Notes under the pieces: generated by a model | Database searches by the model: none | Seen by the model: only the letters and a program-made list of their open reading frames with translations | What the model was told of the DNA's origin: nothing | In this document: positions 1 to 64,000 of the stretch, piece by piece | Layout of the letters: each line of letters begins with the position of its first letter | Position numbering within the stretch: position 1 is the first letter of the stretch | Position numbers and translations under genes: made by a program | From: a bacterium | GTDB taxonomy: Bacteria > Planctomycetota > Planctomycetia > Planctomycetales > Planctomycetaceae | Length of the DNA stretch: 64,000 nucleotides | Reading direction: 5' to 3' | NCBI GenBank assembly: GCA_016125225.1 | Contig: WGME01000018.1 | Span: 124,001 to 188,000 of the forward strand

Positions 1-12
1 GCCAGCCGGTTT

Positions 13-1779
13 GTGATCAGTTGGACTGCCTGCCTGCTTCTCATCCCAATCACCGGTCCTACGGCGGAACAAAAACCCGACACGTCTGCCACCACACGCC
101 TGCAAACGCTGCTGGATGAAGACTGGGAGTACTGGCAGAAGGAATCGCCGACCTGGGCGTCGCATCTGGGCGACAAGCGCTACAACGACCGCTGGCCGGA
201 TGTGAGTCTGACGGCCATTGCCGCCCGGCAAAAACATCGCCAGGAGATGCGACGGCGGCTCGAAGACATCTCGGCCGATGAGCTCTCCGAGACGGACCGT
301 CTGAACCTGAAGTTGTTCCGGCGTCAGTTAGACATCGACATTGAAGGCGACCCATTCCAGGGTTACCTGATGCCGCTCGATATGCGCGGGGGGATTCAGG
401 ATGAAAGTTCGACGGCCGACAGCCTGTCGTTCGACGACGTGAAAGACTACGAAGACTGGTTGGCCCGGTTGCGTGCCTTTCCGGTCTATCTCCAGCAGAC
501 TACCGATCTGATGCGGGAAGGCTTGAATCAGAAAATCGTGCAGCCGGAGATTGTGATGCGGCGGGTCCCCGCGCAAATTCGCCGTCAGATTGTGGACGAT
601 CCCCAGCAGAGCCTGTTCTACAAACCGTTTCAAACCTTTCCGGCAAACATCTCTCCGGAAGACAAGGAACGGCTGCAGACCGCAGCTCAAACCATGATTC
701 GCGACCAGATTGTTCCTGCCTTCCGAGATTTCGGTGAGTTCTTCGATCAGGAATATCTTCCCGGATGCTATCAAGGCGTGGGTGCCTGGCAGTTGCCGAA
801 TGGGCAGGACTTTTATGCCTACTGTGCGAAGTCCTACACGACGACATCCCTCACGCCGCGCGAGATTCACGACCTTGGCCTCGCGGAAGTCGCACGGATT
901 CGGAAGCAGATGGAAGCGATTCGGGAGCAGGTCGGCTTTACGGGTTCGCTGCTGGAGTTCTTCGAGCACCTGCGAACCGATCCGAAGTTCTATTACGACA
1001 ACCCGGATGACCTGCTGATGGCGTATCAGGCGTTCTGCAAGAAGGTTGATCCGCTGCTCACCAAGACGTTCCGGATGCTGCCTCGGATTCCGTATGGTGT
1101 TGAACCGATTCCCGCACATATGGCTCCTGATACGACGGCAGCTTACTACCGTCCGCCCGCGGCGGATGGTTCACGGGCTGGCACGTTCTTCGTGAACCTC
1201 TACAAACCCGAGGCCCGCCCGAAGTACGAAATCGCCGCGTTGTCGCTGCATGAATCGGTGCCCGGCCACCATCTGCAAATTGCCCTCGCGACGGAACTGG
1301 AAGACGTGCCGAACTTCCGGCGGTTTTCCGGCTTCACGGCTTATGTCGAAGGCTGGGCTCTGTACAGCGAAAGTCTGGGCGATGAACTCGGCGTCTATGA
1401 AGACCCGTATTCCAAGTTCGGTCAGTTGACGTACGAGATGTGGCGCGCGATTCGGCTGGTGGTCGATACCGGCATGCACTCGCTGCAATGGTCGCGGGAG
1501 GATGCCATCCAGTTCTTCCGGGAAAACTCAGCCAAGACGGAACTTGATATCGTCAACGAAGTCGATCGATACATCGGTTGGCCCGGCCAGGCATTGGCCT
1601 ACAAGATCGGTGAACTCAAGATCAAAGAACTCCGCCAGCGTTCCAAAGAACAACTCGGTTCCCGCTTCGATCTGCGCGAGTTTCATGACGTGATTCTCCG
1701 CAATGGCAGCGTCCCCTTGGATATGCTCGAAGGACTCGTTGACGAATGGCTGGCTGGCAAGACCTCCCCGAAGCCGTAA
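13..1779 (+). CDS. DUF885 family putative exported metallopeptidase
   Basis: A 588-residue protein of the DUF885 family, which is regarded as zinc-peptidase-like. The N-terminus (residues 1-18) is hydrophobic and looks like part of a signal peptide, so the protein probably acts outside the cytoplasm. The motif HESVPGHH (residues 413-420) fits the family's HExxxGHH-like zinc site, and YVEGWALYSE about 30 residues later supplies a likely third acidic ligand. The GTG at 13 is the first start in the window, but the frame is open to the left edge, so the true start could lie upstream and the signal peptide may be incomplete. Substrate unknown. The next gene lies 249 bases downstream, so the two are probably not coupled. 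Confidence 0.85.
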   Translation: MISWTACLLLIPITGPTAEQKPDTSATTRLQTLLDEDWEYWQKESPTWASHLGDKRYNDRWPDVSLTAIAARQKHRQEMRRRLEDISADELSETDRLNLKLFRRQLDIDIEGDPFQGYLMPLDMRGGIQDESSTADSLSFDDVKDYEDWLARLRAFPVYLQQTTDLMREGLNQKIVQPEIVMRRVPAQIRRQIVDDPQQSLFYKPFQTFPANISPEDKERLQTAAQTMIRDQIVPAFRDFGEFFDQEYLPGCYQGVGAWQLPNGQDFYAYCAKSYTTTSLTPREIHDLGLAEVARIRKQMEAIREQVGFTGSLLEFFEHLRTDPKFYYDNPDDLLMAYQAFCKKVDPLLTKTFRMLPRIPYGVEPIPAHMAPDTTAAYYRPPAADGSRAGTFFVNLYKPEARPKYEIAALSLHESVPGHHLQIALATELEDVPNFRRFSGFTAYVEGWALYSESLGDELGVYEDPYSKFGQLTYEMWRAIRLVVDTGMHSLQWSREDAIQFFRENSAKTELDIVNEVDRYIGWPGQALAYKIGELKIKELRQRSKEQLGSRFDLREFHDVILRNGSVPLDMLEGLVDEWLAGKTSPKP

Positions 1780-2028
1780 GTCGTAATCAGTGTGCGGATG
1801 CTGCTGAGGCGTTGCGATTTGGCCACACATCAACGGCCTTCAATTTGGCCATTTCGTGGGCCATTCGAGTTCGCTCGTTGACAGCACCAACGCGAGACGA
1901 GTAGAACGGTAGAAGCAGGAGGAACGGTCTGTTCCGGCGGCTGAAGGACTTGCCGCATGATGGCTGGCACCAGGGGTGAGGGTGCAATCGCCATCGGATT
2001 CATCTCACCGTGCAGACGGGGATGTTCA

Positions 2029-3081
2029 ATGTCGACCTTGTGGCAAGTGACAGCACTGGCAGTGATCTGTAGCGGAATGGCGGCACCATCGACGGCCTCT
2101 GCTGGGTCGTTCTGGAACTGGGGCTACCCCGGTTACGCCAATAGCTCGTTCTACGCACCGGGGGGAACCTGGGCCGCGTATGGCCCCAGCTATTTCGGAC
2201 CAAGTTCCGGTTGCTGTGGTTCAGGAAGTTGCGGGGCCAGCGGCTGTGGCAGCTGTCAAACCGCTTACAATTTTGGTTGCGGTTGCGACCCCTGCGGCTG
2301 TAGTCCGTGTGGCGGCTCGTGCGGTGGATGCGACTCCTGCGGCAGTTGCGGGATGGGTGGTTGCTCTTCGGGCAATTGTGCCAATGGCAACTGTGGCCTG
2401 AACGCCGCACCGGCCGATATGGCCCCGCGTCCGGAAGATCCCAACAGCTTGCCCCAACCCAGCACGAATCCGGCTCCCAGCTCGAATGATCGTGTGCCGC
2501 CCCGGCGGACATTCGACAATGAACCCAGCGGGACCGATGCTCCGATGTATGAACCTCCGGCGACTAATCCGATGGTTGACCCCATGCTCGATCCCGCCAC
2601 GGATGGGTTTGGCCCGACCAATCCTGGACGTACCAACCCCGGCACTTCACCTCGACCTTTTGGCGGTGGCTCAGGGATTCGTACAAACGAACCCGCTCCC
2701 GCTGACGGCTCGTTTCCGAGTCGGACAACTCCGCGACGTCCTGCGCCGACATCCGCACCCACCGAAGACCCGCTCGATCCGGCGTCGAATCCCGTAGATG
2801 GTTTCGGTGCCAGTAAGCCTGTCTTGCCTGGTGAATCCGCGACAGGAAGCCCGATGACTCCGGCCCCCGCGGATGCCATTGAGGTGCAGGAACCAGAAGC
2901 CAACAACGAAGACTTGAACCGGGGACCGCGGCTCGATCTCAAGTCGACAACGGCTCCCGTGGTTCCTAAAACCCGTCTGGCCGTACAACCGCGAGGTCAA
3001 ACCGTGGCCGCCCAACAGCGGCCGCTCGCTCGCGAAGAATGGTCGGTCGCCCCCACACCATTGGGCGTGGTCTACCGCTGA
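2029..3081 (+). CDS. Cys/Gly-rich then Pro-rich exported protein, unknown function
   Basis: A 350-residue protein of unrecognised function. I start it at ATG 2029, preceded by GACGGGGA, because residues 1-25 from there form a clean signal peptide ending in AGS; an in-frame ATG at 1957 would place charged sequence before it. Residues about 60-125 are a Cys/Gly/Ser cluster with over twenty cysteines in short CGxC and CGSC units. The remainder is Pro/Thr/Ser/Asp-rich, low in predicted structure. This architecture fits a disulfide-rich surface or cell-wall protein, which planctomycetes are known to have, but no defined family was identified. A good rho-independent terminator follows. Confidence 0.75.
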   Translation: MSTLWQVTALAVICSGMAAPSTASAGSFWNWGYPGYANSSFYAPGGTWAAYGPSYFGPSSGCCGSGSCGASGCGSCQTAYNFGCGCDPCGCSPCGGSCGGCDSCGSCGMGGCSSGNCANGNCGLNAAPADMAPRPEDPNSLPQPSTNPAPSSNDRVPPRRTFDNEPSGTDAPMYEPPATNPMVDPMLDPATDGFGPTNPGRTNPGTSPRPFGGGSGIRTNEPAPADGSFPSRTTPRRPAPTSAPTEDPLDPASNPVDGFGASKPVLPGESATGSPMTPAPADAIEVQEPEANNEDLNRGPRLDLKSTTAPVVPKTRLAVQPRGQTVAAQQRPLAREEWSVAPTPLGVVYR

Positions 3082-3108
3082 AAATCGCCGTTGCTGAGCA
3101 TATTTCAC

Positions 3109-3143
3109 CGCCCGGCAGGTTCCCAAACCTGACCGGGCGTTTT
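3109..3143 (+). terminator. Rho-independent terminator of the Cys-rich protein gene
   Basis: A GC-rich stem of about 13 pairs with one bulge (CGCCCGG-CAGGTT against AACCTGACCGGGCG) is followed by TTTT. It lies 28 bases past the stop at 3081. Confidence 0.8.
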
Positions 3144-3316
3144 CGTTGAATGCGGTCAACAACCGATCGTGATCATTCTTACGGGACGATCCAACAGCAG
3201 TAGTCACTCACCATCTTGTTATGTGATGGGGCAGTGACAGCAACCCACCATTGTACTGCGGTATTGTCCACGCCCTTCCGAATCTCGGGTCTACGCTTCC
3301 GCACAGCAGAGGACGT
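3144..3316. other. Intergenic spacer left of the IS630 element
   Basis: No gene, repeat or RNA recognised between the terminator and the left end of the insertion sequence. Confidence 0.5.
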
Positions 3317-3344
3317 TAGACCTTATCCCGTTTAGCTGTAGCGG
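3317..3344 (+). repeat. Left terminal inverted repeat of IS630 element
   Basis: 28 bases starting with the TA target, matching 4306-4333 read in reverse complement at about 18 of 28 positions. The transposase stop codon (3332-3334) lies inside it. Confidence 0.7.
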
Positions 3345-4260
3345 TAGCCTGCGTGTTGGAAGTGGTTGCGGCATTCGGGTTCGGGGAAGCGCTGGCTCAC
3401 GTCGCCGCAAAGTTTCCACAAGCCGTCGACGGTGCGGCGTGACTGCGAGCGCACGAGCCATTTGAACTTTGAGAAGACCGTCTCAATGGGATTCAGGTCG
3501 GGGCTGTAGGACGGCAGGTAGAGCACTTGGGCACCGACCGCTTCGATGGCGTGCCGCACGCCGGCCACCTTGTGCGAGTTCAGGTTGTCCATCACCACGA
3601 GGTCGCCCGAGCGCAGCGTTGGTGCCAGATGCTGTTCGACCCAGCGGCGAAAGATCGTGCCGTTGATCGCGCCATCGACCACCAGCGGCGCGGTGAGTCC
3701 GCTGACCCGCAGAGCCGCCAGAAACGTCGTTGTCTTCCAGTGGCCATGCGGCACATGACAGACCAGTCGTTCCCCCTGGGCCGATCGTCCCCGCGGACGG
3801 GTCATGTTCGTTTTCATCCAGGTTTCATCGAGAAATACGAGCCGCTCAGGAGCGATGCCGCACTGCCAGACCCGCCACTCGGCACGCCGCTGAGCGACAT
3901 CGGGCCGCTGCTGCTCCGTGGCCTTCAGGACTTTTTTTGAGTGTCAGTTTCAGTCGTTGCAGCGCGCGGCACAACGTGGTGCAACTCAGTGACGTCTGCA
4001 AGCGAGCCTTGAGCTCATCCAGCGTCAGATCCGGCGACTGCACAATCGCGGCGCGAATCTGGTCCGCCTCTTTGACCCAGGTTGGCGTGCGACGGGCGGG
4101 TCAGGCACGGGGCGGTCTTACCTTGCTCGCGACGCTCCTGCTTAATGCGGCGGACCCACGCCTCGCTCACCTGGAACTGCGCCGCCACAGCCCGGGTCTT
4201 TCCCCCCGCATCACACGCCGCCAGCACCTCACGACGAAACTCTTTCGAATACGCTCGCAT
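3332..4260 (-). pseudogene. IS630-family transposase, two frameshifts
   Basis: Three overlapping reading frames together rebuild one IS630 transposase. The first (from ATG 4260) holds the helix-turn-helix part (MRAYSKEFRREVLAACDAGG... VSEAWVRRIKQE). The second (around 4080-3950) holds SPDLTLDELKARL and TLCRALQRL. The third (to 3332) holds the DDE domain: LDETWMKTN, VVMDNLNSHK and LPSYSPDLNPIE, which carry the expected acidic residues. Both joins need a +1 shift: one near 4095-4102 in a CCCG run, one at a run of seven A (minus strand) near 3942-3948. If either junction is a mutation the gene is dead. A+1 programmed shift at the A7 run cannot be excluded for the second, but the first has no slippery tract. 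Confidence 0.85.
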
Positions 4261-4305
4261 GGCATCCCTCCTGGATGCCGCTAATCTACCAGCCCTCCCA
4301 GCTTC

Positions 4306-4333
4306 GCGCTAGACCTACGCGAAATGCGCTCTA
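4306..4333 (-). repeat. Right terminal inverted repeat of IS630 element
   Basis: Partner of 3317-3344; read on the minus strand it starts TAGAGCGCATTTCGCG. It lies 45 bases upstream of the transposase start at 4260. Confidence 0.7.
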
Positions 4334-4401
4334 GGAGCAAGTCTTCTGCATCCGCCAGGGATCTTGATCGCAGCTCATGCTCACCGCCGTGAAGATCAAC
4401 G

Positions 4402-4435
4402 AAAACAGCCCGAAGAGCGAACTCTTCGGGCTGTT
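4402..4435 (-). terminator. Rho-independent terminator of the Gly-rich protein gene
   Basis: A perfect 14-base-pair stem (arms 4404-4417 and 4422-4435, loop CGAA/TTCG) followed on the minus strand by TTTTCGTT. It is 28 bases past the stop of the gene ending at 4464. Confidence 0.85.
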
Positions 4436-4463
4436 GGATTTCTCAGATTTTCAGCAGATCAGA

Positions 4464-5381
4464 TTACTTCGAGCTGACCGATTCCACGCGACCGGAGCGA
4501 ATGTTCTCCGGACGACGCGGTTGTTCGGGTTGCGGAGCATCTTTCGCCGCTTCCCGCACATGCCGCAGCAAGGCATCGGCGGTCAACAACTGAGCTGCGG
4601 TGAAGTACGGTGTCGGGGGCAAACCGCCGACGTGTTGAACTGACTTATTCGCCAAGTCGGCAAAGCTCATTTTGTCGGAGAGGTGCCAGGCCGCTGCCTG
4701 AGCCGCTTGATGATCGACTTGTCCGTTGCCGACGACCTTCAGCAGTTCATGCAGCACGGGGTCTTGAGAGAACTGATCCACGGGAACGATCACGTAATCG
4801 GTCCGGCTGGTCGGGTCGGGTTTGCCATGTTGCAGGCAGACGGTATTCAGAGGAATTGACGCGACCGATTCCGGGGGGATGCTGCCGAAGCCGCCGCCGC
4901 CACCACCGAAGAAGCCGCCACCACCACCTTGCCCGCCACCACCGAGGCCACCACCACCGCCACCGAAGCCACCACCGGTCTGCTGTTGACCACCACCCTG
5001 CTGACCACCGCCAAGTCCACCGCCGCCACCAAATCCGCCACCACCCTGACCACCGAAGCCGCCGCCACCAAACTGAGCGAGGTGCTTGGGCACGCCGACG
5101 ACGGCCTCCGGCAACTTCACGGTCAAGGGCTTATCGGTGGTATTTTCGATGAGCACATTGCCGGTGAACGGGTCTTTCTGAATCAGCCTGGCGGTCAGTT
5201 GCCCGTTTTCAATCCCCTCGAAGAGTTCGACCTCTTCCGCATTGGGATCGTGCTGCAACTTCGTCAGGGGCTTCTTCGTTTTGCGACCGGCTGCGGAGAT
5301 TTCCGAGCTGGGCACCAGCAACGCCATCCCGGCCAGCAGGAGAGCAAACGTAGAGAGGACCGCGAATGTTCGGCGGACCAT
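4464..5381 (-). CDS. Exported glycine-rich protein, unknown function
   Basis: A 305-residue protein with a signal peptide (residues 1-31, ending SAAG) and an uninterrupted Gly-rich block at residues 105-166 built from GGGGFGG and GGGGLGGG units with some Gln. The flanking parts are ordinary globular sequence: an N-terminal part with FTGNVLIENTTDKPLTV that resembles a small beta domain, and a C-terminal helical part. Start at ATG 5381 is set by AGAAAGG upstream and by the signal peptide; the open frame continues upstream with no signal. Comparable Gly-rich exported proteins occur in planctomycetes, but I know no function. The DNA of the Gly block looks like a CCACCACCG microsatellite on the plus strand. 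Confidence 0.75.
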   Translation of the reverse strand: MVRRTFAVLSTFALLLAGMALLVPSSEISAAGRKTKKPLTKLQHDPNAEEVELFEGIENGQLTARLIQKDPFTGNVLIENTTDKPLTVKLPEAVVGVPKHLAQFGGGGFGGQGGGGFGGGGGLGGGQQGGGQQQTGGGFGGGGGGLGGGGQGGGGGFFGGGGGGFGSIPPESVASIPLNTVCLQHGKPDPTSRTDYVIVPVDQFSQDPVLHELLKVVGNGQVDHQAAQAAAWHLSDKMSFADLANKSVQHVGGLPPTPYFTAAQLLTADALLRHVREAAKDAPQPEQPRRPENIRSGRVESVSSK

Positions 5382-5826
5382 AGGAAACCTTTCTTGCGGG
5401 CATCTCGGACAGACAGGATCTGAAGACGACGGCCTGATCGACACGGAATTCACGACAGATCGTCGAACCGAAGCAATTCTAAAGGCACGGCTCCTCGCTG
5501 AGCAAACAAAAGTTTGATCCCGGCCAGGAAATCCGGAAACCTGTTCACGCCGTAAGTTTCGTGACAAGAAGTCGGTTGATTCTGTTTGTCGTCGTCTCTG
5601 CCCGCTGCAATTTACTCCTTCGGCTGGTTCCCAATTCCTAGCTACAACCCGCAGACTCACATCCGCGTAAGTCTCATTCTGGTAACAGATTACGGAAACA
5701 TTCCAAACCCATCCCGTGGTTCATTCCGCACGACCTGTTCCTGCTGGCCGTCATCGATTTCCAAGACAGCAGAATCGGTACAAACCATCCTTGCGGCCCC
5801 TTCCGAACTCCGAAATACTGGCTGCC
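5382..5826. other. Divergent intergenic region, 445 bases
   Basis: Separates the Gly-rich gene (minus) from the kinase-like gene (plus), so it should hold promoters for both. I see no strong sigma-70 boxes, no terminator and no convincing small gene. The upstream extension of the kinase frame (from 5716) lacks protein-like features. Confidence 0.5.
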
Positions 5827-6867
5827 ATGTGGGAACTCACTGCCGAAAATGCTGTCGATTACTTGCGGAAACTCGGGCAAACGCCGACGGATACCGAAGC
5901 CATCGCGACGCCGCTGGCCTGGGGGGTTTCGAACCTGGTGCTTCGCATCGATGGCCCAACACAGCCCTCAATTGTCCTGAAACAGTCGCAGCCGCAGCTC
6001 CGCACGAAAATTGAATGGCTCAGCCGCTGCGAGCGGATCTATCGGGAAGCTGATGTCCTGCGTGCCACCGCCCCGCTGTTGCCTGACGGTGCGATCCCGC
6101 GTGTGCTGTTCGAAGATCGCGAGCACTATGTGCTTGGGCTGGAGGCCATCCGGGCCGACCATGTGGTCTGGAAAGCCGCTCTGCTGCAGAACCATCTTGA
6201 CTTGAATGTGGCTCGCACGCTGGGGGCTTATCTGGGCACGATTCATCGGCAGACCGCCGGCCGATCTGATCTGCTGCCGGATGCCAGTGATTGGTCCCTG
6301 TTCGATGAACTGCGGATCGATCCCTTTTACCGCTGGATTGCACGGGTTCATTCCTGCTTACAACCGGCGGTCGACCGATTGCTATCCGACATGGCCGCCC
6401 ATCGTGTCTGTCTGGTTCTCGCCGACTTCAGTCCAAAGAATGTGCTGGTCCATGCCGATGGGGTTTCGTTGGTCGATTTTGAAACCGGGCACTATGGCGA
6501 CCCGGCCTTCGATCTCGGATTCTTCCTCAGCCATCTCCTGCTAAAGTCGCTACGAGGAAGAGCACATCAGCACGATTGGCAACGATTGATCATCGCGTTC
6601 TGGAACAGCTACCGGGAAACTGTGGACCATCATCCCAACGTCACAGTGATGTCAACGGCAACCAGCGCCCGTGCGGTGGCGCATCTCGCGGGTTGCCTGC
6701 TGGCTCGTGTGGATGGCAAAAGTCCGGTCGATTATCTGAACGAATCCTGGCAGGCCGACTTCGTCCGCCAGATTTCGTTCCAGTGGTTTGACGCCGCTCC
6801 TGCAACATTGGAACATGCGTGGGACCAATGGTTCGCGCTGCTCCCGCAAGCCCACCTTCCCTCGTGA
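5827..6867 (+). CDS. Aminoglycoside-phosphotransferase-fold small-molecule kinase
   Basis: A 346-residue protein of the APH/choline kinase fold. The catalytic loop is LVLADFSPKNVLVHADG, a variant of HxDxxxxN in which the first His is replaced by Leu/Ala context but Asp and Asn are kept; the metal-binding VDFETGHYGDPAFDLGFFLSH follows at normal spacing. The substrate is not predictable, since this fold phosphorylates sugars, choline, 5-methylthioribose or antibiotics. Start at ATG 5827 (MWELTAENAVDYL) is where the domain begins. It ends eight bases before the enolase-like gene, so the two are almost surely co-transcribed, which favours a metabolic over a resistance role. Confidence 0.8.
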   Translation: MWELTAENAVDYLRKLGQTPTDTEAIATPLAWGVSNLVLRIDGPTQPSIVLKQSQPQLRTKIEWLSRCERIYREADVLRATAPLLPDGAIPRVLFEDREHYVLGLEAIRADHVVWKAALLQNHLDLNVARTLGAYLGTIHRQTAGRSDLLPDASDWSLFDELRIDPFYRWIARVHSCLQPAVDRLLSDMAAHRVCLVLADFSPKNVLVHADGVSLVDFETGHYGDPAFDLGFFLSHLLLKSLRGRAHQHDWQRLIIAFWNSYRETVDHHPNVTVMSTATSARAVAHLAGCLLARVDGKSPVDYLNESWQADFVRQISFQWFDAAPATLEHAWDQWFALLPQAHLPS

Positions 6868-6875
6868 TCGACATC

Positions 6876-8228
6876 ATGCCCCGCATACTCTCCATTTCGG
6901 CTCGGGAAGTTTTCGATAGCCGTGGCCGACCCACGGTTGAAGCGATTGTCACCTGCGAAGGCGGGCGTCCCTGTCGAGCTATTGCTCCGTCAGGTGCCAG
7001 TACCGGTACTGCAGAAGCTCATGAACTGCGGGACGGTGGCCCACGGCTCAAGGGGTTGGGTGTTCAACGGGCGGTGCAAAATGTCTGCACGGAAATCGCA
7101 CAGGCACTGCGTGGGAAGGACGCGGCCCACCAAAGAGACATCGATCAGACGTTGAAAGACCTGGACGGCACGCCGAACAAGTCGCGGCTCGGCGCAAATG
7201 CCATCCTTGCCGTCTCCATCGCCAATGCCTATGCCGCCGCCGAAGCGCAGGGGCAATCGATCATCACGCATCTCTGGTCACTGTGGGATGCCACGCCCCA
7301 TCCCGAAATTGCGGGGAGTGATCCAAATCGCCCGGTGCTGAAACTCGGCCAGGGACCATCGCTCCCCTTGCCCATGGTCAACATGATTTCCGGCGGCAAG
7401 CACGCAGGTGAGCAACTCGATTTCCAGGATTTTCTGTTGATGCCCGTCAGTGCGAAGTCATACGCAGAGGCGTTGGAAGGGATCATCACCGTTTATCAGC
7501 AACTGGGGCGAGTGCTGACCGCCGCGGGCTATGAAGGCACATTGGTCGGCGACGAAGGGGGATACGGCCCCCGTTTGCCATCCAATCGGCATGCTCTCGA
7601 ATTGATCATGAAGGCCATTGAGCAGGCGGGTTATCAACCGGGTCAGGATTTTGCCTTCGCACTCGACATCGCTTCCACGCATTTCTACCAGCAGGGAAAA
7701 TATCATCTCGCGGCGACAGAAGGCCGGGCGATCTCTGCAGAAGAGATGATTGCCTCGTTGACGAACTGGGTCGACGATTATCCGATTCTCAGTATCGAAG
7801 ACGGCTTGGCTGAAGACGACTGGGATGGCTGGCAGGAACTGACGGCAGCGTTGGGACATCGCGTGCAACTCATCGGCGATGATCTGTTTGCGACCAACCA
7901 GAGTCGTTTACTCCGGGGCATCAATGAGCGGGTGGGCAACTCCGTGCTGATCAAGCTGAACCAGATCGGCACACTCTCGGAGACGCTGGAGACGATGCGG
8001 CTGGCTCTTGACGCCGGTTACACCCCGGTTGTTTCCGCCCGCAGTGGTGAGACCGAAGACGTCTTCATTGCCGATCTCGCCGTCGCCACCGGTGCCGGGC
8101 AGATCAAAATCGGCTCGGTGGCTCGCAGTGAACGACTCGCCAAGTACAACCAACTCCTGCGCTGGGAGGAGGAACTCAAACCCCCATTTGCGGGCGACCT
8201 GCCGTTGCGAGCATGGCGCACCGCATAA
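6876..8228 (+). CDS. eno: Divergent enolase (phosphopyruvate hydratase) or enolase paralogue
   Basis: A 450-residue enolase-family protein, about 20 residues longer than usual. Recognisable family blocks are ISAREVFDSRGRPTVEA, PSGASTGTAEAHELRDG, VGDEGGYGP, SIEDGLAEDDW, LIGDDLFATN, LIKLNQIGTLSETL and GAGQIKIGS, which keep the magnesium-binding Asp/Glu/Asp set and both catalytic-site lysines. Two normally strict positions differ: the SHRSGETED block reads SARSGETED (Ala388 for the active-site His), and the QEF block reads QDF (Asp185 for the active-site Glu). Start ATG 6876 is placed at the conserved N-terminus. It may be the sole glycolytic enolase of this organism or a paralogue with altered chemistry; the catabolic neighbours make the second plausible. 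Confidence 0.85.
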   Translation: MPRILSISAREVFDSRGRPTVEAIVTCEGGRPCRAIAPSGASTGTAEAHELRDGGPRLKGLGVQRAVQNVCTEIAQALRGKDAAHQRDIDQTLKDLDGTPNKSRLGANAILAVSIANAYAAAEAQGQSIITHLWSLWDATPHPEIAGSDPNRPVLKLGQGPSLPLPMVNMISGGKHAGEQLDFQDFLLMPVSAKSYAEALEGIITVYQQLGRVLTAAGYEGTLVGDEGGYGPRLPSNRHALELIMKAIEQAGYQPGQDFAFALDIASTHFYQQGKYHLAATEGRAISAEEMIASLTNWVDDYPILSIEDGLAEDDWDGWQELTAALGHRVQLIGDDLFATNQSRLLRGINERVGNSVLIKLNQIGTLSETLETMRLALDAGYTPVVSARSGETEDVFIADLAVATGAGQIKIGSVARSERLAKYNQLLRWEEELKPPFAGDLPLRAWRTA

Positions 8229-8232
8229 CCCA

Positions 8233-8258
8233 CACCCCGGGTTCTTTACCCGGGCGTG
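8233..8258. other. GC-rich hairpin between the enolase and the Tat protein gene
   Basis: CCCGGGT and ACCCGGG arms with a five-base TCTTT loop, extended by CAC/GTG with a bulge. There is no T tract, so it is not a standard terminator. In the 47-base spacer it could act as an RNA-processing or attenuating structure. Confidence 0.35.
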
Positions 8259-8275
8259 CTCAGGAGCCAATTCCG

Positions 8276-9565
8276 ATGCAGTATTCGACAGCGTTCAACC
8301 GTCGCGACTTTCTGGGAACCACTGCCGTAGCGGGCCTGATGAGTCTGGCGGGTCGCACTGTAGCGGCTCAAGAATCTGGCAATTCTTCGTCACCCACGAA
8401 GCCGTTACGCATTGCGGCGATCAACTCGGTCTACTGGTTGCGGTCGCATGCTTATCACATCTGTGGCCGGATGATGAAAGGCTACACGTGGGACGGCGTG
8501 CATCATCGGCCCGATGTGCAACTCGTGCGGATGTACAACCATCAGCAACCGCCCAACGATATCGGCCCACTCATCTGCCGACAGAATAACGTCGAACTAT
8601 GCGACTCCGTCGCGGCTGCACTCGGCGGACCAAACGGACTGGATGTCGATGCCGTGCTGATCATCATCGAGCACGGAGACTATCCACTCAACGACTACGG
8701 CCAGGTCCTGTATCCGCGCTATGAGATGTTCGAACAGGTGGTCGAAGTCTTCAAGAAGTCGGGCCGCAGCGTGCCGATCTTTGTCGACAAGCATCTGTCC
8801 TACGATCATCAGCTCGCGACGAAGATGGTACAAACTTCGCGCGAGATGAGTTTCGGTCTGATGGCGGGATCATCACTCCCGGTCACCTGGCGGATTCCGG
8901 AAGTCGAAGCCCCGGTGAATGCCCCGTTCACGGAAGGTTTGGTGACCTTCGGCTTCGATCGCGGCACTCCAGAGATTTATCTGTTCCACGCACTCGAATC
9001 GCTGCAGGTTTTCATGGAACGCCGTCGTGGTGGCGAGACCGGCGTGAAACGCGTGCAAACTCTCAGGGGTCCAGCCGTCTGGCAAGCCGCCGAGGAAGGA
9101 CGCTGGTCGTGGTCGCTGTTGGAAGCCGCCTTGAAGAACTGCCAGAGTCTCAATGTCGGATCGGTGCGTGAGAATGTACAAGACCCGTTGGCCGTCCTCG
9201 TCGAATACAACGATGGCACCAAGGGCACGGTCATCAATCTGATCGAACAGACTTCGGAATTCGGATTCGCGGGGACATTGGCCGGTACAACAGACCCGGT
9301 GGCCTGCTGCCTGTATCTGCCCATTCCGCCAGCGGCCAACTTCTTCAACCCGTTGTGTTATCACATCGAACAGTTCTTCCGGTCAGGTCAGCCCGACTAT
9401 CCCATTGAACGGACCTGGCTGACAAGCACGCTCTGCGACTTTGCCATGCGGTCCCTGCATGACAATCAACAGCCGATCTCCGCAGCCGCACTCGACATCC
9501 ATTATCAGGCACCGGCCAGCAGCGGCTTCGCACGCGGATCGTGGACCAATCAACTGCCACGGTAA
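8276..9565 (+). CDS. Tat-exported protein of unknown function, planctomycete type
   Basis: A 429-residue protein. FNRRDFLGTTAVAGLMSLAG at residues 7-26 is a classic twin-arginine signal, so the protein is exported folded. The body begins with an alpha/beta part (PLRIAAINSVYW, VDAVLIIIEHGDYP, VPIFVDKHLSYD) that looks like a Gfo/Idh/MocA-type fold, but the usual GxGxxG nucleotide motif is not seen. No catalytic motif is identified. Start at ATG 8276 is fixed by the Tat signal; it follows the enolase by 47 bases and precedes the dehydratase-like gene by 28. Its location suggests extracytoplasmic handling of whatever the adjacent catabolic genes use, but that is inference. Confidence 0.7.
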   Translation: MQYSTAFNRRDFLGTTAVAGLMSLAGRTVAAQESGNSSSPTKPLRIAAINSVYWLRSHAYHICGRMMKGYTWDGVHHRPDVQLVRMYNHQQPPNDIGPLICRQNNVELCDSVAAALGGPNGLDVDAVLIIIEHGDYPLNDYGQVLYPRYEMFEQVVEVFKKSGRSVPIFVDKHLSYDHQLATKMVQTSREMSFGLMAGSSLPVTWRIPEVEAPVNAPFTEGLVTFGFDRGTPEIYLFHALESLQVFMERRRGGETGVKRVQTLRGPAVWQAAEEGRWSWSLLEAALKNCQSLNVGSVRENVQDPLAVLVEYNDGTKGTVINLIEQTSEFGFAGTLAGTTDPVACCLYLPIPPAANFFNPLCYHIEQFFRSGQPDYPIERTWLTSTLCDFAMRSLHDNQQPISAAALDIHYQAPASSGFARGSWTNQLPR

Positions 9566-9593
9566 AACGACTCCTTCCACCTAAGAGACTTCG

Positions 9594-10601
9594 ATGTCGC
9601 TACACATTCCCACCATCGCTGATGTCCATGCAGCGGTGCCGCTGATCCGCCCGCACTTTTCGCCCGCTCCGCTGATCCGGTCGTATGCCCTGGAACAAGC
9701 CCTGAAGCTACCGCCTCACCGACAGGTCTGGATCAAAGATTACGGCTGGACACCATCGGGATCGTTCAAGCTCATGGGGGCTTTGAACTGGATGGCCCAT
9801 CATGCGGAGGAGGTGGGCACTCGGCCGGTCGCAGCCCACTCCTCAGGCAATTTCGCGTCGGGGATTTCCTATGCCGGCATGCGGTTCGGCAAACGGGTCA
9901 TCGTGGTCATGCCCGATACCGCTCCGCAGATCAAATTCGAACGCACAAAGTCATTCGGCGCGGAAGTTCGCACCTATAACATTGCCCGCGATCACGAAAC
10001 CGGCGAACGCGACAAGCTGACCCGCGAGATTGCCGAAGTCGAAAACGCGGTGCAGGCTTCGCCGTACGATGATCCCTACGTCATCGCGGGCAACGGTGTC
10101 GGTGGGTTGGAAATCATCGAAGATCTGCAACGCATGGGGCGGAGCGTCTCGCACTTTCTGTGTCCGGTCAGCGGCGGTGGATTGATGGCCGGCCATGCCC
10201 TCGCCATTGCGGATGGATTTCCAACGGCCGAGATTATTGGCGTCGAACCCGCCGAGGCCGATGACTTCCGGCAATCCCTCGCCGCCGGTCATCGCGTGCG
10301 ACTCGATCGGCCGAGCAGCATTTGCGATGGCCTGCTGTCCTACGATGTCGGACAACACAACTGGCCGATTCTGAAGCAACTGGTACGAAAATCGCTGGCT
10401 ATCTCTGATACGACGATTCGGCAAGCGATGCGTTGGCTGTACGATCAGCACGGGCTCCGCGCCGAACCCTCGGGGACCATCACCATCGCGGCCGCACTCA
10501 GCCATGCGGCGGAATTGAGTGAGGGTAATGGGGACATTGTCCTTGTCCTCAGCGGTCGCAATGTCGACGAAGAGGCCTTCCGTCGATGGATCACACTTTG
10601 A
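9594..10601 (+). CDS. PLP-dependent threonine/serine dehydratase-like enzyme
   Basis: A 335-residue fold-type II PLP enzyme. SGSFKLMGA contains the Schiff-base Lys59, HSSGNFASG is the Asn-containing substrate loop, and SGGGLMAG is the phosphate-binding glycine loop; all are in the order seen in threonine dehydratase and serine racemase. There is no C-terminal ACT regulatory domain, so the enzyme is of the catabolic or short type. Family members deaminate threonine or serine, or act on hydroxyaspartate and related amino acids; the exact substrate cannot be told. It starts 28 bases after the Tat protein gene and ends 10 bases before the amidohydrolase gene, indicating one transcript. Confidence 0.85.
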   Translation: MSLHIPTIADVHAAVPLIRPHFSPAPLIRSYALEQALKLPPHRQVWIKDYGWTPSGSFKLMGALNWMAHHAEEVGTRPVAAHSSGNFASGISYAGMRFGKRVIVVMPDTAPQIKFERTKSFGAEVRTYNIARDHETGERDKLTREIAEVENAVQASPYDDPYVIAGNGVGGLEIIEDLQRMGRSVSHFLCPVSGGGLMAGHALAIADGFPTAEIIGVEPAEADDFRQSLAAGHRVRLDRPSSICDGLLSYDVGQHNWPILKQLVRKSLAISDTTIRQAMRWLYDQHGLRAEPSGTITIAAALSHAAELSEGNGDIVLVLSGRNVDEEAFRRWITL

Positions 10602-10611
10602 AAGCGCTCCC

Positions 10612-11451
10612 ATGGGTATCGACGCTCACCAGCATTTCTGGATTTATTCCCCGGAAGAGTACCCGTGGATCGGGCCGAACATGGTGCCACTCCGGCGGGA
10701 TTTCCAGCCGGAAGATCTCGGAACCTTGCTCGCGGCCGCTGGTTTGAACCATTCCGTGGCGGTGCAGGCGCGGCAGTCGCTGGACGAAACCCGGTGGTTA
10801 TTGGAACTCGCGGCAGGTCATCCCGTCATTCATGGCGTGGTCGGCTGGGTTGATCTGCGATCGCCCGAGGTGGATGCCCAACTGGCAGAATTCGCGGACC
10901 ATCCTAAGTTCGTGGGTGTCAGACATGTGGTGCAGGACGAACCCGATGATCGCTTCCTGCTACAGCCGGATTTCATCCGCGGGCTGAAGTTGTTGCCGAA
11001 GTATGGTCTGACATACGACCTGCTCGTTTATCCGAAACAGTTGTCTGCAGCCGTCGAATTAGCGCAGTTGCTCCCCGAGCAACCCTTTGTGCTCGACCAC
11101 ATCGCGAAACCGATCATTCGGGAGGGAACATTTCAGCCCTGGGCCAACCAGATCCGCGAACTGGCCCAATGCCCGAATGTTCATTGCAAGGTTTCCGGCA
11201 TGGTGACCGAAGCCGATTGGGAAAACTGGAAAGATGCCGACTTTATTCCCTATCTCAACTGCGTCTTTGAAGCCTTCGGTGAAGACCGGCTGATGTACGG
11301 CTCCGACTGGCCCGTCTGCCTTGCCGCCGCAGAGTATGCCCAAGTGGTCAAACTGCTACGAGATTACGTCCGCATCCGTTGCCCAGAAGCGGAAGAGAGA
11401 ATCTTCGGAGGCAATGCGGAAGAGTTTTACACGCGACGTCTGCCTGTCTGA
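10612..11451 (+). CDS. Amidohydrolase-2 family hydrolase, lactonase-like
   Basis: A 279-residue TIM-barrel metal hydrolase of the COG3618 group (L-fuconolactone and L-rhamnonolactone hydrolases and relatives). The N-terminal MGIDAHQHFWIY carries the HxH metal ligands, FVLDHIAKP and CKVSGMVTEADW are mid-barrel blocks of this group, and YGSDWPV gives the C-terminal metal Asp. Start ATG 10612 directly precedes the metal motif and lies 10 bases after the dehydratase stop. It is the last gene of the plus-strand group. A sugar-acid lactone substrate is probable from the family; the neighbouring enzymes do not fix which one. Confidence 0.85.
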   Translation: MGIDAHQHFWIYSPEEYPWIGPNMVPLRRDFQPEDLGTLLAAAGLNHSVAVQARQSLDETRWLLELAAGHPVIHGVVGWVDLRSPEVDAQLAEFADHPKFVGVRHVVQDEPDDRFLLQPDFIRGLKLLPKYGLTYDLLVYPKQLSAAVELAQLLPEQPFVLDHIAKPIIREGTFQPWANQIRELAQCPNVHCKVSGMVTEADWENWKDADFIPYLNCVFEAFGEDRLMYGSDWPVCLAAAEYAQVVKLLRDYVRIRCPEAEERIFGGNAEEFYTRRLPV

Positions 11452-11476
11452 CATCGCGTGCACTCTCCATTCAAAC

Positions 11477-12421
11477 CTACTTCGTCCATTCGACGAACTT
11501 GGCATAAGCATCGGCGACCTGGCCTTTGACGGCATCACCCTGGTGGGCGAACAGGCCGTACTTCACGTGCAGCTTTTCGCCGGGTTGCAAGGTGATCGGG
11601 GCGGCTTCGGATTCGCCTTTGGAATACACCTTCTCGCCGAACGGACTGATCGCGAAGAGGCCATAGCCACGGACGTGGTAACGCGACTTCCGGAAGTTGT
11701 CGGGGTGATCGAACAAGGCCACGCCGACGGGCTTACCATCCACCAGGCCTGAGTAATCAACCCATTCCGAGGTCTTGCCCCAGCAGTTGGCCTCACCGGT
11801 TTCTCCGGCGGCATTCACGATGCTGCCACCATTCTTTTCATTCATCGTCGGGGCCACACGAATGGCGAGGAAGCCTTCCTTCGTGTCTTCGAAGGTCACG
11901 GCCTCTTTCGCCGGAGTCAAGGTGATGTCGTACACCAGCAGCCGATTGGGATAAGCGGTGATCGTGGTCATTTCATTCACGACGGGAGCCCCTTCGTCTC
12001 CCTGCCAGACATTGTGGATCACCAGTTTCTGCGACCCATTGTCACCGGGCTGCACTTCCACATTGACCGTTTCGATCCGCTCTTTCATCGGCCCGGGATC
12101 GACGGCATCCTGCTGCTGGTACTTGGCACCCCAGAAGTTGTTGCCATTAACGTGTTCGACCCCGACCCAAACCCCCTTGTGATGCTTATGGTCGAACGGG
12201 GCGAGTGCGGTGACGACATGCCCACCTGGTGCACGCAGGGGTTCGACATAGGGTTTCGCCAATGCCGGACTGTGGTTGTACACCAGCAACGGTTCGCCAC
12301 CCGTACGCAGGCCCACAATGCCCGGGCCTTGTATGGCGGTCACGACCGGGTCTTCCGCCAATGCACATGCGGAATTGATCACCACGAGAGAGAGACATAA
12401 CAGAGTGCTGCAACGGGTCAC
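11477..12421 (-). CDS. Exported PmoA-like (DUF6807) protein
   Basis: A 314-residue secreted protein of the family Pfam calls methane oxygenase PmoA, now usually DUF6807; the name is historical and no methane oxidation is implied. The diagnostic region is FDHKHHKGVWVGVEHV (about residues 75-90) followed by NNFWG. I use GTG 12421, preceded by GAAGGA at eight bases, because it places a normal signal peptide (TLLCLSLVVINSACALAED) at the N-terminus; the longer frame from 12517 adds unlike sequence. Such proteins are common in planctomycete and Bacteroidetes carbohydrate-related loci. It converges with the amidohydrolase gene 25 bases away. Confidence 0.8.
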   Translation of the reverse strand: MTRCSTLLCLSLVVINSACALAEDPVVTAIQGPGIVGLRTGGEPLLVYNHSPALAKPYVEPLRAPGGHVVTALAPFDHKHHKGVWVGVEHVNGNNFWGAKYQQQDAVDPGPMKERIETVNVEVQPGDNGSQKLVIHNVWQGDEGAPVVNEMTTITAYPNRLLVYDITLTPAKEAVTFEDTKEGFLAIRVAPTMNEKNGGSIVNAAGETGEANCWGKTSEWVDYSGLVDGKPVGVALFDHPDNFRKSRYHVRGYGLFAISPFGEKVYSKGESEAAPITLQPGEKLHVKYGLFAHQGDAVKGQVADAYAKFVEWTK

Positions 12422-12620
12422 GATGATGGTCCTTCGTTGGGATGCCCGGAATACGCGAGTTCCGCCTATCGTGGCAGCGCTGGGAACCGAGTTCAACTCA
12501 TGGCAGCCCATCGCCATGGGGAATCGCAGGGTGCATTCTTGCCGCAGTGCGCGCCACTCGCTACAACCACGATGAAGAACCCACAGGAAGTCTTCGAATC
12601 GGCACCGAGTAGACAGACCT

Positions 12621-13313
12621 ATGCGCGCCTATCGACACCAATTGCAGCAGAACCGCAAACGTCGGGATAAACCGTCTCCCTTTCGTGCACTCAATCCCTA
12701 TCCCGCACCCGGTTGGGGCAGCCTGCCGAGTGCCCCGGTGGAAGGCTGGGAGATCGTCTTGTCTGGAGAACTCTCAGACAAGCAGGGTGAACTGCACTCA
12801 CAACTGGTTGAGCTGCCGCGGAATTCGCGTGGCACCATTTTTTTTGATTCCTGTGGCGGCAGCGCTTTTATTGGTCTCGCACTCACGGCGCTCATACGCT
12901 TGCGTGGTCTGCAGGCGATCGGGGTTGTCGCCGGAGAATGCAGTTCCGCCGCGCTCATGCCGTTTGCGGCCTGCGTGGAACGCTATGTCACGCCGCATTC
13001 CACCCTGCTGTTTCACATGATGCGGTGGCAGAGCGAAGAGCAGGTGCGGTTGGATGAAGCGGTGGAATGGGCTCGCCATTTCCGCGTGTTGGAAGCCGAC
13101 CAGGACCAGTTGCTTGCCCGGTTGTTCAATTGCGATCCCGAAATTCTTGCCAGATGGAATCGACCGGGCCGCTTTGTCTCCGGCACGGAAGTGGTCGAAG
13201 CCGGGCTGGCACAGATGGTCGACCTCTTTTCGGGCGACGTCTGGAAGCAGATCTCATTGCAGAAATCGACACGGCTGTCAGCCCACGCTCAAACCAACGG
13301 TCATGCTCATTGA
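12621..13313 (+). CDS. ClpP/crotonase-fold serine peptidase-like protein
   Basis: A 230-residue protein of the ClpP-like superfamily. GTIFFDSCGGSAFIGLAL corresponds to the ClpP oxyanion/Gly-rich strand, GECSSAALM contains the probable nucleophile Ser109, and STLLFHMM the probable His132. The family also contains SppA and NfeD-type peptidases. It differs from housekeeping ClpP in the nucleophile block (ECSSA rather than QAASM), so it is probably a lineage-specific paralogue, not the partner of ClpX. Its stop codon overlaps the truD start by one base (TGATG), implying translational coupling. Confidence 0.75.
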   Translation: MRAYRHQLQQNRKRRDKPSPFRALNPYPAPGWGSLPSAPVEGWEIVLSGELSDKQGELHSQLVELPRNSRGTIFFDSCGGSAFIGLALTALIRLRGLQAIGVVAGECSSAALMPFAACVERYVTPHSTLLFHMMRWQSEEQVRLDEAVEWARHFRVLEADQDQLLARLFNCDPEILARWNRPGRFVSGTEVVEAGLAQMVDLFSGDVWKQISLQKSTRLSAHAQTNGHAH

Positions 13314-14518
13314 TGTCGCTCAAACTCAAATCGCGTCCGGAAGATTTCGAAGTCGAAGAACAAACCGGGTTCGTCATTTCCGACGGACCATTCGCGGTCT
13401 ATCTGCTGACCAAGCGTTCTCTGGGAACACCGGAAGCCATCACGGCGATTCAGCAGCGGTGGAATCTCTCGCGGCAATACATCAGCTATGGCGGGTTGAA
13501 GGATAAACATGCCGTCACCCGGCAATGGGTGACAATCCGCAAAGGCCCGAAGCGGAATCTGGAACAAGACAATCTGTCGCTGATCTATCAGGGTCAGTCC
13601 GCACAACCGTTCACACCGCACGATATCACCGCCAATCGATTCAGCCTCGTTCTGCGGAATCTCAATCCGGCGGACATGCCCGAATTGCTGGCCCGGTCCG
13701 AGTTGATCGCCCGCGATGGCCTGCCGAACTATTTTGATGATCAGCGATTTGGCTCATTGGGTCTTTCGGGCGAGTTCATCGCGAAACCGTGGTGCTTAGG
13801 GGATTACGAGCGGACGCTGTATCTCGCCATCGCCGAGCCCAATCCGCACGATCGCCCGCAGGATCGGGAAGAGAAGCAGATCGTTCGCAGCCTGTGGGGA
13901 CAATGGCTGGCATGTAAGGCCACCCTTCCCAAGTCATCACGCCGCAGCATCATCACTTATCTGTGCGATCATCCCACCGATTTCCGTCGTGCCGTGGCTT
14001 TGGTGCGGCAGGATCTGCGGAGCCTGTATCTCGCCGCGTTCCAAAGCCACCTCTGGAATCAAATTCTGGCGGAAACGATTCGGGAAGGCGTGGCCACCGA
14101 ACGGCAATACCGCTTGCGGCTGGAAAGTGGTCTGGCAACGTTCTTCAGAGAGCTCACCGATGAGGAGCGTGGCAGTCTCACCAGCTTGTCACTTCCGTTG
14201 CCCTCAGCCCGATTGCATTTTGATGAAGGCGACCCGTTGATTGCCCGCTATGAGCGGGTTGCCGAGCAGGAAGGACTGGCATTACGCGAGATGCGTGTGA
14301 AGTTTCCGCGCGACAGTTTCTTCTCGAAAGGAGAGCGGCAAGCTGTTGTGTTGCCCACCGGTCTGCAAGCCATCTCGCAGACCGACGAAATCAATACCGG
14401 GCGTGCGGCGATTCGACTGCTATTCACACTACCGCGCGGCTCCTATGCCACCATCCTGGTGAAGCGTCTCACAGCTGAACCGGCAGACCCGCCTGCGTTG
14501 CGGATCGACGGCATGTAG
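13313..14518 (+). CDS. truD: tRNA pseudouridine(13) synthase TruD
   Basis: A 401-residue protein that should isomerise uridine 13 of certain tRNAs to pseudouridine. YGGLKDKHAVTRQ is the TruD motif containing the catalytic Asp, NYFDDQRFGS is the second hallmark block, and LYLAAFQSHLWNQIL matches the C-terminal core motif. Length is in the normal range. Start ATG 13313 overlaps the stop of the ClpP-like gene; the frame continues upstream without homology. Functional linkage to the peptidase-like protein is not known and may be only transcriptional. Confidence 0.9.
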   Translation: MSLKLKSRPEDFEVEEQTGFVISDGPFAVYLLTKRSLGTPEAITAIQQRWNLSRQYISYGGLKDKHAVTRQWVTIRKGPKRNLEQDNLSLIYQGQSAQPFTPHDITANRFSLVLRNLNPADMPELLARSELIARDGLPNYFDDQRFGSLGLSGEFIAKPWCLGDYERTLYLAIAEPNPHDRPQDREEKQIVRSLWGQWLACKATLPKSSRRSIITYLCDHPTDFRRAVALVRQDLRSLYLAAFQSHLWNQILAETIREGVATERQYRLRLESGLATFFRELTDEERGSLTSLSLPLPSARLHFDEGDPLIARYERVAEQEGLALREMRVKFPRDSFFSKGERQAVVLPTGLQAISQTDEINTGRAAIRLLFTLPRGSYATILVKRLTAEPADPPALRIDGM

Positions 14519-14596
14519 ACCACTGTAAGTCATTCATGAGACGAAACGCGTTCTCAAATTCAGGAAAGCTGGCCAGTCAGGCACAAGGAAATTGTC

Positions 14597-15418
14597 ATGA
14601 AGTTCGCCATCTGTCAGGAAATGTTCGTCGACTGGGACTGGGAACGCCAATGCCGCTTCATTGCAGAGACTGGCTATACCGGAATCGAACTCGCGCCATT
14701 CACCTTGGCATCGCGTATTGAGGAAGTTCCCGCGGCTCGTCGGCAGGAATTGCGGAAGATCGCAGCCGATTACGGTCTCGAAATCTGTGGTCTGCACTGG
14801 TTGCTCGCCAAGACAGAAGGTTTACACCTCACCACGCCCGACACAGCCATTCGACAACGCACCGCAGACTATCTGAATGCGCTCGGTCAGGCCTGTGGTG
14901 ACTTCGGTGGCACAGTGATGGTCTTCGGTTCGCCCTTGCAACGAAACCTGCAACCTGGTGTCTCTCGCGCAGAGGCGTATGCGAATGCAGCCGAGGTCTT
15001 TCGCGCGATCATGCCCGTGCTCTCTGACAATGGAGTGACGCTGTGCATGGAGCCGCTGACGCCGAAGGAGACCGATTTCTGTAATTCGTGCGCCGATGCG
15101 GCAGAATTAATCGCCCTGGTCGATCACCCCAACTTTCAGCTCCATCAGGATGTCAAAGCGATGCTTCCGGAAGCGAAGACGATCCCCGAGTTGATCGTCG
15201 AGTATGCTTCCGTGACACGTCACTTCCATGTCAATGACAGCAACTTGCTTGGTCCGGGAATGGGTGAGACCGACTATCATCCGATCTTCGCAGCATTGCA
15301 AAAAACTGCATATTCCGGCTGGATTTCAGTCGAAGTGTTCGATTACACGCCCGGTGCAGAGCACATCGCACAAGAGAGCTTGCGCTACATGCGCGAGGTT
15401 TTGAACGATCTCGCATGA
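14597..15418 (+). CDS. Sugar phosphate isomerase/epimerase (AP endonuclease 2 fold)
   Basis: A 273-residue cytoplasmic TIM barrel of the xylose-isomerase-like family. It begins MKFAICQEMFVDWDWERQC and shows the metal-ligand pattern of the family: CMEPLTP (Glu), FQLHQDVKAM (Asp), RHFHVNDSN (His) and SVEVFDY (Glu). Members interconvert ketoses, inosose or hydroxypyruvate, so the substrate is open. It sits 78 bases after truD with AAGGAAATTGTC before the ATG, and may be read through from truD or have its own promoter. Confidence 0.85.
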   Translation: MKFAICQEMFVDWDWERQCRFIAETGYTGIELAPFTLASRIEEVPAARRQELRKIAADYGLEICGLHWLLAKTEGLHLTTPDTAIRQRTADYLNALGQACGDFGGTVMVFGSPLQRNLQPGVSRAEAYANAAEVFRAIMPVLSDNGVTLCMEPLTPKETDFCNSCADAAELIALVDHPNFQLHQDVKAMLPEAKTIPELIVEYASVTRHFHVNDSNLLGPGMGETDYHPIFAALQKTAYSGWISVEVFDYTPGAEHIAQESLRYMREVLNDLA

Positions 15419-15834
15419 GTCACTTGTCAGCAGATGCGATGCATCGATCAAGAGATGGTGCGCGTTGCGATGCCAACGATATCTCGCTCGCTGATGATGA
15501 CGTGAAGCAGCAGATGTCTCTGAGGTCGTGTTAGAAATTCGTGCAAAATCTGCGCGCGAACACGCATAAAAGACTTGAAGTAATTCAAGAAATGCTTAGC
15601 ATTAGCCGCCAGTTCTCTGATAGTTCGTTATGTCATTGCATTGTCAAGCGAAGGAATTGGATTGCTGCCGCAATCTGAGACCAAGCGAAACGATGTCGAA
15701 GAACTGTCAGCGACTTGCCACGGTTGGCAGGTCGGAATGGATTCGGTGGAAGTGACGCGTCGATTCGGTCTGCATTACCCGGTCAGCCAGCAGCCGCGAC
15801 GGTCACCCAAGTCTCTCTGGAAGGAGGCAAAGAA
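15419..15834. other. Intergenic region upstream of the histone-like gene
   Basis: 416 bases without a supported gene. It contains the perfect inverted repeat CTTGAA-GTAA-TTCAAG at 15574-15589, which overlaps a weak promoter-like pair (TTGAAG, 16-base spacer, TAGCAT). Open frames here that run into the Lys-rich gene have no protein-like start. Confidence 0.5.
15574..15589. promoter_or_regulatory. Perfect palindrome, possible operator/promoter element
   Basis: Six-base arms CTTGAA/TTCAAG around GTAA, about 245 bases upstream of the histone-like start. The left arm can be read as a -35 (TTGAAG) with TAGCAT 16 bases on. Pattern only; no homologous site is known to me. Confidence 0.25.
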
Positions 15835-16011
15835 GTGGCCAAGAAGAAAGCAGCGAAGAAGGCGGTCAAGAAGGTGGCAAAGAAGGCCGTGAAGAAGGCC
15901 GCCGCTAAGAAGGTCGTGAAGAAGGCCGCCGCCAAGAAGGCCGTGAAGAAGACTGCCAAGAAGAAGGCTGCGAAGAAGAAGGCAGCAGCTCCGGCTGCAC
16001 CGATGCCGTAA
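15835..16011 (+). CDS. Histone H1-like Lys/Ala-rich DNA-binding protein
   Basis: A 58-residue protein made almost wholly of AKKAVKK and AAAKKAVKK units ending APAAPMP, like the C-terminal tail of histone H1 and bacterial H1-like (HctB/AlgP-type) proteins. Such tails bind DNA non-specifically by charge, so a nucleoid role is expected. The start is GTG 15835, supported by a strong GGAAGGAGG seven bases upstream; the longer frame from 15715 is less likely because its extra residues look non-coding. Codons are almost only AAG for Lys. Two hairpins follow, the second a textbook terminator, which fits a strongly expressed short transcript. Confidence 0.8.
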   Translation: MAKKKAAKKAVKKVAKKAVKKAAAKKVVKKAAAKKAVKKTAKKKAAKKKAAAPAAPMP

Positions 16012-16025
16012 TGTCGCCGATCGCC

Positions 16026-16055
16026 AGAAACTCGCCGTAAATCGTGCGAGTTTCT
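16026..16055. other. First hairpin after the histone-like gene
   Basis: Nine-base arms AGAAACTCG and CGAGTTTCT with a 12-base loop, followed by a pyrimidine run. It lies 15 bases past the stop and precedes the strong terminator, so it may protect the mRNA 3' end or act as a first weak terminator. Confidence 0.5.
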
Positions 16056-16073
16056 CTCTCCGATCAATCCCCT

Positions 16074-16113
16074 TAGAGGTGATCGAAGTTCCTTCGATCA
16101 CCTCTATTTTTTT
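16074..16113 (+). terminator. Strong rho-independent terminator
   Basis: A perfect 15-pair stem (TAGAGGTGATCGAAG with CTTCGATCACCTCTA, loop TTC) followed by seven T. Confidence 0.95.
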
Positions 16114-16195
16114 GCGCCGAGACAACCGGCGGCCCTGATCCCCGTCGGTTCGTAATAACTGTTGATATGCCTCGCAAGCGATTCAACTCGTGGTT

Positions 16196-16957
16196 CTATT
16201 CCGCAGTCGAGTCACCATAAGACTCGTCGTCTGCGAGATAAGGCCCGGCTTGCCCTTGCAGATGGCACCAGGCATTTTCAGCGGCTCGCTGTTCGGCTTC
16301 TTTCTTGTTCGGTCCCCAGGCTGCCGGAAAGATCTCGGCCCCCACGGTCGCCGCGACCTTGAAGCACTTGGAGTGATCTGGCCCTTTCTCATCCAGTAGT
16401 GTGTAGCTGGGAGTCGCACCGTAGTTCTTCTGGACGAGTTGCTGCAGCAGACTTTTGAAGTTCTTGCCGTGGGTGGTCAGCAACACGCGATCAATCTCGG
16501 GCTCGATCCATCGGGTCACGAACGTGCGGGCTGCTTCCCAGCCGCCGTCGAGATACACACCCGCCACCAACGATTCAAAGACGGCAGCAATGACCGAACT
16601 TGGTACCTGATCGATAATGCTGAGACCTTTACCCAGCATAAGAAAGCGATGCAGCCCCGCCTGTTCGCTGATACGGGCACATGTCGACCGGCTGACCACC
16701 ACCGATTTGATCCGCGTCAGTTCGCCTTCAGTTTCTCCCGGAAAGCGGTGATAGAGCAGCTCGCAGGTAACGGCCCCTAAGATCGCATCGCCCAAAAATT
16801 CCATGCGTTCGTTGGAGTCGAGACGCGTCCGGGCAATTGACGCATGGGTCAAAGAGCGGACCAGCAGTTCGCGATCCTGAAAGAAATAGCCCATGACCTG
16901 TTCGCACGCCGACAGCCGCTCATTCAGCACCAAGCTGTCAGAGGTCACGTCGGTCAT
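16196..16957 (-). CDS. rnc: Ribonuclease III
   Basis: A 253-residue double-strand-specific endoribonuclease for rRNA and mRNA processing. [13 protein letters not shown] is the RNase III signature with the catalytic acidic residues, and [19 protein letters not shown] carries the second acidic pair. The C-terminal double-stranded RNA-binding domain runs from about residue 165 ([11 protein letters not shown]... [16 protein letters not shown]). I choose ATG 16957 because AAAGGTG lies eight bases upstream; an in-frame ATG at 16993 has no such site. The gene is alone on this strand and converges with the histone-like transcript. Confidence 0.95.
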
Positions 16958-17432
16958 GGATTTCACCTTTAGGGAAAGCAGCCAGTGCGTCATTAAGGCT
17001 GGACAGCCTGCGGACAGATCGGCCAGTCGACTGCTGATATCTCCAAGTTTCCGCAGCCTATCTATTGCCCCATGTACTTGTCAATTCCTGAGTTTCGTCG
17101 CTGCGAATCCCATCCGTGAATGCGAAACTCGGAAGATTGATCAGCAGACATCGCTATCAGACGACGTGTCCTCTCCGAGACAAGTGGCCACGCCGACGAG
17201 TTGAAGAAAAACACAGGTTTTGCTGTAGTTTTTTCGGATCATTGGTCAGACAAACCCGTTGAGAATTGTCAGACTCATTCCAACAAGTGAGAAGACCACT
17301 GCGTATACTTAACAGAGTCTGAATGGAACGATGGTGCCTGGGTTCCAGCCGGACCGTGAAACAACATCCGTACGCCATACGCTGCAGAATCATGCGCCGC
17401 AGATGGCGACCTAACATTGAAGGAGTGTGCAG
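16958..17432. other. Divergent control region between rnc and the HtrA gene
   Basis: 475 bases. It has an inverted repeat GAGTTTCG/CGAAACTC (17090-17097 and 17123-17130) and TATACT at 17304-17309, a fair -10 box for the protease gene but with no good -35. No small gene is supported. Confidence 0.45.
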
Positions 17433-18929
17433 ATGACGCTTCGCACCTGGAAACAATATGGAGCCGGACTCGCGTGTGGAGTCGCTTTGACCGCGGCCCT
17501 GGCGATCTGGGGGCCGCAGCAAAATGCGGTCGCGGTCTCCTCCGTGAGCGATGCCCTGGAAGTCTCAACGGTCTTCCGTGATGTCGCAAGCCGTACGATG
17601 CCCTCGATCGTATCAATCGAAACGACCACACGACCTCGGCAGATGGAAATGGGGAACGCCCCGCTCAATGACGAGGCGCTGCCCTTTCGTGAGTTCTTCC
17701 GCAACGATCCCCGCTTCCGCGAGATGTTCGAAAATCCCCGCCGGATGATGACACCGCGTCGGCGTGGCGAAGGTTCGGGATTCATTATCGATCCCAGTGG
17801 GATCATCATGACCAACAACCACGTGGTTCAGGGAGCCGATGAAATCCGTGTCCGTCTGCACGACGGCCGGGAATTTGTGGCAACTGAAGTGAAAACCGAT
17901 CCTCGTACCGATGTCGCCATCGTCCGCATCGATACGAAAGACCCGCTGCCCGCGCTGAAACTTGGCGACAGTCGGAAGATGCAGGTCGGTGACTGGGTGC
18001 TTGCCTTCGGTACCCCGTTTGGTCTCGAAATGACCGTAACGCAAGGGATCATCAGCGGCACCAGTCGTCACCGTGGCCTGGCGGAACGGGAAGACTTCCT
18101 GCAGACCGATGCCGCAATCAACCCCGGCAACAGCGGTGGTCCGCTGGTCAATCTGTATGGTGAAGTCATCGGCATCAATACCGCGATTGCCTCTGCAAGC
18201 GGCGGGTACGATGGGATCGGCTTTGCTGTGCCCACGCACATCGCTCAATGGGTCGGTGACCAGTTGATCAAAAATGGCGAAGTGAAGCGGGGCTATCTGG
18301 GAACCGGAATCGCTGCGGTCGATGCTACCACTGCGGCCCAGTTCAACGTGCCCGTGCGTGAAGGCGTGATCGTCAAATCCGTCATGCCCGACTCACCCGC
18401 CGATAAAGCTGGCCTGGAACCGGGGGATGTCATCCTGAGTCTCAACGGCGAAAAGGTGGCCAACCCACCGGCTCTGCAAGGCGTCGTGGAGCAGTTGCAG
18501 ATCGGTAAATCATACGATCTGAATGTGGTCCGCAATGGTAAGAACGAAACGCTGAAAGTCCAAATCGATGCGATGCCGGCGAAGTTCATGGCTCAGAGCG
18601 ATGACAGCCAGTCAACCAGCCCGGAAACCAAGAGCCAATTCGATAACCTGGGCTTGCAACTCGACTCGCTCACGCCGGGTCTTGCCAAGCAACTCGGCCT
18701 GACGAACAGTCGTGGTGTGATCGTCACGGAGGTCTCAGAGGATGGTGTTGCCGCGGCAGCAGGCGTCAGCAATGGCGACATCATTGAACGTGTAGGAACG
18801 ACATCCGTGAACACGGTCGAGGAATTCGAAGCCGCCGTGAAATCCTTGTCACTGAAGGAAGGCATTGTGCTGCATCTTCGCAATCAGGATGGCAAACGCT
18901 ATGTCATCCTGAAGCAGCAAAACGAATAG
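17433..18929 (+). CDS. HtrA/DegQ-type periplasmic serine protease with two PDZ domains
   Basis: A 498-residue Do-like protease for envelope protein quality control. An N-terminal hydrophobic segment (residues 12-34) is a signal peptide or anchor. The trypsin-like domain has the triad His130 (TNNHVVQG), Asp160 (TDVAIV) and Ser234 (NPGNSGGPL). Two PDZ domains follow, about residues 275-370 (LGTGIAAVDATTA, SPADKAGLEPGDVI) and 400-495 (NLGLQLDSLTPGL, VAAAAGVSNGDII). Start ATG 17433 has AGGAG at seven bases; the GTG six bases earlier is too close to it. Length and layout match DegP/DegQ. Confidence 0.93.
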   Translation: MTLRTWKQYGAGLACGVALTAALAIWGPQQNAVAVSSVSDALEVSTVFRDVASRTMPSIVSIETTTRPRQMEMGNAPLNDEALPFREFFRNDPRFREMFENPRRMMTPRRRGEGSGFIIDPSGIIMTNNHVVQGADEIRVRLHDGREFVATEVKTDPRTDVAIVRIDTKDPLPALKLGDSRKMQVGDWVLAFGTPFGLEMTVTQGIISGTSRHRGLAEREDFLQTDAAINPGNSGGPLVNLYGEVIGINTAIASASGGYDGIGFAVPTHIAQWVGDQLIKNGEVKRGYLGTGIAAVDATTAAQFNVPVREGVIVKSVMPDSPADKAGLEPGDVILSLNGEKVANPPALQGVVEQLQIGKSYDLNVVRNGKNETLKVQIDAMPAKFMAQSDDSQSTSPETKSQFDNLGLQLDSLTPGLAKQLGLTNSRGVIVTEVSEDGVAAAAGVSNGDIIERVGTTSVNTVEEFEAAVKSLSLKEGIVLHLRNQDGKRYVILKQQNE

Positions 18930-18959
18930 TCGGACACCTGTCGGATGGAGTCGACTCAG

Positions 18960-19000
18960 CCGTCAGCCTGCGGGACAAACACCGTGGGCTGACGGTTTTT
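18960..19000 (+). terminator. Terminator after the HtrA gene
   Basis: Arms CCGTCAGCC (18960-18968) and GGCTGACGG (18987-18995), then TTTTT. It overlaps the stop codon of the convergent gene by two bases. Confidence 0.8.
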
Positions 19001-20528
19001 ATGCGGCTGCCGCAAGCTGGGCCGAAAGTGTCTGAGCAATCCAGTGTTGCACTTCGGTCAGATCCGGGGCTTTGCCATCCCGCAGGATACGCTCGCCGGA
19101 GGGAGTTTTGACAAACGCCGTCACCCGGGCCAGCAGGTCCTCCGCCGACTGCCGCGATAATGTCGCGGCATCCTGCACGCCACAGGCCACCAGAAACTGG
19201 GCGTCGTGTCCGCGAAGGTCTGGGACACTGCAGACCAGTTGAGCCTGAGACTGCCAGCTTTGAATCATCGCAGCATCGATGTGTTTGGCCTGCAGCTTCT
19301 TTGCCAGTTCGACGGGTGAGGCCGATAGCAGATCCTGTACGGTCTTGATCCCGCCTATCAATAACCGCTCGGCCGTTTTGGGACCAATCGACGGTGCCGC
19401 TTCCACCGGATCAGTTCCCGACAGATAGAAACGCGGACCTTTGTCCGAGGTGGTCGATTTTCCCTGGCGATCGGACTTCGTCGGTGTTTCCGCAACCGGG
19501 GGAACACTGGCAGTCTTGTTCGTCGTTTTTGTGCGTGGACGCGCCGGCGTTCCGGTTCCGTAAGCCTGTCCAATCGGCTGCACGGGTTCTTGATCGAGAG
19601 CTTCCAGCGGCTTCTGCAATACCTCGGCCGCGTGCTCTTTTCGTAACGTCCAGTCATCTTCCGAAAGGGACTGCACGACCTTGCCTGTCGCCTGAAACTC
19701 CTTGTAGGTCGCCTCGACAGCCGCTCGTTCTTTGGCGGACTTCATTTTCTTCGTGACCCAGAAAAGGGGCACGGTCATCTGGGCCATGAAACCCAGCAGG
19801 GAGACATTTGACCCCGGCGGACTCACCGCCGATTCCGTCAGCAGGCGGTCGAGAATGCGGGCATAGCCGATAACGGCCGAGCCCAGCAGTACCGCCAGAA
19901 AGTCCTTCGCTTCCTGATCGTACCCCGCAGGTGGATTCTTCTTGCCGAGGTCAAAGTTGTAATGGTCGATGGCCGGTTGATAGTACTCATGAGCCGTGAG
20001 GGCGGCTTCCTGCACCATCTCGGCCAGCCAGTTGTTGGTTGCCGGTATGGCAACGTCGGGGTAACCGCCGAAATCGGCCTCGAGTATCTGCTGCAGTTCG
20101 TCATAAGAGCAGGCGATGCTCCATTCCGCAGCCCGATGGACGACCCCCTCGGTTTCTGATTGCCCCGTATGAAACGGTTGCCACGGGTCACTGTAGTAAT
20201 GACTCAGCACACCCGCTGAGTAGACGAAATCCTTCCAGCGCTTGGCCTCTAATGCCGCTCGCGTCTTTTCGTACCACTCCTGCGTGGCCTTGACCGCGCC
20301 GCCCCAGAAGTTCTCATTCACATGCAAAACGTGGTTACGAAAGTCCTTGAATTTATTATCCGGGGCCTTCGAACCTTCGAGATAGGTTTCGATGTGCGTC
20401 AGAAAGAGATCACGCCAGCGTTCGGCCTGAGGAACACGCAGATGCCGAAGGGCGTCCATGGCCAACTTGTGGTGCGTGCTGCTGCACTTCCAGGCGAAGA
20501 GGACGTTGTACAGCAACGGTTCCGACAT
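18999..20528 (-). CDS. Zinc-dependent phospholipase-C-like domain fused to DUF4332
   Basis: A 509-residue fusion. The N-terminal ~200 residues are rich in His/Asp in the pattern of the zinc-dependent phospholipase C / S1-P1 nuclease fold (STHHKLAMDAL, VLHVNENFW, LSHYYSDPWQPFHTGQ, EGVVHRAAEW). A charged, Pro/Thr/Lys-rich linker lies around residues 310-370. The C-terminal ~140 residues (VEAAPSIGPKTAERLLIGGI, FLVACGVQDAATL) match DUF4332, a helix-hairpin-helix-type module associated with DNA or protein contacts. There is no signal peptide, so the metal domain would sit in the cytoplasm, which is odd for a phospholipase C. Function unknown. Confidence 0.75.
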   Translation of the reverse strand: MSEPLLYNVLFAWKCSSTHHKLAMDALRHLRVPQAERWRDLFLTHIETYLEGSKAPDNKFKDFRNHVLHVNENFWGGAVKATQEWYEKTRAALEAKRWKDFVYSAGVLSHYYSDPWQPFHTGQSETEGVVHRAAEWSIACSYDELQQILEADFGGYPDVAIPATNNWLAEMVQEAALTAHEYYQPAIDHYNFDLGKKNPPAGYDQEAKDFLAVLLGSAVIGYARILDRLLTESAVSPPGSNVSLLGFMAQMTVPLFWVTKKMKSAKERAAVEATYKEFQATGKVVQSLSEDDWTLRKEHAAEVLQKPLEALDQEPVQPIGQAYGTGTPARPRTKTTNKTASVPPVAETPTKSDRQGKSTTSDKGPRFYLSGTDPVEAAPSIGPKTAERLLIGGIKTVQDLLSASPVELAKKLQAKHIDAAMIQSWQSQAQLVCSVPDLRGHDAQFLVACGVQDAATLSRQSAEDLLARVTAFVKTPSGERILRDGKAPDLTEVQHWIAQTLSAQLAAAA

Positions 20529-20664
20529 GATGACGCACTATGAGCCGGGAGACACTCAAAAGCAGGGAAATGGGGGGCCGAACTCTGGCAGAAATCCGCC
20601 TATCCCGCAAGGGAAAATCCCGGATCGCTATGCCGCGCTGATGAGCCCTAGGAAACCGCGTCAC

Positions 20665-21453
20665 TCATTGTTCGCGAACGTCGAACCAGTGTTGCAGGAT
20701 CAATGTCGAGACGAGATGGACCGTGCCGAACATCACGACACTCAAAGCTGTCGAAGCCAGAATCGTGGCAAACAACTCGGCCGTCCGCACATTGCCCGAA
20801 GTGTAGAGGATCAGATACCCCAGGCCGAACGTGTCACTCACATAGCCCACGAAATACTCCCCCACAACGGCCCCGACGATGGCCAACCCGCACGAGGTTT
20901 TCAACCCGGTCAGCAAGGCTGGGATCGCATTGGGAAATCGCAATTTCCACAGGATTTGCCATCGTGAGGCGTTGTTGAGCCGGAACAGATCGAGCAGGTC
21001 GGGATCGACATTCAGTAACCCGGCAGTGGTATTGGCCAGAATCGGGAACAGGCTGAGAATGAATGCTGTTAAAGCGACGCTGAAGAACCCCCGCCCCCAC
21101 CATTGCACAATTAACGGAGCAATCGCGACGATGGGAACCGTCTGCAAAAACAAGGCATACGGATAACTGCTGTTCCGAATCCAGCGGGACTGCGAAAACA
21201 GGAATGCCGTCAATGTGCCACACACCAGGCTCGCTCCCAACCCGAGTGTTGCCGCCGCAGCGGTATATCGTGTGGCTTGCGTGAGCTTCGGCAGATTCTG
21301 CCATAACGATGCGGCCACCAAGCCCGGGCTGGGAAAGAAGAACGGCTTGATCGCATAGAAATCAACGACTCGGTCCCAGATGATGACCACCACCGCGAAC
21401 AGGCACAGTGGCGGCAGCACCACGCCTAACCCACTCCACAAACGGCCTTTCAT
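20665..21453 (-). CDS. ABC transporter permease, SsuC/TauC type
   Basis: A 262-residue inner-membrane permease of the binding-protein-dependent type 1 importer class. About six membrane segments are visible, and LRFPNAIPALLTGLKTSCG is the cytoplasmic EAA coupling loop that contacts the ATPase. The family imports sulfonates, nitrate, or pyrimidine/thiamine precursors. Its ATG overlaps the stop of the ATPase gene (ATGA at 21450-21453). No substrate-binding protein gene is found in the window, so the ligand is not known. Confidence 0.88.
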   Translation of the reverse strand: MKGRLWSGLGVVLPPLCLFAVVVIIWDRVVDFYAIKPFFFPSPGLVAASLWQNLPKLTQATRYTAAAATLGLGASLVCGTLTAFLFSQSRWIRNSSYPYALFLQTVPIVAIAPLIVQWWGRGFFSVALTAFILSLFPILANTTAGLLNVDPDLLDLFRLNNASRWQILWKLRFPNAIPALLTGLKTSCGLAIVGAVVGEYFVGYVSDTFGLGYLILYTSGNVRTAELFATILASTALSVVMFGTVHLVSTLILQHWFDVREQ

Positions 21454-22241
21454 CGGGCCACCTCCCGCAGTCGCTGCGAGAGTTCCACCGTCAACCGGGC
21501 AAACTCCGGTTCCGCTCGTAATTCAGGTCCGCGTGGATAACCAAAGGGGATGCGCACATCGGCCATGATGCGGCCGGGCCGCGTCGACATTACCAGCACT
21601 CGCTGACTGAGAAACACCGCCTCGGACACGTTATGCGTGACGAACACGCCGGTCCATTGTTTCTGTTGCCAGATGCGGACCAAATCTTCGTTCAACTGCT
21701 GCCTGAGCACATCGTCCAATGCCGCAAAGGGCTCATCGAGTAACAGCACCTTCGGATCGGTCACCAAGGCTCTGGCCAGTGACACCCGCATGCGCATCCC
21801 GCCGGAAAGTTTTCGCGGCCGCTTCCGGGCATCCGCTGCAGTGAGACCGATCAGTTCCAATGCGGACGAAATTGGTTCCGCATGCGTGGATCGCGGCTGC
21901 TTTTGCAGTTCCAACGGAAGACGGATGTTGTCGGTGACGGTTCGCCAGGGCAACAACGTGGGGTCTTGAAAGACGAAGGCCACGCGGGTTTCGGTTTTAC
22001 GAGCCTGTTGCGGTGGTTTGCCGGCGAGTGTGAGTCGTCCACTATTGGGCTGCAGCAACCCCGCGAAGAGACGTAACAACGTCGACTTACCACATCCCGA
22101 TGGCCCCAGCAACGCCACGAACTCACCGGAAGCGATCTCAGTCGTGACATCCGCCAGAACGGGGGCCGCATCACCAAAGCGCATGCCGACCTGATCCACA
22201 ACAATCTGCGGAGGTTGAGACACTTCGGCGATCTGCTCCAC
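21450..22241 (-). CDS. ABC transporter ATP-binding protein, SsuB/TauB type
   Basis: A 263-residue nucleotide-binding subunit that partners the permease. Walker A is GPSGCGKST, the Q loop FQDPTLLPW, the signature LSGGM, and Walker B VLLLDEPFAALDD, with the switch His in FVTHNVSEA. I prefer GTG 22241 (AGGGA seven bases upstream, start MEQIAEVSQ) to the longer frame from 22334, whose extra 31 residues are unlike the family; the choice is not certain. The gene is divergent from coaX, with starts about 200 bases apart. Confidence 0.88.
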   Translation of the reverse strand: MEQIAEVSQPPQIVVDQVGMRFGDAAPVLADVTTEIASGEFVALLGPSGCGKSTLLRLFAGLLQPNSGRLTLAGKPPQQARKTETRVAFVFQDPTLLPWRTVTDNIRLPLELQKQPRSTHAEPISSALELIGLTAADARKRPRKLSGGMRMRVSLARALVTDPKVLLLDEPFAALDDVLRQQLNEDLVRIWQQKQWTGVFVTHNVSEAVFLSQRVLVMSTRPGRIMADVRIPFGYPRGPELRAEPEFARLTVELSQRLREVAR

Positions 22242-22441
22242 AGCCAATTCCCTGAAGGTACCCTGGCTTCTCGCTGCCCCGTTCTTGCGATATCCTTGCA
22301 CAAGTGAGGCAGGAAACAACCCTGCGGCACACAACTATCCGACAAAAATTCCCGATCTTTGTTCCGAGTTCACACAGAACCGGTCGACCTGCTCCTTGGG
22401 TGATGGTCTGCTGGCAGGAGCTGTTCGAGTTGTCCACTCCC

Positions 22442-23278
22442 ATGCTCGCGATTGATGTGGGCAATAGCCGCACCAAATACGGCTGGTTTGTACCGTCCAT
22501 CACGGCAGACCAGCGAAACTGGCCCGAATGTCGCCACTTTGCGACGGGGCAGCTCTCCGGTCCCGCTCCGTGGGATCTCATTCGTCGCTGGACCGACCCG
22601 TTGCAGTGCGAGGTGGCCATCGCCGGTTCGAATCCGGCGGCGGCCGAACAACTGGCGACACACTGGCTGGCAACAACCGGTCGAGCACCGTGGGTGGTCC
22701 GCGATCGCCACTGCCTGCCCATCACCGTCGATGTGGCTCACCCGGAAACGGTTGGTCTGGATCGATTGCTGAACGCCGTCGCCGTGAATGTCTTGCGACC
22801 GACATCGCAGGGCGCGATCGTGGTTGATTCGGGAACAGCCACCACCGTCGATGTGGTCACGCCAGACGGCCGCTTTCTGGGCGGAGCGATCCTGCCGGGC
22901 TTTGCCCTGTCATCTCGCGCGCTGCATCACTACACGGCGTTGCTCCCTGAACTTTCTGTCAGCGAGTTAGGCCCGGAAACTCCGGCAGCCATTGGCCGGG
23001 AAACACGGTCGGCACTACGTAGTGGCATCTTCTGGGGCCAGATCGGGGCGGTCCAGGAATTGATCCGTCAAATGTGCCGCGAGCAGGGTTGGCAACTGGC
23101 CGATGGTCCGCCTTCAGCCGAAACGACTTCGTGCTGGCTGGCGTTAACCGGAGGTGGTGGTCCCTGGCTGGCCCCTCATTTCCCCACGATGACACAAATC
23201 CCTTCACTCGCCATGCACGGCTTGGTCCTCACGGCCTGGGCGAATGCCTGCGGACAATGCAACGGGGCGGCTCGATGA
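22442..23278 (+). CDS. coaX: Type III pantothenate kinase
   Basis: A 278-residue enzyme that phosphorylates pantothenate in the first step of coenzyme A synthesis. MLAIDVGNSRTKYGWF is the N-terminal phosphate motif of the ASKHA fold, VGLDRLLNA the PanK-III middle motif, and VDSGTATTVDVVTPDGRFLGG the second phosphate region (interrupted here for length). Start ATG 22442 sits exactly at the conserved beginning. Its stop overlaps the next start (ATGA at 23275-23278), so it is coupled with the GTPase gene. Confidence 0.92.
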   Translation: MLAIDVGNSRTKYGWFVPSITADQRNWPECRHFATGQLSGPAPWDLIRRWTDPLQCEVAIAGSNPAAAEQLATHWLATTGRAPWVVRDRHCLPITVDVAHPETVGLDRLLNAVAVNVLRPTSQGAIVVDSGTATTVDVVTPDGRFLGGAILPGFALSSRALHHYTALLPELSVSELGPETPAAIGRETRSALRSGIFWGQIGAVQELIRQMCREQGWQLADGPPSAETTSCWLALTGGGGPWLAPHFPTMTQIPSLAMHGLVLTAWANACGQCNGAAR

Positions 23279-24444
23279 CGGCGAGTTGCTCTGTTTTGAC
23301 GCCAGCCGGTCGCGGTGCGGTGGCGGTCATTCAAATCGTGGGACCGAGCCATCAATTGGAATCTGCATTCGCCCAATGTTTTGTCCCCGCGATTCCACAA
23401 GCGATGGCATCGGCAACAATCGGTCGGCTGATCTATGGACGGTGGGGTCATGCTACCTCTGAAGACGTTGTCCTGTGTCGCACCAGCGACGACACTTGGG
23501 AAGTCCAATGCCACGGCGGAACCGCGGCGGTCCAGCAGATTCTGACCGATTTGCAATCGTCGGGCATTGAGGCCCATCCGTCTGAGCCATTTCGCAGTCC
23601 GTTGAGCGTTCTACTACAGCACGAGTTGTCACGGGCGTTGACCTGGAGAGCGGCCGACATGATCAATGAACAGGCAGGGGACTTACTGCAGCAGACATTG
23701 ACCAAGCTCGCAGGCATTCCCTGGTCATCGGAAACCCGCGATGCGGCGATGATCGAAATCACTCGCCTGCTCGAACACGAGTCCTTCGCTTTGCATTTGA
23801 CTACTCCCTGGCAGGTCATCTTGATCGGCCGCCCCAATGTCGGCAAATCGAGCGTGATGAACGCCCTGCTTGGTTATGCCCGGTCGATCGTCACCCCCAT
23901 TCCAGGAACCACACGCGATGTCGTTTCTTCAATGACGGCATTCGATGGCTGGCCGGTCTGCCTGCAGGATACTGCCGGACTGAGGACCACGTCCGATCCC
24001 TTGGAAGGGACCGGCATGGAACGGGGACAAGCCGCCGCACAACGCGCCGATTTAACCATTCTCGTGCTCGATGGAAGCACCCCACCGACCGCAGACGATG
24101 AAGCTTTGCTGCACAGTCAACCGCACGGACTGACTGTGATCAACAAATCCGATTTACCCCAAGTGTGGGGCGAACGAGTTCCAGCGGAAGCCATCATGAT
24201 CTCGGCACAGACCGGCCAGGGATTCACCGATCTCATCGCGGCTATTGTTTCAAAGTTGGTGCCGGTAGTCCCGGCAATCGGAACACCACTTCCAGTGTCT
24301 GCAGCGATCGTTGCGACCCTGAAACAGGCCCGAACGTGTCTTGAAGAGGATGATCCCCAGGGGTATCGCGCGACCTGGGCTTCGATCCTCTCGGCCCCGG
24401 TCAGGCAGGAGACAGACTTGTCGGCAGCCAAGCCGGTCGGTTAG
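23275..24444 (+). CDS. MnmE/TrmE-like GTPase, short form
   Basis: A 389-residue MnmE-related GTPase; typical MnmE has about 450. The N-terminal PAGRGAVAVIQIVGP matches the folate-binding TrmE domain. The inserted G domain has GRPNVGKSS (185-193), IPGTTRDV, DTAGLR and NKSDL. Two things are missing: roughly 40 residues before the G domain and, at the end, the last helices with the CIGK motif whose cysteine is needed for wobble-uridine modification. I checked the frames after the stop and found no lost C-terminus. It may be a degenerate or repurposed MnmE, so I give no gene symbol. Confidence 0.85.
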   Translation: MTASCSVLTPAGRGAVAVIQIVGPSHQLESAFAQCFVPAIPQAMASATIGRLIYGRWGHATSEDVVLCRTSDDTWEVQCHGGTAAVQQILTDLQSSGIEAHPSEPFRSPLSVLLQHELSRALTWRAADMINEQAGDLLQQTLTKLAGIPWSSETRDAAMIEITRLLEHESFALHLTTPWQVILIGRPNVGKSSVMNALLGYARSIVTPIPGTTRDVVSSMTAFDGWPVCLQDTAGLRTTSDPLEGTGMERGQAAAQRADLTILVLDGSTPPTADDEALLHSQPHGLTVINKSDLPQVWGERVPAEAIMISAQTGQGFTDLIAAIVSKLVPVVPAIGTPLPVSAAIVATLKQARTCLEEDDPQGYRATWASILSAPVRQETDLSAAKPVG

Positions 24445-24512
24445 AACAGCGGTTATTGATGACTGGCCGCGCTGCACGATGACCTTGAATAGCTGCTCGC
24501 TGGAGTGACACC

Positions 24513-25358
24513 ATGCCTGCCCGAATTGGCTTTGCAATCTGTGCCCTGCTCTCGCCGTTGATGTTTTCATCGGTTTGGGCAGCGGATGTCGAAATTCCCG
24601 ACCCGAATCTCGACCGTGTGATTCGCGAACTTCTGAAGAAGAAGCAGATCGACAAGATCGATACGGCCAAGAAGATCACCGAAGAAGATCTGGCCACCAT
24701 TTACATCTTCGAGGCGACCGGAAAGGATATCGAAAACCTTGCCGGACTCGATAAGTGCAAGAATCTGGCTCAGGTGAAGTTGTCGGGGAACCGCATCAAG
24801 GATGTGACTCCGCTCGCCAGTTGCGGCAACATTCAGTCGCTGAATCTGGCCCGTAACGAGATTGCCGATATTGGCCCTTTGTCCAAACTCGTCAAGCTGC
24901 AGTATCTGAAACTCGACGACAATCAGATCACCGCTATCGAAGCTGTGACGGAACTGAAAGCCCTTTCTGCCCTGTATCTCAGCCGGAACCAGGTGGCATC
25001 GCTGGCTCCCGTCGCTCAACTCCCGAAGCTGACGTCGCTGTATCTGGATCAAAACAAAGTGAGCGACGTTGGCCCGTTGAGCTCGGTGAAATGGCTGTCG
25101 AGTCTTGACCTGAAGGGCAATCAGATTGTCGATGTCACCCCGCTGGCAGCCTTAACCGAATTGCGTTGGACTTTTCTCGATCAAAATCAGATTGCGGATA
25201 TTGCACCGCTGGTGGCGGCTGCCAAGAAAGACGCCGAGGGGTCAAAGCGATTTGCCCCCTATTGGAATTTGTACCTTTCCGGAAACCCGCTCAGTGACAA
25301 CAGCAAAGCTGCACTGGCGATTTTGAAGCAACTCGGCGTCCGGGTTAACTTCGAATAA
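24513..25358 (+). CDS. Exported leucine-rich repeat protein
   Basis: A 281-residue protein with a signal peptide (residues 1-24, ending VWA) followed by a short cap and about seven 22-residue repeats of the internalin/SDS22 kind (LxxLxxLxLxxNxIxDVxPL), from about residue 85 to 240. These form a curved protein-binding solenoid. No enzymatic domain or cell-wall anchor is seen. GGAG lies seven bases before the ATG. The DUF1559 gene follows after 52 bases and may be co-transcribed. Binding partner unknown. Confidence 0.85.
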   Translation: MPARIGFAICALLSPLMFSSVWAADVEIPDPNLDRVIRELLKKKQIDKIDTAKKITEEDLATIYIFEATGKDIENLAGLDKCKNLAQVKLSGNRIKDVTPLASCGNIQSLNLARNEIADIGPLSKLVKLQYLKLDDNQITAIEAVTELKALSALYLSRNQVASLAPVAQLPKLTSLYLDQNKVSDVGPLSSVKWLSSLDLKGNQIVDVTPLAALTELRWTFLDQNQIADIAPLVAAAKKDAEGSKRFAPYWNLYLSGNPLSDNSKAALAILKQLGVRVNFE

Positions 25359-25410
25359 GTTTTGCGTTTGGTCCCCCAATTTTCGCTTGTGAACTCAGGA
25401 GATGCCTCTC

Positions 25411-26310
25411 ATGCCGAGTTGCCCCTCATGTGCCGCACGGGTTCCCGCGAAAGCCAAGTTCTGCACGAGTTGCGGAGCCAAACTCCACCAAGCCGATGCC
25501 GCGGGAGATGCCGAAGACTTCGATGAACTCGACGTGGCCTCCACTTCTCGTCGTAAAGGAGCCCGAAAGAAGTCCTCTGGCATGCCAACCTGGATCATCG
25601 TCATGCTGGTGATGGGGGGCAGCTGCATCCTGATTTGTCCGTGCCTGATTGCCCTGCTTTTGCCTGCAGTGCAACAGTCCCGCGAAGCCGCCCGGCGGAC
25701 GATGGCTAAAAATAACATGAAGCAAATCGGGCTGGCCATGCATAACTTCCATGATACCTATCAGCACTTCCCCCCGAAGAACATCGAAGGAGAAACGGAA
25801 CCGGGAGAACAGGTGCAGTCGTGGATGACGGACATGTTGCCCTTTCTCGACCAGAGCCTGCTCCATAGCCAGATTCAGTACAGCCTGACCTGGGATGATC
25901 CTGGCAATAAGTTGCCCATGGGGACCGTGATACCCAGCTATATCAATCCGAGTGAACCAACGCCTCCGATTGATGCGAACGGTTATGCCCTGGCCCATTT
26001 CGCGGCCAATTCTCTGGTGGTGTCCGATCAAAAGCATTTGCCGATTCGGGACATCACCGATGGAACCAGCAACACCATCCTGGCAGGCACCGTCGCTGAC
26101 GGCTTCAAACCCTGGGGTGATCCCACGAACCACCGCGACCCCAGTTTGGGTCCGATTGGCGGGGTAAATGGTTTCGGGTCGCGGCATACGGGAATGATCA
26201 TGGTGCTGATGGCCGATGGTTCTGTCCGAACCATTAGTAACGATGTCGACCCTACAATCATGCCGTTGCTGGCAGACCCCGCCGACGGACAAATTGTGCC
26301 GCAGTTCTAA
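25411..26310 (+). CDS. Zinc-ribbon DUF1559 (planctomycete pilin-like) protein
   Basis: A 299-residue protein with unusual layout. Residues 1-30 are a zinc ribbon ([19 protein letters not shown]), then an acidic linker, then a membrane segment ([19 protein letters not shown]) ending [17 protein letters not shown], then the DUF1559 body ([32 protein letters not shown], and DGSVRTI near the end). Ordinary DUF1559 proteins start with a type IV prepilin leader; here the ribbon replaces it, so processing by prepilin peptidase is unlikely. ATG 25411 has AGGAG nine bases upstream; the ATG at 25402 abuts it. Confidence 0.85.
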
Positions 26311-26337
26311 CAGCAGTTTCTCCCAACCTCGGATGAG

Positions 26338-28179
26338 ATGTTTGCCCTGATGATCTCTGATCTGGAAACGCGTCGACAGGCCGGCCTGGCATGGGTGCAA
26401 TCGGAAGGTGTCAAACGGCTGAACACCAGCACGCGGGATAACATCGCCCACTGGCTCACTCAGCCCGGTTACAAGGAATTCTGGCCAGCTCTCATCGACC
26501 TCATTGAAGCGCATGACGACCGGGAATTGACGCGGCTGTTCTGGGAACGCATTCCCTTCGGCACCGGAGGCCGACGCGGTCCAATGGCCGATCTCGGTTC
26601 GGCGACCATCAATCGCCGCACGATCGCAGAATCGGCCTGGGGATTGGCCCATTATGTGTTATCGCAAACGAACACTTCGACGGAACCGGCCGCTCCGCGA
26701 AAAGTGGCCATTGCCTTCGATAGCCGATTACGATCGGAAGAATTCGCCCAACTGACGGCATGCGTCTTTGCGGCGGCTGGTTTTCACGTGTGGTTATTCG
26801 CCACACCGCATGCCACCCCCCAGCTTTCATATGCCGTGCGTGAGTTGGTTTGTGACTGCGGGGTGATGATCTCGGCTTCTCACAACCCCCCCAGCGATAA
26901 CGGATTCAAAGCCTACGGGTCGAATGGCGTGCAGGTGCTGCCGCCGCACGATACAGGCATCATCACCTATGTCGATCAGGCTGCGGAGATTCCTATCGCC
27001 GAGTACGATGCCGCGGTGGCTGCCGGGCAGATTCAGACCATTGGTGCGGACCTGGATGACCGCTACATCTCCACACTTTGCCAGTTGAGTTATTCTAAAG
27101 CCCGGGAAATTCGCCTGCTTTACACTCCGTTGCACGGTGTCGGCGAGGCATCGGTTTACCGCGTGCTTAAGGAATCGGGGTTTGCTGAAGTTGAGATTTT
27201 TGAACCACAGCGGACACCCGACGGCCTGTTCCCTCACGTTCCCGATCATCTTCCCAATCCGGAACGGACGGCGGTCTTTGGTCCGGCCATCATGTATGCC
27301 GAGAAAGCCGGTCACGACCTGATTCTTGCTTCTGATCCCGACGCCGATCGTCTCGCCGTTGCCGTTCGAACTCGCGAGGGTCGTTACGCCTGTCTGAATG
27401 GCAACCAACTGGGGGCGTTACTCACCGACTTTGTGTTGTCGAAAGCGGATGATGCCACGCGGTCCCAGGGTTTGGTGCTGGAAACCTTGGTGACCACGCC
27501 TCTGATTGCGGCTATTGCCCGAGCCTATCGCGTCAAAGTCATCGATGATCTGCCGGTCGGCTTCAAACACATCGGCAGCACCATGGAAGAGCTGCCACAA
27601 TCCCATCTGCTATTCGCCGCTGAAGAATCGCTGGGTTATCTCGCGGGAAACTACTGCCGCGATAAAGACGCCTCGGTCGGTGCTCTGTATACCGCCGAGT
27701 TAGCTGCAGAACTGAAATCGCAAGGCAAGACCTTGCTCGATCAATTGCAGGTACTCTATCGAAAGCACGGCTGGTATCGGGAAGCACAAACGTCACAAGT
27801 CTGTCCCGGACCGGAAGGGGCAGCCAAGATTGCCGCGGCGATCGCCCGGTTCCGCAACACACCCCCATCAACCCTGGGGGATGCCAAAGTCCAACGGATT
27901 CGCGACTTTGGTCGTCAGGAAATTCGGAGCGCACCGGCCTTTCAACGCACCGGCCGTCTCACCACACATGCGGGTGATCTGATTTTCGCGGATGTGACCT
28001 ATGACGGCGTCTTTGGGCAAGTGGCCTTAAGGCCATCTGGGACCGAACCCAAAATCAAATGTTACTTCTTCACGCAATCGCCCCCCGAGATGCCATTTGG
28101 CGAGGCCGATGAACGCACGATCGATCTGATGAAGTTGCTCCAAAGCAGTATCGCGAACTGGCTGCAGGCGGGCTTCTGA
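26338..28179 (+). CDS. Phosphohexomutase (phosphoglucomutase/phosphomannomutase)
   Basis: A 613-residue cytoplasmic enzyme that interconverts hexose 1- and 6-phosphates. SASHNPPSDNGFK holds the phosphoserine, ASDPDADRLAV the magnesium loop, FAAEESLGYL the sugar-specificity loop, and RPSGTEPKIK the phosphate-binding loop, all in standard order. The length is that of the large PgcA/PGM2-like subgroup, which can also act on phosphopentoses. GGATGAG precedes the ATG directly. It converges with the cysteine desulfurase gene 27 bases on. Confidence 0.92.
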   Translation: MFALMISDLETRRQAGLAWVQSEGVKRLNTSTRDNIAHWLTQPGYKEFWPALIDLIEAHDDRELTRLFWERIPFGTGGRRGPMADLGSATINRRTIAESAWGLAHYVLSQTNTSTEPAAPRKVAIAFDSRLRSEEFAQLTACVFAAAGFHVWLFATPHATPQLSYAVRELVCDCGVMISASHNPPSDNGFKAYGSNGVQVLPPHDTGIITYVDQAAEIPIAEYDAAVAAGQIQTIGADLDDRYISTLCQLSYSKAREIRLLYTPLHGVGEASVYRVLKESGFAEVEIFEPQRTPDGLFPHVPDHLPNPERTAVFGPAIMYAEKAGHDLILASDPDADRLAVAVRTREGRYACLNGNQLGALLTDFVLSKADDATRSQGLVLETLVTTPLIAAIARAYRVKVIDDLPVGFKHIGSTMEELPQSHLLFAAEESLGYLAGNYCRDKDASVGALYTAELAAELKSQGKTLLDQLQVLYRKHGWYREAQTSQVCPGPEGAAKIAAAIARFRNTPPSTLGDAKVQRIRDFGRQEIRSAPAFQRTGRLTTHAGDLIFADVTYDGVFGQVALRPSGTEPKIKCYFFTQSPPEMPFGEADERTIDLMKLLQSSIANWLQAGF

Positions 28180-28206
28180 CGAGCCCTTGTGATCGTTTGG
28201 TCGCGA

Positions 28207-29361
28207 CTATCCCAGCGACATCAGGGCGGTCACCGCCGCCTGCACGTCTTCTACGGTGGTCAACGCGCCCACACTCAATCGCAGTGTTCCCCCGGAAGAC
28301 AAGGTGCCCAGCGATCGATGCACACCGGGCGCACAATGCAGTCCTGCCCGGCCTTGCACGCCAAAGTGTTCATCCAAAATGAGTGCAGCGTCTTGCTGAT
28401 CGTATCCCTGCACATTCAGACTAACGACACCGGTGCGACCCACGGTCGCGGGAGGGCTACCATACAACGTCACATGAGGTAACGCGGAAAAGCCATCCCA
28501 TAGTGTCTGCAATAGAGCCTGTTCCCGCTGATGCACCCGCGAAAGCCCTTGTTGCGTCAGCCAGTGCAGACCGGCGTCGAGGCCGACGATGCCCGGCACA
28601 TTGAGGTTTCCCGACTCGAACTTCTCGGGCAGTTCTGCCGGTTGGCGGTCCTCTTCGCTGTGCGTACCAGTACCGCCGTATCGTAGCGGCAGCAGTTCTT
28701 CCGAAACTCGCTCGCCGACATACAGCAGCCCAGTCCCCAGCGGTCCCAGCAAGCCTTTATGGCCAGGACAAGCCAGAAGATCGATAGCTTGCGAGGCCAC
28801 ATTAATCGGCACCTGACCTGCGGATTGTGCGGCATCAACCAGAAAGATTCCCTCGCGTTCCCGCACGATCTTACCAATGTCTTCGATTGGTTGAAGGACG
28901 CCAATCACATTGTTCGCGTGTTGAATGGCTACCAATCGGGTTTGCGACTTCCAGGCCGCTGCCACCTGCTGAGGATCGATTCGCCAGGAATCATCGGGTT
29001 CGAGCCAGGTGACATCGACGCCATGGGTTTCCTGCAGCATGCGCAGGGGACGCAGCACCGAGTTATGTTCCCATGTCGAGGTAATGACGTGGTCACCCGG
29101 TTGGCAGATCCCCAGAATCGCGAGGTTCAGACCGTCAGTCCCATTAAACGTGAAAATGATCCGTCGCGGGTCCGGGGCACCGAACAGGTTCGCCGCCGAT
29201 TGCCGACAGCGCTCGATGATCCGGGCCACTTCGGTCGCTTCACGATACGCCCCACGTCCGGCTGGTGCGCCGGAATTCTGGAGATACTCGGTCACCGCCT
29301 GTGCGACTTCCGGTGGCTTCGGGAAACTGGTGGCGGCGTTGTCCAGGTAATGACGGGGCAT
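28207..29361 (-). CDS. Cysteine desulfurase family PLP enzyme (class V aminotransferase)
   Basis: A 384-residue enzyme of the subgroup annotated as cysteine desulfurase family protein. It starts MPRHYLDNAATSFPKPP. CPGHKGLLGPLGTG contains the PLP-binding Lys, and GRAGLHCAPG the cysteine that would accept persulfide sulfur. Whether it supplies Fe-S clusters, a thiolation pathway or selenium is unknown; no suf or isc partner lies near. ATG 29361 has no clear ribosome site; a TTG at 29388 would add nine residues. A perfect inverted repeat follows upstream of the start. Confidence 0.88.
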   Translation of the reverse strand: MPRHYLDNAATSFPKPPEVAQAVTEYLQNSGAPAGRGAYREATEVARIIERCRQSAANLFGAPDPRRIIFTFNGTDGLNLAILGICQPGDHVITSTWEHNSVLRPLRMLQETHGVDVTWLEPDDSWRIDPQQVAAAWKSQTRLVAIQHANNVIGVLQPIEDIGKIVREREGIFLVDAAQSAGQVPINVASQAIDLLACPGHKGLLGPLGTGLLYVGERVSEELLPLRYGGTGTHSEEDRQPAELPEKFESGNLNVPGIVGLDAGLHWLTQQGLSRVHQREQALLQTLWDGFSALPHVTLYGSPPATVGRTGVVSLNVQGYDQQDAALILDEHFGVQGRAGLHCAPGVHRSLGTLSSGGTLRLSVGALTTVEDVQAAVTALMSLG

Positions 29362-29422
29362 CGAGCTGGCTTTCAGGACGTCGAACAAAATGACGACTTA
29401 GTGGGTTCACAAGCGATCGATC

Positions 29423-29496
29423 GTGTGCCACTGGCTCTGCCAGTGCTGTATGCAACTGAAGTCGACAGATTCACACTGGCAGAGCCAGTGGCACAC
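29423..29496. repeat. REP-like nested palindrome, 23-base perfect inverted repeat
   Basis: Arms 29423-29445 and 29474-29496 are perfectly complementary, with a 28-base spacer. Each arm also contains a palindrome, CACTGGC-TCT-GCCAGTG. It lies between the cysteine desulfurase start and the Lgt-like stop. The structure resembles REP/BIME units dispersed by transposase-like RAYT proteins; I believe similar GCCACTGGC repeats are dispersed in planctomycete genomes, but cannot check that here. Confidence 0.85.
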
Positions 29497-29529
29497 CGAA
29501 ATACGACGATCAGAACGGCATGTTTTTAC

Positions 29530-30240
29530 TCATCCTAAACCATGCGCAATGGTCTGGACATCACGCCGATCCTGCCACCATAAGATCAGCATGATGGGCA
29601 GCAGTGCCAAAGCGGTCCATTGGTATCCCGTCAGCCCGCCCCACAAGCGGATTTCCGGCCGCAAGAACTCCGTGAGAAAACGGAAAATGCAATAGGCTGC
29701 GATGTAGAGTTTCAGGCGTTGGCGTGGAAACAGGCCCCGCCGCTCCAGCCCCCACAGCACCAAGGCCGCCGTGACATGAAACAGGAACTCGTAAAGCTGC
29801 GTGGGATGACGGCGAACCCCTGCGGCATCCGTCATCGCCCAGGGCAAGTCGGTCGGCTGGCCGTAACAGCAGCCCCCCACAAAGCATCCCAGCCGACCAA
29901 TGGCGATGGAGACCGCGACGGGGATGGCGAAGGAATCGCCCGTTTTGACTCGAATCTCTAACAGCGATTTGGCCACTTCCACTCCAAGATACCCGCCGAC
30001 GAGGCCAAACATGATGGTCTTGCCATCCGCGATCCAGGCCTGCAGACACACCGGCCCTTGCGGATCGGCCAAGGCAAAGGGCAACTTCGCTCCCAGCATG
30101 CCGCCACAAAACGCACCAATCGCAATGCCCCACCGCTGCTGATTCGTAAGTGGTAGCCGAGCCTGCCGTCGCCGCGACAGCCACAACCCAGCCACGAGCG
30201 ACGTCAGCATGATGCAGGGATAGAGAACCGGCAACGTCAC
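29530..30240 (-). CDS. lgt: Prolipoprotein diacylglyceryl transferase-like membrane protein
   Basis: A 236-residue multi-spanning protein of the Lgt family, which moves diacylglycerol from phosphatidylglycerol to the lipobox Cys of prolipoproteins. The signature GRLGCFVGGCCYG is clear, followed by HPTQLYE and LRPEI. The best start is GTG 30240, whose bases overlap the TGA of the upstream small membrane gene; extending to 30417 would run the frame across that gene. With this start the protein is about 55 residues shorter than E. coli Lgt and lacks its first periplasmic segment. It ends the operon of small zinc-ribbon proteins. It may be the general Lgt or a dedicated paralogue. Confidence 0.85.
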   Translation of the reverse strand: MTLPVLYPCIMLTSLVAGLWLSRRRQARLPLTNQQRWGIAIGAFCGGMLGAKLPFALADPQGPVCLQAWIADGKTIMFGLVGGYLGVEVAKSLLEIRVKTGDSFAIPVAVSIAIGRLGCFVGGCCYGQPTDLPWAMTDAAGVRRHPTQLYEFLFHVTAALVLWGLERRGLFPRQRLKLYIAAYCIFRFLTEFLRPEIRLWGGLTGYQWTALALLPIMLILWWQDRRDVQTIAHGLG

Positions 30241-30701
30241 AGTGGGATCACTCCAATTGTGCAAATCGCCACTAACAAAACGAGGAGCGAGAGCAAGCAG
30301 CCGATGGTCAAGAGTTCCGATTTCCAGTAGAGACGCCACAGAAAACCCAAGGACGGTTCCTGCAGCAAACAGGCCTGCCGCCACCAGAATAGCATACGAT
30401 AAGCTGGAAAACCCCATATGGCCAGATTGATGGTGCTGGCAAGGAAGGAGCTAAATGCTGTCTCAGAATCCCACCTCGGAAGGCTCTGAATCGCCCATGC
30501 CGTTGCAGGCAATGTCAGCCCGGAAGCAACCAGTCCCATCAGGACCGCGCGCCCAATATCTACAGCAGCAAGCGGGTCAAACATCCCGGGCGGTATACGC
30601 GGGTGTCCCTGTGGACATTCGAGATCAATCGGTTCCAGCAACGTACCGCAAAAACGACAGATTTCGGTCGCCTCCGCGGCCCGCTGCGGCTCTGTGTCCA
30701 T
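30237..30701 (-). CDS. Small zinc-ribbon membrane protein, array member 8
   Basis: A 154-residue protein. Residues 15-34 hold CRFCGTLLEPIDLECPQGH, a zinc-ribbon-like set in which the last ligand is Cys/His. Three or so membrane segments follow. It carries the array signature in variant form: WGFPAYRMLFWWRQ, then GFLWRLYWKSELLTIG. GGAG lies seven bases before ATG 30701. The stop overlaps the Lgt-like GTG. No known family was recognised; topology suggests the ribbon is cytoplasmic. Confidence 0.75.
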   Translation of the reverse strand: MDTEPQRAAEATEICRFCGTLLEPIDLECPQGHPRIPPGMFDPLAAVDIGRAVLMGLVASGLTLPATAWAIQSLPRWDSETAFSSFLASTINLAIWGFPAYRMLFWWRQACLLQEPSLGFLWRLYWKSELLTIGCLLSLLVLLVAICTIGVIPL

Positions 30702-30751
30702 AGCTACACTCCGTTCAAAGTGTCAAAACATCGCAAACTTTTTTAAAACGA

Positions 30752-31297
30752 TTAACGAAGCGACAACACCCACTGCTGCAATTGGCTCATCAGAACTAAG
30801 AGGAGACTGAACGCGATGAGAACTCCGGGAATCAACATCTGAACAAACTGAATCCACCAGAATTCCCGCCAGTAACTTGAGATAACAGCCCGTTTCTGCA
30901 CGACATTCTTTCGCCACTCCACAAGCAAATGGATTGCTGGTACGCCAAAAAACCAGCCGTTCCAGACACAAAGGAAGACAGCCGCCGACATGTTCCGCCG
31001 CCCATCCATCCATAGTACGGCCGAGCCGATGATATTCACGGGAAGCGACAGCAGCAGGCTGAAGATCCCCATAGAAATTGCCAAGACCTTATCTCGCGCC
31101 CCCGTCGGAAGTGTCGTCGAAACCCGGTGATTCACCGGACGGCCGCACTGCGGGCAAATCAGCGCATCAGCCGCGATTCTGGCCCGGCATTGGCGGCACT
31201 CAGTCTGGCAGTTGACCTCCGGCAGCACGACGGGCGTTTCCGTGATGCCGTCGAAGGTTACTTCATCCGGGTTCCAGCCCGAGAAATCCCCAGTCAT
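30752..31297 (-). CDS. Small zinc-ribbon membrane protein, array member 7
   Basis: A 181-residue protein and the longest of the array. A 30-residue N-terminal extension precedes a zinc ribbon (CRQCRARIAADALICPQCG), followed by three membrane segments. The array signature appears as WFFGVPAIHLLVEWRKN and ISSYWREFWW. ATG 31297 overlaps the stop of the preceding gene (TGATG), so I reject the longer frame from 31336. Function unknown. Confidence 0.75.
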   Translation of the reverse strand: MTGDFSGWNPDEVTFDGITETPVVLPEVNCQTECRQCRARIAADALICPQCGRPVNHRVSTTLPTGARDKVLAISMGIFSLLLSLPVNIIGSAVLWMDGRRNMSAAVFLCVWNGWFFGVPAIHLLVEWRKNVVQKRAVISSYWREFWWIQFVQMLIPGVLIAFSLLLVLMSQLQQWVLSLR

Positions 31298-31674
31298 CAA
31301 AATATCACATCGAGAATAATGAACAATACATAGCACACTGGAAGTGTCAGGAGATAACCAGCCAATTGGGCCTTCCAGTAAATGCGGACGAGATAGCTAT
31401 GATTTTGCTGACCGCGATAAACATTGCGATACCAGTACCAGGCAACAATGGCCAATGGAAACCCGCCGAACCAGCAGATCACACACGATGCGAGCATGGC
31501 GACCCTAGGATCTGGCATGTTTACCATCACCTGTAGAATCACGAACATGGCCAATCCCAGAATGCCGATCGCGGGCAGCGATATGAATGCCGCCAGAAAA
31601 TAGTCCGCTCGGTCAGCAGGCAACATGGGGCTGGACAACATGTATTGCAGATTGTCATCGTTGGGCTTTTCCAT
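31297..31674 (-). CDS. Small membrane protein, array member 6 (no ribbon)
   Basis: A 125-residue protein with about three membrane segments and no cysteine ribbon. The signature is WFGGFPLAIVAWYWYRN then LVRIYWKAQLAGYLL. Its N-terminus (MEKPNDDN...SSPMLPAD) resembles that of array member 5 (MEQPDNDE...DPILPAS), pointing to a tandem duplication. The DNA here looks more AT-rich than the surrounding genes. Confidence 0.72.
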   Translation of the reverse strand: MEKPNDDNLQYMLSSPMLPADRADYFLAAFISLPAIGILGLAMFVILQVMVNMPDPRVAMLASCVICWFGGFPLAIVAWYWYRNVYRGQQNHSYLVRIYWKAQLAGYLLTLPVCYVLFIILDVIF

Positions 31675-31696
31675 GCGACGTATCTCACAAGCATTG

Positions 31697-32083
31697 CTAT
31701 TTGAACATGGCAGTGCAGGTGTCGAACAACAATAAAGTCAATGGAATCGTCAAACCGTATGTAAGCAATTGGGCTTTCCAGTAGGTTCGCGTGAGATATG
31801 CAATCTTTGTTCGACCATGGCCGGCGTTCTGGTGCCAAGTCCACACAACAATAGCTGTTGGCAATCCTAACAGCCATAAGCACCACCCCAGTATCCACAT
31901 GAACGCTAGGAGTGCATTACGCTCACCAAGGTAGACAGCAACGACAGCTCCAAAGAAGAAAGGCGCTGTCACACAAAGTGATATGAGTCCGATGAGAATT
32001 GATATCACGTCATCAATCGGTGAGGCAGGCAAGATGGGGTCTGTCACATGTTGTTGATGCTCGTCATTGTCCGGCTGTTCCAT
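31697..32083 (-). CDS. Small membrane protein, array member 5 (no ribbon)
   Basis: A 128-residue membrane protein without the zinc ribbon. The signature WLLGLPTAIVVWTWHQN, LTRTYWKAQLLTYGLTIPL is nearly identical to that of member 4. ATG 32083 follows GGAG by eight bases; the open frame extends to 32413 but that extension overlaps member 4 and is not protein-like. Confidence 0.75.
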   Translation of the reverse strand: MEQPDNDEHQQHVTDPILPASPIDDVISILIGLISLCVTAPFFFGAVVAVYLGERNALLAFMWILGWCLWLLGLPTAIVVWTWHQNAGHGRTKIAYLTRTYWKAQLLTYGLTIPLTLLLFDTCTAMFK

Positions 32084-32109
32084 TGTCTGACTCCGCCAGT
32101 CTGCTCCAA

Positions 32110-32586
32110 TCACATCGACGCACAAATGCAGAACAACAGCAGCCCCAAGGGAACCGTCAAGCCATAGGTAAGAAACTGGGCTTTCCAATAGGTCCGCCAC
32201 AGATAGGTCGTTTCCATCTGGCCCCGGTACGCGTTGTGATACCAGTGCCATAGAACCGTGGCCGTCGGTAATCCCAGCAGCCACGTCCCCCAAGGCAAGA
32301 AGATAATCAGGCCGATTTCTGCATACGGCACATTGTTCCAGACCTGAATGGCTGACATGACCGTCCAGGGCACCGTCAAGCCAATGGAAATCAGACCGAT
32401 GATCACCGCACAAATGACATCGCCCGGCTGTGCCGGTGGCGGAAATTGGGAGAGCTTGGCCACCACGGTGTCGGGTTTGACCGCTTCACCACAGTGGGGA
32501 CATGTTTCCGTGCTGAACGGCAGTTCCTGTCCACACAACGGACAAGGCTGCGTTGTGATCTGCGGTTTCGGATCGGGTTCGCTCAT
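32110..32586 (-). CDS. Small zinc-ribbon membrane protein, array member 4
   Basis: A 158-residue protein. A zinc ribbon (CPLCGQELPFSTETCPHCG, about residues 15-33) is followed by a Pro-rich linker and three membrane segments. Signature: WLLGLPTATVLWHWYHN and LWRTYWKAQFLTYGLTVPL. ATG 32586 has GGGAGAG seven bases upstream; the in-frame ATG at 32601 abuts its own ribosome site. Member 5 looks like a copy of this gene that lost the ribbon. Confidence 0.78.
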   Translation of the reverse strand: MSEPDPKPQITTQPCPLCGQELPFSTETCPHCGEAVKPDTVVAKLSQFPPPAQPGDVICAVIIGLISIGLTVPWTVMSAIQVWNNVPYAEIGLIIFLPWGTWLLGLPTATVLWHWYHNAYRGQMETTYLWRTYWKAQFLTYGLTVPLGLLLFCICASM

Positions 32587-32607
32587 GGCTGACTCTCCCA
32601 TTCCCTC

Positions 32608-33000
32608 TCACAGAAAATTGATGATCACCAGCGGTAGCAACCCCACCCCCATGGCGATCAGGGCAAACGCAATCGGAACCAGTGCGAAGAGTTGATACCG
32701 GCAATAGATTCGACACAGAATCGCTGCAGGCACGCCATGTTCATAAGCCCCCTGCCACCAGACCAGCCCCACTTTGAACAGCGGCAAGCCCAGAAACCAC
32801 AAGTTCCAGATCGTCATGTAAACCAGTTGGTTTGTAACCAGCGGCGTTAACCCCTGCTGCCACCAGTCATACACCACGCGGGCGGTCAACGGGACCGTAA
32901 ACATGCCCGCTAACATCGCCACACCAACGGTCAGCAACGTGTCTTTCGTCGTGAGTTCGGCCAGATTGGTCATTCTGTTGGGTCCATCACCATCCATCAT
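32608..33000 (-). CDS. Small membrane protein, array member 3 (no ribbon)
   Basis: A 130-residue membrane protein with no zinc ribbon. Signature: WFLGLPLFKVGLVWWQG and LCRIYCRYQLFALVPI, in which the usual Trp is Cys. Start is uncertain between ATG 33000, 32997 and 32973; 33000 lies 10 bases past the upstream stop. Function unknown. Confidence 0.7.
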   Translation of the reverse strand: MMDGDGPNRMTNLAELTTKDTLLTVGVAMLAGMFTVPLTARVVYDWWQQGLTPLVTNQLVYMTIWNLWFLGLPLFKVGLVWWQGAYEHGVPAAILCRIYCRYQLFALVPIAFALIAMGVGLLPLVIINFL

Positions 33001-33010
33001 CACATCCCGG

Positions 33011-33496
33011 TTAACTCTGTGTGCATGCAATAAGCAACACAGTGACCACCGCGAGCATCAGTCCGAGCGGAATGCCTGCCGTTACCGCCTGAATGTGCCA
33101 GAATCGGCGGATCATGTAAGTATGCCGGTCCACCCCGGCGAGGGCACCTAATCGCCATTCGTACAACGCCGCCGCGGTCGGAATCCCCCAGATCCAGCCG
33201 AGCCACAGCGACAGGGAAATCAATTGGGAAGGCAGAACATACCCATTCCACAGGTTGTTGGCGGTCGAGAAGGAATAGGGCAGCGTGTATGCCAAAGAGA
33301 TTATGGCAAATAAGCCAAAGCCGATGTAATCTTTCGCTTTGGCTGGGGCAAATCGCTTTTCATAATTCGGCACGGGAGACGAGACCCCGCGGTCTGACAC
33401 CAACTCACCACAATTCGGGCAATGGGTCCACACCGAAATGAGTGGCATTCCGCATAACGGACAGGGCGGCTCAACGGGTGGCGGGATCGGTTCCAT
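33011..33496 (-). CDS. Small zinc-ribbon membrane protein, array member 2
   Basis: A 161-residue protein with a zinc ribbon at residues 12-31 (CPLCGMPLISVWTHCPNCG) and three membrane segments. Signature: WIWGIPTAAALYEWRLG and MIRRFWHIQAVTAGIPL. ATG 33496 overlaps the previous stop (TGATG), so the large upstream extension of the frame to 33859 is rejected as antisense-like overlap with array member 1. Confidence 0.76.
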   Translation of the reverse strand: MEPIPPPVEPPCPLCGMPLISVWTHCPNCGELVSDRGVSSPVPNYEKRFAPAKAKDYIGFGLFAIISLAYTLPYSFSTANNLWNGYVLPSQLISLSLWLGWIWGIPTAAALYEWRLGALAGVDRHTYMIRRFWHIQAVTAGIPLGLMLAVVTVLLIACTQS

Positions 33497-33936
33497 CAGA
33501 ATTGTCCTGTGGCCATGGCTCCGAAGCAGACGACGAACATCAGCACGAGGAGGGCCAGACCAATCAGAAACGGAACCACCACGAACAGAATCACATTGGC
33601 CAGAAACGCCTTGAACGAGGTCACGCCGAGTTGTTTGTAGGTAAGTGGACGCCCCGTAGCTCGGAAGAAGACCGCTTTGCCGAACGTGTAACACAACGGC
33701 AGACCGAAGATGACCGCGAAGACCGTGGCGGTTTCCTGCGACGCCTTGGCAAGGAGTGCCGTGGCCGCCACAAAGGCCACCGCGACCGCCAGCCAACTCG
33801 CCACGCGGTAGGAAAACGGCCCATCGGCTTTCAACCATTGCCCACATTTGGGACAACACGCCCAGTCGGCCAGCACATCGGCATCACACTTCGGGCATTG
33901 AAAGTTCTGCAAAGGCGTGGGCGAGTTTTCGGTCAT
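33496..33936 (-). CDS. Small zinc-ribbon membrane protein, array member 1 (divergent)
   Basis: A 146-residue protein with a zinc ribbon (CPKCDADVLADWACCPKCG, residues 14-32) and three or four membrane segments. It lacks the Trp-rich signature of the others, showing only IFGLPLCYTFGKAVFF and RPLTYKQ, so it is a distant member or a separate family. It starts 31 bases after the radical SAM stop and overlaps the next start by one base. Confidence 0.75.
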   Translation of the reverse strand: MTENSPTPLQNFQCPKCDADVLADWACCPKCGQWLKADGPFSYRVASWLAVAVAFVAATALLAKASQETATVFAVIFGLPLCYTFGKAVFFRATGRPLTYKQLGVTSFKAFLANVILFVVVPFLIGLALLVLMFVVCFGAMATGQF

Positions 33937-33967
33937 GATAACTCTCTATTGAGACGCCCAGGGATTG

Positions 33968-35497
33968 CTATCCCTGGGCTTCGGCCACCATGCGGGTCAG
34001 TTCCGGTAACGGCACAATGCCCGTGCGGTACAGCGTGTTGTAGGCACAAAACGGAATCACATGCCCGCTCGGCAGAACATGATGCACGCAGCACTTCATC
34101 ACTCGCCGGACATCGAAATTGTAGGCATCGAGAAACGACGTGATGGTGATGCGGAACACATCTTCCGGATCGAGGTTCTCCATCAGGGCCCGCGCAAAGA
34201 ATTCATTGGCTGCGGCACCAAAATCAGAGGAAGAATCGGAAACTGCTGAGGCTGATGTCGTGGGCAACACGTTCAACAAAGACGACAGGGCATTCCCTGC
34301 GTCTTTCATTTTTCCGACGTCATCCTTTTCTGCTCCCCCGCAATCGCCTCCGGCACAACAGCCCAACCGACCGAGGTACCGTTCAATGAGTTGCCGGGCC
34401 CGCGGTCGCGTGAAGGTGATGCCATTGGCCAGCAGGTCCATGTTGTCGTGCACATTGATGAACCGCAGCAACGGGACCACGGCCCCACCACCACGGTAGG
34501 CATACGTCAGTTGATGACAGTTGGGATGGGCACACGGCAACGGCAGGAAGTCGTCCTTCTGAAAGATACCATCGGTCTGCTCGACCACGCCGCGAATGAC
34601 ATCGGGGAATGTAATCCGCTGTTCGAGTTCTTCGGGAAGATAATGCCGCCCGGAGTAGGTCGCCGGTTGAAAGCTGACACCGGTGATCCATTTCCGCTCG
34701 AGTGCAAACTTGACGATGTCGCCGATCTCATCGCCATTCACCCCCGCCTGCAACGTGGTGACCAGAATGGTACGGATGCCGGCCTTGCCCAGCTTTTCGA
34801 CGGCATTCAATTTTAACTTCGCCAGCGGCTCGCCCCGCAGTGCCTGATAAGTGCTGTCGCGCAGGCCATCGAATTGCAGGTAAACTTCAATCCGCTTGCG
34901 ATGGGCAGCGAGTTTATCGATGAACCCCGGATCGTGCGCGATGCGGACGCCGTTGGTGTTCAGCATTACGATGTCGATTGGTTGTGACACCGCATAATCG
35001 AGCACCCGCTCGAACTCAGGGTGAATGGTCGGTTCACCGCCCGAAAGTTGCAGGACCTCAGGGCGGCCTTCGACTTCGATGAGTCGTTGAATCGCCCGGG
35101 TGATCTCTTCAAACGACTGATGTTTGCCGCCGGGACCACTGGACGAATAACACATCGGACACTTCAAGTTGCAAGATTCGGTCAACTCGACCAGCCCGAT
35201 GCAGGTGTGCTGTTCGTGCTCGGTGCACAGACCACAATCGAGCGGGCAGCCCTTATCGGGATCGACGCCAACTTGCCGCGGAACCTTACCCGGCACGCTG
35301 AATTCCAGCCGGTCATACTCGGCCGCATCGCTGCAGACAAAATCTTCCCGCACGCCATGCGTGGGACAGGTTTTCCGAAAGTAGACGCGTTGATCACGCA
35401 CGAGAATCTTCGCCGGGACCACGGTCATGCAGTCGGGACAGAGGGACTGCGTGATCCCTAGAAACGAATAATCTCGCAAAGGCAAAGGGGCACTCAT
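33968..35497 (-). CDS. Radical SAM enzyme related to the MJ0619/tetraether synthase group
   Basis: A 509-residue radical SAM protein. The cluster-binding CxxxCxxC is C109, C113, C116 (ESCNLKCPMCY), with SGGEPTIHPEF as the SAM loop. Extra conserved cysteines match the MJ0619-like group: CPDC at 20-23, TCPTHG at 43-48, CPLDCGLCTEH at 84-94, CAHPNCHQLTYAY near 315-330 and KCCVHHVLPSG then PFCAYN near 464-485. In archaeal Tes these bind additional Fe-S clusters and a rubredoxin-like iron and the enzyme couples lipid tails. A Cys/Gly insertion (CCAGGDCGG near 376) is distinctive here. Lipid substrate is inferred only from family. ATGA overlap with the TPR gene. Confidence 0.85.
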   Translation of the reverse strand: MSAPLPLRDYSFLGITQSLCPDCMTVVPAKILVRDQRVYFRKTCPTHGVREDFVCSDAAEYDRLEFSVPGKVPRQVGVDPDKGCPLDCGLCTEHEQHTCIGLVELTESCNLKCPMCYSSSGPGGKHQSFEEITRAIQRLIEVEGRPEVLQLSGGEPTIHPEFERVLDYAVSQPIDIVMLNTNGVRIAHDPGFIDKLAAHRKRIEVYLQFDGLRDSTYQALRGEPLAKLKLNAVEKLGKAGIRTILVTTLQAGVNGDEIGDIVKFALERKWITGVSFQPATYSGRHYLPEELEQRITFPDVIRGVVEQTDGIFQKDDFLPLPCAHPNCHQLTYAYRGGGAVVPLLRFINVHDNMDLLANGITFTRPRARQLIERYLGRLGCCAGGDCGGAEKDDVGKMKDAGNALSSLLNVLPTTSASAVSDSSSDFGAAANEFFARALMENLDPEDVFRITITSFLDAYNFDVRRVMKCCVHHVLPSGHVIPFCAYNTLYRTGIVPLPELTRMVAEAQG

Positions 35498-36351
35498 GGT
35501 TTTCCGTTCAACATCCAGCGAATACGGTCAATTTCGTCCTGCCGAATCTGGCGTTCCTGCCGTGAAATCCATTTCATACGGGCCAGCGTTTCCACGGCCT
35601 GATCGTGGAGCTTGCGGGCATCTTCCTTGCGATTCAATTCGACCAGCAGCTCGGCATAGTTGCACAAAAAAACGGGGTCATCACTGAGCGCGGGACCGGC
35701 CTGACGGAAAGAGGCTTCCGCTTCGTCCAAACGCCCGAGTCGCAGCAGATACAAACCCTGATTGCTGTAAAGATGCGTCTGTTGGGACGATAACGCGAGC
35801 TGCTCGCTGACCAGTTCGAAGGCGCGTGACCAATCCTTTTTCATGGCATAGAGCACCGACAATTCATTGAGTGCCCCTGAATTCGGGCCCTGCTTCTGCA
35901 GACGCTCTTCGCACAGCCGAATCGCGTGATCAATATCTCCCGCATTCGCAAGATCCAGGATTTCACGGGTCCGGTTCATACCTCTCCGAACATAAAACAG
36001 GCATCCGACAAAGAGGAGGAACATCATTCCCGCGATGAAAAAAGGGGACGACATCACCTGCGGATCGAGACCAAACTGTTCGACTAAGTCGTGTCCCCAG
36101 AATTGAATCGCGATGGCCCCGGCGAACACGAGCACAAGGACCACCCAGAAGAGGGGCGTCAGCTTTTGTGGTTCCGCTTGAGGGGGCGCTGGCGACTGCG
36201 GAGCCACCAGACCTTCACCACGTCCCTCGGCAAAGGTCCGATGTTCAGCTGCATACCGCTTTGTCCAGCGCCAAGCCCACAGCCATAGCACCAGCATGAC
36301 ACTGGATGTGGCCAGAGCAAACCACTGCAAGGGATCGATGGCAAACAGCAT
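35494..36351 (-). CDS. Membrane protein with cytoplasmic TPR repeats
   Basis: A 285-residue protein. Membrane segments lie at about residues 8-27, 68-88 and 104-122, separated by a Pro-rich charged loop. The C-terminal half (about 128-260) has three or four TPR-like helix pairs (ALNELSVLYAMKKDWSRA, LYSNQGLYLLRLGRLDEA, VFLCNYAELLVELNRKEDA). It is likely a scaffold. Its stop overlaps the radical SAM start (ATGA), so the pair is translationally coupled and may work together. Confidence 0.78.
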   Translation of the reverse strand: MLFAIDPLQWFALATSSVMLVLWLWAWRWTKRYAAEHRTFAEGRGEGLVAPQSPAPPQAEPQKLTPLFWVVLVLVFAGAIAIQFWGHDLVEQFGLDPQVMSSPFFIAGMMFLLFVGCLFYVRRGMNRTREILDLANAGDIDHAIRLCEERLQKQGPNSGALNELSVLYAMKKDWSRAFELVSEQLALSSQQTHLYSNQGLYLLRLGRLDEAEASFRQAGPALSDDPVFLCNYAELLVELNRKEDARKLHDQAVETLARMKWISRQERQIRQDEIDRIRWMLNGKP

Positions 36352-36372
36352 GCTGGCCCCACTGCACGAAAA

Positions 36373-37248
36373 TCAAACGTCACACCAGGTGATCGCTTCC
36401 TTTAAACCGGCAACGCAGTCGCGGGTCGGAATGAACTCGTGCCCCACGTAACCCGTGTAACCAACATCCAACAACGCCTGCATGATCGGTGGGTAATGGA
36501 TTTCCTGGGTGTTGTCGAGTTCCCCTCGTCCCGGATTGCCCGCCGTATGGATGTGGCCGATGTAATCTTTATGCTGATGAATGCGGCGGATGACATCGCC
36601 ATCCATGATCTGCACATGATAGATGTCGAACAGCAGCTTCACGTTGGGTGAACCAACCGCCTTGAGAATATCGATGCAGTAATCCGTATGGTCGCCCTGA
36701 TAACCGGGGTGGCCTTTCATGGGGTGATCGCTGGCCCGAGTATTGAGCATCTCCAGGCAAAGGGTGACCTTTTTCTCTTCCGCAAGCGGAGCCAGCTTCT
36801 TGAGGGCCGTGACGCAGTTCTTCGCACCAATATCGTCTGGGATATCTTCCCGCATGCCGTTGAAGGTGATGACACTGGGACAGCCAAACGCGGCGGCCTG
36901 TTCGATGCGTTCGCGGAGTTTCGCATCACATTCCGGCCAGTATTTGGGATTGTTCAAGCCTTTCACGAAGCCATGACTACCGGCGATCGCACACTTCAGG
37001 TCGTACTTCTTCAAAGTCGGCCAGAGTTCCGGATCGCAAAGTTCGAGACTCTTGCAGCCGAGTTCCTTGGCCGTCTTGCAGTAGTCGTCGAAGCTGGCGA
37101 AGTGATCCTTATAACACCAGTACACCAGTGAATGGTTGATGTTCCCTTTAAGCGGTGCCGGAGCCGCAGAAACCGAGCTGGCACAGAGTGATCCGACAGT
37201 GGCGACAGTTGCAGAGACCAGCAGATCACGGCGGTCGAGACGGGTCAT
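36373..37248 (-). CDS. Tat-exported hydroxypyruvate isomerase-like TIM barrel
   Basis: A 291-residue protein of the hydroxypyruvate isomerase/sugar isomerase family. A twin-arginine signal (RLDRRDLLVSATVATVGSL) shows export. The family features are TLCLEMLN (Glu), LLFDIYHVQ (Asp/His), IGHIHTAGNPGRGELD and GYVGHEFIP (Glu) as metal and substrate residues. ATG 37248 has AAGGA nine bases upstream. It is 21 bases upstream of the TPR gene, so it could be the first gene of the long minus-strand operon, though its function seems unrelated. Confidence 0.85.
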   Translation of the reverse strand: MTRLDRRDLLVSATVATVGSLCASSVSAAPAPLKGNINHSLVYWCYKDHFASFDDYCKTAKELGCKSLELCDPELWPTLKKYDLKCAIAGSHGFVKGLNNPKYWPECDAKLRERIEQAAAFGCPSVITFNGMREDIPDDIGAKNCVTALKKLAPLAEEKKVTLCLEMLNTRASDHPMKGHPGYQGDHTDYCIDILKAVGSPNVKLLFDIYHVQIMDGDVIRRIHQHKDYIGHIHTAGNPGRGELDNTQEIHYPPIMQALLDVGYTGYVGHEFIPTRDCVAGLKEAITWCDV

Positions 37249-37474
37249 GGTCGAGGTTCCTTGAGATAGTAAGTCCTTGCCTGACACGATAGTTCGTCGA
37301 CTTCCCTCATTCAATGGCGACGTGAAGTGCGGCATATCACGCAGATTGTTCAGCAGTTGGCAAATTTCATGAGAAACTCTCCGGTTCAGGCCACTTCGAT
37401 TGCGAACGCAGACTACGTTTCGCATGCTGGCCGATGCCTGTCACCCTTTCCTTTCCCATCTGGAGCCGAGCACC

Positions 37475-37966
37475 ATGCAAACTGTGAGCCCTCGCACTGT
37501 TTCCCGTAAGCCACGCCGTGGCATGATTGGCATCTCCGAACTGGTGATCATCATTACATTGGCAGCGTCGCTGATTGGCTTGCTGTTACCCGCTGTTCAG
37601 AAGGTTCGTGAAGCCGCAGCCCGCATGACGGCGGTCCGTCAACTGCGACCACTGGGTGCCGAAATCCTCGCGTTTTCTGGCCAGGTGACACTTCTGCAAG
37701 CAGAATCGCTGACGGACCTGCAACAGATTCTGCGGGCTCGCGATGTGGGTGCTGTGGATCTCGAAGCACTCTTGGCCGAATACGATGATGCGATTCTGGA
37801 ACATGCCCGGCTGCTGCAGGAAGTGATTGACGCCACGGCTGAAACGCAGGACCCGCGATCAATTGGCCTGCTAAACGATGCCCAGGCGGCACTCGAAGAA
37901 TTGGAACCGGTCCTGCTCGATATTCAGGCCGACTTGTCGGAACTGGTACCGCCACCGCCGCAATAG
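37475..37966 (+). CDS. Small prepilin-like protein
   Basis: A 163-residue protein. The N-terminus RKPRRGMIGISELVIIITLA then SLIGLLLPAVQKVREAAARM resembles a type IV pilin/DUF1559 leader (Gly before a hydrophobic helix with Glu near +5). The remainder is an Ala/Leu/Glu-rich helical region rather than the DUF1559 body. So it may be a minor pseudopilin-like protein or a shortened DUF1559 relative. ATG 37475 has GGAG nine bases upstream. Confidence 0.65.
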   Translation: MQTVSPRTVSRKPRRGMIGISELVIIITLAASLIGLLLPAVQKVREAAARMTAVRQLRPLGAEILAFSGQVTLLQAESLTDLQQILRARDVGAVDLEALLAEYDDAILEHARLLQEVIDATAETQDPRSIGLLNDAQAALEELEPVLLDIQADLSELVPPPPQ

Positions 37967-37999
37967 TCGGTTTCCGTGCCACGATTCTGAATGCACAAC

Positions 38000-38039
38000 C
38001 AGGCCGGTCGAGGGCAACTTCGATCGGCCTGTAACATTT
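38000..38039 (+). terminator. Possible terminator after the prepilin-like gene
   Basis: A 14-base stem with two G-U-type mismatches (CAGGCCGGTCGAGG against CTTCGATCGGCCTG, loop GCAA) but only a weak T stretch after it. Confidence 0.4.
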
Positions 38040-38113
38040 GAGGGAGACCGTCGGGAAGTTTATGATCGGCGACTCTTGTTCGACATCGTCACCGATTTGG
38101 TCAAACGCACTCC

Positions 38114-38776
38114 ATGACTGCAACTGCCACGCTGATCTCGCAGACCGAACAATTTTTGCAAACACGTCTGCAGGGCGATTCGTCCGGTCACGACTGGTGG
38201 CATATCGATCGCGTGCGAAAATCGGCGATCGCTTTGGCTCATGCCGAGGGGGCCAATGCCGATGTGTGCGAGTTGGCCGCATTGCTCCATGATGTCGCCG
38301 ACTGGAAGTTTCATGACGGCGATGAAACCGCCGGTCCGCGCGTGGCACGTGACTGGCTTGAGTCACAAGTGGTCAATGAGCAGATCATTCAACAGGTGAC
38401 GCAGATCGTTGCCGAGGTCTCTTTCAAGGGGGCCGGAGTCCGCACCGAGATGAGCACATTGGAAGGGCGCTGCGTACAGGATGCCGACCGGCTCGATGCG
38501 ATCGGAGCCGTGGGAATTGCCCGAGCTTTTGCCTTCGGCGGTGCCTTCGGCCGAGCGATGTATGATCCGCACCATCCGCCGGAGTTGCACGCCGATTTCA
38601 CGGCCTACAAAACCAAGTCCGGTCCCACGATCAATCATTTCTATGAGAAGCTGCTGCTGCTGAAAGACCGCATGCAGACCCAAACAGGACGCACATGGGC
38701 CGCAGAGCGCCACCAGTTCATGGAGCAGTTTCTCGAACAGTTCTACCGCGAATGGAATGCGAACCCGGCATCATAA
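38114..38776 (+). CDS. HD-domain phosphohydrolase
   Basis: A 220-residue cytoplasmic metal-dependent phosphohydrolase. The HD metal site is formed by HDWWHIDRVRKSA, CELAALLHDVADWKF and, farther on, VQDADRLDAIGAVGIARAF, matching the uncharacterised YedJ-like HD group. Nucleotide substrates are typical for the family but not established. Its ATG is 147 bases after the prepilin-like gene, with a poor ribosome site. It ends one base before the convergent permease gene. Confidence 0.88.
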   Translation: MTATATLISQTEQFLQTRLQGDSSGHDWWHIDRVRKSAIALAHAEGANADVCELAALLHDVADWKFHDGDETAGPRVARDWLESQVVNEQIIQQVTQIVAEVSFKGAGVRTEMSTLEGRCVQDADRLDAIGAVGIARAFAFGGAFGRAMYDPHHPPELHADFTAYKTKSGPTINHFYEKLLLLKDRMQTQTGRTWAAERHQFMEQFLEQFYREWNANPAS

Positions 38777-38777
38777 T

Positions 38778-40265
38778 TCACGACTGAGGCTGCGACTTCG
38801 ATTCCCGCTGATCGGCCGACTCATACAGAAGGCACAGGCCATATACCGGAATGCCGAGCAGAATCGGCACGCTGGCGAAGGGCAGCAGCTTCCAGGCATA
38901 GGTCGTGGAACTGTAGAGCATCCAGCCGCAGACTGCCGCAAAGATCACCGAAATCACCGGCGAGAACCGCACGCGGAACGGCCGGGGACGATCGCGATCG
39001 GTGAATCGCAGGATCAAAAATCCCACGGCGTTCAGCAGAAAAAAGAGCCAGAACGCTGGTGAGGAACCGGCCACCAGGGTATTGAAGCCCCCGCCAAAAT
39101 ACTGCCAGTCGATCGTTTCCAGCCCGAAGGATTGCAGGATCTGGTTCCAGAGCGTCTGCCCGGATGTGGTCCCTACACTCACCAGCATCAGAACCGTGAT
39201 GAGGCATTGGGCGACCAGCGAAACCGTGGGAGACTCTCGCCGACTGAAGCCGCCGAGTGCATGAAATAACCGGTAGTCTTGCCCCAACATAGCATGCACG
39301 CGTGACGTCGAAAAAATGAGACCATTCAGCCCCCCCAGGGCACTCGCCATCACCAATAGGCTCATCACACGTTCGCCATAGGGGCCGAGCCATAACCCCA
39401 ACACGTCGGCGGCCGGTCTTTCGGACTGCACCAAACCATCGACACCCAACCCGCGTAAGTAAGCCAGGTTGATCAGCAGGTAAATCACAGTGATGAGCGA
39501 CAGTCCGCCGAGCAAAGCCCGCGGGACGTTCTTGGACACATTCTGCACTTCCGCCGCAACAAAGCCGGCATCGCTCCAACCACCATAGGCATACATCACC
39601 AGAATGAAGGCGAATGACCAACTGGGCGAACTGTTACTGGCGGCAATGGGTTGCCAGGGATCAGATGTGCCCAAAGCGAGCCCGGCGATCACCAAGGCTG
39701 TCAAGCCGACCAGCTTGAACACGGTCAATGTGTTCTGCACACGAGCCCCGGCTCGCAATCCGATCAGATTGAAACCCGTCAAGACAACGACGGCACCACC
39801 GGCCAACCAAGGCAGCGAACCCTCCGAGCCTTTCCAGAGTCCACGGGCATAGTCGGCAAACACAAAGGCCAACGCACCAATGCTCGCCGTTTGCACAATG
39901 ACCAGCTGACTCCAGGCGAAGAGAAAGCCCAGCCAGTTCCCATAGGCCCGCGAGAGATAAACGTACTCGCCACCACAACGAGGATAGGTCGTCGCCAACT
40001 CGGCATACAGCAACGCACCGATAAACGACAACACCCCGCCGAGCAGCCAGATCCCCAACCCGGCGAGAGGACTGGAGGTGTTGCCGAAGACCACTGGCGA
40101 AACACGGTAGATCGAACTCCCCACCACAATGCCGACAATCAGGCTGACGGCATCCCATAAACTCAATCGAGCCGCTGGTGATACGGGCTGGCCATCGTCG
40201 ATTGGGCCGAAAGCAGGGGCATCATTTGGCGGTAGAGCCAGTGGTGGGTTGCTCGGGTTGACCAC
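38778..40265 (-). CDS. APC-superfamily amino acid permease
   Basis: A 495-residue transporter with about 12 membrane segments. SLIVGIVVGSSIYRVSP is the first helix with the Gly-rich substrate turn of amino acid/polyamine/organocation permeases, and YGGWSDAGFVAAEVQN is the conserved helix-6 region. Substrate not predictable. The start is GTG 40265, overlapping the upstream protease gene by 44 bases, which is long for a coupled pair, so a later start is possible. Confidence 0.87.
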   Translation of the reverse strand: MVNPSNPPLALPPNDAPAFGPIDDGQPVSPAARLSLWDAVSLIVGIVVGSSIYRVSPVVFGNTSSPLAGLGIWLLGGVLSFIGALLYAELATTYPRCGGEYVYLSRAYGNWLGFLFAWSQLVIVQTASIGALAFVFADYARGLWKGSEGSLPWLAGGAVVVLTGFNLIGLRAGARVQNTLTVFKLVGLTALVIAGLALGTSDPWQPIAASNSSPSWSFAFILVMYAYGGWSDAGFVAAEVQNVSKNVPRALLGGLSLITVIYLLINLAYLRGLGVDGLVQSERPAADVLGLWLGPYGERVMSLLVMASALGGLNGLIFSTSRVHAMLGQDYRLFHALGGFSRRESPTVSLVAQCLITVLMLVSVGTTSGQTLWNQILQSFGLETIDWQYFGGGFNTLVAGSSPAFWLFFLLNAVGFLILRFTDRDRPRPFRVRFSPVISVIFAAVCGWMLYSSTTYAWKLLPFASVPILLGIPVYGLCLLYESADQRESKSQPQS

Positions 40266-42015
40266 TCGATTTGTTTTCCGCCTCTGCAGCGGCCTTCACG
40301 TCTCGTTGGGCTTTACTGATCGCACTGCGGAACGACTGGAAGAATTTCCCCAGGTTCGTATCCGCCGAGCGAGGCACCTGCCCTGCAAGTGCCGCTTCGA
40401 GTGCAATTGTGCCGACGACTTCTTCCCCTTTCCAGACACGGACGGCCTGTTTGGCCCGCTTGGCGAAGGGATCGACACAAATCAGTTCGGCTTTGATCAC
40501 CAATTCCTGTGTACCAACCGTGCCTTTGCGGGTCGGCTTCAGTTCCAGATGGACAATCATCACTGCGGCATCAGGGGCTGGCTGACCGAAAGAGAGCAGA
40601 ACGCCAGACTTCTCGATCGCCGATTGCGAACGGAGAATCACCCGCTCCCAGATCGCCCCAGTGGGATCGAAACTCGATCGCCGCATGGCATTGATTAGAA
40701 AGATCTCCTTGAGATCGGCAAACAGTTTCGCCCCCGCCGGGGTGCCCACTTCGTCAATGACCGCATCGCCGGAGAGGGGGCCGTCAGTTTTTTGAGCAGG
40801 AATGGCTCCCTCTTTAAGCGCTAAGATTTGCGAGGGTGCCGCGGCGATGGCAGCACGAATATCCACACAAGAAATTGCAAAATTCAGATTCTGTCCCGAA
40901 CGCCGTCCCATCGTGTTCATTCCAATGACGGCCCCAAACATGTTCACCAGAGGTCCGCCACTGTTTCCTGGTGAAACAGGCGCCGTAGTCTGGACCCAAT
41001 CTCCCTGTACCTGAGCGTTCAGATTTTCGAGCATGTCGTCGGGCTTACGCAAAGCCGACACAATTCCATCGGATGCCGTGAAAGAGAGTCCTAACGGTGC
41101 CCCAAAGGCAGCAACTGAAATCCCTTTTTGCGGGAGAACCTCAGCCACGGGCAGAGGTTTCAATTTATCCGGAGGCAGATCGATTGTGATGATCGCAATG
41201 TCTTTCTCTGACAGCAGGTATCGATACCCCGTGACCTGTGCGGTTGTGCCATCAGCAAATTCCACTTGAGCGCGCGTGGCTCCTTCCATCACGTGATAAT
41301 TTGTGACGACAGTTCCCTGCAGGTCGACCACAAATCCGCTACCTTGGCCAGCTCCATCCGGCGCGACGGTATTAATTCGCACAACGGATGGCTCAACCAG
41401 GGTAATCAAATCGGGAAGCTCCAGTTTCGTCGATGACCCGCTTGTGGAAGGTAAATCGGGCCTAATCTTCGTCTCGGTGGCTGATGCATCCGTGCTCAAC
41501 TCGACCTTGGCGACGACTGTTGTGGCTGGAGTTGCCGGGGTCGACTCGGTCGCGTTCACCGAGTTCGAAAGCATCTCAGGTTTTGCCACAACCGCTGATT
41601 CCCCTGCCATCGGGGTTTGCGTTGGAATTGAAGCAGTGACTGCGACTGTGCTCGACGATGCGGTGGTTTCCACTGGAATTTCATTCGCGACAGGAGTCGC
41701 TGTCGCCCCGGGCTGACCACCGCCGGACATCATCACGAGGACGGCAATGATGCCGACCACGCCAACTCCGCCTCCGATCCCTACGCCAAACCATAGGCCT
41801 TGCGAATTCTGCGAACGGGACTGACGGCTTTTCCGTGGTGACGAACCAGAACGGGTCGATCCACTTCGCGAAATTGTACTGGAAGAAAGCGAAGCGGCAT
41901 CTTCGGGAACGAGCACCTTGGCTCCGCAAACTTTACACGCGACTTTCATACCGGCTCGTTCGGGCTTGACCGAAAACGAGGCGCCGCATTCCGAACATTC
42001 GACGGATAACCTCAC
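40222..42015 (-). CDS. Zinc-ribbon, membrane-anchored trypsin-like serine protease
   Basis: A 597-residue protein. Residues 1-40 are a zinc ribbon (VECSECGASFSV, then KVACKVCGAKVLVP), then a Ser/Arg-rich linker and one membrane helix (about 75-95), a long Thr/Ser/Ala linker, and an HtrA-like protease domain (about 205-400) with TNYHVMEGA (His), KDIAIITI (Asp) and SPGNSGGPL (Ser). There is no PDZ domain; about 190 C-terminal residues form an unrecognised domain. The ribbon would be cytoplasmic and the protease outside, suggesting signalling across the membrane. Confidence 0.85.
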   Translation of the reverse strand: MRLSVECSECGASFSVKPERAGMKVACKVCGAKVLVPEDAASLSSSTISRSGSTRSGSSPRKSRQSRSQNSQGLWFGVGIGGGVGVVGIIAVLVMMSGGGQPGATATPVANEIPVETTASSSTVAVTASIPTQTPMAGESAVVAKPEMLSNSVNATESTPATPATTVVAKVELSTDASATETKIRPDLPSTSGSSTKLELPDLITLVEPSVVRINTVAPDGAGQGSGFVVDLQGTVVTNYHVMEGATRAQVEFADGTTAQVTGYRYLLSEKDIAIITIDLPPDKLKPLPVAEVLPQKGISVAAFGAPLGLSFTASDGIVSALRKPDDMLENLNAQVQGDWVQTTAPVSPGNSGGPLVNMFGAVIGMNTMGRRSGQNLNFAISCVDIRAAIAAAPSQILALKEGAIPAQKTDGPLSGDAVIDEVGTPAGAKLFADLKEIFLINAMRRSSFDPTGAIWERVILRSQSAIEKSGVLLSFGQPAPDAAVMIVHLELKPTRKGTVGTQELVIKAELICVDPFAKRAKQAVRVWKGEEVVGTIALEAALAGQVPRSADTNLGKFFQSFRSAISKAQRDVKAAAEAENKSSGQPEQPTTGSTAK

Positions 42016-42318
42016 GAATAGACTCCCAACGCAAGAACAGGAGGAGGCAGCCGAAATCTTTGAGGACGTTCGTGCGAGCGAAATATCATTCTGAGAATTC
42101 GTACACTGACATGCAAGTGCGATCGGCCAGAGTCCATAATCGCTGGGAACTTTGCCGGTTCCAGAAGCGTCCTAAGCGTGGCTTGGCGGTTCCGCCGGTT
42201 TTCATGATTCACGAAGAATTTCCGTCTGCACAATTTGTTATACTCTTGGACAGTCACGGATGAACTGTACGCGATCGGTTCCATCATCAATGCCGCGCGG
42301 CCAATGGAAGGTAATGGT
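42016..42318. other. Divergent promoter region of protease and alpha-2-macroglobulin genes
   Basis: 303 bases. TATACT at 42239-42244 is a fair -10 box for the plus-strand gene, although the -35 is unclear. The frame from 42235 would put extra residues before the signal peptide and is not used. Confidence 0.45.
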
Positions 42319-45300
42319 ATGAAGTCGTCGATGGTCTGGGGTTCCGTTGTAACGATCCTCAGTACGCTCTGGCTCCTGGCAGCCGAACCCGCATCGGAGT
42401 CCGACATGCGTGCCACCGCTCGCAAACAACACTCCGATGGAAACCATGCGGCTGCTTATGACACTCTGAAAACATTGATCATTGATCCCCAGAGTGCCGC
42501 GGAACCGACCGTCGATGACCTGAACATCGCCTGGCAGTGTCTGCAGCAACTGGGACGCATCGATGAACTCGATGGCCTGCTGAAAGAGGCCGTCGCCGCA
42601 CATGGACAGGACTGGCATCTGCTGACGATGGCAGCCGAAATCCTCTCGCGCACAGAACATCAAGGGCAGATCGTCGCGGGAGAATTTTCGCGGGGAGGTC
42701 GTCGCGGTGGCGGAGAATTTGTAACCACTTTTGATCGTGATCGGGTGCAGGCGTTGCAGTGGTTACTGCAAGCCATGCCCCTCGTTCAACAGGACGCAAA
42801 TCCGAACGGCAAAGCCGAGTACTACCTGCGACTGGCGGAAGCCCTGAAGGACAATCGCGAATCCTGGAAATTCCAATTGCTCACAGACCTGAATGTCCTG
42901 CCCGACTATGAGCCGGGCAATCACTGGTGGCTGCAACAGCGAGGGCAGAATCGCGGGGCACCAGTCAATGCGGAAGGCAATCCACTGTTCTACCACGTCC
43001 CGATGAGTTGGGCGGATGCCAAAAATGATGGCGAACGCTGGCGGTGGGCACTGTTGCAAATGGCGGAAGCCGATGCCGGGTCACTCGCTCACGCCAAAAT
43101 GGAATGGGCTCGATTTCTCGAAAGCCAGTTCAGTGTCAGTACGATGGCGGGTTACCTCGGTAATACCCCTGAAAACACCGAGAATGCCACTGGTCCGTTC
43201 GCCGTCCACACACTCGCTGATAACGAAACCATCGCCCGTCTCGCCACGGGTGTGAAGCGGTTCACGCTGCCCGATGAATTTCATCATCTCGCCCAGTTCA
43301 AAGAGATCGCCGCACTCAAAAACTCGAACTGGAGTCCCACGGCGGCGGACAGCATCGCTCAGATCTACGAGAACCGCCGTCAGTACCCCAAAGCGGCCGC
43401 GGCCTGGCAAGCGGCCATCGACCAGTTCGGTGCCGGAAGTGGTCGCCCCGAGCGATTGAAACAAATCGTCGGCAACTGGGGCGAGTTTGATACGAACCGC
43501 CCGCAACCGGCCAATGCCACAGAACCACCGACGCTCACGTTCAAGTATCGCAATGCAGAACAAGTACAACTGACCGCGCAGGCGATCAAGGTCGACCTGC
43601 TACTGAAAGACCTCAAGGCCTATCTGCAAAGCTCGCCCAAGCAACTCGAATGGAATGAGCTGAATCTTGATAACATTGGCTATCGACTGGTGGCCGAGAA
43701 TCAAACGAAATACCTCGGCGAACAGGTCGCCAATTGGTCCTTGAAGCTGGAGCCGCAGCCGAACCATGTAGACCGGGTGATCGATGTCGATCTTCCTTTC
43801 AAAGCCGCCGGGGCCTACCTGGTGACTGCGAATATTGCGGATGGTAATTCCAGCCGCATTATCGTCTGGCTGGCCGATACCGCGATTGTCAAAAAACCGC
43901 TCGATCAAAAGGTCTGGTACTACGTGGCCGATGCGGTTACCGGCCAGCCGCTTCCCAAGATGAATGTCGAATTCCTGGGTTGGAAGCAGCAGAACACCGG
44001 CCGTCCGCAGAACTTCCAATTGTTCCTCATGAACTTTGCGGAATTTACTGACGCCGATGGCCAGATCATTCTCGATGAACGACGGTTACCCCATGAGTAC
44101 CAGTGGCTGGCAGTGGCTCGCAACGATGCCGGTCGGTTGGCGTATCTCGGCTTCAGCGGTGTCTGGTATGGCCAGGCAAATCGGGAGCTTTATGACCAAC
44201 GTAAAACCTATCTGATCACCGACCGGCCAGTCTATCGCCCCGGTCAAACGGTGCAGTTCAAGTTCTGGATTCAACAGGCGACCTACCGCCAACCAGATCA
44301 GTCGCCCTACGCGCGACAGAGCTTCCATGTCGTCATTCATAATCCGCAAGGTGAGAAGGTCTTCGAAAAGGACTTCACGACGGATGACTATGGCGGTCTC
44401 AATGGCGAATGGCCGCTGACCGATGAGGCCATGCTCGGCCAATATCAGCTCTACATCGAAAACCACGGTGGGGGTTCCTTCCGCGTCGAAGAGTACAAAA
44501 AGCCGGAATATGAAGTGACCGTCGATGCTCCCACCGAACCGGTGCAACTCGGCGACAAGATCACGGCGACCATCACCGCGAAATATTACTTCGGTGCCCC
44601 GGTCGCCCATGCCAAAGTGAAGTACAAAGTCGAACGCCGGCCACACACAGCCCGCTGGTATCCCCCCGGCAAATGGGACTGGTTCTACGGCCGTGGTTAC
44701 GGATGGCTCAGTTACGATTACCTGTGGTATCCCGGCTTCCGCGAGTGGGGTTGCTTACGCCCCTCGCCGTGGTGGTGGGGCCGCAATGAGACACCACCGG
44801 AACTCATCAGCGAACAGGAAGTCGACATCGGCGAAGATGGCACAGTGAAAGTCGAAATCGACACACTGCCGGCCAAGGAACTTCATGGCGATGAAGATCA
44901 CTCGTATCAGATCACCGCTGAAGTGGTCGATGGCTCACGCCGGACCATTGTCGGTCAAGGCAAGGTCATCGTCGCCCGCAAGCCGTTCCAGATTTCCCTC
45001 TGGTTGAACCGGGGCTATTGCCAGGTGGGTGATAACGTGACCGCCGAGATGGCAGCCTACACCCTCGATCAGAAGCCGGTCCAAGGGACGGGCAAGCTGA
45101 CGTTGTACCGCATCAGCTACAACGACCAAGGCGATCCGCAGGAAGAAGCCGTCTCGACCTGGGAACTGAATCCCAACGAGGAAGGCCGCGCTGGCCAGCA
45201 GTTCGCCGCTTCGGCGTCCGGGCAATATCGGCTCTCGTATGTCGTCACCGATGCCCAGGGCCGTTCGATCGAAGGGGGGTATGTGTTCCTGGTGCGTGGC

Positions 45301-48300
45301 CCCGGTTTCGATGGCCGCCAGTTCCGCTTCAACGACATCGAACTCATCACCAACAAGCAGGAATATGCTCCCGGCGACACGCTCAAACTGTTGATCAATA
45401 CGAACAAGGCCGATACCGCCATCGCGTTGTTTCTGCGACCCACGGACAACGCTTATTTTCCCCCGAAGATTCTGCGACTGACCGGCAAGAGCGGCGTCTA
45501 TGACGTCGGCATTGTCCCCACCGATATGCCGAATTTCTTCATCGAAGCCTGCACGATTGCGGACGGCGAATACTTCTCGGAACAACGGGAAGTGATCGTG
45601 CCGCCGGAATCGCGGGTGCTGAATGTTGACGTGCAAACCAATCAGACGGAGTACCTGCCCGGCGCTCCGGCGAATGTGACCGTCAAACTCACCGATGCCG
45701 CGGGCAAACCGTTTGTCGGTTCGACGGTGGTCAGCGTGTACGACCGCAGTGTCGACTACATCGCCGGTGGATCGAATGTTGACGACATCCGCGAGTTCTT
45801 CTGGAAATGGCGACGCAGTCATTCCGGCCGCCGCGAAACCAATCTCGACTGGTCTTCGTACAACCTGCTCAAACCCGATGAAGTCGGTATGGCCCAACTG
45901 GGAGTCTTTGGGCAGATCAACGTCATTGATGGCGTGAAGCGGAATTACCGTATCACTGGAGAATCGCTTCGGGACCGTGCCATCTATAAACGAGGCACGA
46001 TGGCTGGACTCGGCGAAATGCCGATGATGCCCATGTCCGCCGCCCCGGCGGGAGCCGTTGCGGAATCAGCGATGATGATGGGCGGTGCAATGGCCAAAGA
46101 TGCGAGCGGACCAGCAGAATCTGGTGGGGAGATGATCCAACCCACCATTCGCACGCAGTTCGCGGATACCGCTTACTGGAATGCTGCCGTTACCACCGAT
46201 GCCGATGGTTTCGCCAAAGTCGAATTCCCGATGCCGGAAAATCTGACGGCCTGGAAGATCCGCGTGTGGGGCATGGGCCTGGGCGCGAAGGTGGGCGAAT
46301 CATCGACCGAAGTGGTCACGAAGAAGAACCTGCTCATCCGTATGCAGGCCCCGCGGTTCTTCGTCGAAACCGATGAAGTCGTCCTCTCGGCGAATATCCA
46401 TAACTACCTCGACGCCGACAAAGCTGTTCAGGCCGTGCTGGAACTCGACGACGGTTGCCTGCTGTCGCTGAGTGATGCCCAACAGAATGTCGTGGTTTCT
46501 GCCAAGGGTGAAATGCGGGTCGACTGGCGAGTGAATGTGCTCAAGGAAGGGACCGCGACCGTCCGGATGAAGGCACTCACGGATGTCGAATCCGATGCGA
46601 TGCAGATGACCTTCCCGGTCTATGTGCATGGGATGCTGAAGACGGAATCGTTCTCGAATGCCCTGCGACCCAATGAAGCCACCGGCACGGTGAGTTTCAC
46701 GATTCCTGAAGAGCGGCGAATCAACGACAGCCGCATCGAAGCCCGCTTCTCCCCCACACTCGCCGGGGCAATGGTTGATGCGTTGCCGTATCTGGTGGAG
46801 TATCCCTACGGCTGTACCGAGCAAACGCTCAACCGTTTTCTGCCGACGGTGATCACCCAGCGGATTCTGCAACGCATGCAGCTGGACCTGAAAGCCATCC
46901 AAGAGAAACGAACCAACCTGAATGCCCAGGAAATTGGCGACGCCGCCGAACGGGCCGCTCAGTGGAAGCATTACCAGCGGAATCCCGTTTTTGATGAAGC
47001 GGAAGTCACCACGATGGTGAAAGATGGCCTGGAACGACTGACGTCGATGCAACTCTCCGATGGCGGCTGGGGTTGGTTCAGCGGGTTCGGCGAGCAATCG
47101 TATCCGCATACCACCGCAACAGTGGTGCATGGCTTGCAGAGCGCTCAACAGAATGAGGTCGCCCTGGTTCCCGGAGTTCTGGAACGGGGTATCGAATGGT
47201 TAAAACGATATCAGGCTGAGCAGGTGCAGAAGCTGAAAAACGCGCCCACGCAAACCAAACCGTGGAAGACGCACGCTGATGCCCTTGATGCGTTGATCTA
47301 TATGAACCTGGTGGAGGCCGATGTCGCGAATGATGACATGCGGGAATTCCTGTATCGCGATCGCCAGGAGTTGCCGGTCTATGCGAAGGCCTTGTTCGGT
47401 CTGGCTTTGCACAAACAGCAACAGGCCGAACAACTGGCCATGATTCTCGAAAACATCGCTCAGTATGTCGTGGAAGACAACGAGAACCAGACGGCCTATC
47501 TCCGGCTGCCCGAAAACAACTGGTGGTGGTACTGGTATGGCAGCGATATCGAAGCGAACGCCTATTATTTGAAGCTGCTCACCGCCGTCGATCCGCAAGA
47601 TGCCCGGGCTTCGAAGCTCGTCAAGTATCTGCTCAACAACCGCAAACATGCCAGCTACTGGAACAGTACCCGCGATACGGCCTTGTGTATTGAAGCCCTC
47701 GCCGGCTACCTGGTGGCCAGTGGCGAAGACAAGCCCGATATGACCGTGGAAATCTGGCTCGATGGACAGAAGCAGAAAGAGGTGAAAATCAACGCGGAAA
47801 ACCTCTTCACGTTCGACAACACGTTCCTGCTGACAGGGGACGCCGTGACCAGTGGCGAACATACCCTGCGATTCCGCAAGACCGGCACCGGACCGTTGTA
47901 CTTCAATACCTACGTCATCAACTTCACGCAGGAAGACTTCATCACCAAAGCCGGCCTTGAAGTGAAAGTCGACCGCAAGTTCTACAAGCTGACACGGGTC
48001 GACAAGCAGGTCGATGTCTCCGGCTCACGCGGACAGGCCGCCCAGCAAGCCGTCGAAAAGTTCGAACGGACCGAACTGCCGAACTTGTCGGAAGTCACCT
48101 CGGGAGATCTCGTCGAAGTGGAGTTCGAAATCGATTCCAAGAACGATTACGAATACATCCTCTTCGAAGACATGAAAGCCGGCGGCTTCGAACCGGTCGA
48201 TCTCCGCAGCGGTTACACCGGCAATGCGTTGAGAGCCTATGTGGAATTCCGAGATGAACGGACGGCGTTTTTCGTCCGGTCACTCCCCCGCGGCAAGCAC

Positions 48301-48432
48301 TCGATCAGTTACCGCTTGCGAGCCGAAATTCCCGGCCAGTTCAGTGCTCTGCCCGCCAAAGCCAGCGGCATGTACGCCCCGGAACTGCGTGGCAACTCGG
48401 ATGAAATGAAAATCGAGATCAACGACCGCTGA
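42319..48432 (+). CDS. Bacterial alpha-2-macroglobulin with intact thioester
   Basis: A 2037-residue exported protease trap. After a short signal peptide (ending LLAAEP, no lipobox) comes a helical, TPR-like N-terminal part. Macroglobulin domains follow, with TDRPVYRPGQTVQFKF at about 630, the MG2 hallmark. A flexible Met/Ala/Gly-rich stretch at about 1227-1270 (LGEMPMMPMSAAPAG) is the likely bait region. The thioester motif is YGCTEQTLNRF with Cys1499 and Gln1502, and a helical thioester domain and receptor-like end follow. In other bacteria such genes often pair with a penicillin-binding protein 1C gene; none is here. GGAAGG precedes ATG 42319. Confidence 0.92.
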   Translation: MKSSMVWGSVVTILSTLWLLAAEPASESDMRATARKQHSDGNHAAAYDTLKTLIIDPQSAAEPTVDDLNIAWQCLQQLGRIDELDGLLKEAVAAHGQDWHLLTMAAEILSRTEHQGQIVAGEFSRGGRRGGGEFVTTFDRDRVQALQWLLQAMPLVQQDANPNGKAEYYLRLAEALKDNRESWKFQLLTDLNVLPDYEPGNHWWLQQRGQNRGAPVNAEGNPLFYHVPMSWADAKNDGERWRWALLQMAEADAGSLAHAKMEWARFLESQFSVSTMAGYLGNTPENTENATGPFAVHTLADNETIARLATGVKRFTLPDEFHHLAQFKEIAALKNSNWSPTAADSIAQIYENRRQYPKAAAAWQAAIDQFGAGSGRPERLKQIVGNWGEFDTNRPQPANATEPPTLTFKYRNAEQVQLTAQAIKVDLLLKDLKAYLQSSPKQLEWNELNLDNIGYRLVAENQTKYLGEQVANWSLKLEPQPNHVDRVIDVDLPFKAAGAYLVTANIADGNSSRIIVWLADTAIVKKPLDQKVWYYVADAVTGQPLPKMNVEFLGWKQQNTGRPQNFQLFLMNFAEFTDADGQIILDERRLPHEYQWLAVARNDAGRLAYLGFSGVWYGQANRELYDQRKTYLITDRPVYRPGQTVQFKFWIQQATYRQPDQSPYARQSFHVVIHNPQGEKVFEKDFTTDDYGGLNGEWPLTDEAMLGQYQLYIENHGGGSFRVEEYKKPEYEVTVDAPTEPVQLGDKITATITAKYYFGAPVAHAKVKYKVERRPHTARWYPPGKWDWFYGRGYGWLSYDYLWYPGFREWGCLRPSPWWWGRNETPPELISEQEVDIGEDGTVKVEIDTLPAKELHGDEDHSYQITAEVVDGSRRTIVGQGKVIVARKPFQISLWLNRGYCQVGDNVTAEMAAYTLDQKPVQGTGKLTLYRISYNDQGDPQEEAVSTWELNPNEEGRAGQQFAASASGQYRLSYVVTDAQGRSIEGGYVFLVRGPGFDGRQFRFNDIELITNKQEYAPGDTLKLLINTNKADTAIALFLRPTDNAYFPPKILRLTGKSGVYDVGIVPTDMPNFFIEACTIADGEYFSEQREVIVPPESRVLNVDVQTNQTEYLPGAPANVTVKLTDAAGKPFVGSTVVSVYDRSVDYIAGGSNVDDIREFFWKWRRSHSGRRETNLDWSSYNLLKPDEVGMAQLGVFGQINVIDGVKRNYRITGESLRDRAIYKRGTMAGLGEMPMMPMSAAPAGAVAESAMMMGGAMAKDASGPAESGGEMIQPTIRTQFADTAYWNAAVTTDADGFAKVEFPMPENLTAWKIRVWGMGLGAKVGESSTEVVTKKNLLIRMQAPRFFVETDEVVLSANIHNYLDADKAVQAVLELDDGCLLSLSDAQQNVVVSAKGEMRVDWRVNVLKEGTATVRMKALTDVESDAMQMTFPVYVHGMLKTESFSNALRPNEATGTVSFTIPEERRINDSRIEARFSPTLAGAMVDALPYLVEYPYGCTEQTLNRFLPTVITQRILQRMQLDLKAIQEKRTNLNAQEIGDAAERAAQWKHYQRNPVFDEAEVTTMVKDGLERLTSMQLSDGGWGWFSGFGEQSYPHTTATVVHGLQSAQQNEVALVPGVLERGIEWLKRYQAEQVQKLKNAPTQTKPWKTHADALDALIYMNLVEADVANDDMREFLYRDRQELPVYAKALFGLALHKQQQAEQLAMILENIAQYVVEDNENQTAYLRLPENNWWWYWYGSDIEANAYYLKLLTAVDPQDARASKLVKYLLNNRKHASYWNSTRDTALCIEALAGYLVASGEDKPDMTVEIWLDGQKQKEVKINAENLFTFDNTFLLTGDAVTSGEHTLRFRKTGTGPLYFNTYVINFTQEDFITKAGLEVKVDRKFYKLTRVDKQVDVSGSRGQAAQQAVEKFERTELPNLSEVTSGDLVEVEFEIDSKNDYEYILFEDMKAGGFEPVDLRSGYTGNALRAYVEFRDERTAFFVRSLPRGKHSISYRLRAEIPGQFSALPAKASGMYAPELRGNSDEMKIEINDR

Positions 48433-48529
48433 TCGTTTCGGTCAATACATCTTGCGAACCCGGCACACGATGTGCGACGATATTGCTTTCCGGTTCGAGA
48501 TGCGATCTCGACGCTGACAGGAGACAACT

Positions 48530-49138
48530 ATGTCAACCGCGGCATTGCCATCAACGGCGGCTTTCACCGCCGATGAGTTTTATGACTATATGCAGCGCGC
48601 CGAAAATCGCCACAAGCACTGCGAACTGGAAGACGGGGAGATTGTCGAATTGAGCGTCCCCAAGAAACTTCACGGTTTAATCTGTGCGAATGTCGCTTTT
48701 TTTCTGATTAGCTATGTAAAACAACGAGGCAGCGGTTACGTCTGCTCAAATGATTCCGGATTCATCACGCAACGCGACCCGGATACGGTTCGAGGAGTTG
48801 ATGTCGCCTATTTCGAAGATGCGTCCAGCTTTGAAGAGGTGGAAGCGGCCTCTCCCAAGTACTCGTCCGTCCCACCGGTCCTCGCCGTGGAAGTTCTATC
48901 TCCCGACGTCCGCACGGTTCGCGTCATGCAGAAGGTGGGGGAATATCTGACGGCGGGCGTGAAGGAAATCTGGATCATCGATCCCGAAGCACGCGAAGTG
49001 GCCGTGCATCGCGTTGGTCAGCCACTCACCATCTTGCTGGAAGGGGATGCGGCCATCACAGGCAGTGCCGTGCTCCCGGACTTCGAGTTGCCGTTGGCCG
49101 AAATCTTCCGGTTGCCGAAGTCGGCGAATCCCGCATAG
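48530..49138 (+). CDS. Uma2 family (DUF820) putative endonuclease
   Basis: A 202-residue protein of the PD-(D/E)xK fold. ENRHKHCELEDGEIVEL is the N-terminal family block, VRGVDVAYF and PPVLAVEVLSPD hold the acidic active-site residues, and EYLTAGVKEIWIIDPEAREV is the C-terminal hallmark. Biological targets of Uma2 proteins are unknown; they are expanded in cyanobacteria and planctomycetes. GGAG lies seven bases before ATG 48530. Confidence 0.9.
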   Translation: MSTAALPSTAAFTADEFYDYMQRAENRHKHCELEDGEIVELSVPKKLHGLICANVAFFLISYVKQRGSGYVCSNDSGFITQRDPDTVRGVDVAYFEDASSFEEVEAASPKYSSVPPVLAVEVLSPDVRTVRVMQKVGEYLTAGVKEIWIIDPEAREVAVHRVGQPLTILLEGDAAITGSAVLPDFELPLAEIFRLPKSANPA

Positions 49139-49157
49139 TTGATCGGACAGAACACAC

Positions 49158-49179
49158 CGGGGGGACTGATGTCCCCCCG
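49158..49179. repeat. Perfect GC hairpin between convergent genes
   Basis: Arms CGGGGGGAC and GTCCCCCCG around TGAT, 19 bases after the Uma2 stop and just past the end of the DinB gene. No T run in either direction, so it may be a dispersed repeat or a rho-independent-like structure without a tail. Confidence 0.6.
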
Positions 49180-49197
49180 CTCGCCGGATCATTGCGA

Positions 49198-49689
49198 TTA
49201 GATGACGACGGGTTTACCGAGCGCGCGCCGCACGGGGACGAACTGCCCGGCATGCATCATGGGGTGCGTGGCAACCAGCAGGAACATCAACCCCATCGTC
49301 GGGAACATCGACCGGAAGCTTTCCGGGGCGGGTCCATCCAGATCGGCTTCCGGATACTCGTCGATCAGCTTGATCGTGGCATCATTGACCAGCTTGAAAA
49401 GGTCGGCATACTCCTGCTTTGTGCAAAAGTCCGAAGGGTTGTCGCTTGTGGCATTTTCCTTGCCGTGCTTTTCCTTGAAGCCCGCGGGAAGTTCCGGTGC
49501 CGATCCGGCTTGAATCGACTCGATCAGCGAGCACTCCGAAGCAATGAGATGCCCCAGTTGCCAGGCCAGGTGATTGCATCCCGGTCCCGGTCGATGCAAC
49601 AGTTCGGCATCGGTCATGTCGGCGAAATAGGCATTCAGAACATGGCGGCTGAGACCCATAGTTTGCTTGATGGCGTCTTTGGCTTGCAT
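49198..49689 (-). CDS. DinB-like four-helix protein
   Basis: A 163-residue protein of the DinB/DUF664 superfamily, which contains metal-dependent thiol transferases (such as bacillithiol transferase). LHRPGPGCNHLAWQLGHLI contains the characteristic His, and FLLVATHPMMHAGQF the His pair near the end. ATG 49689 begins the family-like MQAKDAIKQTM; a GTG at 49719 would add ten residues. The cofactor and substrate in planctomycetes are unknown. Confidence 0.83.
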   Translation of the reverse strand: MQAKDAIKQTMGLSRHVLNAYFADMTDAELLHRPGPGCNHLAWQLGHLIASECSLIESIQAGSAPELPAGFKEKHGKENATSDNPSDFCTKQEYADLFKLVNDATIKLIDEYPEADLDGPAPESFRSMFPTMGLMFLLVATHPMMHAGQFVPVRRALGKPVVI

Positions 49690-49911
49690 CTCGGTGCTTT
49701 CTACGATGAACCGTTTCACGACCCCTGAGCACGAATGCTACCGATCCGCGGAGCATCCGGCAATTTCCCTCCGCACAATCATAAAATCTGCATGCACGGG
49801 AATTGTTCCGCAGCGCGAGGGACGACGCCACGGGAAAGTATGAACTACAGTTGACAGAGACCGCTGCATCGCTGCAGTCCATCAGCACTCGATTGCGGGC
49901 AAACAACTACC

Positions 49912-50274
49912 ATGAGCACATCCGACCCTTGGAGCCGTCCGTCTGTATCAGATTTACGGGCCATTCTGGAAAGTATCGAAAAGCAGGATGCCGTCAATCA
50001 GCGGACACACGAACGGATCGATCTGAATGTGCCCGCAGAAATTGTGACGCGTCGCGGCAATACCATCGAAGCCATGACACGGGAGATCAGTCGGCTCGGG
50101 ATCGGGCTGCTGCATCGCGGGTCGATTTCGCCGGGTGAAGTCACCGTCAAAATGGCCAGCGAGACACGCAACTACACGTACCGGGTGGCTTTGGAGTGGT
50201 GTACGCCCTGCGACAACGGCATGTTCATGAGTGGCGGCCGCTTCCTCGGAAAAGACGAGGAAGATGGGAAGTAG
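49912..50274 (+). CDS. PilZ domain protein
   Basis: A 120-residue protein with one PilZ domain. RTHERIDLNVPAEIV matches the RxxxR part and EISRLGIGLLHRG the D/NxSxxG part, though the Asp is Glu here, so cyclic-di-GMP affinity may be altered. The rest, WCTPCDNGMFMSGGRFLG, is normal PilZ C-terminus. It stands alone between two opposite-strand genes and may serve as a small receptor. Confidence 0.82.
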   Translation: MSTSDPWSRPSVSDLRAILESIEKQDAVNQRTHERIDLNVPAEIVTRRGNTIEAMTREISRLGIGLLHRGSISPGEVTVKMASETRNYTYRVALEWCTPCDNGMFMSGGRFLGKDEEDGK

Positions 50275-50330
50275 GCATCAGGTGTCAGCAGAAATCAGAT
50301 CCAACTCTGTCCTCAAACCTGACACCTCAA

Positions 50331-51914
50331 TCACTTCGATCCCAGTTCGTACAACCGCGCATGAATCATCATCTGGAAGACAAAGCCGCTGACGGCGTGC
50401 ATGACCCAGAGAATACCGATCACGATCGCGCGAGCCAGTTCGTCCGTTTCGCCTGCAAACATAAAGCCGACCGCAAGCAACGGGCAACACTGAAACGACA
50501 TCATGGTACACAGAAACGCCAGCGGTAACGCTCCCCATTTCACGAAGAGCGACAGCAGCACCACCAGGTGCAGAAAAACCAATCCCACTAATGACATGAC
50601 CCAGAACTGGGGGTTGACGAGAATCTCTCCCAGCGTGGAAATGCCCTTCGGTAGAAACGCCACGATATCGATCATGATCCACACCAACGCCGGCACCAGT
50701 CCTAGAGCACAACCTACAACCTTCGAATAACTGATCTCGGCGATCGAGCGCGGCAAGGTCAGCAGGCTGACCATGGTCTGGCCACGGATTTCATCATGAA
50801 ACACGCGAGACGCATAGATGCTGGCTTCGATGATGACCGCAGCGATCATAATTCCCAGGTGCAACTGCGGGGTATCGGCGTAGGGGTCGCTGTAAGAACT
50901 GTTGTTGTACTTCTGCAACCATACATGGAACCCGAGCAGGATGGGCAGTAGCGCACCGTAGAGAACAAACTTCAGGAACAACAGCCCATCGCCGCCGGCC
51001 AGAAAGTAATACTCCTTCCACAAAAACGGGTTCGACCAGGCGCGACTGGCCGACAACCACCGGACTTTGCCGGAGCGACGAAAGAGCAAGCCACGACTGA
51101 CGGTGGGAGCATCCTCGACCAGGGCAAAACTCGTGAAGAGCAGCCACGACAGCAGGAAGCAGAACACGGCCGCCACCAGATTAGAAATCACCTGGGGACC
51201 GATGATCGCATCAGAAAACTGGCTGTTGGGAATGCGATAAAATAGCACTGACCAGACACTCGATTCGCTCAACCAGGTTAATCCCTGAGCCAGCCATTCC
51301 GTGCCTTGACCGGAAAGCATTCCCTCCGAGACCAGCACCGAAGTAATGGCGGGGCCAATCGCCGGAAGAAAGCTGTAGGCGATCAGGAACAGTACGGTCA
51401 AAGCCATGGCCGTTCCGCTGCGCTGGCTCACCACCGAAGCCAACAACGCCACATTCGCCAGCATAATAATGTAGGCCAGTAACGACGCATAAGCGGCCAG
51501 AACCTGGTTGAGCATCACACCGCCGAGCGTGATGGCCAGCAGCGTAAACGGAAACTGCACGGCCAGCAGCAGCACCGCTTGAATCATGCGCGATGTCGAT
51601 TTCCCGAGCAGCAGGCCGACCGGGCTGATCCCCGCCATCATCAACAGGCCAATTGTCGATTCTTCCTTTTCCTCGGTGATCGCCGTGGCGAAGAAGCTGA
51701 TACCACCTAACGTGATAAACATGCCATTCAGCCACAGCATCTGCGTGAAAAAGTCGAGACCGGGTGCTCCTTTGGTGAGGCTGGAGACTTGGGCCAACAG
51801 CATCATGAAGTAAATGAAGAACACAAAGACCAGACGAAACAGATGAGCCCGCAGCCAGTTGGCTTCCATCCGCAGCGAACGGGCCATCAATGTCGCGACG
51901 CCATGCAGCATCAC
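50331..51914 (-). CDS. ABC-2 type export permease
   Basis: A 527-residue permease with about 12 membrane segments, a double-length ABC-2 type. The N-terminal cytosolic MARSLRMEANWLRAH and ITEEKEESTIGLLMMAG are usual for this class. Its ATG overlaps the ATPase stop (ATGA at 51911-51914). The substrate is unknown; sets of this kind resemble the GldA/GldF group, but gliding is not implied. Confidence 0.85.
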   Translation of the reverse strand: MMLHGVATLMARSLRMEANWLRAHLFRLVFVFFIYFMMLLAQVSSLTKGAPGLDFFTQMLWLNGMFITLGGISFFATAITEEKEESTIGLLMMAGISPVGLLLGKSTSRMIQAVLLLAVQFPFTLLAITLGGVMLNQVLAAYASLLAYIIMLANVALLASVVSQRSGTAMALTVLFLIAYSFLPAIGPAITSVLVSEGMLSGQGTEWLAQGLTWLSESSVWSVLFYRIPNSQFSDAIIGPQVISNLVAAVFCFLLSWLLFTSFALVEDAPTVSRGLLFRRSGKVRWLSASRAWSNPFLWKEYYFLAGGDGLLFLKFVLYGALLPILLGFHVWLQKYNNSSYSDPYADTPQLHLGIMIAAVIIEASIYASRVFHDEIRGQTMVSLLTLPRSIAEISYSKVVGCALGLVPALVWIMIDIVAFLPKGISTLGEILVNPQFWVMSLVGLVFLHLVVLLSLFVKWGALPLAFLCTMMSFQCCPLLAVGFMFAGETDELARAIVIGILWVMHAVSGFVFQMMIHARLYELGSK

Positions 51915-52903
51915 TTCACTCCCCGTTCGGTCAGGTCCATGAAGGCTTCATTCAAGTGCCGACGATCGGCCGCAAATCCGAGGATCGGCAAGTCCCACTC
52001 CAGGAACTGCCGTAGCAAGGCATTGGTCGTGGTGACCGTATCGTCAAAAGTCACGCGATACTCGGGGCGACCCGTTAGCGCCTCGATCTGAATGATTCCC
52101 GGCAGCTGCTCCAGTTGCGACGTCACATCGGCCGCCGTGTCATCCAACGTCAGGCGGTAAGTGGGATGTTGCCCGGTTTTCGTGAGCAGGTCGTGCATCG
52201 ATCCGGAGTATTTGATTTTTCCGCGATCGATGATCGTCACGGCATCGCAGAGTTCGGCGAGTTCGCTGAGAATGTGCGAGCTGATGAAAATCGTCTTCCC
52301 CATTCCCTTGAGGGCTTTGAGGATTTCCATAAGTTCGATGCGTGCCCGTGGATCGAGTCCTGAAGCCGGTTCATCCAGCAACAGCACCTGGGGATCGTTG
52401 ACCAGCACTCTCGCCAAGCTGACACGCTGCTGCATCCCTCGGGAAAGTCCCCCAATCAAATCGTTCCGACGAGCGCTCATGTCGGTGAGGGCGAGCACAT
52501 CATCGATGGTTTGAGTCCGTTGCTTGAGGGCCAATCCATACGCCGCGGCAAAGAAGTCGATGTACTCGAAGACGGTCATCTGACGGTACGTGCTGAAGTG
52601 GTCAGGCATGAAGCCGATACGGCGGCGCACCTCGCGCGTGTCGTAGACAACATCGTGACCGAACACTTTCACCGACCCGATTTGCGGCCGTAACAGCGTA
52701 CAGATGATTCGTAGCGACGTGGTTTTGCCGGCACCGTTCGGACCGACGAATCCGTGCAACGACTGGGCACCGACCTGAAAACTGACATGGTCGAGAGCAC
52801 GTCGTCCTTTGAAACTATGGACCACATCCCGCACGTCGATAACCGGCTTCAGTTTGGCAGCCACCTTGACAGGAGCTTCTTCCGGGATTTGCGTTTCACT
52901 CAT
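51911..52903 (-). CDS. ABC export ATP-binding protein
   Basis: A 330-residue ATPase. Walker A GPNGAGKTT, signature LSRGMQQRVSL, Walker B VLLLDEPASGLDP, and switch His SSHILSEL are all intact. A C-terminal ~100-residue extension (after about 225) is typical of GldA/CcmA-like ABC-2 exporters. It lies between a large membrane protein and the permease in one transcript. Confidence 0.9.
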   Translation of the reverse strand: MSETQIPEEAPVKVAAKLKPVIDVRDVVHSFKGRRALDHVSFQVGAQSLHGFVGPNGAGKTTSLRIICTLLRPQIGSVKVFGHDVVYDTREVRRRIGFMPDHFSTYRQMTVFEYIDFFAAAYGLALKQRTQTIDDVLALTDMSARRNDLIGGLSRGMQQRVSLARVLVNDPQVLLLDEPASGLDPRARIELMEILKALKGMGKTIFISSHILSELAELCDAVTIIDRGKIKYSGSMHDLLTKTGQHPTYRLTLDDTAADVTSQLEQLPGIIQIEALTGRPEYRVTFDDTVTTTNALLRQFLEWDLPILGFAADRRHLNEAFMDLTERGVK

Positions 52904-52988
52904 GGGCCACAGGTTCCCTTTAATGCCGTGCAGATGACACTCAAGATTCGAACGATCGACTCAATTTCTGTATGTGACTCTACCGGTA

Positions 52989-54905
52989 TCACTCACGTGG
53001 AGATTCCGACATGGGAACATCGATCACATAGATTCCCCAACCGTCCTGCTTGCCCAGATAGGGGTTCTGAATTTTGAGTTCGTCGGGCAAGGGGGCAAAA
53101 TAAATGAGCCGAGCCACATAGGGCGAAAGCTGGAAAGCCTGTGCATCGCCACGACTGCTGATATTCATTTCGCGGGTGATCAGGGGGATCAGCAAATCGC
53201 GATAGTGTTCCATGGCGGTTTTTTCGCTGTCACGCCACGGCTGATAGTTGTATTGCCACTGATTTTGATCGTTGATCCGCAGATAGCCTTCCGGCCCCCC
53301 CATATTGCCGCCCACAGTGAGTTTGCGCCCCTGGCGACCCACGGTGTAAAAACTCGTGCCATAGAGCAGCACGATGTTCTCCATTTCGGCAGGCAGATCG
53401 ATGGAACTTTCGAGCGATTGACCTGGCAGTTTCCCCTGCGAAACCTGCGTGAAATCGTTCCAGCGAAACTTCGGCATGGTTAACGGCAGTCGCATGCGAT
53501 AGGCGAATTCCCGGGACGAGAACGGAGGCATGTCGACGAAGAAGTTGGCATCGGCACCATTCAAAATGATCCCGGAGACATACTCATTAAAGTTGCACGT
53601 GGAATAGAGCGTCCCGTTGCCGGTGTGGCGAATTTCGTAATCTCCACCAGAGGTGACGAACACATTCGTCCAGCCCGCCACATCGACCTGACCATCAGGC
53701 AAGGTCTGCAGAATCGCCGTTGTGTTGACGGCAGTGGCTTCTCCGTATCCCCGTTGACCGACGATCGCGAACAGCACGCTGAAGACTCCGACGGTCGCCA
53801 ACAGCGCCAGATAGACCACCCGATAGTCGGAATACTTGCGGCCGAGCAGCCAGCAACCCGGAAAGACCAGTCCGATATAAACCCAGAACATCAGATGCAG
53901 CAACGGCCAGTTATGCTCGGGCCGCGTCATCTCCTTCAAAGTCCCCAGGAACGACCGCGAACTGAGGGGATCACTGGAATCGGCAAAGGAATTGAACCCC
54001 TGGGTCGATTCTTCGGAGTTTTCGAGATCGACTGCGGAAAGTTCTTTGGTTTCGCCTTCATAGTTGACCACGAGCCGCTTCGGTAGATTGGCAAACAAGT
54101 CGGTCAACGACTCTTTGTTCAACCCCTGCCGGCTGAGAGCCACACGGTAAACGCGACCGGCTCCATACGTTGAAAGATCCAGTGGCCCGTCAAGGACTTT
54201 CAGCGATGAAGGAAAATCGGGGTATTGGCCGCGAACAGTCTGCAGCACGAAAACCGTGCCCCCTTTGTACAGCCATTCCAGAAAGGCCTGCCGACGTGGC
54301 TCCGCCCAATCCGGGACACTGTCGATCAGCAAGGCTTGCAAGCTGTCGGTCGCCGTCACGAAAGGGGGAAAGAGTTCATCGGGGAAACGCTTGACTGGAA
54401 CACCACGCAAAGCGGGCGTACTAGCCGGTTCGATGAGCACGCGAGCAGGCCAACCCCGTTGAGGATCAGGCAGCTTGACCCGAGGCGCCCGTCGCCCCTC
54501 TTTGTCAATTTCCTGCACCGAAAAGCCTTCGTAATCGGCTCCCACATAGGGATAGAACTGCACCCACTTGCGAGCGAACGGCCCCACATAGACCGGTTCA
54601 ATAAGTGGAGCATCGACATCCTGGCCGGAATTCGTGTGCTTCTGCACCCGGTACTCCCCATCGAAGGCCACTGGCTGCGGATTGTCGACCAGGATCGACA
54701 ACACATTAAAGCGATGCCGGACTACCTTGCCATCGAAGCCCCAGCGCACGTCTTTAATCTCAAGAGCCAACGCCGAATGCGAGGCGAGCAGCCACACCAT
54801 CAGACAATAGCCGAGAATTCTGGCATCGCGAGCAACGATCCAGCAGACTCGATAACGCACATCAGTGGGAAAGCGTAATAGCAGACGTCCGGCCCGAAAC
54901 ATCAT
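52989..54905 (-). CDS. Large membrane-anchored protein of ABC module, unknown family
   Basis: A 638-residue protein upstream of the ATPase gene. It has an N-terminal hydrophobic segment (LGYCLMVWLLASHSALA) and further membrane helices in the middle (about 325-390: LLHLMFWVYIGLVFPGCWLL, VVYLALLATVGVFSVLF). The regions between look extracytoplasmic. The glutamine-amidotransferase-like pattern PSLL.DSVPDWAEPRRQAFLEWLYKGG (shortened) resembles GldG/DUF4350-type subunits. The start is unclear (GTG 54920, ATG 54905 or 54902). Its position suggests an accessory subunit of the exporter. Confidence 0.7.
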   Translation of the reverse strand: MMFRAGRLLLRFPTDVRYRVCWIVARDARILGYCLMVWLLASHSALALEIKDVRWGFDGKVVRHRFNVLSILVDNPQPVAFDGEYRVQKHTNSGQDVDAPLIEPVYVGPFARKWVQFYPYVGADYEGFSVQEIDKEGRRAPRVKLPDPQRGWPARVLIEPASTPALRGVPVKRFPDELFPPFVTATDSLQALLIDSVPDWAEPRRQAFLEWLYKGGTVFVLQTVRGQYPDFPSSLKVLDGPLDLSTYGAGRVYRVALSRQGLNKESLTDLFANLPKRLVVNYEGETKELSAVDLENSEESTQGFNSFADSSDPLSSRSFLGTLKEMTRPEHNWPLLHLMFWVYIGLVFPGCWLLGRKYSDYRVVYLALLATVGVFSVLFAIVGQRGYGEATAVNTTAILQTLPDGQVDVAGWTNVFVTSGGDYEIRHTGNGTLYSTCNFNEYVSGIILNGADANFFVDMPPFSSREFAYRMRLPLTMPKFRWNDFTQVSQGKLPGQSLESSIDLPAEMENIVLLYGTSFYTVGRQGRKLTVGGNMGGPEGYLRINDQNQWQYNYQPWRDSEKTAMEHYRDLLIPLITREMNISSRGDAQAFQLSPYVARLIYFAPLPDELKIQNPYLGKQDGWGIYVIDVPMSESPRE

Positions 54906-55075
54906 CCGCGATCTCGACACGAGGAACGGTCTTCAATTTCTGAACGGCATGAACGCGACTACGGATCAAAGCACAGCGCGGGGCGAAACGCAACACTGCC
55001 CGTTTGACCTGAGGCGGCGAGTGACCCAGAATGCGCTGAGCTGTCCATAGCTCATTCTTCAGAGGGACCCATTTC

Positions 55076-56575
55076 ATGTACAACTTTGATCAACAACGAC
55101 GAGTTTCCATCTCGCTCTGGGCGGGACTTTGTGCGCTGATTTTCCAGGTCACGGTTCCAATAGGTCTCTGCACCGCAGCCGAGCCACCGAGGCCGAACAT
55201 CATCCTGATCATGCCGGACGACCAAGGCTATGGCGATCTGTCGTACACAGGCAACCCGATTCTAAAAACTCCGCATATCGACCAGTTCGCCAGCCAGAGT
55301 GTGCGGTTTACCGATTTCCATGTCAGCCCCACGTGTGCTCCCACGCGTTCCGCCATCATGACCGGTCGGCACGAGTTCAAGAATGGAATCACTCACACCA
55401 TTATGGAACGTGAGCGGCTGACATTGTCCGCGACCACATTGCCCGAAGTCCTGCATCGGGCCGGTTACAAGAACGGCATTTTCGGCAAATGGCATCTGGG
55501 CGACGAAGATGCCTACCAGCCGGGCCAGCGCGGGTTCGATGAAGTCTTCATTCATGGCGGCGGGGGCATCGGGCAGACCTATCCCGGCAGTTGCGGCGAT
55601 GCCCCTGGCAATTCGTATTTCAATCCCGTGATTCGACACAACGGCACATTTGAAACGACGAATGGCTACTGCACCGATGTCTTTTTCCAGCAGGCACTCC
55701 GCTGGATTGAACAGACCAAAGAGCAGCCCTTCTTTTGCTACCTCACCCCCAACGCCCCGCATTCCCCCCTGGACTGCCCACAAAACGAAATCGACCGATA
55801 TGCTGGCAAAGTGCCCGATCCACAAGCCCGTTTCTTTGGCATGATTTCGAATATCGATGAGAACATCGGTCATATGCTGGCGAAGCTGGATGAGTGGAAT
55901 CTGGCGGACAATACGCTGGTGATCTTCATCACCGACAACGGTTCGGCCAGTGGGTCCAAAATTTTCAATGCAGGCATGCGGGCGGCCAAGGGCTCTCCTT
56001 ACAACGGTGGCACACGCGTGCCGAGTTTCTGGCGGTGGCCTGGCCATTTCACGCCCGCGGATTGTGACGCACTGACCTGCCATTGGGACATACTGCCGAC
56101 GTTGATGGACCTGCTGCAGATTAAGGCCGATGAGAAACTGGCCCAGCAGATTGAAGGGCGGTCCATGTTGCCGTTGCTGAATGATCCACAGGCGAAATGG
56201 GCTGACCGATTTTTCTTCACCCACGTCGGACGATGGGATCATAAATTCGACCCGCGAGACCAACCCGATCTCGTCAAATACTCGAAGTGCAGTATCCGCT
56301 GGAAAAACTGGACGCTGGTCTCGACGGTCAAAGACGGACCTGCCAAGTGGGAGTTGTATGATCTTGCGGCGGACCCGGGTGAGTCACAGAACCTCGCTGG
56401 TGAGCATGCCGATGTGGTGGCAACGATGTTGCACGCCTACGACGCTTGGTGGCAAGACGTGTTGCCGTGCATGGTCAATGAGCGGGTGCAGGGCCCGCAG
56501 GTGAATCCGTTTCATGCGGCCTATTGGGCCCAATATCAGGGCTCCGGCCCGAACAACGTGCCCCCCAAAAAGTAA
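55076..56575 (+). CDS. Exported sulfatase (arylsulfatase type)
   Basis: A 499-residue formylglycine sulfatase. A signal peptide (about residues 10-35) directs export. IILIMPDDQGYGDL carries the metal-binding Asp48-Asp49, and C87-A-P-T-R91 in SPTCAPTRSAIMTGRHEF (shortened) is the formylglycine site, followed by GKWHLG and ITDNGS. Planctomycetes have many sulfatases for marine or plant polysaccharides; the substrate here cannot be told. The gene is monocistronic with a strong terminator. Confidence 0.94.
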   Translation: MYNFDQQRRVSISLWAGLCALIFQVTVPIGLCTAAEPPRPNIILIMPDDQGYGDLSYTGNPILKTPHIDQFASQSVRFTDFHVSPTCAPTRSAIMTGRHEFKNGITHTIMERERLTLSATTLPEVLHRAGYKNGIFGKWHLGDEDAYQPGQRGFDEVFIHGGGGIGQTYPGSCGDAPGNSYFNPVIRHNGTFETTNGYCTDVFFQQALRWIEQTKEQPFFCYLTPNAPHSPLDCPQNEIDRYAGKVPDPQARFFGMISNIDENIGHMLAKLDEWNLADNTLVIFITDNGSASGSKIFNAGMRAAKGSPYNGGTRVPSFWRWPGHFTPADCDALTCHWDILPTLMDLLQIKADEKLAQQIEGRSMLPLLNDPQAKWADRFFFTHVGRWDHKFDPRDQPDLVKYSKCSIRWKNWTLVSTVKDGPAKWELYDLAADPGESQNLAGEHADVVATMLHAYDAWWQDVLPCMVNERVQGPQVNPFHAAYWAQYQGSGPNNVPPKK

Positions 56576-56603
56576 GTGCAGCGAAACATCAAGCTGCTCA
56601 TGA

Positions 56604-56643
56604 AAGCAACCCTGGTTGGCTTCAACCAGGGTTGCTTCTTTTC
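56604..56643 (+). terminator. Strong terminator after the sulfatase gene
   Basis: Perfect 15-pair stem, arms 56604-56618 and 56623-56637, then CTTTTCC. It begins 28 bases past the stop. Confidence 0.9.
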
Positions 56644-56675
56644 CGGCTCTGGGCTCTCGCCACTTATCGCTAGGT

Positions 56676-58094
56676 TTAGTAAGGCAAGAACCGGCGATTG
56701 AACTTCCGTTCGTATTCGGGAAGCTGCGTGGCCCGTTCGTCGTAGATTCGCTTCAGTGGGAAGTCGGTAGGTGGACGCTCGCCGTTGAAGCGGTAGAAGT
56801 TCTGCCAGATGATTACGGCGGTAATGCCGTCTTCCACCATGTCCTCTTCGATCTCCAGTTCCGGATACTTCTTGAAGATCTCTTCGAGCAGTGCCATCAC
56901 GCGAGTGGCATGTTCGTGGGCTTTCTCGAAGTTCTGTTTGCGGTACTCTTCCACGGCGGCAAACAGCAACCAATGCGCCTCGGCGGTATCGGGTTCCGCT
57001 TCACATAACGCCCGCGTTCGCCAGTAGCGATAGTTAGTCATGTTCTGATAGGCCATGACCGCATCGGCGATTTTGCGGTAATCGGTCGGTGTTTTAGCGA
57101 GATCCTTGATCGCCTCTTCCGTCATTTCCATGCGAATCCGCAGGATATCACCGCGATAATCGACGGTGTATTCTTCCTGACCGTAGGACTGGGTCCAGTC
57201 TTTGAAACCTTGTTCCCAGGCGGTCCGGGTCTGTTCACGCAGCTTGTCGCGGACTTCCAGTTGCATGGCCGCTTGCTGTTCTTCGGTCAGCTTGGTATTA
57301 GCTGCACGACGGTCGTACTCTTCATTGAAACCGTACTTCTGCAAAGCCGAGGCATAGTCGAGCTGTGACCGGGCCGGATAAGAACGGAAGATCGAACGAT
57401 CCATGATCGTTTGCCGATTCCCCTGGCCTTCGATGTCGTTCGCTCGAGTAAACCATTCCTTGGCGACGAGGTAGTTGTCTTCATCGGTGGGATTGAACTC
57501 CGGATCGACGTTCCCTTCGTAGATCGGGTTCGGGTCGGCACGGAAGAACCGTCGGAAGAAACGGGCCTCATCCGACAGGCCGATTTTCGGTCCATAGATG
57601 CGGCCGGTATGCCATAGCAGGTCCGAAGAATTCCGGTTGCGGTTCACGCCTTCCTGCAGGAACTTGCCCCCTTCCTTGACCCAGAAATAGCGATCGGAAA
57701 CCGCGTCCCATTCAACAGAAACGTTGTAGGCCAGGTTCCAGCCGTTGTACTCCCACACTTTGACATAGTGCGGCTGCAGTCGGATGATTGACTCGGTGGT
57801 GGCCCGCATGGCCGCCCAGTCTTTGTGGTTTTTCTGCTCTTCGGCCTGGACCCACAGCACGTTGGCCGCCACGCCCCGCAAACCGAGCAGCACCAGATTC
57901 ATCGCGGCACTGGATGGATCGATCTTGCCCAGATCGCTTTCGCCCAGATCATACTCCTGCCGCTGCCGGGCAATGACCCCGGCGGCTTCGCCTTTAGAAT
58001 CGGCGGGCATGCCCAGAGAAATGATGGGGATGAGCAGCAGCAGAATGCCGCCCAGATACAGGAACTTGCGTTGTTGAGAGTTGAACCGGTTCAT
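56676..58094 (-). CDS. Membrane-anchored helical protein of second ABC module
   Basis: A 472-residue protein with an N-terminal membrane helix (FLYLGGILLLLIPIISLG) and a long extracytoplasmic helical region. Parts look TPR-like (DWAAMRATTESIIRLQPHYVKVW, HWLLFAAVEEYRKQNFEKAHEHA). ATG 58094 overlaps the permease stop (ATGA), which sets the start and couples translation. No defined family was recognised; I believe the type is restricted to planctomycetes and relatives, but this needs a search. Probable accessory component of the exporter. Confidence 0.72.
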   Translation of the reverse strand: MNRFNSQQRKFLYLGGILLLLIPIISLGMPADSKGEAAGVIARQRQEYDLGESDLGKIDPSSAAMNLVLLGLRGVAANVLWVQAEEQKNHKDWAAMRATTESIIRLQPHYVKVWEYNGWNLAYNVSVEWDAVSDRYFWVKEGGKFLQEGVNRNRNSSDLLWHTGRIYGPKIGLSDEARFFRRFFRADPNPIYEGNVDPEFNPTDEDNYLVAKEWFTRANDIEGQGNRQTIMDRSIFRSYPARSQLDYASALQKYGFNEEYDRRAANTKLTEEQQAAMQLEVRDKLREQTRTAWEQGFKDWTQSYGQEEYTVDYRGDILRIRMEMTEEAIKDLAKTPTDYRKIADAVMAYQNMTNYRYWRTRALCEAEPDTAEAHWLLFAAVEEYRKQNFEKAHEHATRVMALLEEIFKKYPELEIEEDMVEDGITAVIIWQNFYRFNGERPPTDFPLKRIYDERATQLPEYERKFNRRFLPY

Positions 58095-59767
58095 TTCGCC
58101 TCCAACTCGCGGGTCCGCAGGCAGAAGTAACCGAGCAACACACACGGGATGAAATACCCGAGCGTGATCGCCAGGCCTGGATAGACCGCCGTCGCGACGT
58201 TGACATCAAATCCGTTCGACAGGTAAGACAGCGAACGCGTAAAGAAACTGAAGTCGGGAATGATATTGTAGACCAGCCACATCAGGTTCACGAGGGCCGA
58301 ATCGACAAACCGCATGACCGTGGTCGCCGTGCCTTCCGGCAAATCGGTGGTCGGGTTCATGTGCTTAACGAGGCGGTAGATCGACTCGAACACGCCACCC
58401 CCGGCCTCTTCGTTGTTCACAATCTTCGCCATGAATTCGCGGGCTGTTTGGCCAATGATCACCAGGCAGAAGGTGAGCAATGTCGCAACCGGGCCTTTGA
58501 CAAAGGTACTGGCAGTCACGCTCAGCACGACAACCAGAATGAGCATCATTTCAATGCCCAGGACGGCTTTGACGTAACCCACCCAGAACGAAAGATCGGG
58601 GGTGCGGATGAATAAGTCGGGACGAGCCATCCCCAGATACTGGCCGGGATCAATACACAGGACTTCGACCAGCATGGTCCCAGCTGGGTAGATCACATTC
58701 TTCGTTTCCGGGTCGACCACAGCTTCTTTCGAGACGAGGTCATCAATCAGATCATAAGCAGCGGCGGTCTCTGCTTCATCTGCGGCGGCCGGGCTGGCTT
58801 CCGCCACCTTGCCCAGCTTTCGCGGAATGATATCGGTCCGACCACGGAACTCGTTCACCGTCTTCAAGGGAATCGGAACGCGCAATCCTGTCTGGGGATT
58901 GACGAGCACGTATTGATAATACAGTGCCCGCTTCATGTCCCCTTTATGGCTACGGAAAGCCTGAAAGCGATTCTCCAGCCGCAGGTTGCCATCACTATCG
59001 AGAACGCTGGCATCCAGATTGATGAAGGTCCAGATGGCACGGGCTTTCGTGGCCCCTTCGATGTAGCTGTGGAATTCCCAGATATCGCCGACATTGATGC
59101 CCTTTGCGGCATCGTTGCCTTCGCGGTCTTTGAAGGCGAGATAGCCGAAAACGGGTTTGCGACAGGTGAGTTGTTCCTGGGCCACTGCCGGCAGTTGCCG
59201 TTTGATCCAGAAGCCACCGACGACCGCCATCACCACCAGCACAATGGTGCCGACAAAGGCGAAACCGAACATACGACCGAGCACAATTTCCAACCGTCGG
59301 GCGGGCTTTGTGACCACGGTGTGCAGCGAACGTTGCTTGATATCTTCCGGCAAACCCCAGCAGGAGAGGAGCAGCACCACAGGCAGGATCAACCAGCTGA
59401 TGGCCCGCAGCACGAAGGTGACATAAACCTTCACCTGAAACTCGGGAGCCAAGGTTGAAGCGGACAGGAACCAGCCCGCGAACATGAACAAAATGCCGAA
59501 CACCACGAAGACCAGCAGTGCCCGTCGCCGGATGGCTTCACGGAAGGTGAGTTGTGAGAGGGCAAAGATACGGCGTGGTGACAATGACACCAAGTCACTG
59601 GCCATCAAGCCGACTTCATCGGTCCACATGGTTAAACCACGGGTGCCCCGCGAACCGGCCATCACGAGTAGCGAAACCACCGTCATCAAACCAAGGCAGA
59701 CACCGACGATCAACAGCCAGTTGATGCCAGCGGCCGCAAAGTTAAAGGGTGTTGGATCAAAGTCCAT
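58091..59767 (-). CDS. ABC-2 type export permease, second module
   Basis: A 558-residue permease with about seven membrane helices and a large loop (about 200-360) outside the membrane. The block RRIFALSQLTFREAIRRRALLV (shortened) is typical of the cytosolic N-terminal segment, and QRSLHTVVTKPARRLEIVLG is the common gate-helix region. The ATPase gene ends 88 bases upstream; the anchored protein gene overlaps downstream. Confidence 0.85.
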   Translation of the reverse strand: MDFDPTPFNFAAAGINWLLIVGVCLGLMTVVSLLVMAGSRGTRGLTMWTDEVGLMASDLVSLSPRRIFALSQLTFREAIRRRALLVFVVFGILFMFAGWFLSASTLAPEFQVKVYVTFVLRAISWLILPVVLLLSCWGLPEDIKQRSLHTVVTKPARRLEIVLGRMFGFAFVGTIVLVVMAVVGGFWIKRQLPAVAQEQLTCRKPVFGYLAFKDREGNDAAKGINVGDIWEFHSYIEGATKARAIWTFINLDASVLDSDGNLRLENRFQAFRSHKGDMKRALYYQYVLVNPQTGLRVPIPLKTVNEFRGRTDIIPRKLGKVAEASPAAADEAETAAAYDLIDDLVSKEAVVDPETKNVIYPAGTMLVEVLCIDPGQYLGMARPDLFIRTPDLSFWVGYVKAVLGIEMMLILVVVLSVTASTFVKGPVATLLTFCLVIIGQTAREFMAKIVNNEEAGGGVFESIYRLVKHMNPTTDLPEGTATTVMRFVDSALVNLMWLVYNIIPDFSFFTRSLSYLSNGFDVNVATAVYPGLAITLGYFIPCVLLGYFCLRTRELEAK

Positions 59768-59855
59768 GAGACGCGTCCTGAAGGATCACGATCAGCAAAT
59801 ACAAAAGGAAAAAGCTTCTGCCCCCCAAACTTGGCTGGGACAGTACCACAACCGA

Positions 59856-60770
59856 TTAACCCGCCTGAGACTTGGAATCGGGGGTGACCAGACGATGTCC
59901 CGGACGCTCTTTGCTCTCTTGAACCGTTCGCAGGAAGAGTTCTTCAAGACTTGCCGTCGGGTGATCGACCTGGAATGAGGCATCGTGCTTCTTGAGAACC
60001 GCTTCCACCTCAGCGAGCGCTGCTGGCGTGAGTTGCGAACTGAGAATCTGCGTTTGATTCTGGCTCTTAAGCAGGTCCTCCACGCGACCGAGAACCTTGA
60101 GTTCTCCACCATACAGAATCGCGATGCGGTCGCAGACATCTTGCACGTCAGCCAACAGGTGGCTGCACATCAGAATGGTCTTGCCCTGCTTCTTCAGGTC
60201 CAGAATGAGGTCTTTCATGTCGCGATTACCGAGCGGATCGAGACCGCTGGTCGGTTCGTCGAGCAAGACGAGGTCCGGATCGTTGATCAGAGCTTGTGCC
60301 AGACCAATCCGGCGGGTCATCCCTTTGGAATACTCTTTGAGCTGACGCTTCCGGGCATGCGAGATTTTGACCAGATCGAGAAGCTTTTCGGTCCGCTCCT
60401 TGCGAACACTGGCAGGCATATCAAAGAGGCGGCCGTAGAAATCGAGCGTTTCCTCGGCGTTCAGGAACCGGTAGAGATACGATTCTTCGGGAAGATACCC
60501 GATGCGTTCGTTCTTGGAGACATTGCTCGCAGGCTCGCCGAGAATGCTGATTTCCCCCTCGGTCGGGAATAGCAAGCCGAGCAGCAGCTTCAGGGTCGTC
60601 GTCTTGCCCGATCCGTTTGGACCGAGCAGACCGAAAACTTCGCCTTTGTAGACGTCCAAGCTCAGAGAATTCAGAGCCCGTACTTTCTTGCGGCCCCAGA
60701 AATCGCGGTAGATTTTGGAGAGATTGCGAATCTCAATCACCGCTTCACGCGATGCACCACTGGTACTCAT
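59856..60770 (-). CDS. ABC export ATP-binding protein, second module
   Basis: A 304-residue ATPase with Walker [10 protein letters not shown], signature [11 protein letters not shown], Walker [14 protein letters not shown] and switch His [10 protein letters not shown]-terminal extension of about 75 residues is of the CcmA/GldA type. It pairs with the permease downstream. The start ATG 60770 follows 348 bases of non-coding DNA, so a promoter for this module should lie there. Confidence 0.9.
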
Positions 60771-61118
60771 GAGGATGCCTGAACGGGACTGGAAGGAATA
60801 CGATGATGATCAAATAACAATGTTGAAGTCGCTGGCCGAGCATATCTGCCGTGGCAACTTCCGCGCGGAAGACAGCGCTGCTTACGCTGTGTTACGCCGA
60901 ACCCGCGCCAAGTGCTGGAAGAAATCTGTCGTGATCGATCAACAGGCTTTGCATCACGGCAAAGCCCTGGGAACGCTCACGACCTTCCCCACAGCGGGGA
61001 GCATCGTAAGAGAGCGGTTGAGGGGTTGCAAGCACTCACCGGCCAGACAGTTCCGTCAATTCCTGATGAAGACAAGCCGTGCCGGTTGTGCCGGTCGGCC
61101 AGTTCCGGTCGACCGCAA
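60771..61118. other. Intergenic region before second ABC module
   Basis: 348 bases. No known RNA, terminator or small gene is recognised. A frame on the plus strand (60715-61122) crosses it but begins inside the ATPase gene and has no ribosome site or family-like content. Confidence 0.45.
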
Positions 61119-62018
61119 CTAAAATCGTGCCTGGCGCTGAGACAGATACTCCACCAGGGCTCGATCAAAGGGCAGACTAGTGTCCAAAGGAACATAATCG
61201 GCCCCCATTTTGCGGCATTCCTGGCGGTACCGATCGCGTAACTCTCTTAAACTTTCCAGATAATCCATCCGGATACCCGGGGCGTCGAGCACCAGCGACT
61301 GGCTGGTTTCCGGGTCCTGAAAATCGACCAGCCCCTCGAATGGGAAATTCACCTCAGCTTCATCGAGGACGTGAAACACAATTACATCATGACCAGCGTG
61401 ACGGAACAGATGCAGGGCATCGATCACCGGTTGCTGATCGCACAGCAGATCGGATATGAGCATGATCAGACTTTTGTGCCGAATCATCGCGGCGATGCGT
61501 CGCAAATTTCCCACGACATCGGTCTCGCCCGCCGGGGCCGCTTTGGCAAGCACACTCAGAATAGTCCCGAGTTGCGTCCGTTTGCTTTTGGGAGAGAGGC
61601 TGGACCGTAACGCGGTATCAAATGTGATCAGGCCCACCGGGTCCTGCTGATGAACCATCATGTAGGCCAATGCAGCGGCCAAACAGATGCCGTAATCGAA
61701 CTTGGTGAGTTCCTGTCGATAGGTGTAGCCCATGCTGCCGGAGAGATCCATCAGGATATAGCCAGAGATGTTGGTCTCGGCCTGATATTTTTTGACGTAA
61801 TAGCGATCGGTCTTGGCATAGACCAGCCAATCGATATCTTTCGGATCATCTCCCTGTGTGTAGCGCCGATGCTCGCTGAACTCGACGCTGAAACCCTGAA
61901 ACGGCGACGCATGCAACCCGGTCAGAAACCCTTCCACAATAAACCGGGCGCGCAAGTCGAGCCGGGCGACACGCCGAATCACATCGGGCTTCAGATACTG
62001 TTCAGCATTCGCGGCCAT
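61119..62018 (-). CDS. DUF58 domain (vWA-like) protein
   Basis: A 299-residue cytoplasmic protein of the DUF58 family. EFSEHRRYTQGDDPKDIDW is the classic family motif, and LMDLSGSMGY the MIDAS-like DxSxS metal site. DUF58 proteins are usually beside a MoxR AAA+ ATPase and have roles in cofactor or complex maturation; no MoxR gene is present here. ATG 62018 is preferred to 62021 because GAGG is at better distance. Confidence 0.9.
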   Translation of the reverse strand: MAANAEQYLKPDVIRRVARLDLRARFIVEGFLTGLHASPFQGFSVEFSEHRRYTQGDDPKDIDWLVYAKTDRYYVKKYQAETNISGYILMDLSGSMGYTYRQELTKFDYGICLAAALAYMMVHQQDPVGLITFDTALRSSLSPKSKRTQLGTILSVLAKAAPAGETDVVGNLRRIAAMIRHKSLIMLISDLLCDQQPVIDALHLFRHAGHDVIVFHVLDEAEVNFPFEGLVDFQDPETSQSLVLDAPGIRMDYLESLRELRDRYRQECRKMGADYVPLDTSLPFDRALVEYLSQRQARF

Positions 62019-62056
62019 CATCGACCTCGCAGAGAAACGGTCTCTGCAGAATAGCA

Positions 62057-62088
62057 GAAAGCCCGGAGAAAACAGCCTCCGGGCTTTC
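62057..62088 (-). terminator. Hairpin between the exported protein and DUF58 genes
   Basis: A perfect 12-pair stem GAAAGCCCGGAG/CTCCGGGCTTTC with an 8-base loop. On the minus strand only a short TTTC precedes mixed bases, so it may be a weak terminator. It starts 28 bases past the stop at 62116. Confidence 0.5.
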
Positions 62089-62115
62089 GATTAACATTTC
62101 AGAGCCGACCGCCGC

Positions 62116-63831
62116 TTACTCGTCAGACAGCGAGAAACCGACGAACAGGACGCCCTTTTCATCGGGTACCGTGTAGCTCCCCGTGGGCTTGAAGTACTTC
62201 TGTAACACTTCAAACTCAGGAAGTTTGCTGAGATCGAAGCCCTCGATTTCCCCAGCAGCCTGGTTTTTGGCCATCTCGTAGGCGGTCTTCGCCGATTGGT
62301 CCTGTTGCTGGAATCCAATCATCGAAGTTTTGGCCGGGAAATGAGCGGTCAAATCTTTCCAGTCTTCGGAATCGACGAGGCTGTCGGTGAATTTGCCCCG
62401 AATGATTTCTTCCAGCAGTTCGACCTTCGAAGTGATATAGAGGTAATCGCCCACCACTCCGACAGTCATGTTCTGCTCACCGTCCATCGGAATTTCGTAC
62501 AGCGTTTGCCCTTCGAACTCACGTGTACGCCCAGGGAAGCCATCGGAATCCGCCGCTTTCGCCAGCGTGTCTTTCATAACCGAAGCACTCTTCAAGCCGA
62601 CAGCAAAGGTCGCCAAAGGAGTCGGCGGAGCGGCTTCTTCATCGTCTTCCGCGGCTTCCGGAGCCAGGGTCGAGATATGAATCTCTCCCGTCAGGTTATC
62701 GATGACGTCCTTTTTCGGATGGATCATGGGACCGTCGTCGCTGGTGGCAACCATATCGACCAACCGGGCGAGAGCCCCTGGCCCCTGGAAGGAATCGACG
62801 AGGGATTCAATCGAGAGATAGGCTTCCATCACGTTCCAGTTCATCCCGGCATACATGGAAGCATCGGCCGAAACCCAGGCAGGGGGAGTCTGTGACGTCG
62901 TCGGAAACTGGAATGCTCCCAGCAGACCTGCTGGTGGCTGTTCCACATAGATGAAGGCCTTGTTGACGGTTTCGAAGTCACCAACACCAACATTGATGCC
63001 GCCGCCCATGCCCTTCAGGCCGTCCAAACCGAGAATGGGCAGGAAGCCCAGAACCATGCCCGCCTGGGGCATTTCGCCTTGGACGGTGCTGACACCGGAC
63101 TTGATCAAACCGATGAGGTCGACATACCACTTAATGGCCGGTTCTTCATCTTCGGTGCTGCACTTTTCAAAGATATAGGAGAAGACTTCGGCTTCCCCCA
63201 GGGTTTGCGTGCTGTCACCATCCCAGCGGGTCAGCACGGCTTCCAAAGCCGCCACATCGGAGGCCGCCACGAAATACCCTTCGCTGGTGAAGTAGGCCAG
63301 CTTGTTGTAGGGATTCTGATCAGTCTTCGGAAATTCAAAGATCTGCACTTCGACATCGGCGATCGTTTTTGTCGAATGATCAGCATTGGCCTTCAAAGCG
63401 GTATCCAGCTTTTCCAGTAGCTTGTCAACAGTCGCCTGGCTGTCGCCATACTCGAACATAAAGACAGCGTTCAGCTTGCGAGTCGGCTTTTCCACGATCG
63501 CAAACGTGATTTCTCCCTGGGCGAGGTCATAAAGATCTTCCAGAGTGATGCCTGCCTTCTCGGAGAGCTCTTTCGAGACTTCTTCCAGCTTGCTTTTGAT
63601 TTCGCCAATGATGGGCTGCAAGCCGGGATCGGAGAACATTTTCCCCGTTTCTGTCCCACTCACCTGTTCCACGAGATCGGGAACACTGGAGATGGAGAAC
63701 ATCAGGCGAGTTTCGGGTGGCAGAAGATACTCACCATAAACCGCATCGTCGTCTTGTGCCCAACCGGTTGTTGCCAGCCCGAGGGTCAATACGATCAGGC
63801 CAGTGAGTGGCCGACACAACAAATTCCGCAT
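62116..63831 (-). CDS. Large exported protein, unknown function
   Basis: A 571-residue protein with a clear signal peptide (LTGLIVLTLGLATTGWAQDD). The rest is rich in Asp/Glu with short beta-like stretches and repeats of a motif ending in FVAASDVAALEAVL and YLYITSKVELLEEII, which suggests two copies of a DUF3352-like domain (one in each half). Such proteins are frequent in planctomycetes; no function is known. The gene is 94 bases upstream of the DUF58 gene and may have its own promoter in the final 170 bases of the window. Confidence 0.75.
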   Translation of the reverse strand: MRNLLCRPLTGLIVLTLGLATTGWAQDDDAVYGEYLLPPETRLMFSISSVPDLVEQVSGTETGKMFSDPGLQPIIGEIKSKLEEVSKELSEKAGITLEDLYDLAQGEITFAIVEKPTRKLNAVFMFEYGDSQATVDKLLEKLDTALKANADHSTKTIADVEVQIFEFPKTDQNPYNKLAYFTSEGYFVAASDVAALEAVLTRWDGDSTQTLGEAEVFSYIFEKCSTEDEEPAIKWYVDLIGLIKSGVSTVQGEMPQAGMVLGFLPILGLDGLKGMGGGINVGVGDFETVNKAFIYVEQPPAGLLGAFQFPTTSQTPPAWVSADASMYAGMNWNVMEAYLSIESLVDSFQGPGALARLVDMVATSDDGPMIHPKKDVIDNLTGEIHISTLAPEAAEDDEEAAPPTPLATFAVGLKSASVMKDTLAKAADSDGFPGRTREFEGQTLYEIPMDGEQNMTVGVVGDYLYITSKVELLEEIIRGKFTDSLVDSEDWKDLTAHFPAKTSMIGFQQQDQSAKTAYEMAKNQAAGEIEGFDLSKLPEFEVLQKYFKPTGSYTVPDEKGVLFVGFSLSDE

Positions 63832-64000
63832 GGAGATGCCAATCCTTTATCTGAGGTTCCGTACGGGTCTACGCTGTCCGAGACAACATCCTCCACCGTG
63901 AGGGAGTTGCCGCGCATTTTGACGCGTTTTATCTGTGCCGACAATCCCGCCTGCAGAAATCGTCAAAGGTTCAGTTGCATGCAATAAAACGAACCGTCGG
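63832..64000. other. Upstream region of the large exported protein gene
   Basis: 169 bases to the right edge of the window. No gene or terminator seen; expected to contain the promoter. Confidence 0.4.

Follow-up and report, generated by a model that had tools for sequence, protein, structure and literature searches.

Lipoproteins with an N-terminal lipobox carry a signal in which a positively charged stretch is followed by a hydrophobic stretch and a cysteine at the outer face of the membrane. The usual layout of RiPP loci is a variable number of small genes adjoining a radical SAM gene. For the radical SAM enzyme Tes, Zeng et al. (PMC8941075) and a Black Sea study (PMC11868695) suggest that bacterial homologues make membrane-spanning lipids, and environmental surveys accordingly count such homologues as hints of membrane-spanning lipid producers (PMC8941075, PMC11868695). 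The radical SAM (seleno)protein TrsS is entered in a table row of PMC13188914, with no function described in that row. The locus analyzed here combines a radical SAM enzyme, a second Lgt and cysteine-tailed membrane proteins, and looks like an undescribed route for attaching lipids to proteins. The author of a preliminary description of this DNA knew of no described system of such layout, and searches of an open-licence full-text collection found none.

The window (the whole 64,000-nucleotide stretch of planctomycete DNA analyzed) contains eleven genes in one run from 36351 to 29530, all on the minus strand (Table 1), which bears out the preliminary description on gene number, strand and close joins. 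The radical SAM gene is separated from A1 by 31 bases; within the array, A1/A2 and A6/A7 overlap by 1 base each, and the remaining spacings are 13 bases (A2 to A3), 21 bases (A3 to A4, or 6 with an earlier ATG), 26 bases (A4 to A5), 22 bases (A5 to A6) and 50 bases (A7 to A8). A8 overlaps the Lgt gene by 4 bases if the latter begins at the GTG near which the family profile starts; an alternative ATG at 30417 would give a 181-base overlap. In simple scans, promoter and terminator sites in the run were no more numerous than in shuffled sequence. The TPR gene, counted earlier as part of the system, was rejected as a member, since the other loci scanned show no TPR relative adjoining the radical SAM-Lgt pair.

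Table 1. Genes of the run, with window coordinates and the codons of candidate tail cysteines.
Feature	Position	Strand	Basis or remark
TPR membrane protein	35494..36351	-	TPR Pfam matches; 4-base overlap with the radical SAM gene
Tes/TrsS-like radical SAM enzyme of 509 aa with an HMPTM zinc ribbon at its N-terminus	33968..35497	-	Profiles, PDB match
A1: zinc ribbon, three predicted helices and tail Cys137 (codon 33526-33528)	33496..33936	-	
A2: membrane protein with zinc ribbon and tail Cys158 (codon 33023-33025)	33011..33496	-	
A3: array paralogue without ribbon or tail Cys	32608..32997	-	
A4: zinc ribbon and 3 helices, tail Cys153/Cys155 (codons 32128-32130, 32122-32124)	32110..32586	-	
A5: ribbonless array paralogue with tail Cys123 (codon 31715-31717)	31697..32083	-	
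A6: array paralogue without ribbon; Cys114 mid-helix rather than terminal	31297..31674	-	
A7: array paralogue with zinc ribbon, without tail Cys	30752..31297	-	
A8: array paralogue, C3H-like ribbon, tail Cys147 (codon 30261-30263)	30237..30701	-	
Partner Lgt, an Lgt paralogue with GTG start at 30240	29530..30240	-	PF01790, structure model

The radical SAM enzyme of the window matches PF04055 (E 1e-21), PF23545 (E 9e-18) and PDB entry 7tol (E 6e-79). Homology to Tes/MJ0619 covers nearly the full length (profile positions 9-477, 355 bits) and includes the N-terminal CxxC, CGLC and CNLxCPxC cysteines as well as the C-terminal CC/CxH...PFCxYN block. As a correction to the earlier designation "MJ0619/Tes-like", the best-scoring family is TrsS (NF045646, 349.2 bits against a cut-off of 490), followed by Tes (NF045702, 309.7 bits against 450), and both cut-offs are missed. 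Residues C84, C88, C91, C99, C109, C113, C116 and C470 (window numbering), which we take to be ligands of the radical SAM core and auxiliary clusters, are invariant in ten aligned members. Unlike Tes, the enzyme occurs in a bacterial host, alongside an Lgt paralogue and small membrane proteins. One relative (locus L024) has an in-frame TGA at the position of a cysteine in the window protein, as expected of a selenoprotein version; a SECIS hairpin 3′ of this TGA scored no better than shuffles (z 0.48), so selenocysteine at this site remains a guess.

The Lgt paralogue belongs to PF01790 (110.6 bits, cut-off 24.9), and its AlphaFold2 model (pLDDT 93) has a single Foldseek match at E<=0.001, E. 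coli Lgt 5azb (E 3e-6, TM 0.65 by query length), which identifies an Lgt fold. At 40.4 bits, however, the protein lies far under the cut-off of the prolipoprotein Lgt equivalog TIGR00544 (118.9), and the same genome encodes a higher-scoring canonical-type Lgt elsewhere (189.5 bits). Like prolipoprotein Lgt, the partner group retains R143 (97/97 ungapped rows), Y235 and R239 (99/99 each), and the position of E243 holds E or D in 98 of 99; R143 and R239 are presumably the core catalytic arginines of Lgt. Residues that set the partner group apart are K100, E115, K118 and G128 (E. coli numbering). R195 and E202 are also (nearly) invariant in partners, but E. coli Lgt shares them, and they are therefore not partner-specific. 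A reading in which the partners, lacking H103 and N146 of E. coli Lgt, would have changed chemistry was dropped because eight aligned canonical planctomycete Lgts lack both residues too. That both enzymes score under the curated cut-offs of characterized families counts against our main reading, set out below.

The radical SAM gene and the divergent second Lgt lie on the same strand and no more than 5 kb apart in 97 of 112 loci, within 150 bases in 82 of these; eight of the 15 exceptions are within 1.5 kb of a contig end. This sample is non-random, comprising the window, 34 chosen planctomycete loci (all 14 other genomes above 300 bits and 20 of 56 matching genomes) and the 80 top-ranking relatives among at least 570, with duplicates L040, L041 and L074 removed, and its members are related by shared ancestry. 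Among 59 planctomycete genomes the partner Lgt is present in 15/15 with the radical SAM gene and 0/44 without it. In 20/20 named genomes (4 planctomycetes and 16 others) a lower-scoring second Lgt at the pair accompanies a higher-scoring one; in the 15 and 20 genomes examined the partner differs from prolipoprotein Lgt in being such an extra copy. The pair extends to Bacteroidota, Cyanobacteria, Ktedonobacterales and others. The proposal that the two enzymes belong together is supported by these counts. Linkage of the Lgt as an essential trait is not supported: both further genomes of the genus have the Lgt paralogue at an unlinked site with no tail-cysteine gene adjoining it, a point against our main reading. 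The idea of small substrates for the two enzymes is supported, but the unit differs from the one first outlined: its conserved core is the pair, and the TPR gene falls outside.

The eight small proteins represent an expansion confined to the genus: of the 59 planctomycete genomes, just the three belonging to it have the array family. All three have both enzymes, against the possibility, raised in the preliminary description, that the array is found mostly without them. The iterated array profile drifts toward zinc ribbons, so its distant rows were not counted as relatives, and the survey of genomes used the helices only. A2 to A8 are mutually paralogous (A4-A5, E 7e-32), least strongly through A3 (links of E 1e-7 to 1e-3), while A1 resembles them chiefly via its ribbon and is visibly similar to the lone small gene lying between the two enzyme genes at L006/L041, from another genus. 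A CxxC...CxxC ribbon is found in A1, A2, A4 and A7 only, with a variant (C-x2-C...C, then GH) in A8 and none in A3, A5 and A6; with ribbons in four or five of eight members, "eight-gene zinc-ribbon array" is too broad a name. The ribbon, earlier taken as the defining trait, was rejected as the key feature, being absent from three of the eight and from the aligned Bacteroidota proteins. The model of A4 (pLDDT 87) has helices at 54-83, 89-120 and 126-157; Foldseek gave no match for it at E<=0.001, its top rows being mostly zinc-finger-sized fragments.

What A1, A2, A4, A5 and A8 have in common is a cysteine at that end of the last helix which is predicted to lie outside, 3-9 residues before the C-terminus and hence outside the N-terminal lipobox pattern; in A5 an aspartate stands two residues upstream of it. 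The lack of a tail cysteine in three of the eight array members counts against our main reading. In a sister genome, the tail cysteine is present in 3/3 linked array proteins and 0/3 unlinked ones, one of which has a cysteine at the beginning of the last helix instead. Across the loci, a tail cysteine occurs in 65 of the 110 small membrane genes that form a same-strand run with the pair, against 26 of 177 elsewhere (p 6e-15), two families accounting for 52 of the 65; counted by homology family, the contrast is 12/30 against 20/128 (p 0.005), much weaker than the raw statistics. Because known genes of GC-rich loci were overlooked by gene calling (the window and L009 were scored "without"), a six-frame test was added, covering 65 of 72 planctomycete loci and skipping seven whose radical SAM gene was not called. 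Tail-cysteine ORFs numbered 63/1102 nearby on the same strand, 11/1889 on the opposite strand and 37/5542 far away, a roughly nine-fold enrichment (eight- to ten-fold over distant and opposite-strand ORFs); both tests used the very loci from which the tail-cysteine idea arose. By the criterion used, 30 of the 65 loci have no such ORF, and some of the 35 that do probably owe it to chance. At several planctomycete loci helix 3 carries the cysteine and a fourth helix comes after it; at others nothing is evident. These loci weigh against our main reading.

The family of Flavobacterium provided genomes new to the idea. In 80 of these, the small family adjoins the radical SAM gene in 13/13 carriers; the 67 others hold one match below E 1e-10, a clear orphan whose protein has lost the cysteine, and five weak matches, the best beside a radical SAM remnant. 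Across Bacteroidota, 29 of 32 loci count in favor, the contigs of the other three stopping 1-376 bases past the radical SAM gene, and 20 of 21 aligned small proteins have the cysteine. The small proteins are accordingly supported as good candidate substrates, one of the roles suggested for them at the outset: the tail cysteine recurs in several small-protein families across phyla, is lost in the orphan and is not helix-terminal in the three unlinked paralogues.

As in lipoproteins with an N-terminal lipobox, the small proteins show a positive stretch, a hydrophobic stretch and a cysteine predicted at the outer face. In 34 non-redundant proteins, with topology taken from simple hydropathy in place of real topology prediction, 3.3 K/R against 1.0 D/E precede the last helix, in a count anchored at the last charged residue, which favors charges; the uncharged run has a median of 20.5. 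They differ in that the cysteine lies in the last helix near the C-terminus, which gives signal peptidase II no space to generate an N-terminal cysteine, and in that the preceding residue varies more widely than the G/A/S of the classical lipobox. The name of NF058595, "lipo-invert putative C-terminal anchoring domain", suggests that its curators predicted an inverted lipoprotein anchor. It matches 8/21 Bacteroidota small proteins weakly (best E 0.021), but one Bacteroidota protein reaches 12 bits against a cut-off of 37, and it is absent among the 25 families listed for 15 array-type proteins. NF058595 was rejected as a diagnostic, since weak matches, none above cut-off, occur in 40/40 genomes searched.

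With a confidence slightly short of even, we read the locus as one copy of a widespread protein-modification module. It would combine a Tes-related radical SAM enzyme of the cytoplasm with a membrane transferase that has the Lgt fold but is not the housekeeping Lgt, and between one and eight small membrane proteins would serve as substrates. The last helix of the substrates would repeat the order of a lipoprotein signal peptide, only at the C-terminal instead of the N-terminal end: a positive cytoplasmic loop, about 20 uncharged residues, an outer-face cysteine and a short tail. The Lgt paralogue, whose candidate substrates differ from those of prolipoprotein Lgt in bearing their cysteine at the C-terminus, would move a lipid from a phospholipid onto this residue. 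The radical SAM enzyme would act, like Tes, on the lipid chain or donor rather than on the cysteine, because topology should keep the two apart. In a bolder version, which we regard as improbable, the Lgt paralogue would add a diacylglyceryl group and the Tes-like enzyme would join its chain ends to an inner-leaflet lipid at the mid-plane, thereby stapling proteins to the membrane; such proteins would have a covalent membrane-spanning lipid anchor.

The likeliest alternative, though still an unlikely one, is that the product of the pair is a free lipid, either modified or membrane-spanning, with the small proteins as lipid-holding chaperones or subunits whose cysteine contacts an enzyme or metal. 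The extent of the homology to Tes (positions 9-477, 355 bits) and the suggestion already made for bacterial Tes homologues (PMC8941075, PMC11868695) favor such a product, but the enzyme scores under the Tes cut-off, and the choice of an Lgt over other lipid enzymes, the lipobox-like cysteine common to several small-protein families, the tandem copies and the loss of the cysteine in an enzyme-less genome are all left unexplained. Rather less probable is a RiPP-like system in which the radical SAM enzyme installs a thioether or C-C cross-link in the small proteins and the Lgt-fold protein aids their membrane placement. Small genes in variable number beside a radical SAM gene would suit it, as would the sactipeptide enzyme SkfB among the structural matches of the enzyme. 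However, the tail cysteine is predicted outside and the enzyme inside; among the best 25 of 60 NCBIfam matches none reaches its cut-off, peptide maturases included; and a scaffold would not need the Lgt arginines, which are invariant in ungapped rows. We give least credence, as very unlikely, to the small proteins being no substrates but rapidly evolving membrane proteins, regulatory or structural, that accompany the pair by chance. The three cysteine-less array members are in keeping with that, and a helix cysteine is not rare (26/177 control genes), but the eight- to ten-fold enrichment, the position and topology of the cysteine, its near-invariance in Bacteroidota and its loss in the orphan argue against it.

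If the protein-modification reading is true, an Lgt paralogue and a radical SAM enzyme would combine in a bacterial lipidation directed to the C-terminus of membrane proteins, and many bacterial "Tes homologues" would gain a second reading, those paired with an Lgt paralogue possibly modifying proteins. Zobellia uliginosa and Lacipirellula limnantheis are cultured carriers, which opens the proposal to mass spectrometry now. Tandem copies of the small proteins recur, with four at L147, five at L017, four at L033 and eight in the window.

The eleven close-packed minus-strand genes of the preliminary description are present, with joins of 1-4 overlapping bases or gaps of 13-50 bases, and encode a TPR membrane protein, a Tes/TrsS-like radical SAM enzyme (rSAM), eight small membrane proteins (A1-A8, the array) and a second, divergent Lgt-like protein (the partner Lgt). 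The rSAM and partner Lgt genes recur together as a pair. Of a non-random set of 112 rSAM loci (chosen planctomycete hits, the best 80 of at least 570 relatives, and the window), 97 have the partner Lgt on the rSAM strand and at most 5 kb away, the distance being no more than 150 bases in 82; either gene may come first. In 8 of the 15 exceptions, the contig ends within 1.5 kb of rSAM. The TPR gene, which had been counted as a member of the system, drops out, as no relative of it adjoins the pair in the loci scanned.

The proposed co-occurrence of the two enzymes is borne out among 59 genomes of relatives: rSAM (>300 bits) is found in 15, and a second low-scoring Lgt (78-118 bits) is present in 15/15 of these vs 0/44 of those lacking rSAM (Fisher p 3e-14). 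Second Lgt rows in rSAM-less genomes are fragments of one gene (G038, G043, G045, G047, G053, G056) or higher-scoring copies of at least 189 bits (G046, G050); G033 has a third, partial Lgt, and G016 lacks any Lgt match. Since the partner Lgt is sited away from rSAM in two genomes of the window's genus, the co-occurrence is not solely due to linkage. A higher- and a lower-scoring Lgt are both found in all 20 named genomes reached through the loci (14 Bacteroidota, one cyanobacterium, one Ktedonobacterales and four planctomycetes). The distribution of the pair is patchy: at E<=1e-40, a threshold that admits remote relatives, rSAM is found in 56 of 392 planctomycete-phylum genomes and in 13 of 80 Flavobacterium-family genomes. 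At both Ktedonobacterales loci (L079, L080), the gene after rSAM encodes a membrane protein of 306-420 aa that looks permease-like.

Coordinates of the features discussed (L, rSAM locus)
Feature	Sequence	Position	Strand	Description
Eleven-gene run	window	36351-29530	minus	TPR gene to partner Lgt
Upstream gene	window	36373-37425	minus	ends 21 bases before TPR gene
Inverted repeat	window	29425-29494		between Lgt gene and next gene
Zinc-ribbon protein gene	window	25402-26310	plus	pilin-like body
Five tandem small tail-Cys ORFs	L017	6481-8298		fill gap between partner Lgt and rSAM, another planctomycete
Decaying module	L146	5695-6048		Flavobacterium family; 90-residue rSAM fragment, small-gene fragment directly behind
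In-frame TGA in rSAM	L024	10396-10398		at last Cys of window's CCAGGDC block

The rSAM protein scores 349 bits against NCBIfam TrsS (cut-off 490) and 310 bits against the tetraether synthase Tes (cut-off 450), reaching neither cut-off. A profile built from ten rSAM relatives aligns with the Tes structure 7tol over 9-477 (355 bits), with cysteine blocks in common, and no membrane helix is predicted in rSAM. The in-frame TGA of L024 is a candidate selenocysteine codon, which fits the name '(seleno)protein TrsS'; no SECIS-like fold above shuffles follows it. The Lgt-like protein is a member of PF01790 (110.6 bits), and its model (pLDDT 93) has E. coli Lgt (5azb) as its sole Foldseek match at E<=0.001. 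Several residues of E. coli Lgt, including R143, Y235 and R239, have catalytic roles. When 101 partner sequences are aligned with nine canonical ones (eight planctomycete and E. coli), the residue aligned to R143 is kept in 97/97 ungapped partners, and those aligned to Y235 and R239 in 99/99. The partner group is marked by K100 (93/99), E115 (96/99), K118 (99/99) and G128 (97/97), while R195 and E202 are near-invariant among partners and found in E. coli Lgt too. H103 and N146 of E. coli Lgt are mostly missing from the partners (N146 is kept in two); this loss was rejected as a partner hallmark because the eight canonical planctomycete Lgts aligned also lack both residues, which leaves it no power to separate the two groups.

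The small genes adjoining the pair in other groups have one design in common. In 34 non-redundant proteins, a stretch with a mean of 3.3 K/R and 1.0 D/E per fifteen residues (its position is set by the last charged residue, a choice that favours charges) precedes an uncharged run of median 20.5 residues, a cysteine near the C-terminus (the tail Cys) and about ten further residues. By the positive-inside rule, the last helix would be directed outwards, with the cysteine at the outer face. Judged from sequence, this layout is that of a type II signal peptide moved to the C-terminus, although the residue before the cysteine, restricted in the classical lipobox, is not restricted here. Single linkage at E<1e-3 groups the 65 tail-Cys proteins into 13 families, two of which hold 52. 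A tail-Cys gene is found at 29 of 32 Bacteroidota loci, the contigs of the remaining three ending 1-376 bases past rSAM, as well as at single loci of Cyanobacteria, Spirochaetia, Caenarcaniphilales, Obscuribacterales and Parabeggiatoa and at both Ktedonobacterales loci; the Rhizobiales locus lacks one. By a six-frame criterion, only 35 of 65 planctomycete loci have a tail-Cys ORF, some of them probably by chance, and several others have a cysteine that closes helix 3 and is followed by a fourth helix. Within the array, A1, A2, A4, A5 and A8 carry the tail Cys, and A3, A6 and A7 lack it. Two Flavobacterium loci (L108, L110) have a partner Lgt split into at least two ORFs, yet retain a small tail-Cys gene; both Lgt copies of the L108 genome (G446, one of the 20 named genomes) are in pieces, so sequencing or assembly frameshifts are possible there.

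Because the tail-Cys idea arose from these same loci, the enrichment counts gauge effect size and are not independent tests. The cysteine is present in 65/110 genes for small membrane proteins that form a same-strand run with the pair vs 26/177 elsewhere in the loci (p 6e-15), where several 'far' controls really adjoin the pair, past the 150-base gap limit. The difference persists by homology family (12/30 vs 20/128, p 0.005), after collapsing at 40% identity (21/52 vs 24/146, p 9e-4) and with Bacteroidota excluded (35/73 vs 17/111, p 2e-6). When every six-frame ORF is counted in 65 of 72 planctomycete loci, tail-Cys ORFs make up 63/1102 on the same strand near the pair vs 11/1889 on the opposite strand and 37/5542 farther off (p 3e-28 with both controls pooled, taking no account of shared ancestry).

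Genomes in which small genes and rSAM are separated bear on the same point. A 65-residue family, with the cysteine in 20 of 21 aligned members, adjoins rSAM in all 13 rSAM carriers of the Flavobacterium family, in one to three detected copies, and is matched in 6 of the 67 rSAM-less genomes at E 0.01. One of these matches is clear (E 2e-13) and has no cysteine at all; the other five are weak (<=31 bits), and the strongest, that of L146, adjoins a 90-residue rSAM remnant. The rSAM and small-gene fragments there are a module in decay. In G001, a genome of the window's genus, the three array relatives beside rSAM all have a cysteine at the end of the last helix; those away from rSAM have it in 0/3, one having a cysteine near the helix start.

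The array itself was described as eight zinc-ribbon proteins, which holds in part: the ribbon is canonical in A1, A2, A4 and A7, C3H-like in A8, and absent from A3, A5 and A6. A2-A8 are mutually paralogous (A4-A5 E 7e-32, A4-A2 3e-24, A4-A7 5e-15), A3 being the most remote, while A1 resembles them mainly through the ribbon and is visibly related to the lone small gene that separates rSAM from Lgt in a genome of another genus (L006/L041). The AlphaFold2 model of A4 (pLDDT 87) has three long helices besides its ribbon region, with no solved-structure relative at E<=0.001 in Foldseek. When the 59 genomes are searched with a profile built from the helices of A2-A8 and related proteins, only three match, all of the window's genus and each with rSAM and partner Lgt, so that array proteins were not found without the enzymes. 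The profile gives seven matches in the window's genome, every one inside the array, six in G001 (three adjoining rSAM, three elsewhere) and one, adjoining rSAM, in G002. Given this confinement to one genus, the array is a recent expansion. Tandem small-gene arrays are also found in other lineages (four genes in L147, five in L017, four in L033).

With phosphatidylglycerol as donor, Lgt attaches diacylglycerol to an outer-face cysteine thiol. The paralogue retains the core residues of Lgt, and small proteins with a matching, predicted outer-face cysteine are present; we put at about even the chance that the paralogue moves lipid to their tail Cys. With no predicted membrane helix, rSAM is expected to be cytoplasmic, at a distance from the cysteine, and the simplest division of labour is thus that it acts on the lipid. 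By analogy with Tes, it may do so either ahead of the transfer or once the chain is attached, a proposal more tentative than the transfer step and somewhat doubtful. In its boldest form, a protein anchor spanning the membrane, the scheme is improbable.

No description of a module of rSAM, Lgt paralogue and small proteins was found in searches of the full text of open-licence papers. Two papers naming both radical SAM and diacylglyceryl transferase deal with other matters where they do so, and TrsM appears in the context of cobalamin methylation, not of this module. Among 21 small proteins of Bacteroidota, 8 give weak matches to NCBIfam NF058595 ('lipo-invert'), whose name suggests that a curator has considered an inverted lipoprotein anchor. 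With NF058595 read by name alone, we rate the module as categorically new as a system, made of known enzyme superfamilies.

Elsewhere in the window, the zinc-ribbon protein with a pilin-like body of DUF1559 type was caught by the array profile after it had drifted and was rejected as an array member. The product of the gene upstream of the TPR gene looks like a sugar-isomerase-type TIM barrel; given this gene's position, the transcript may start farther upstream. Beyond the Lgt gene lies an inverted repeat whose two 21-base arms match perfectly (CACTGGCAGAGCCAGTGGCAC on both strands) and are separated by 28 bases, where none is expected by chance.
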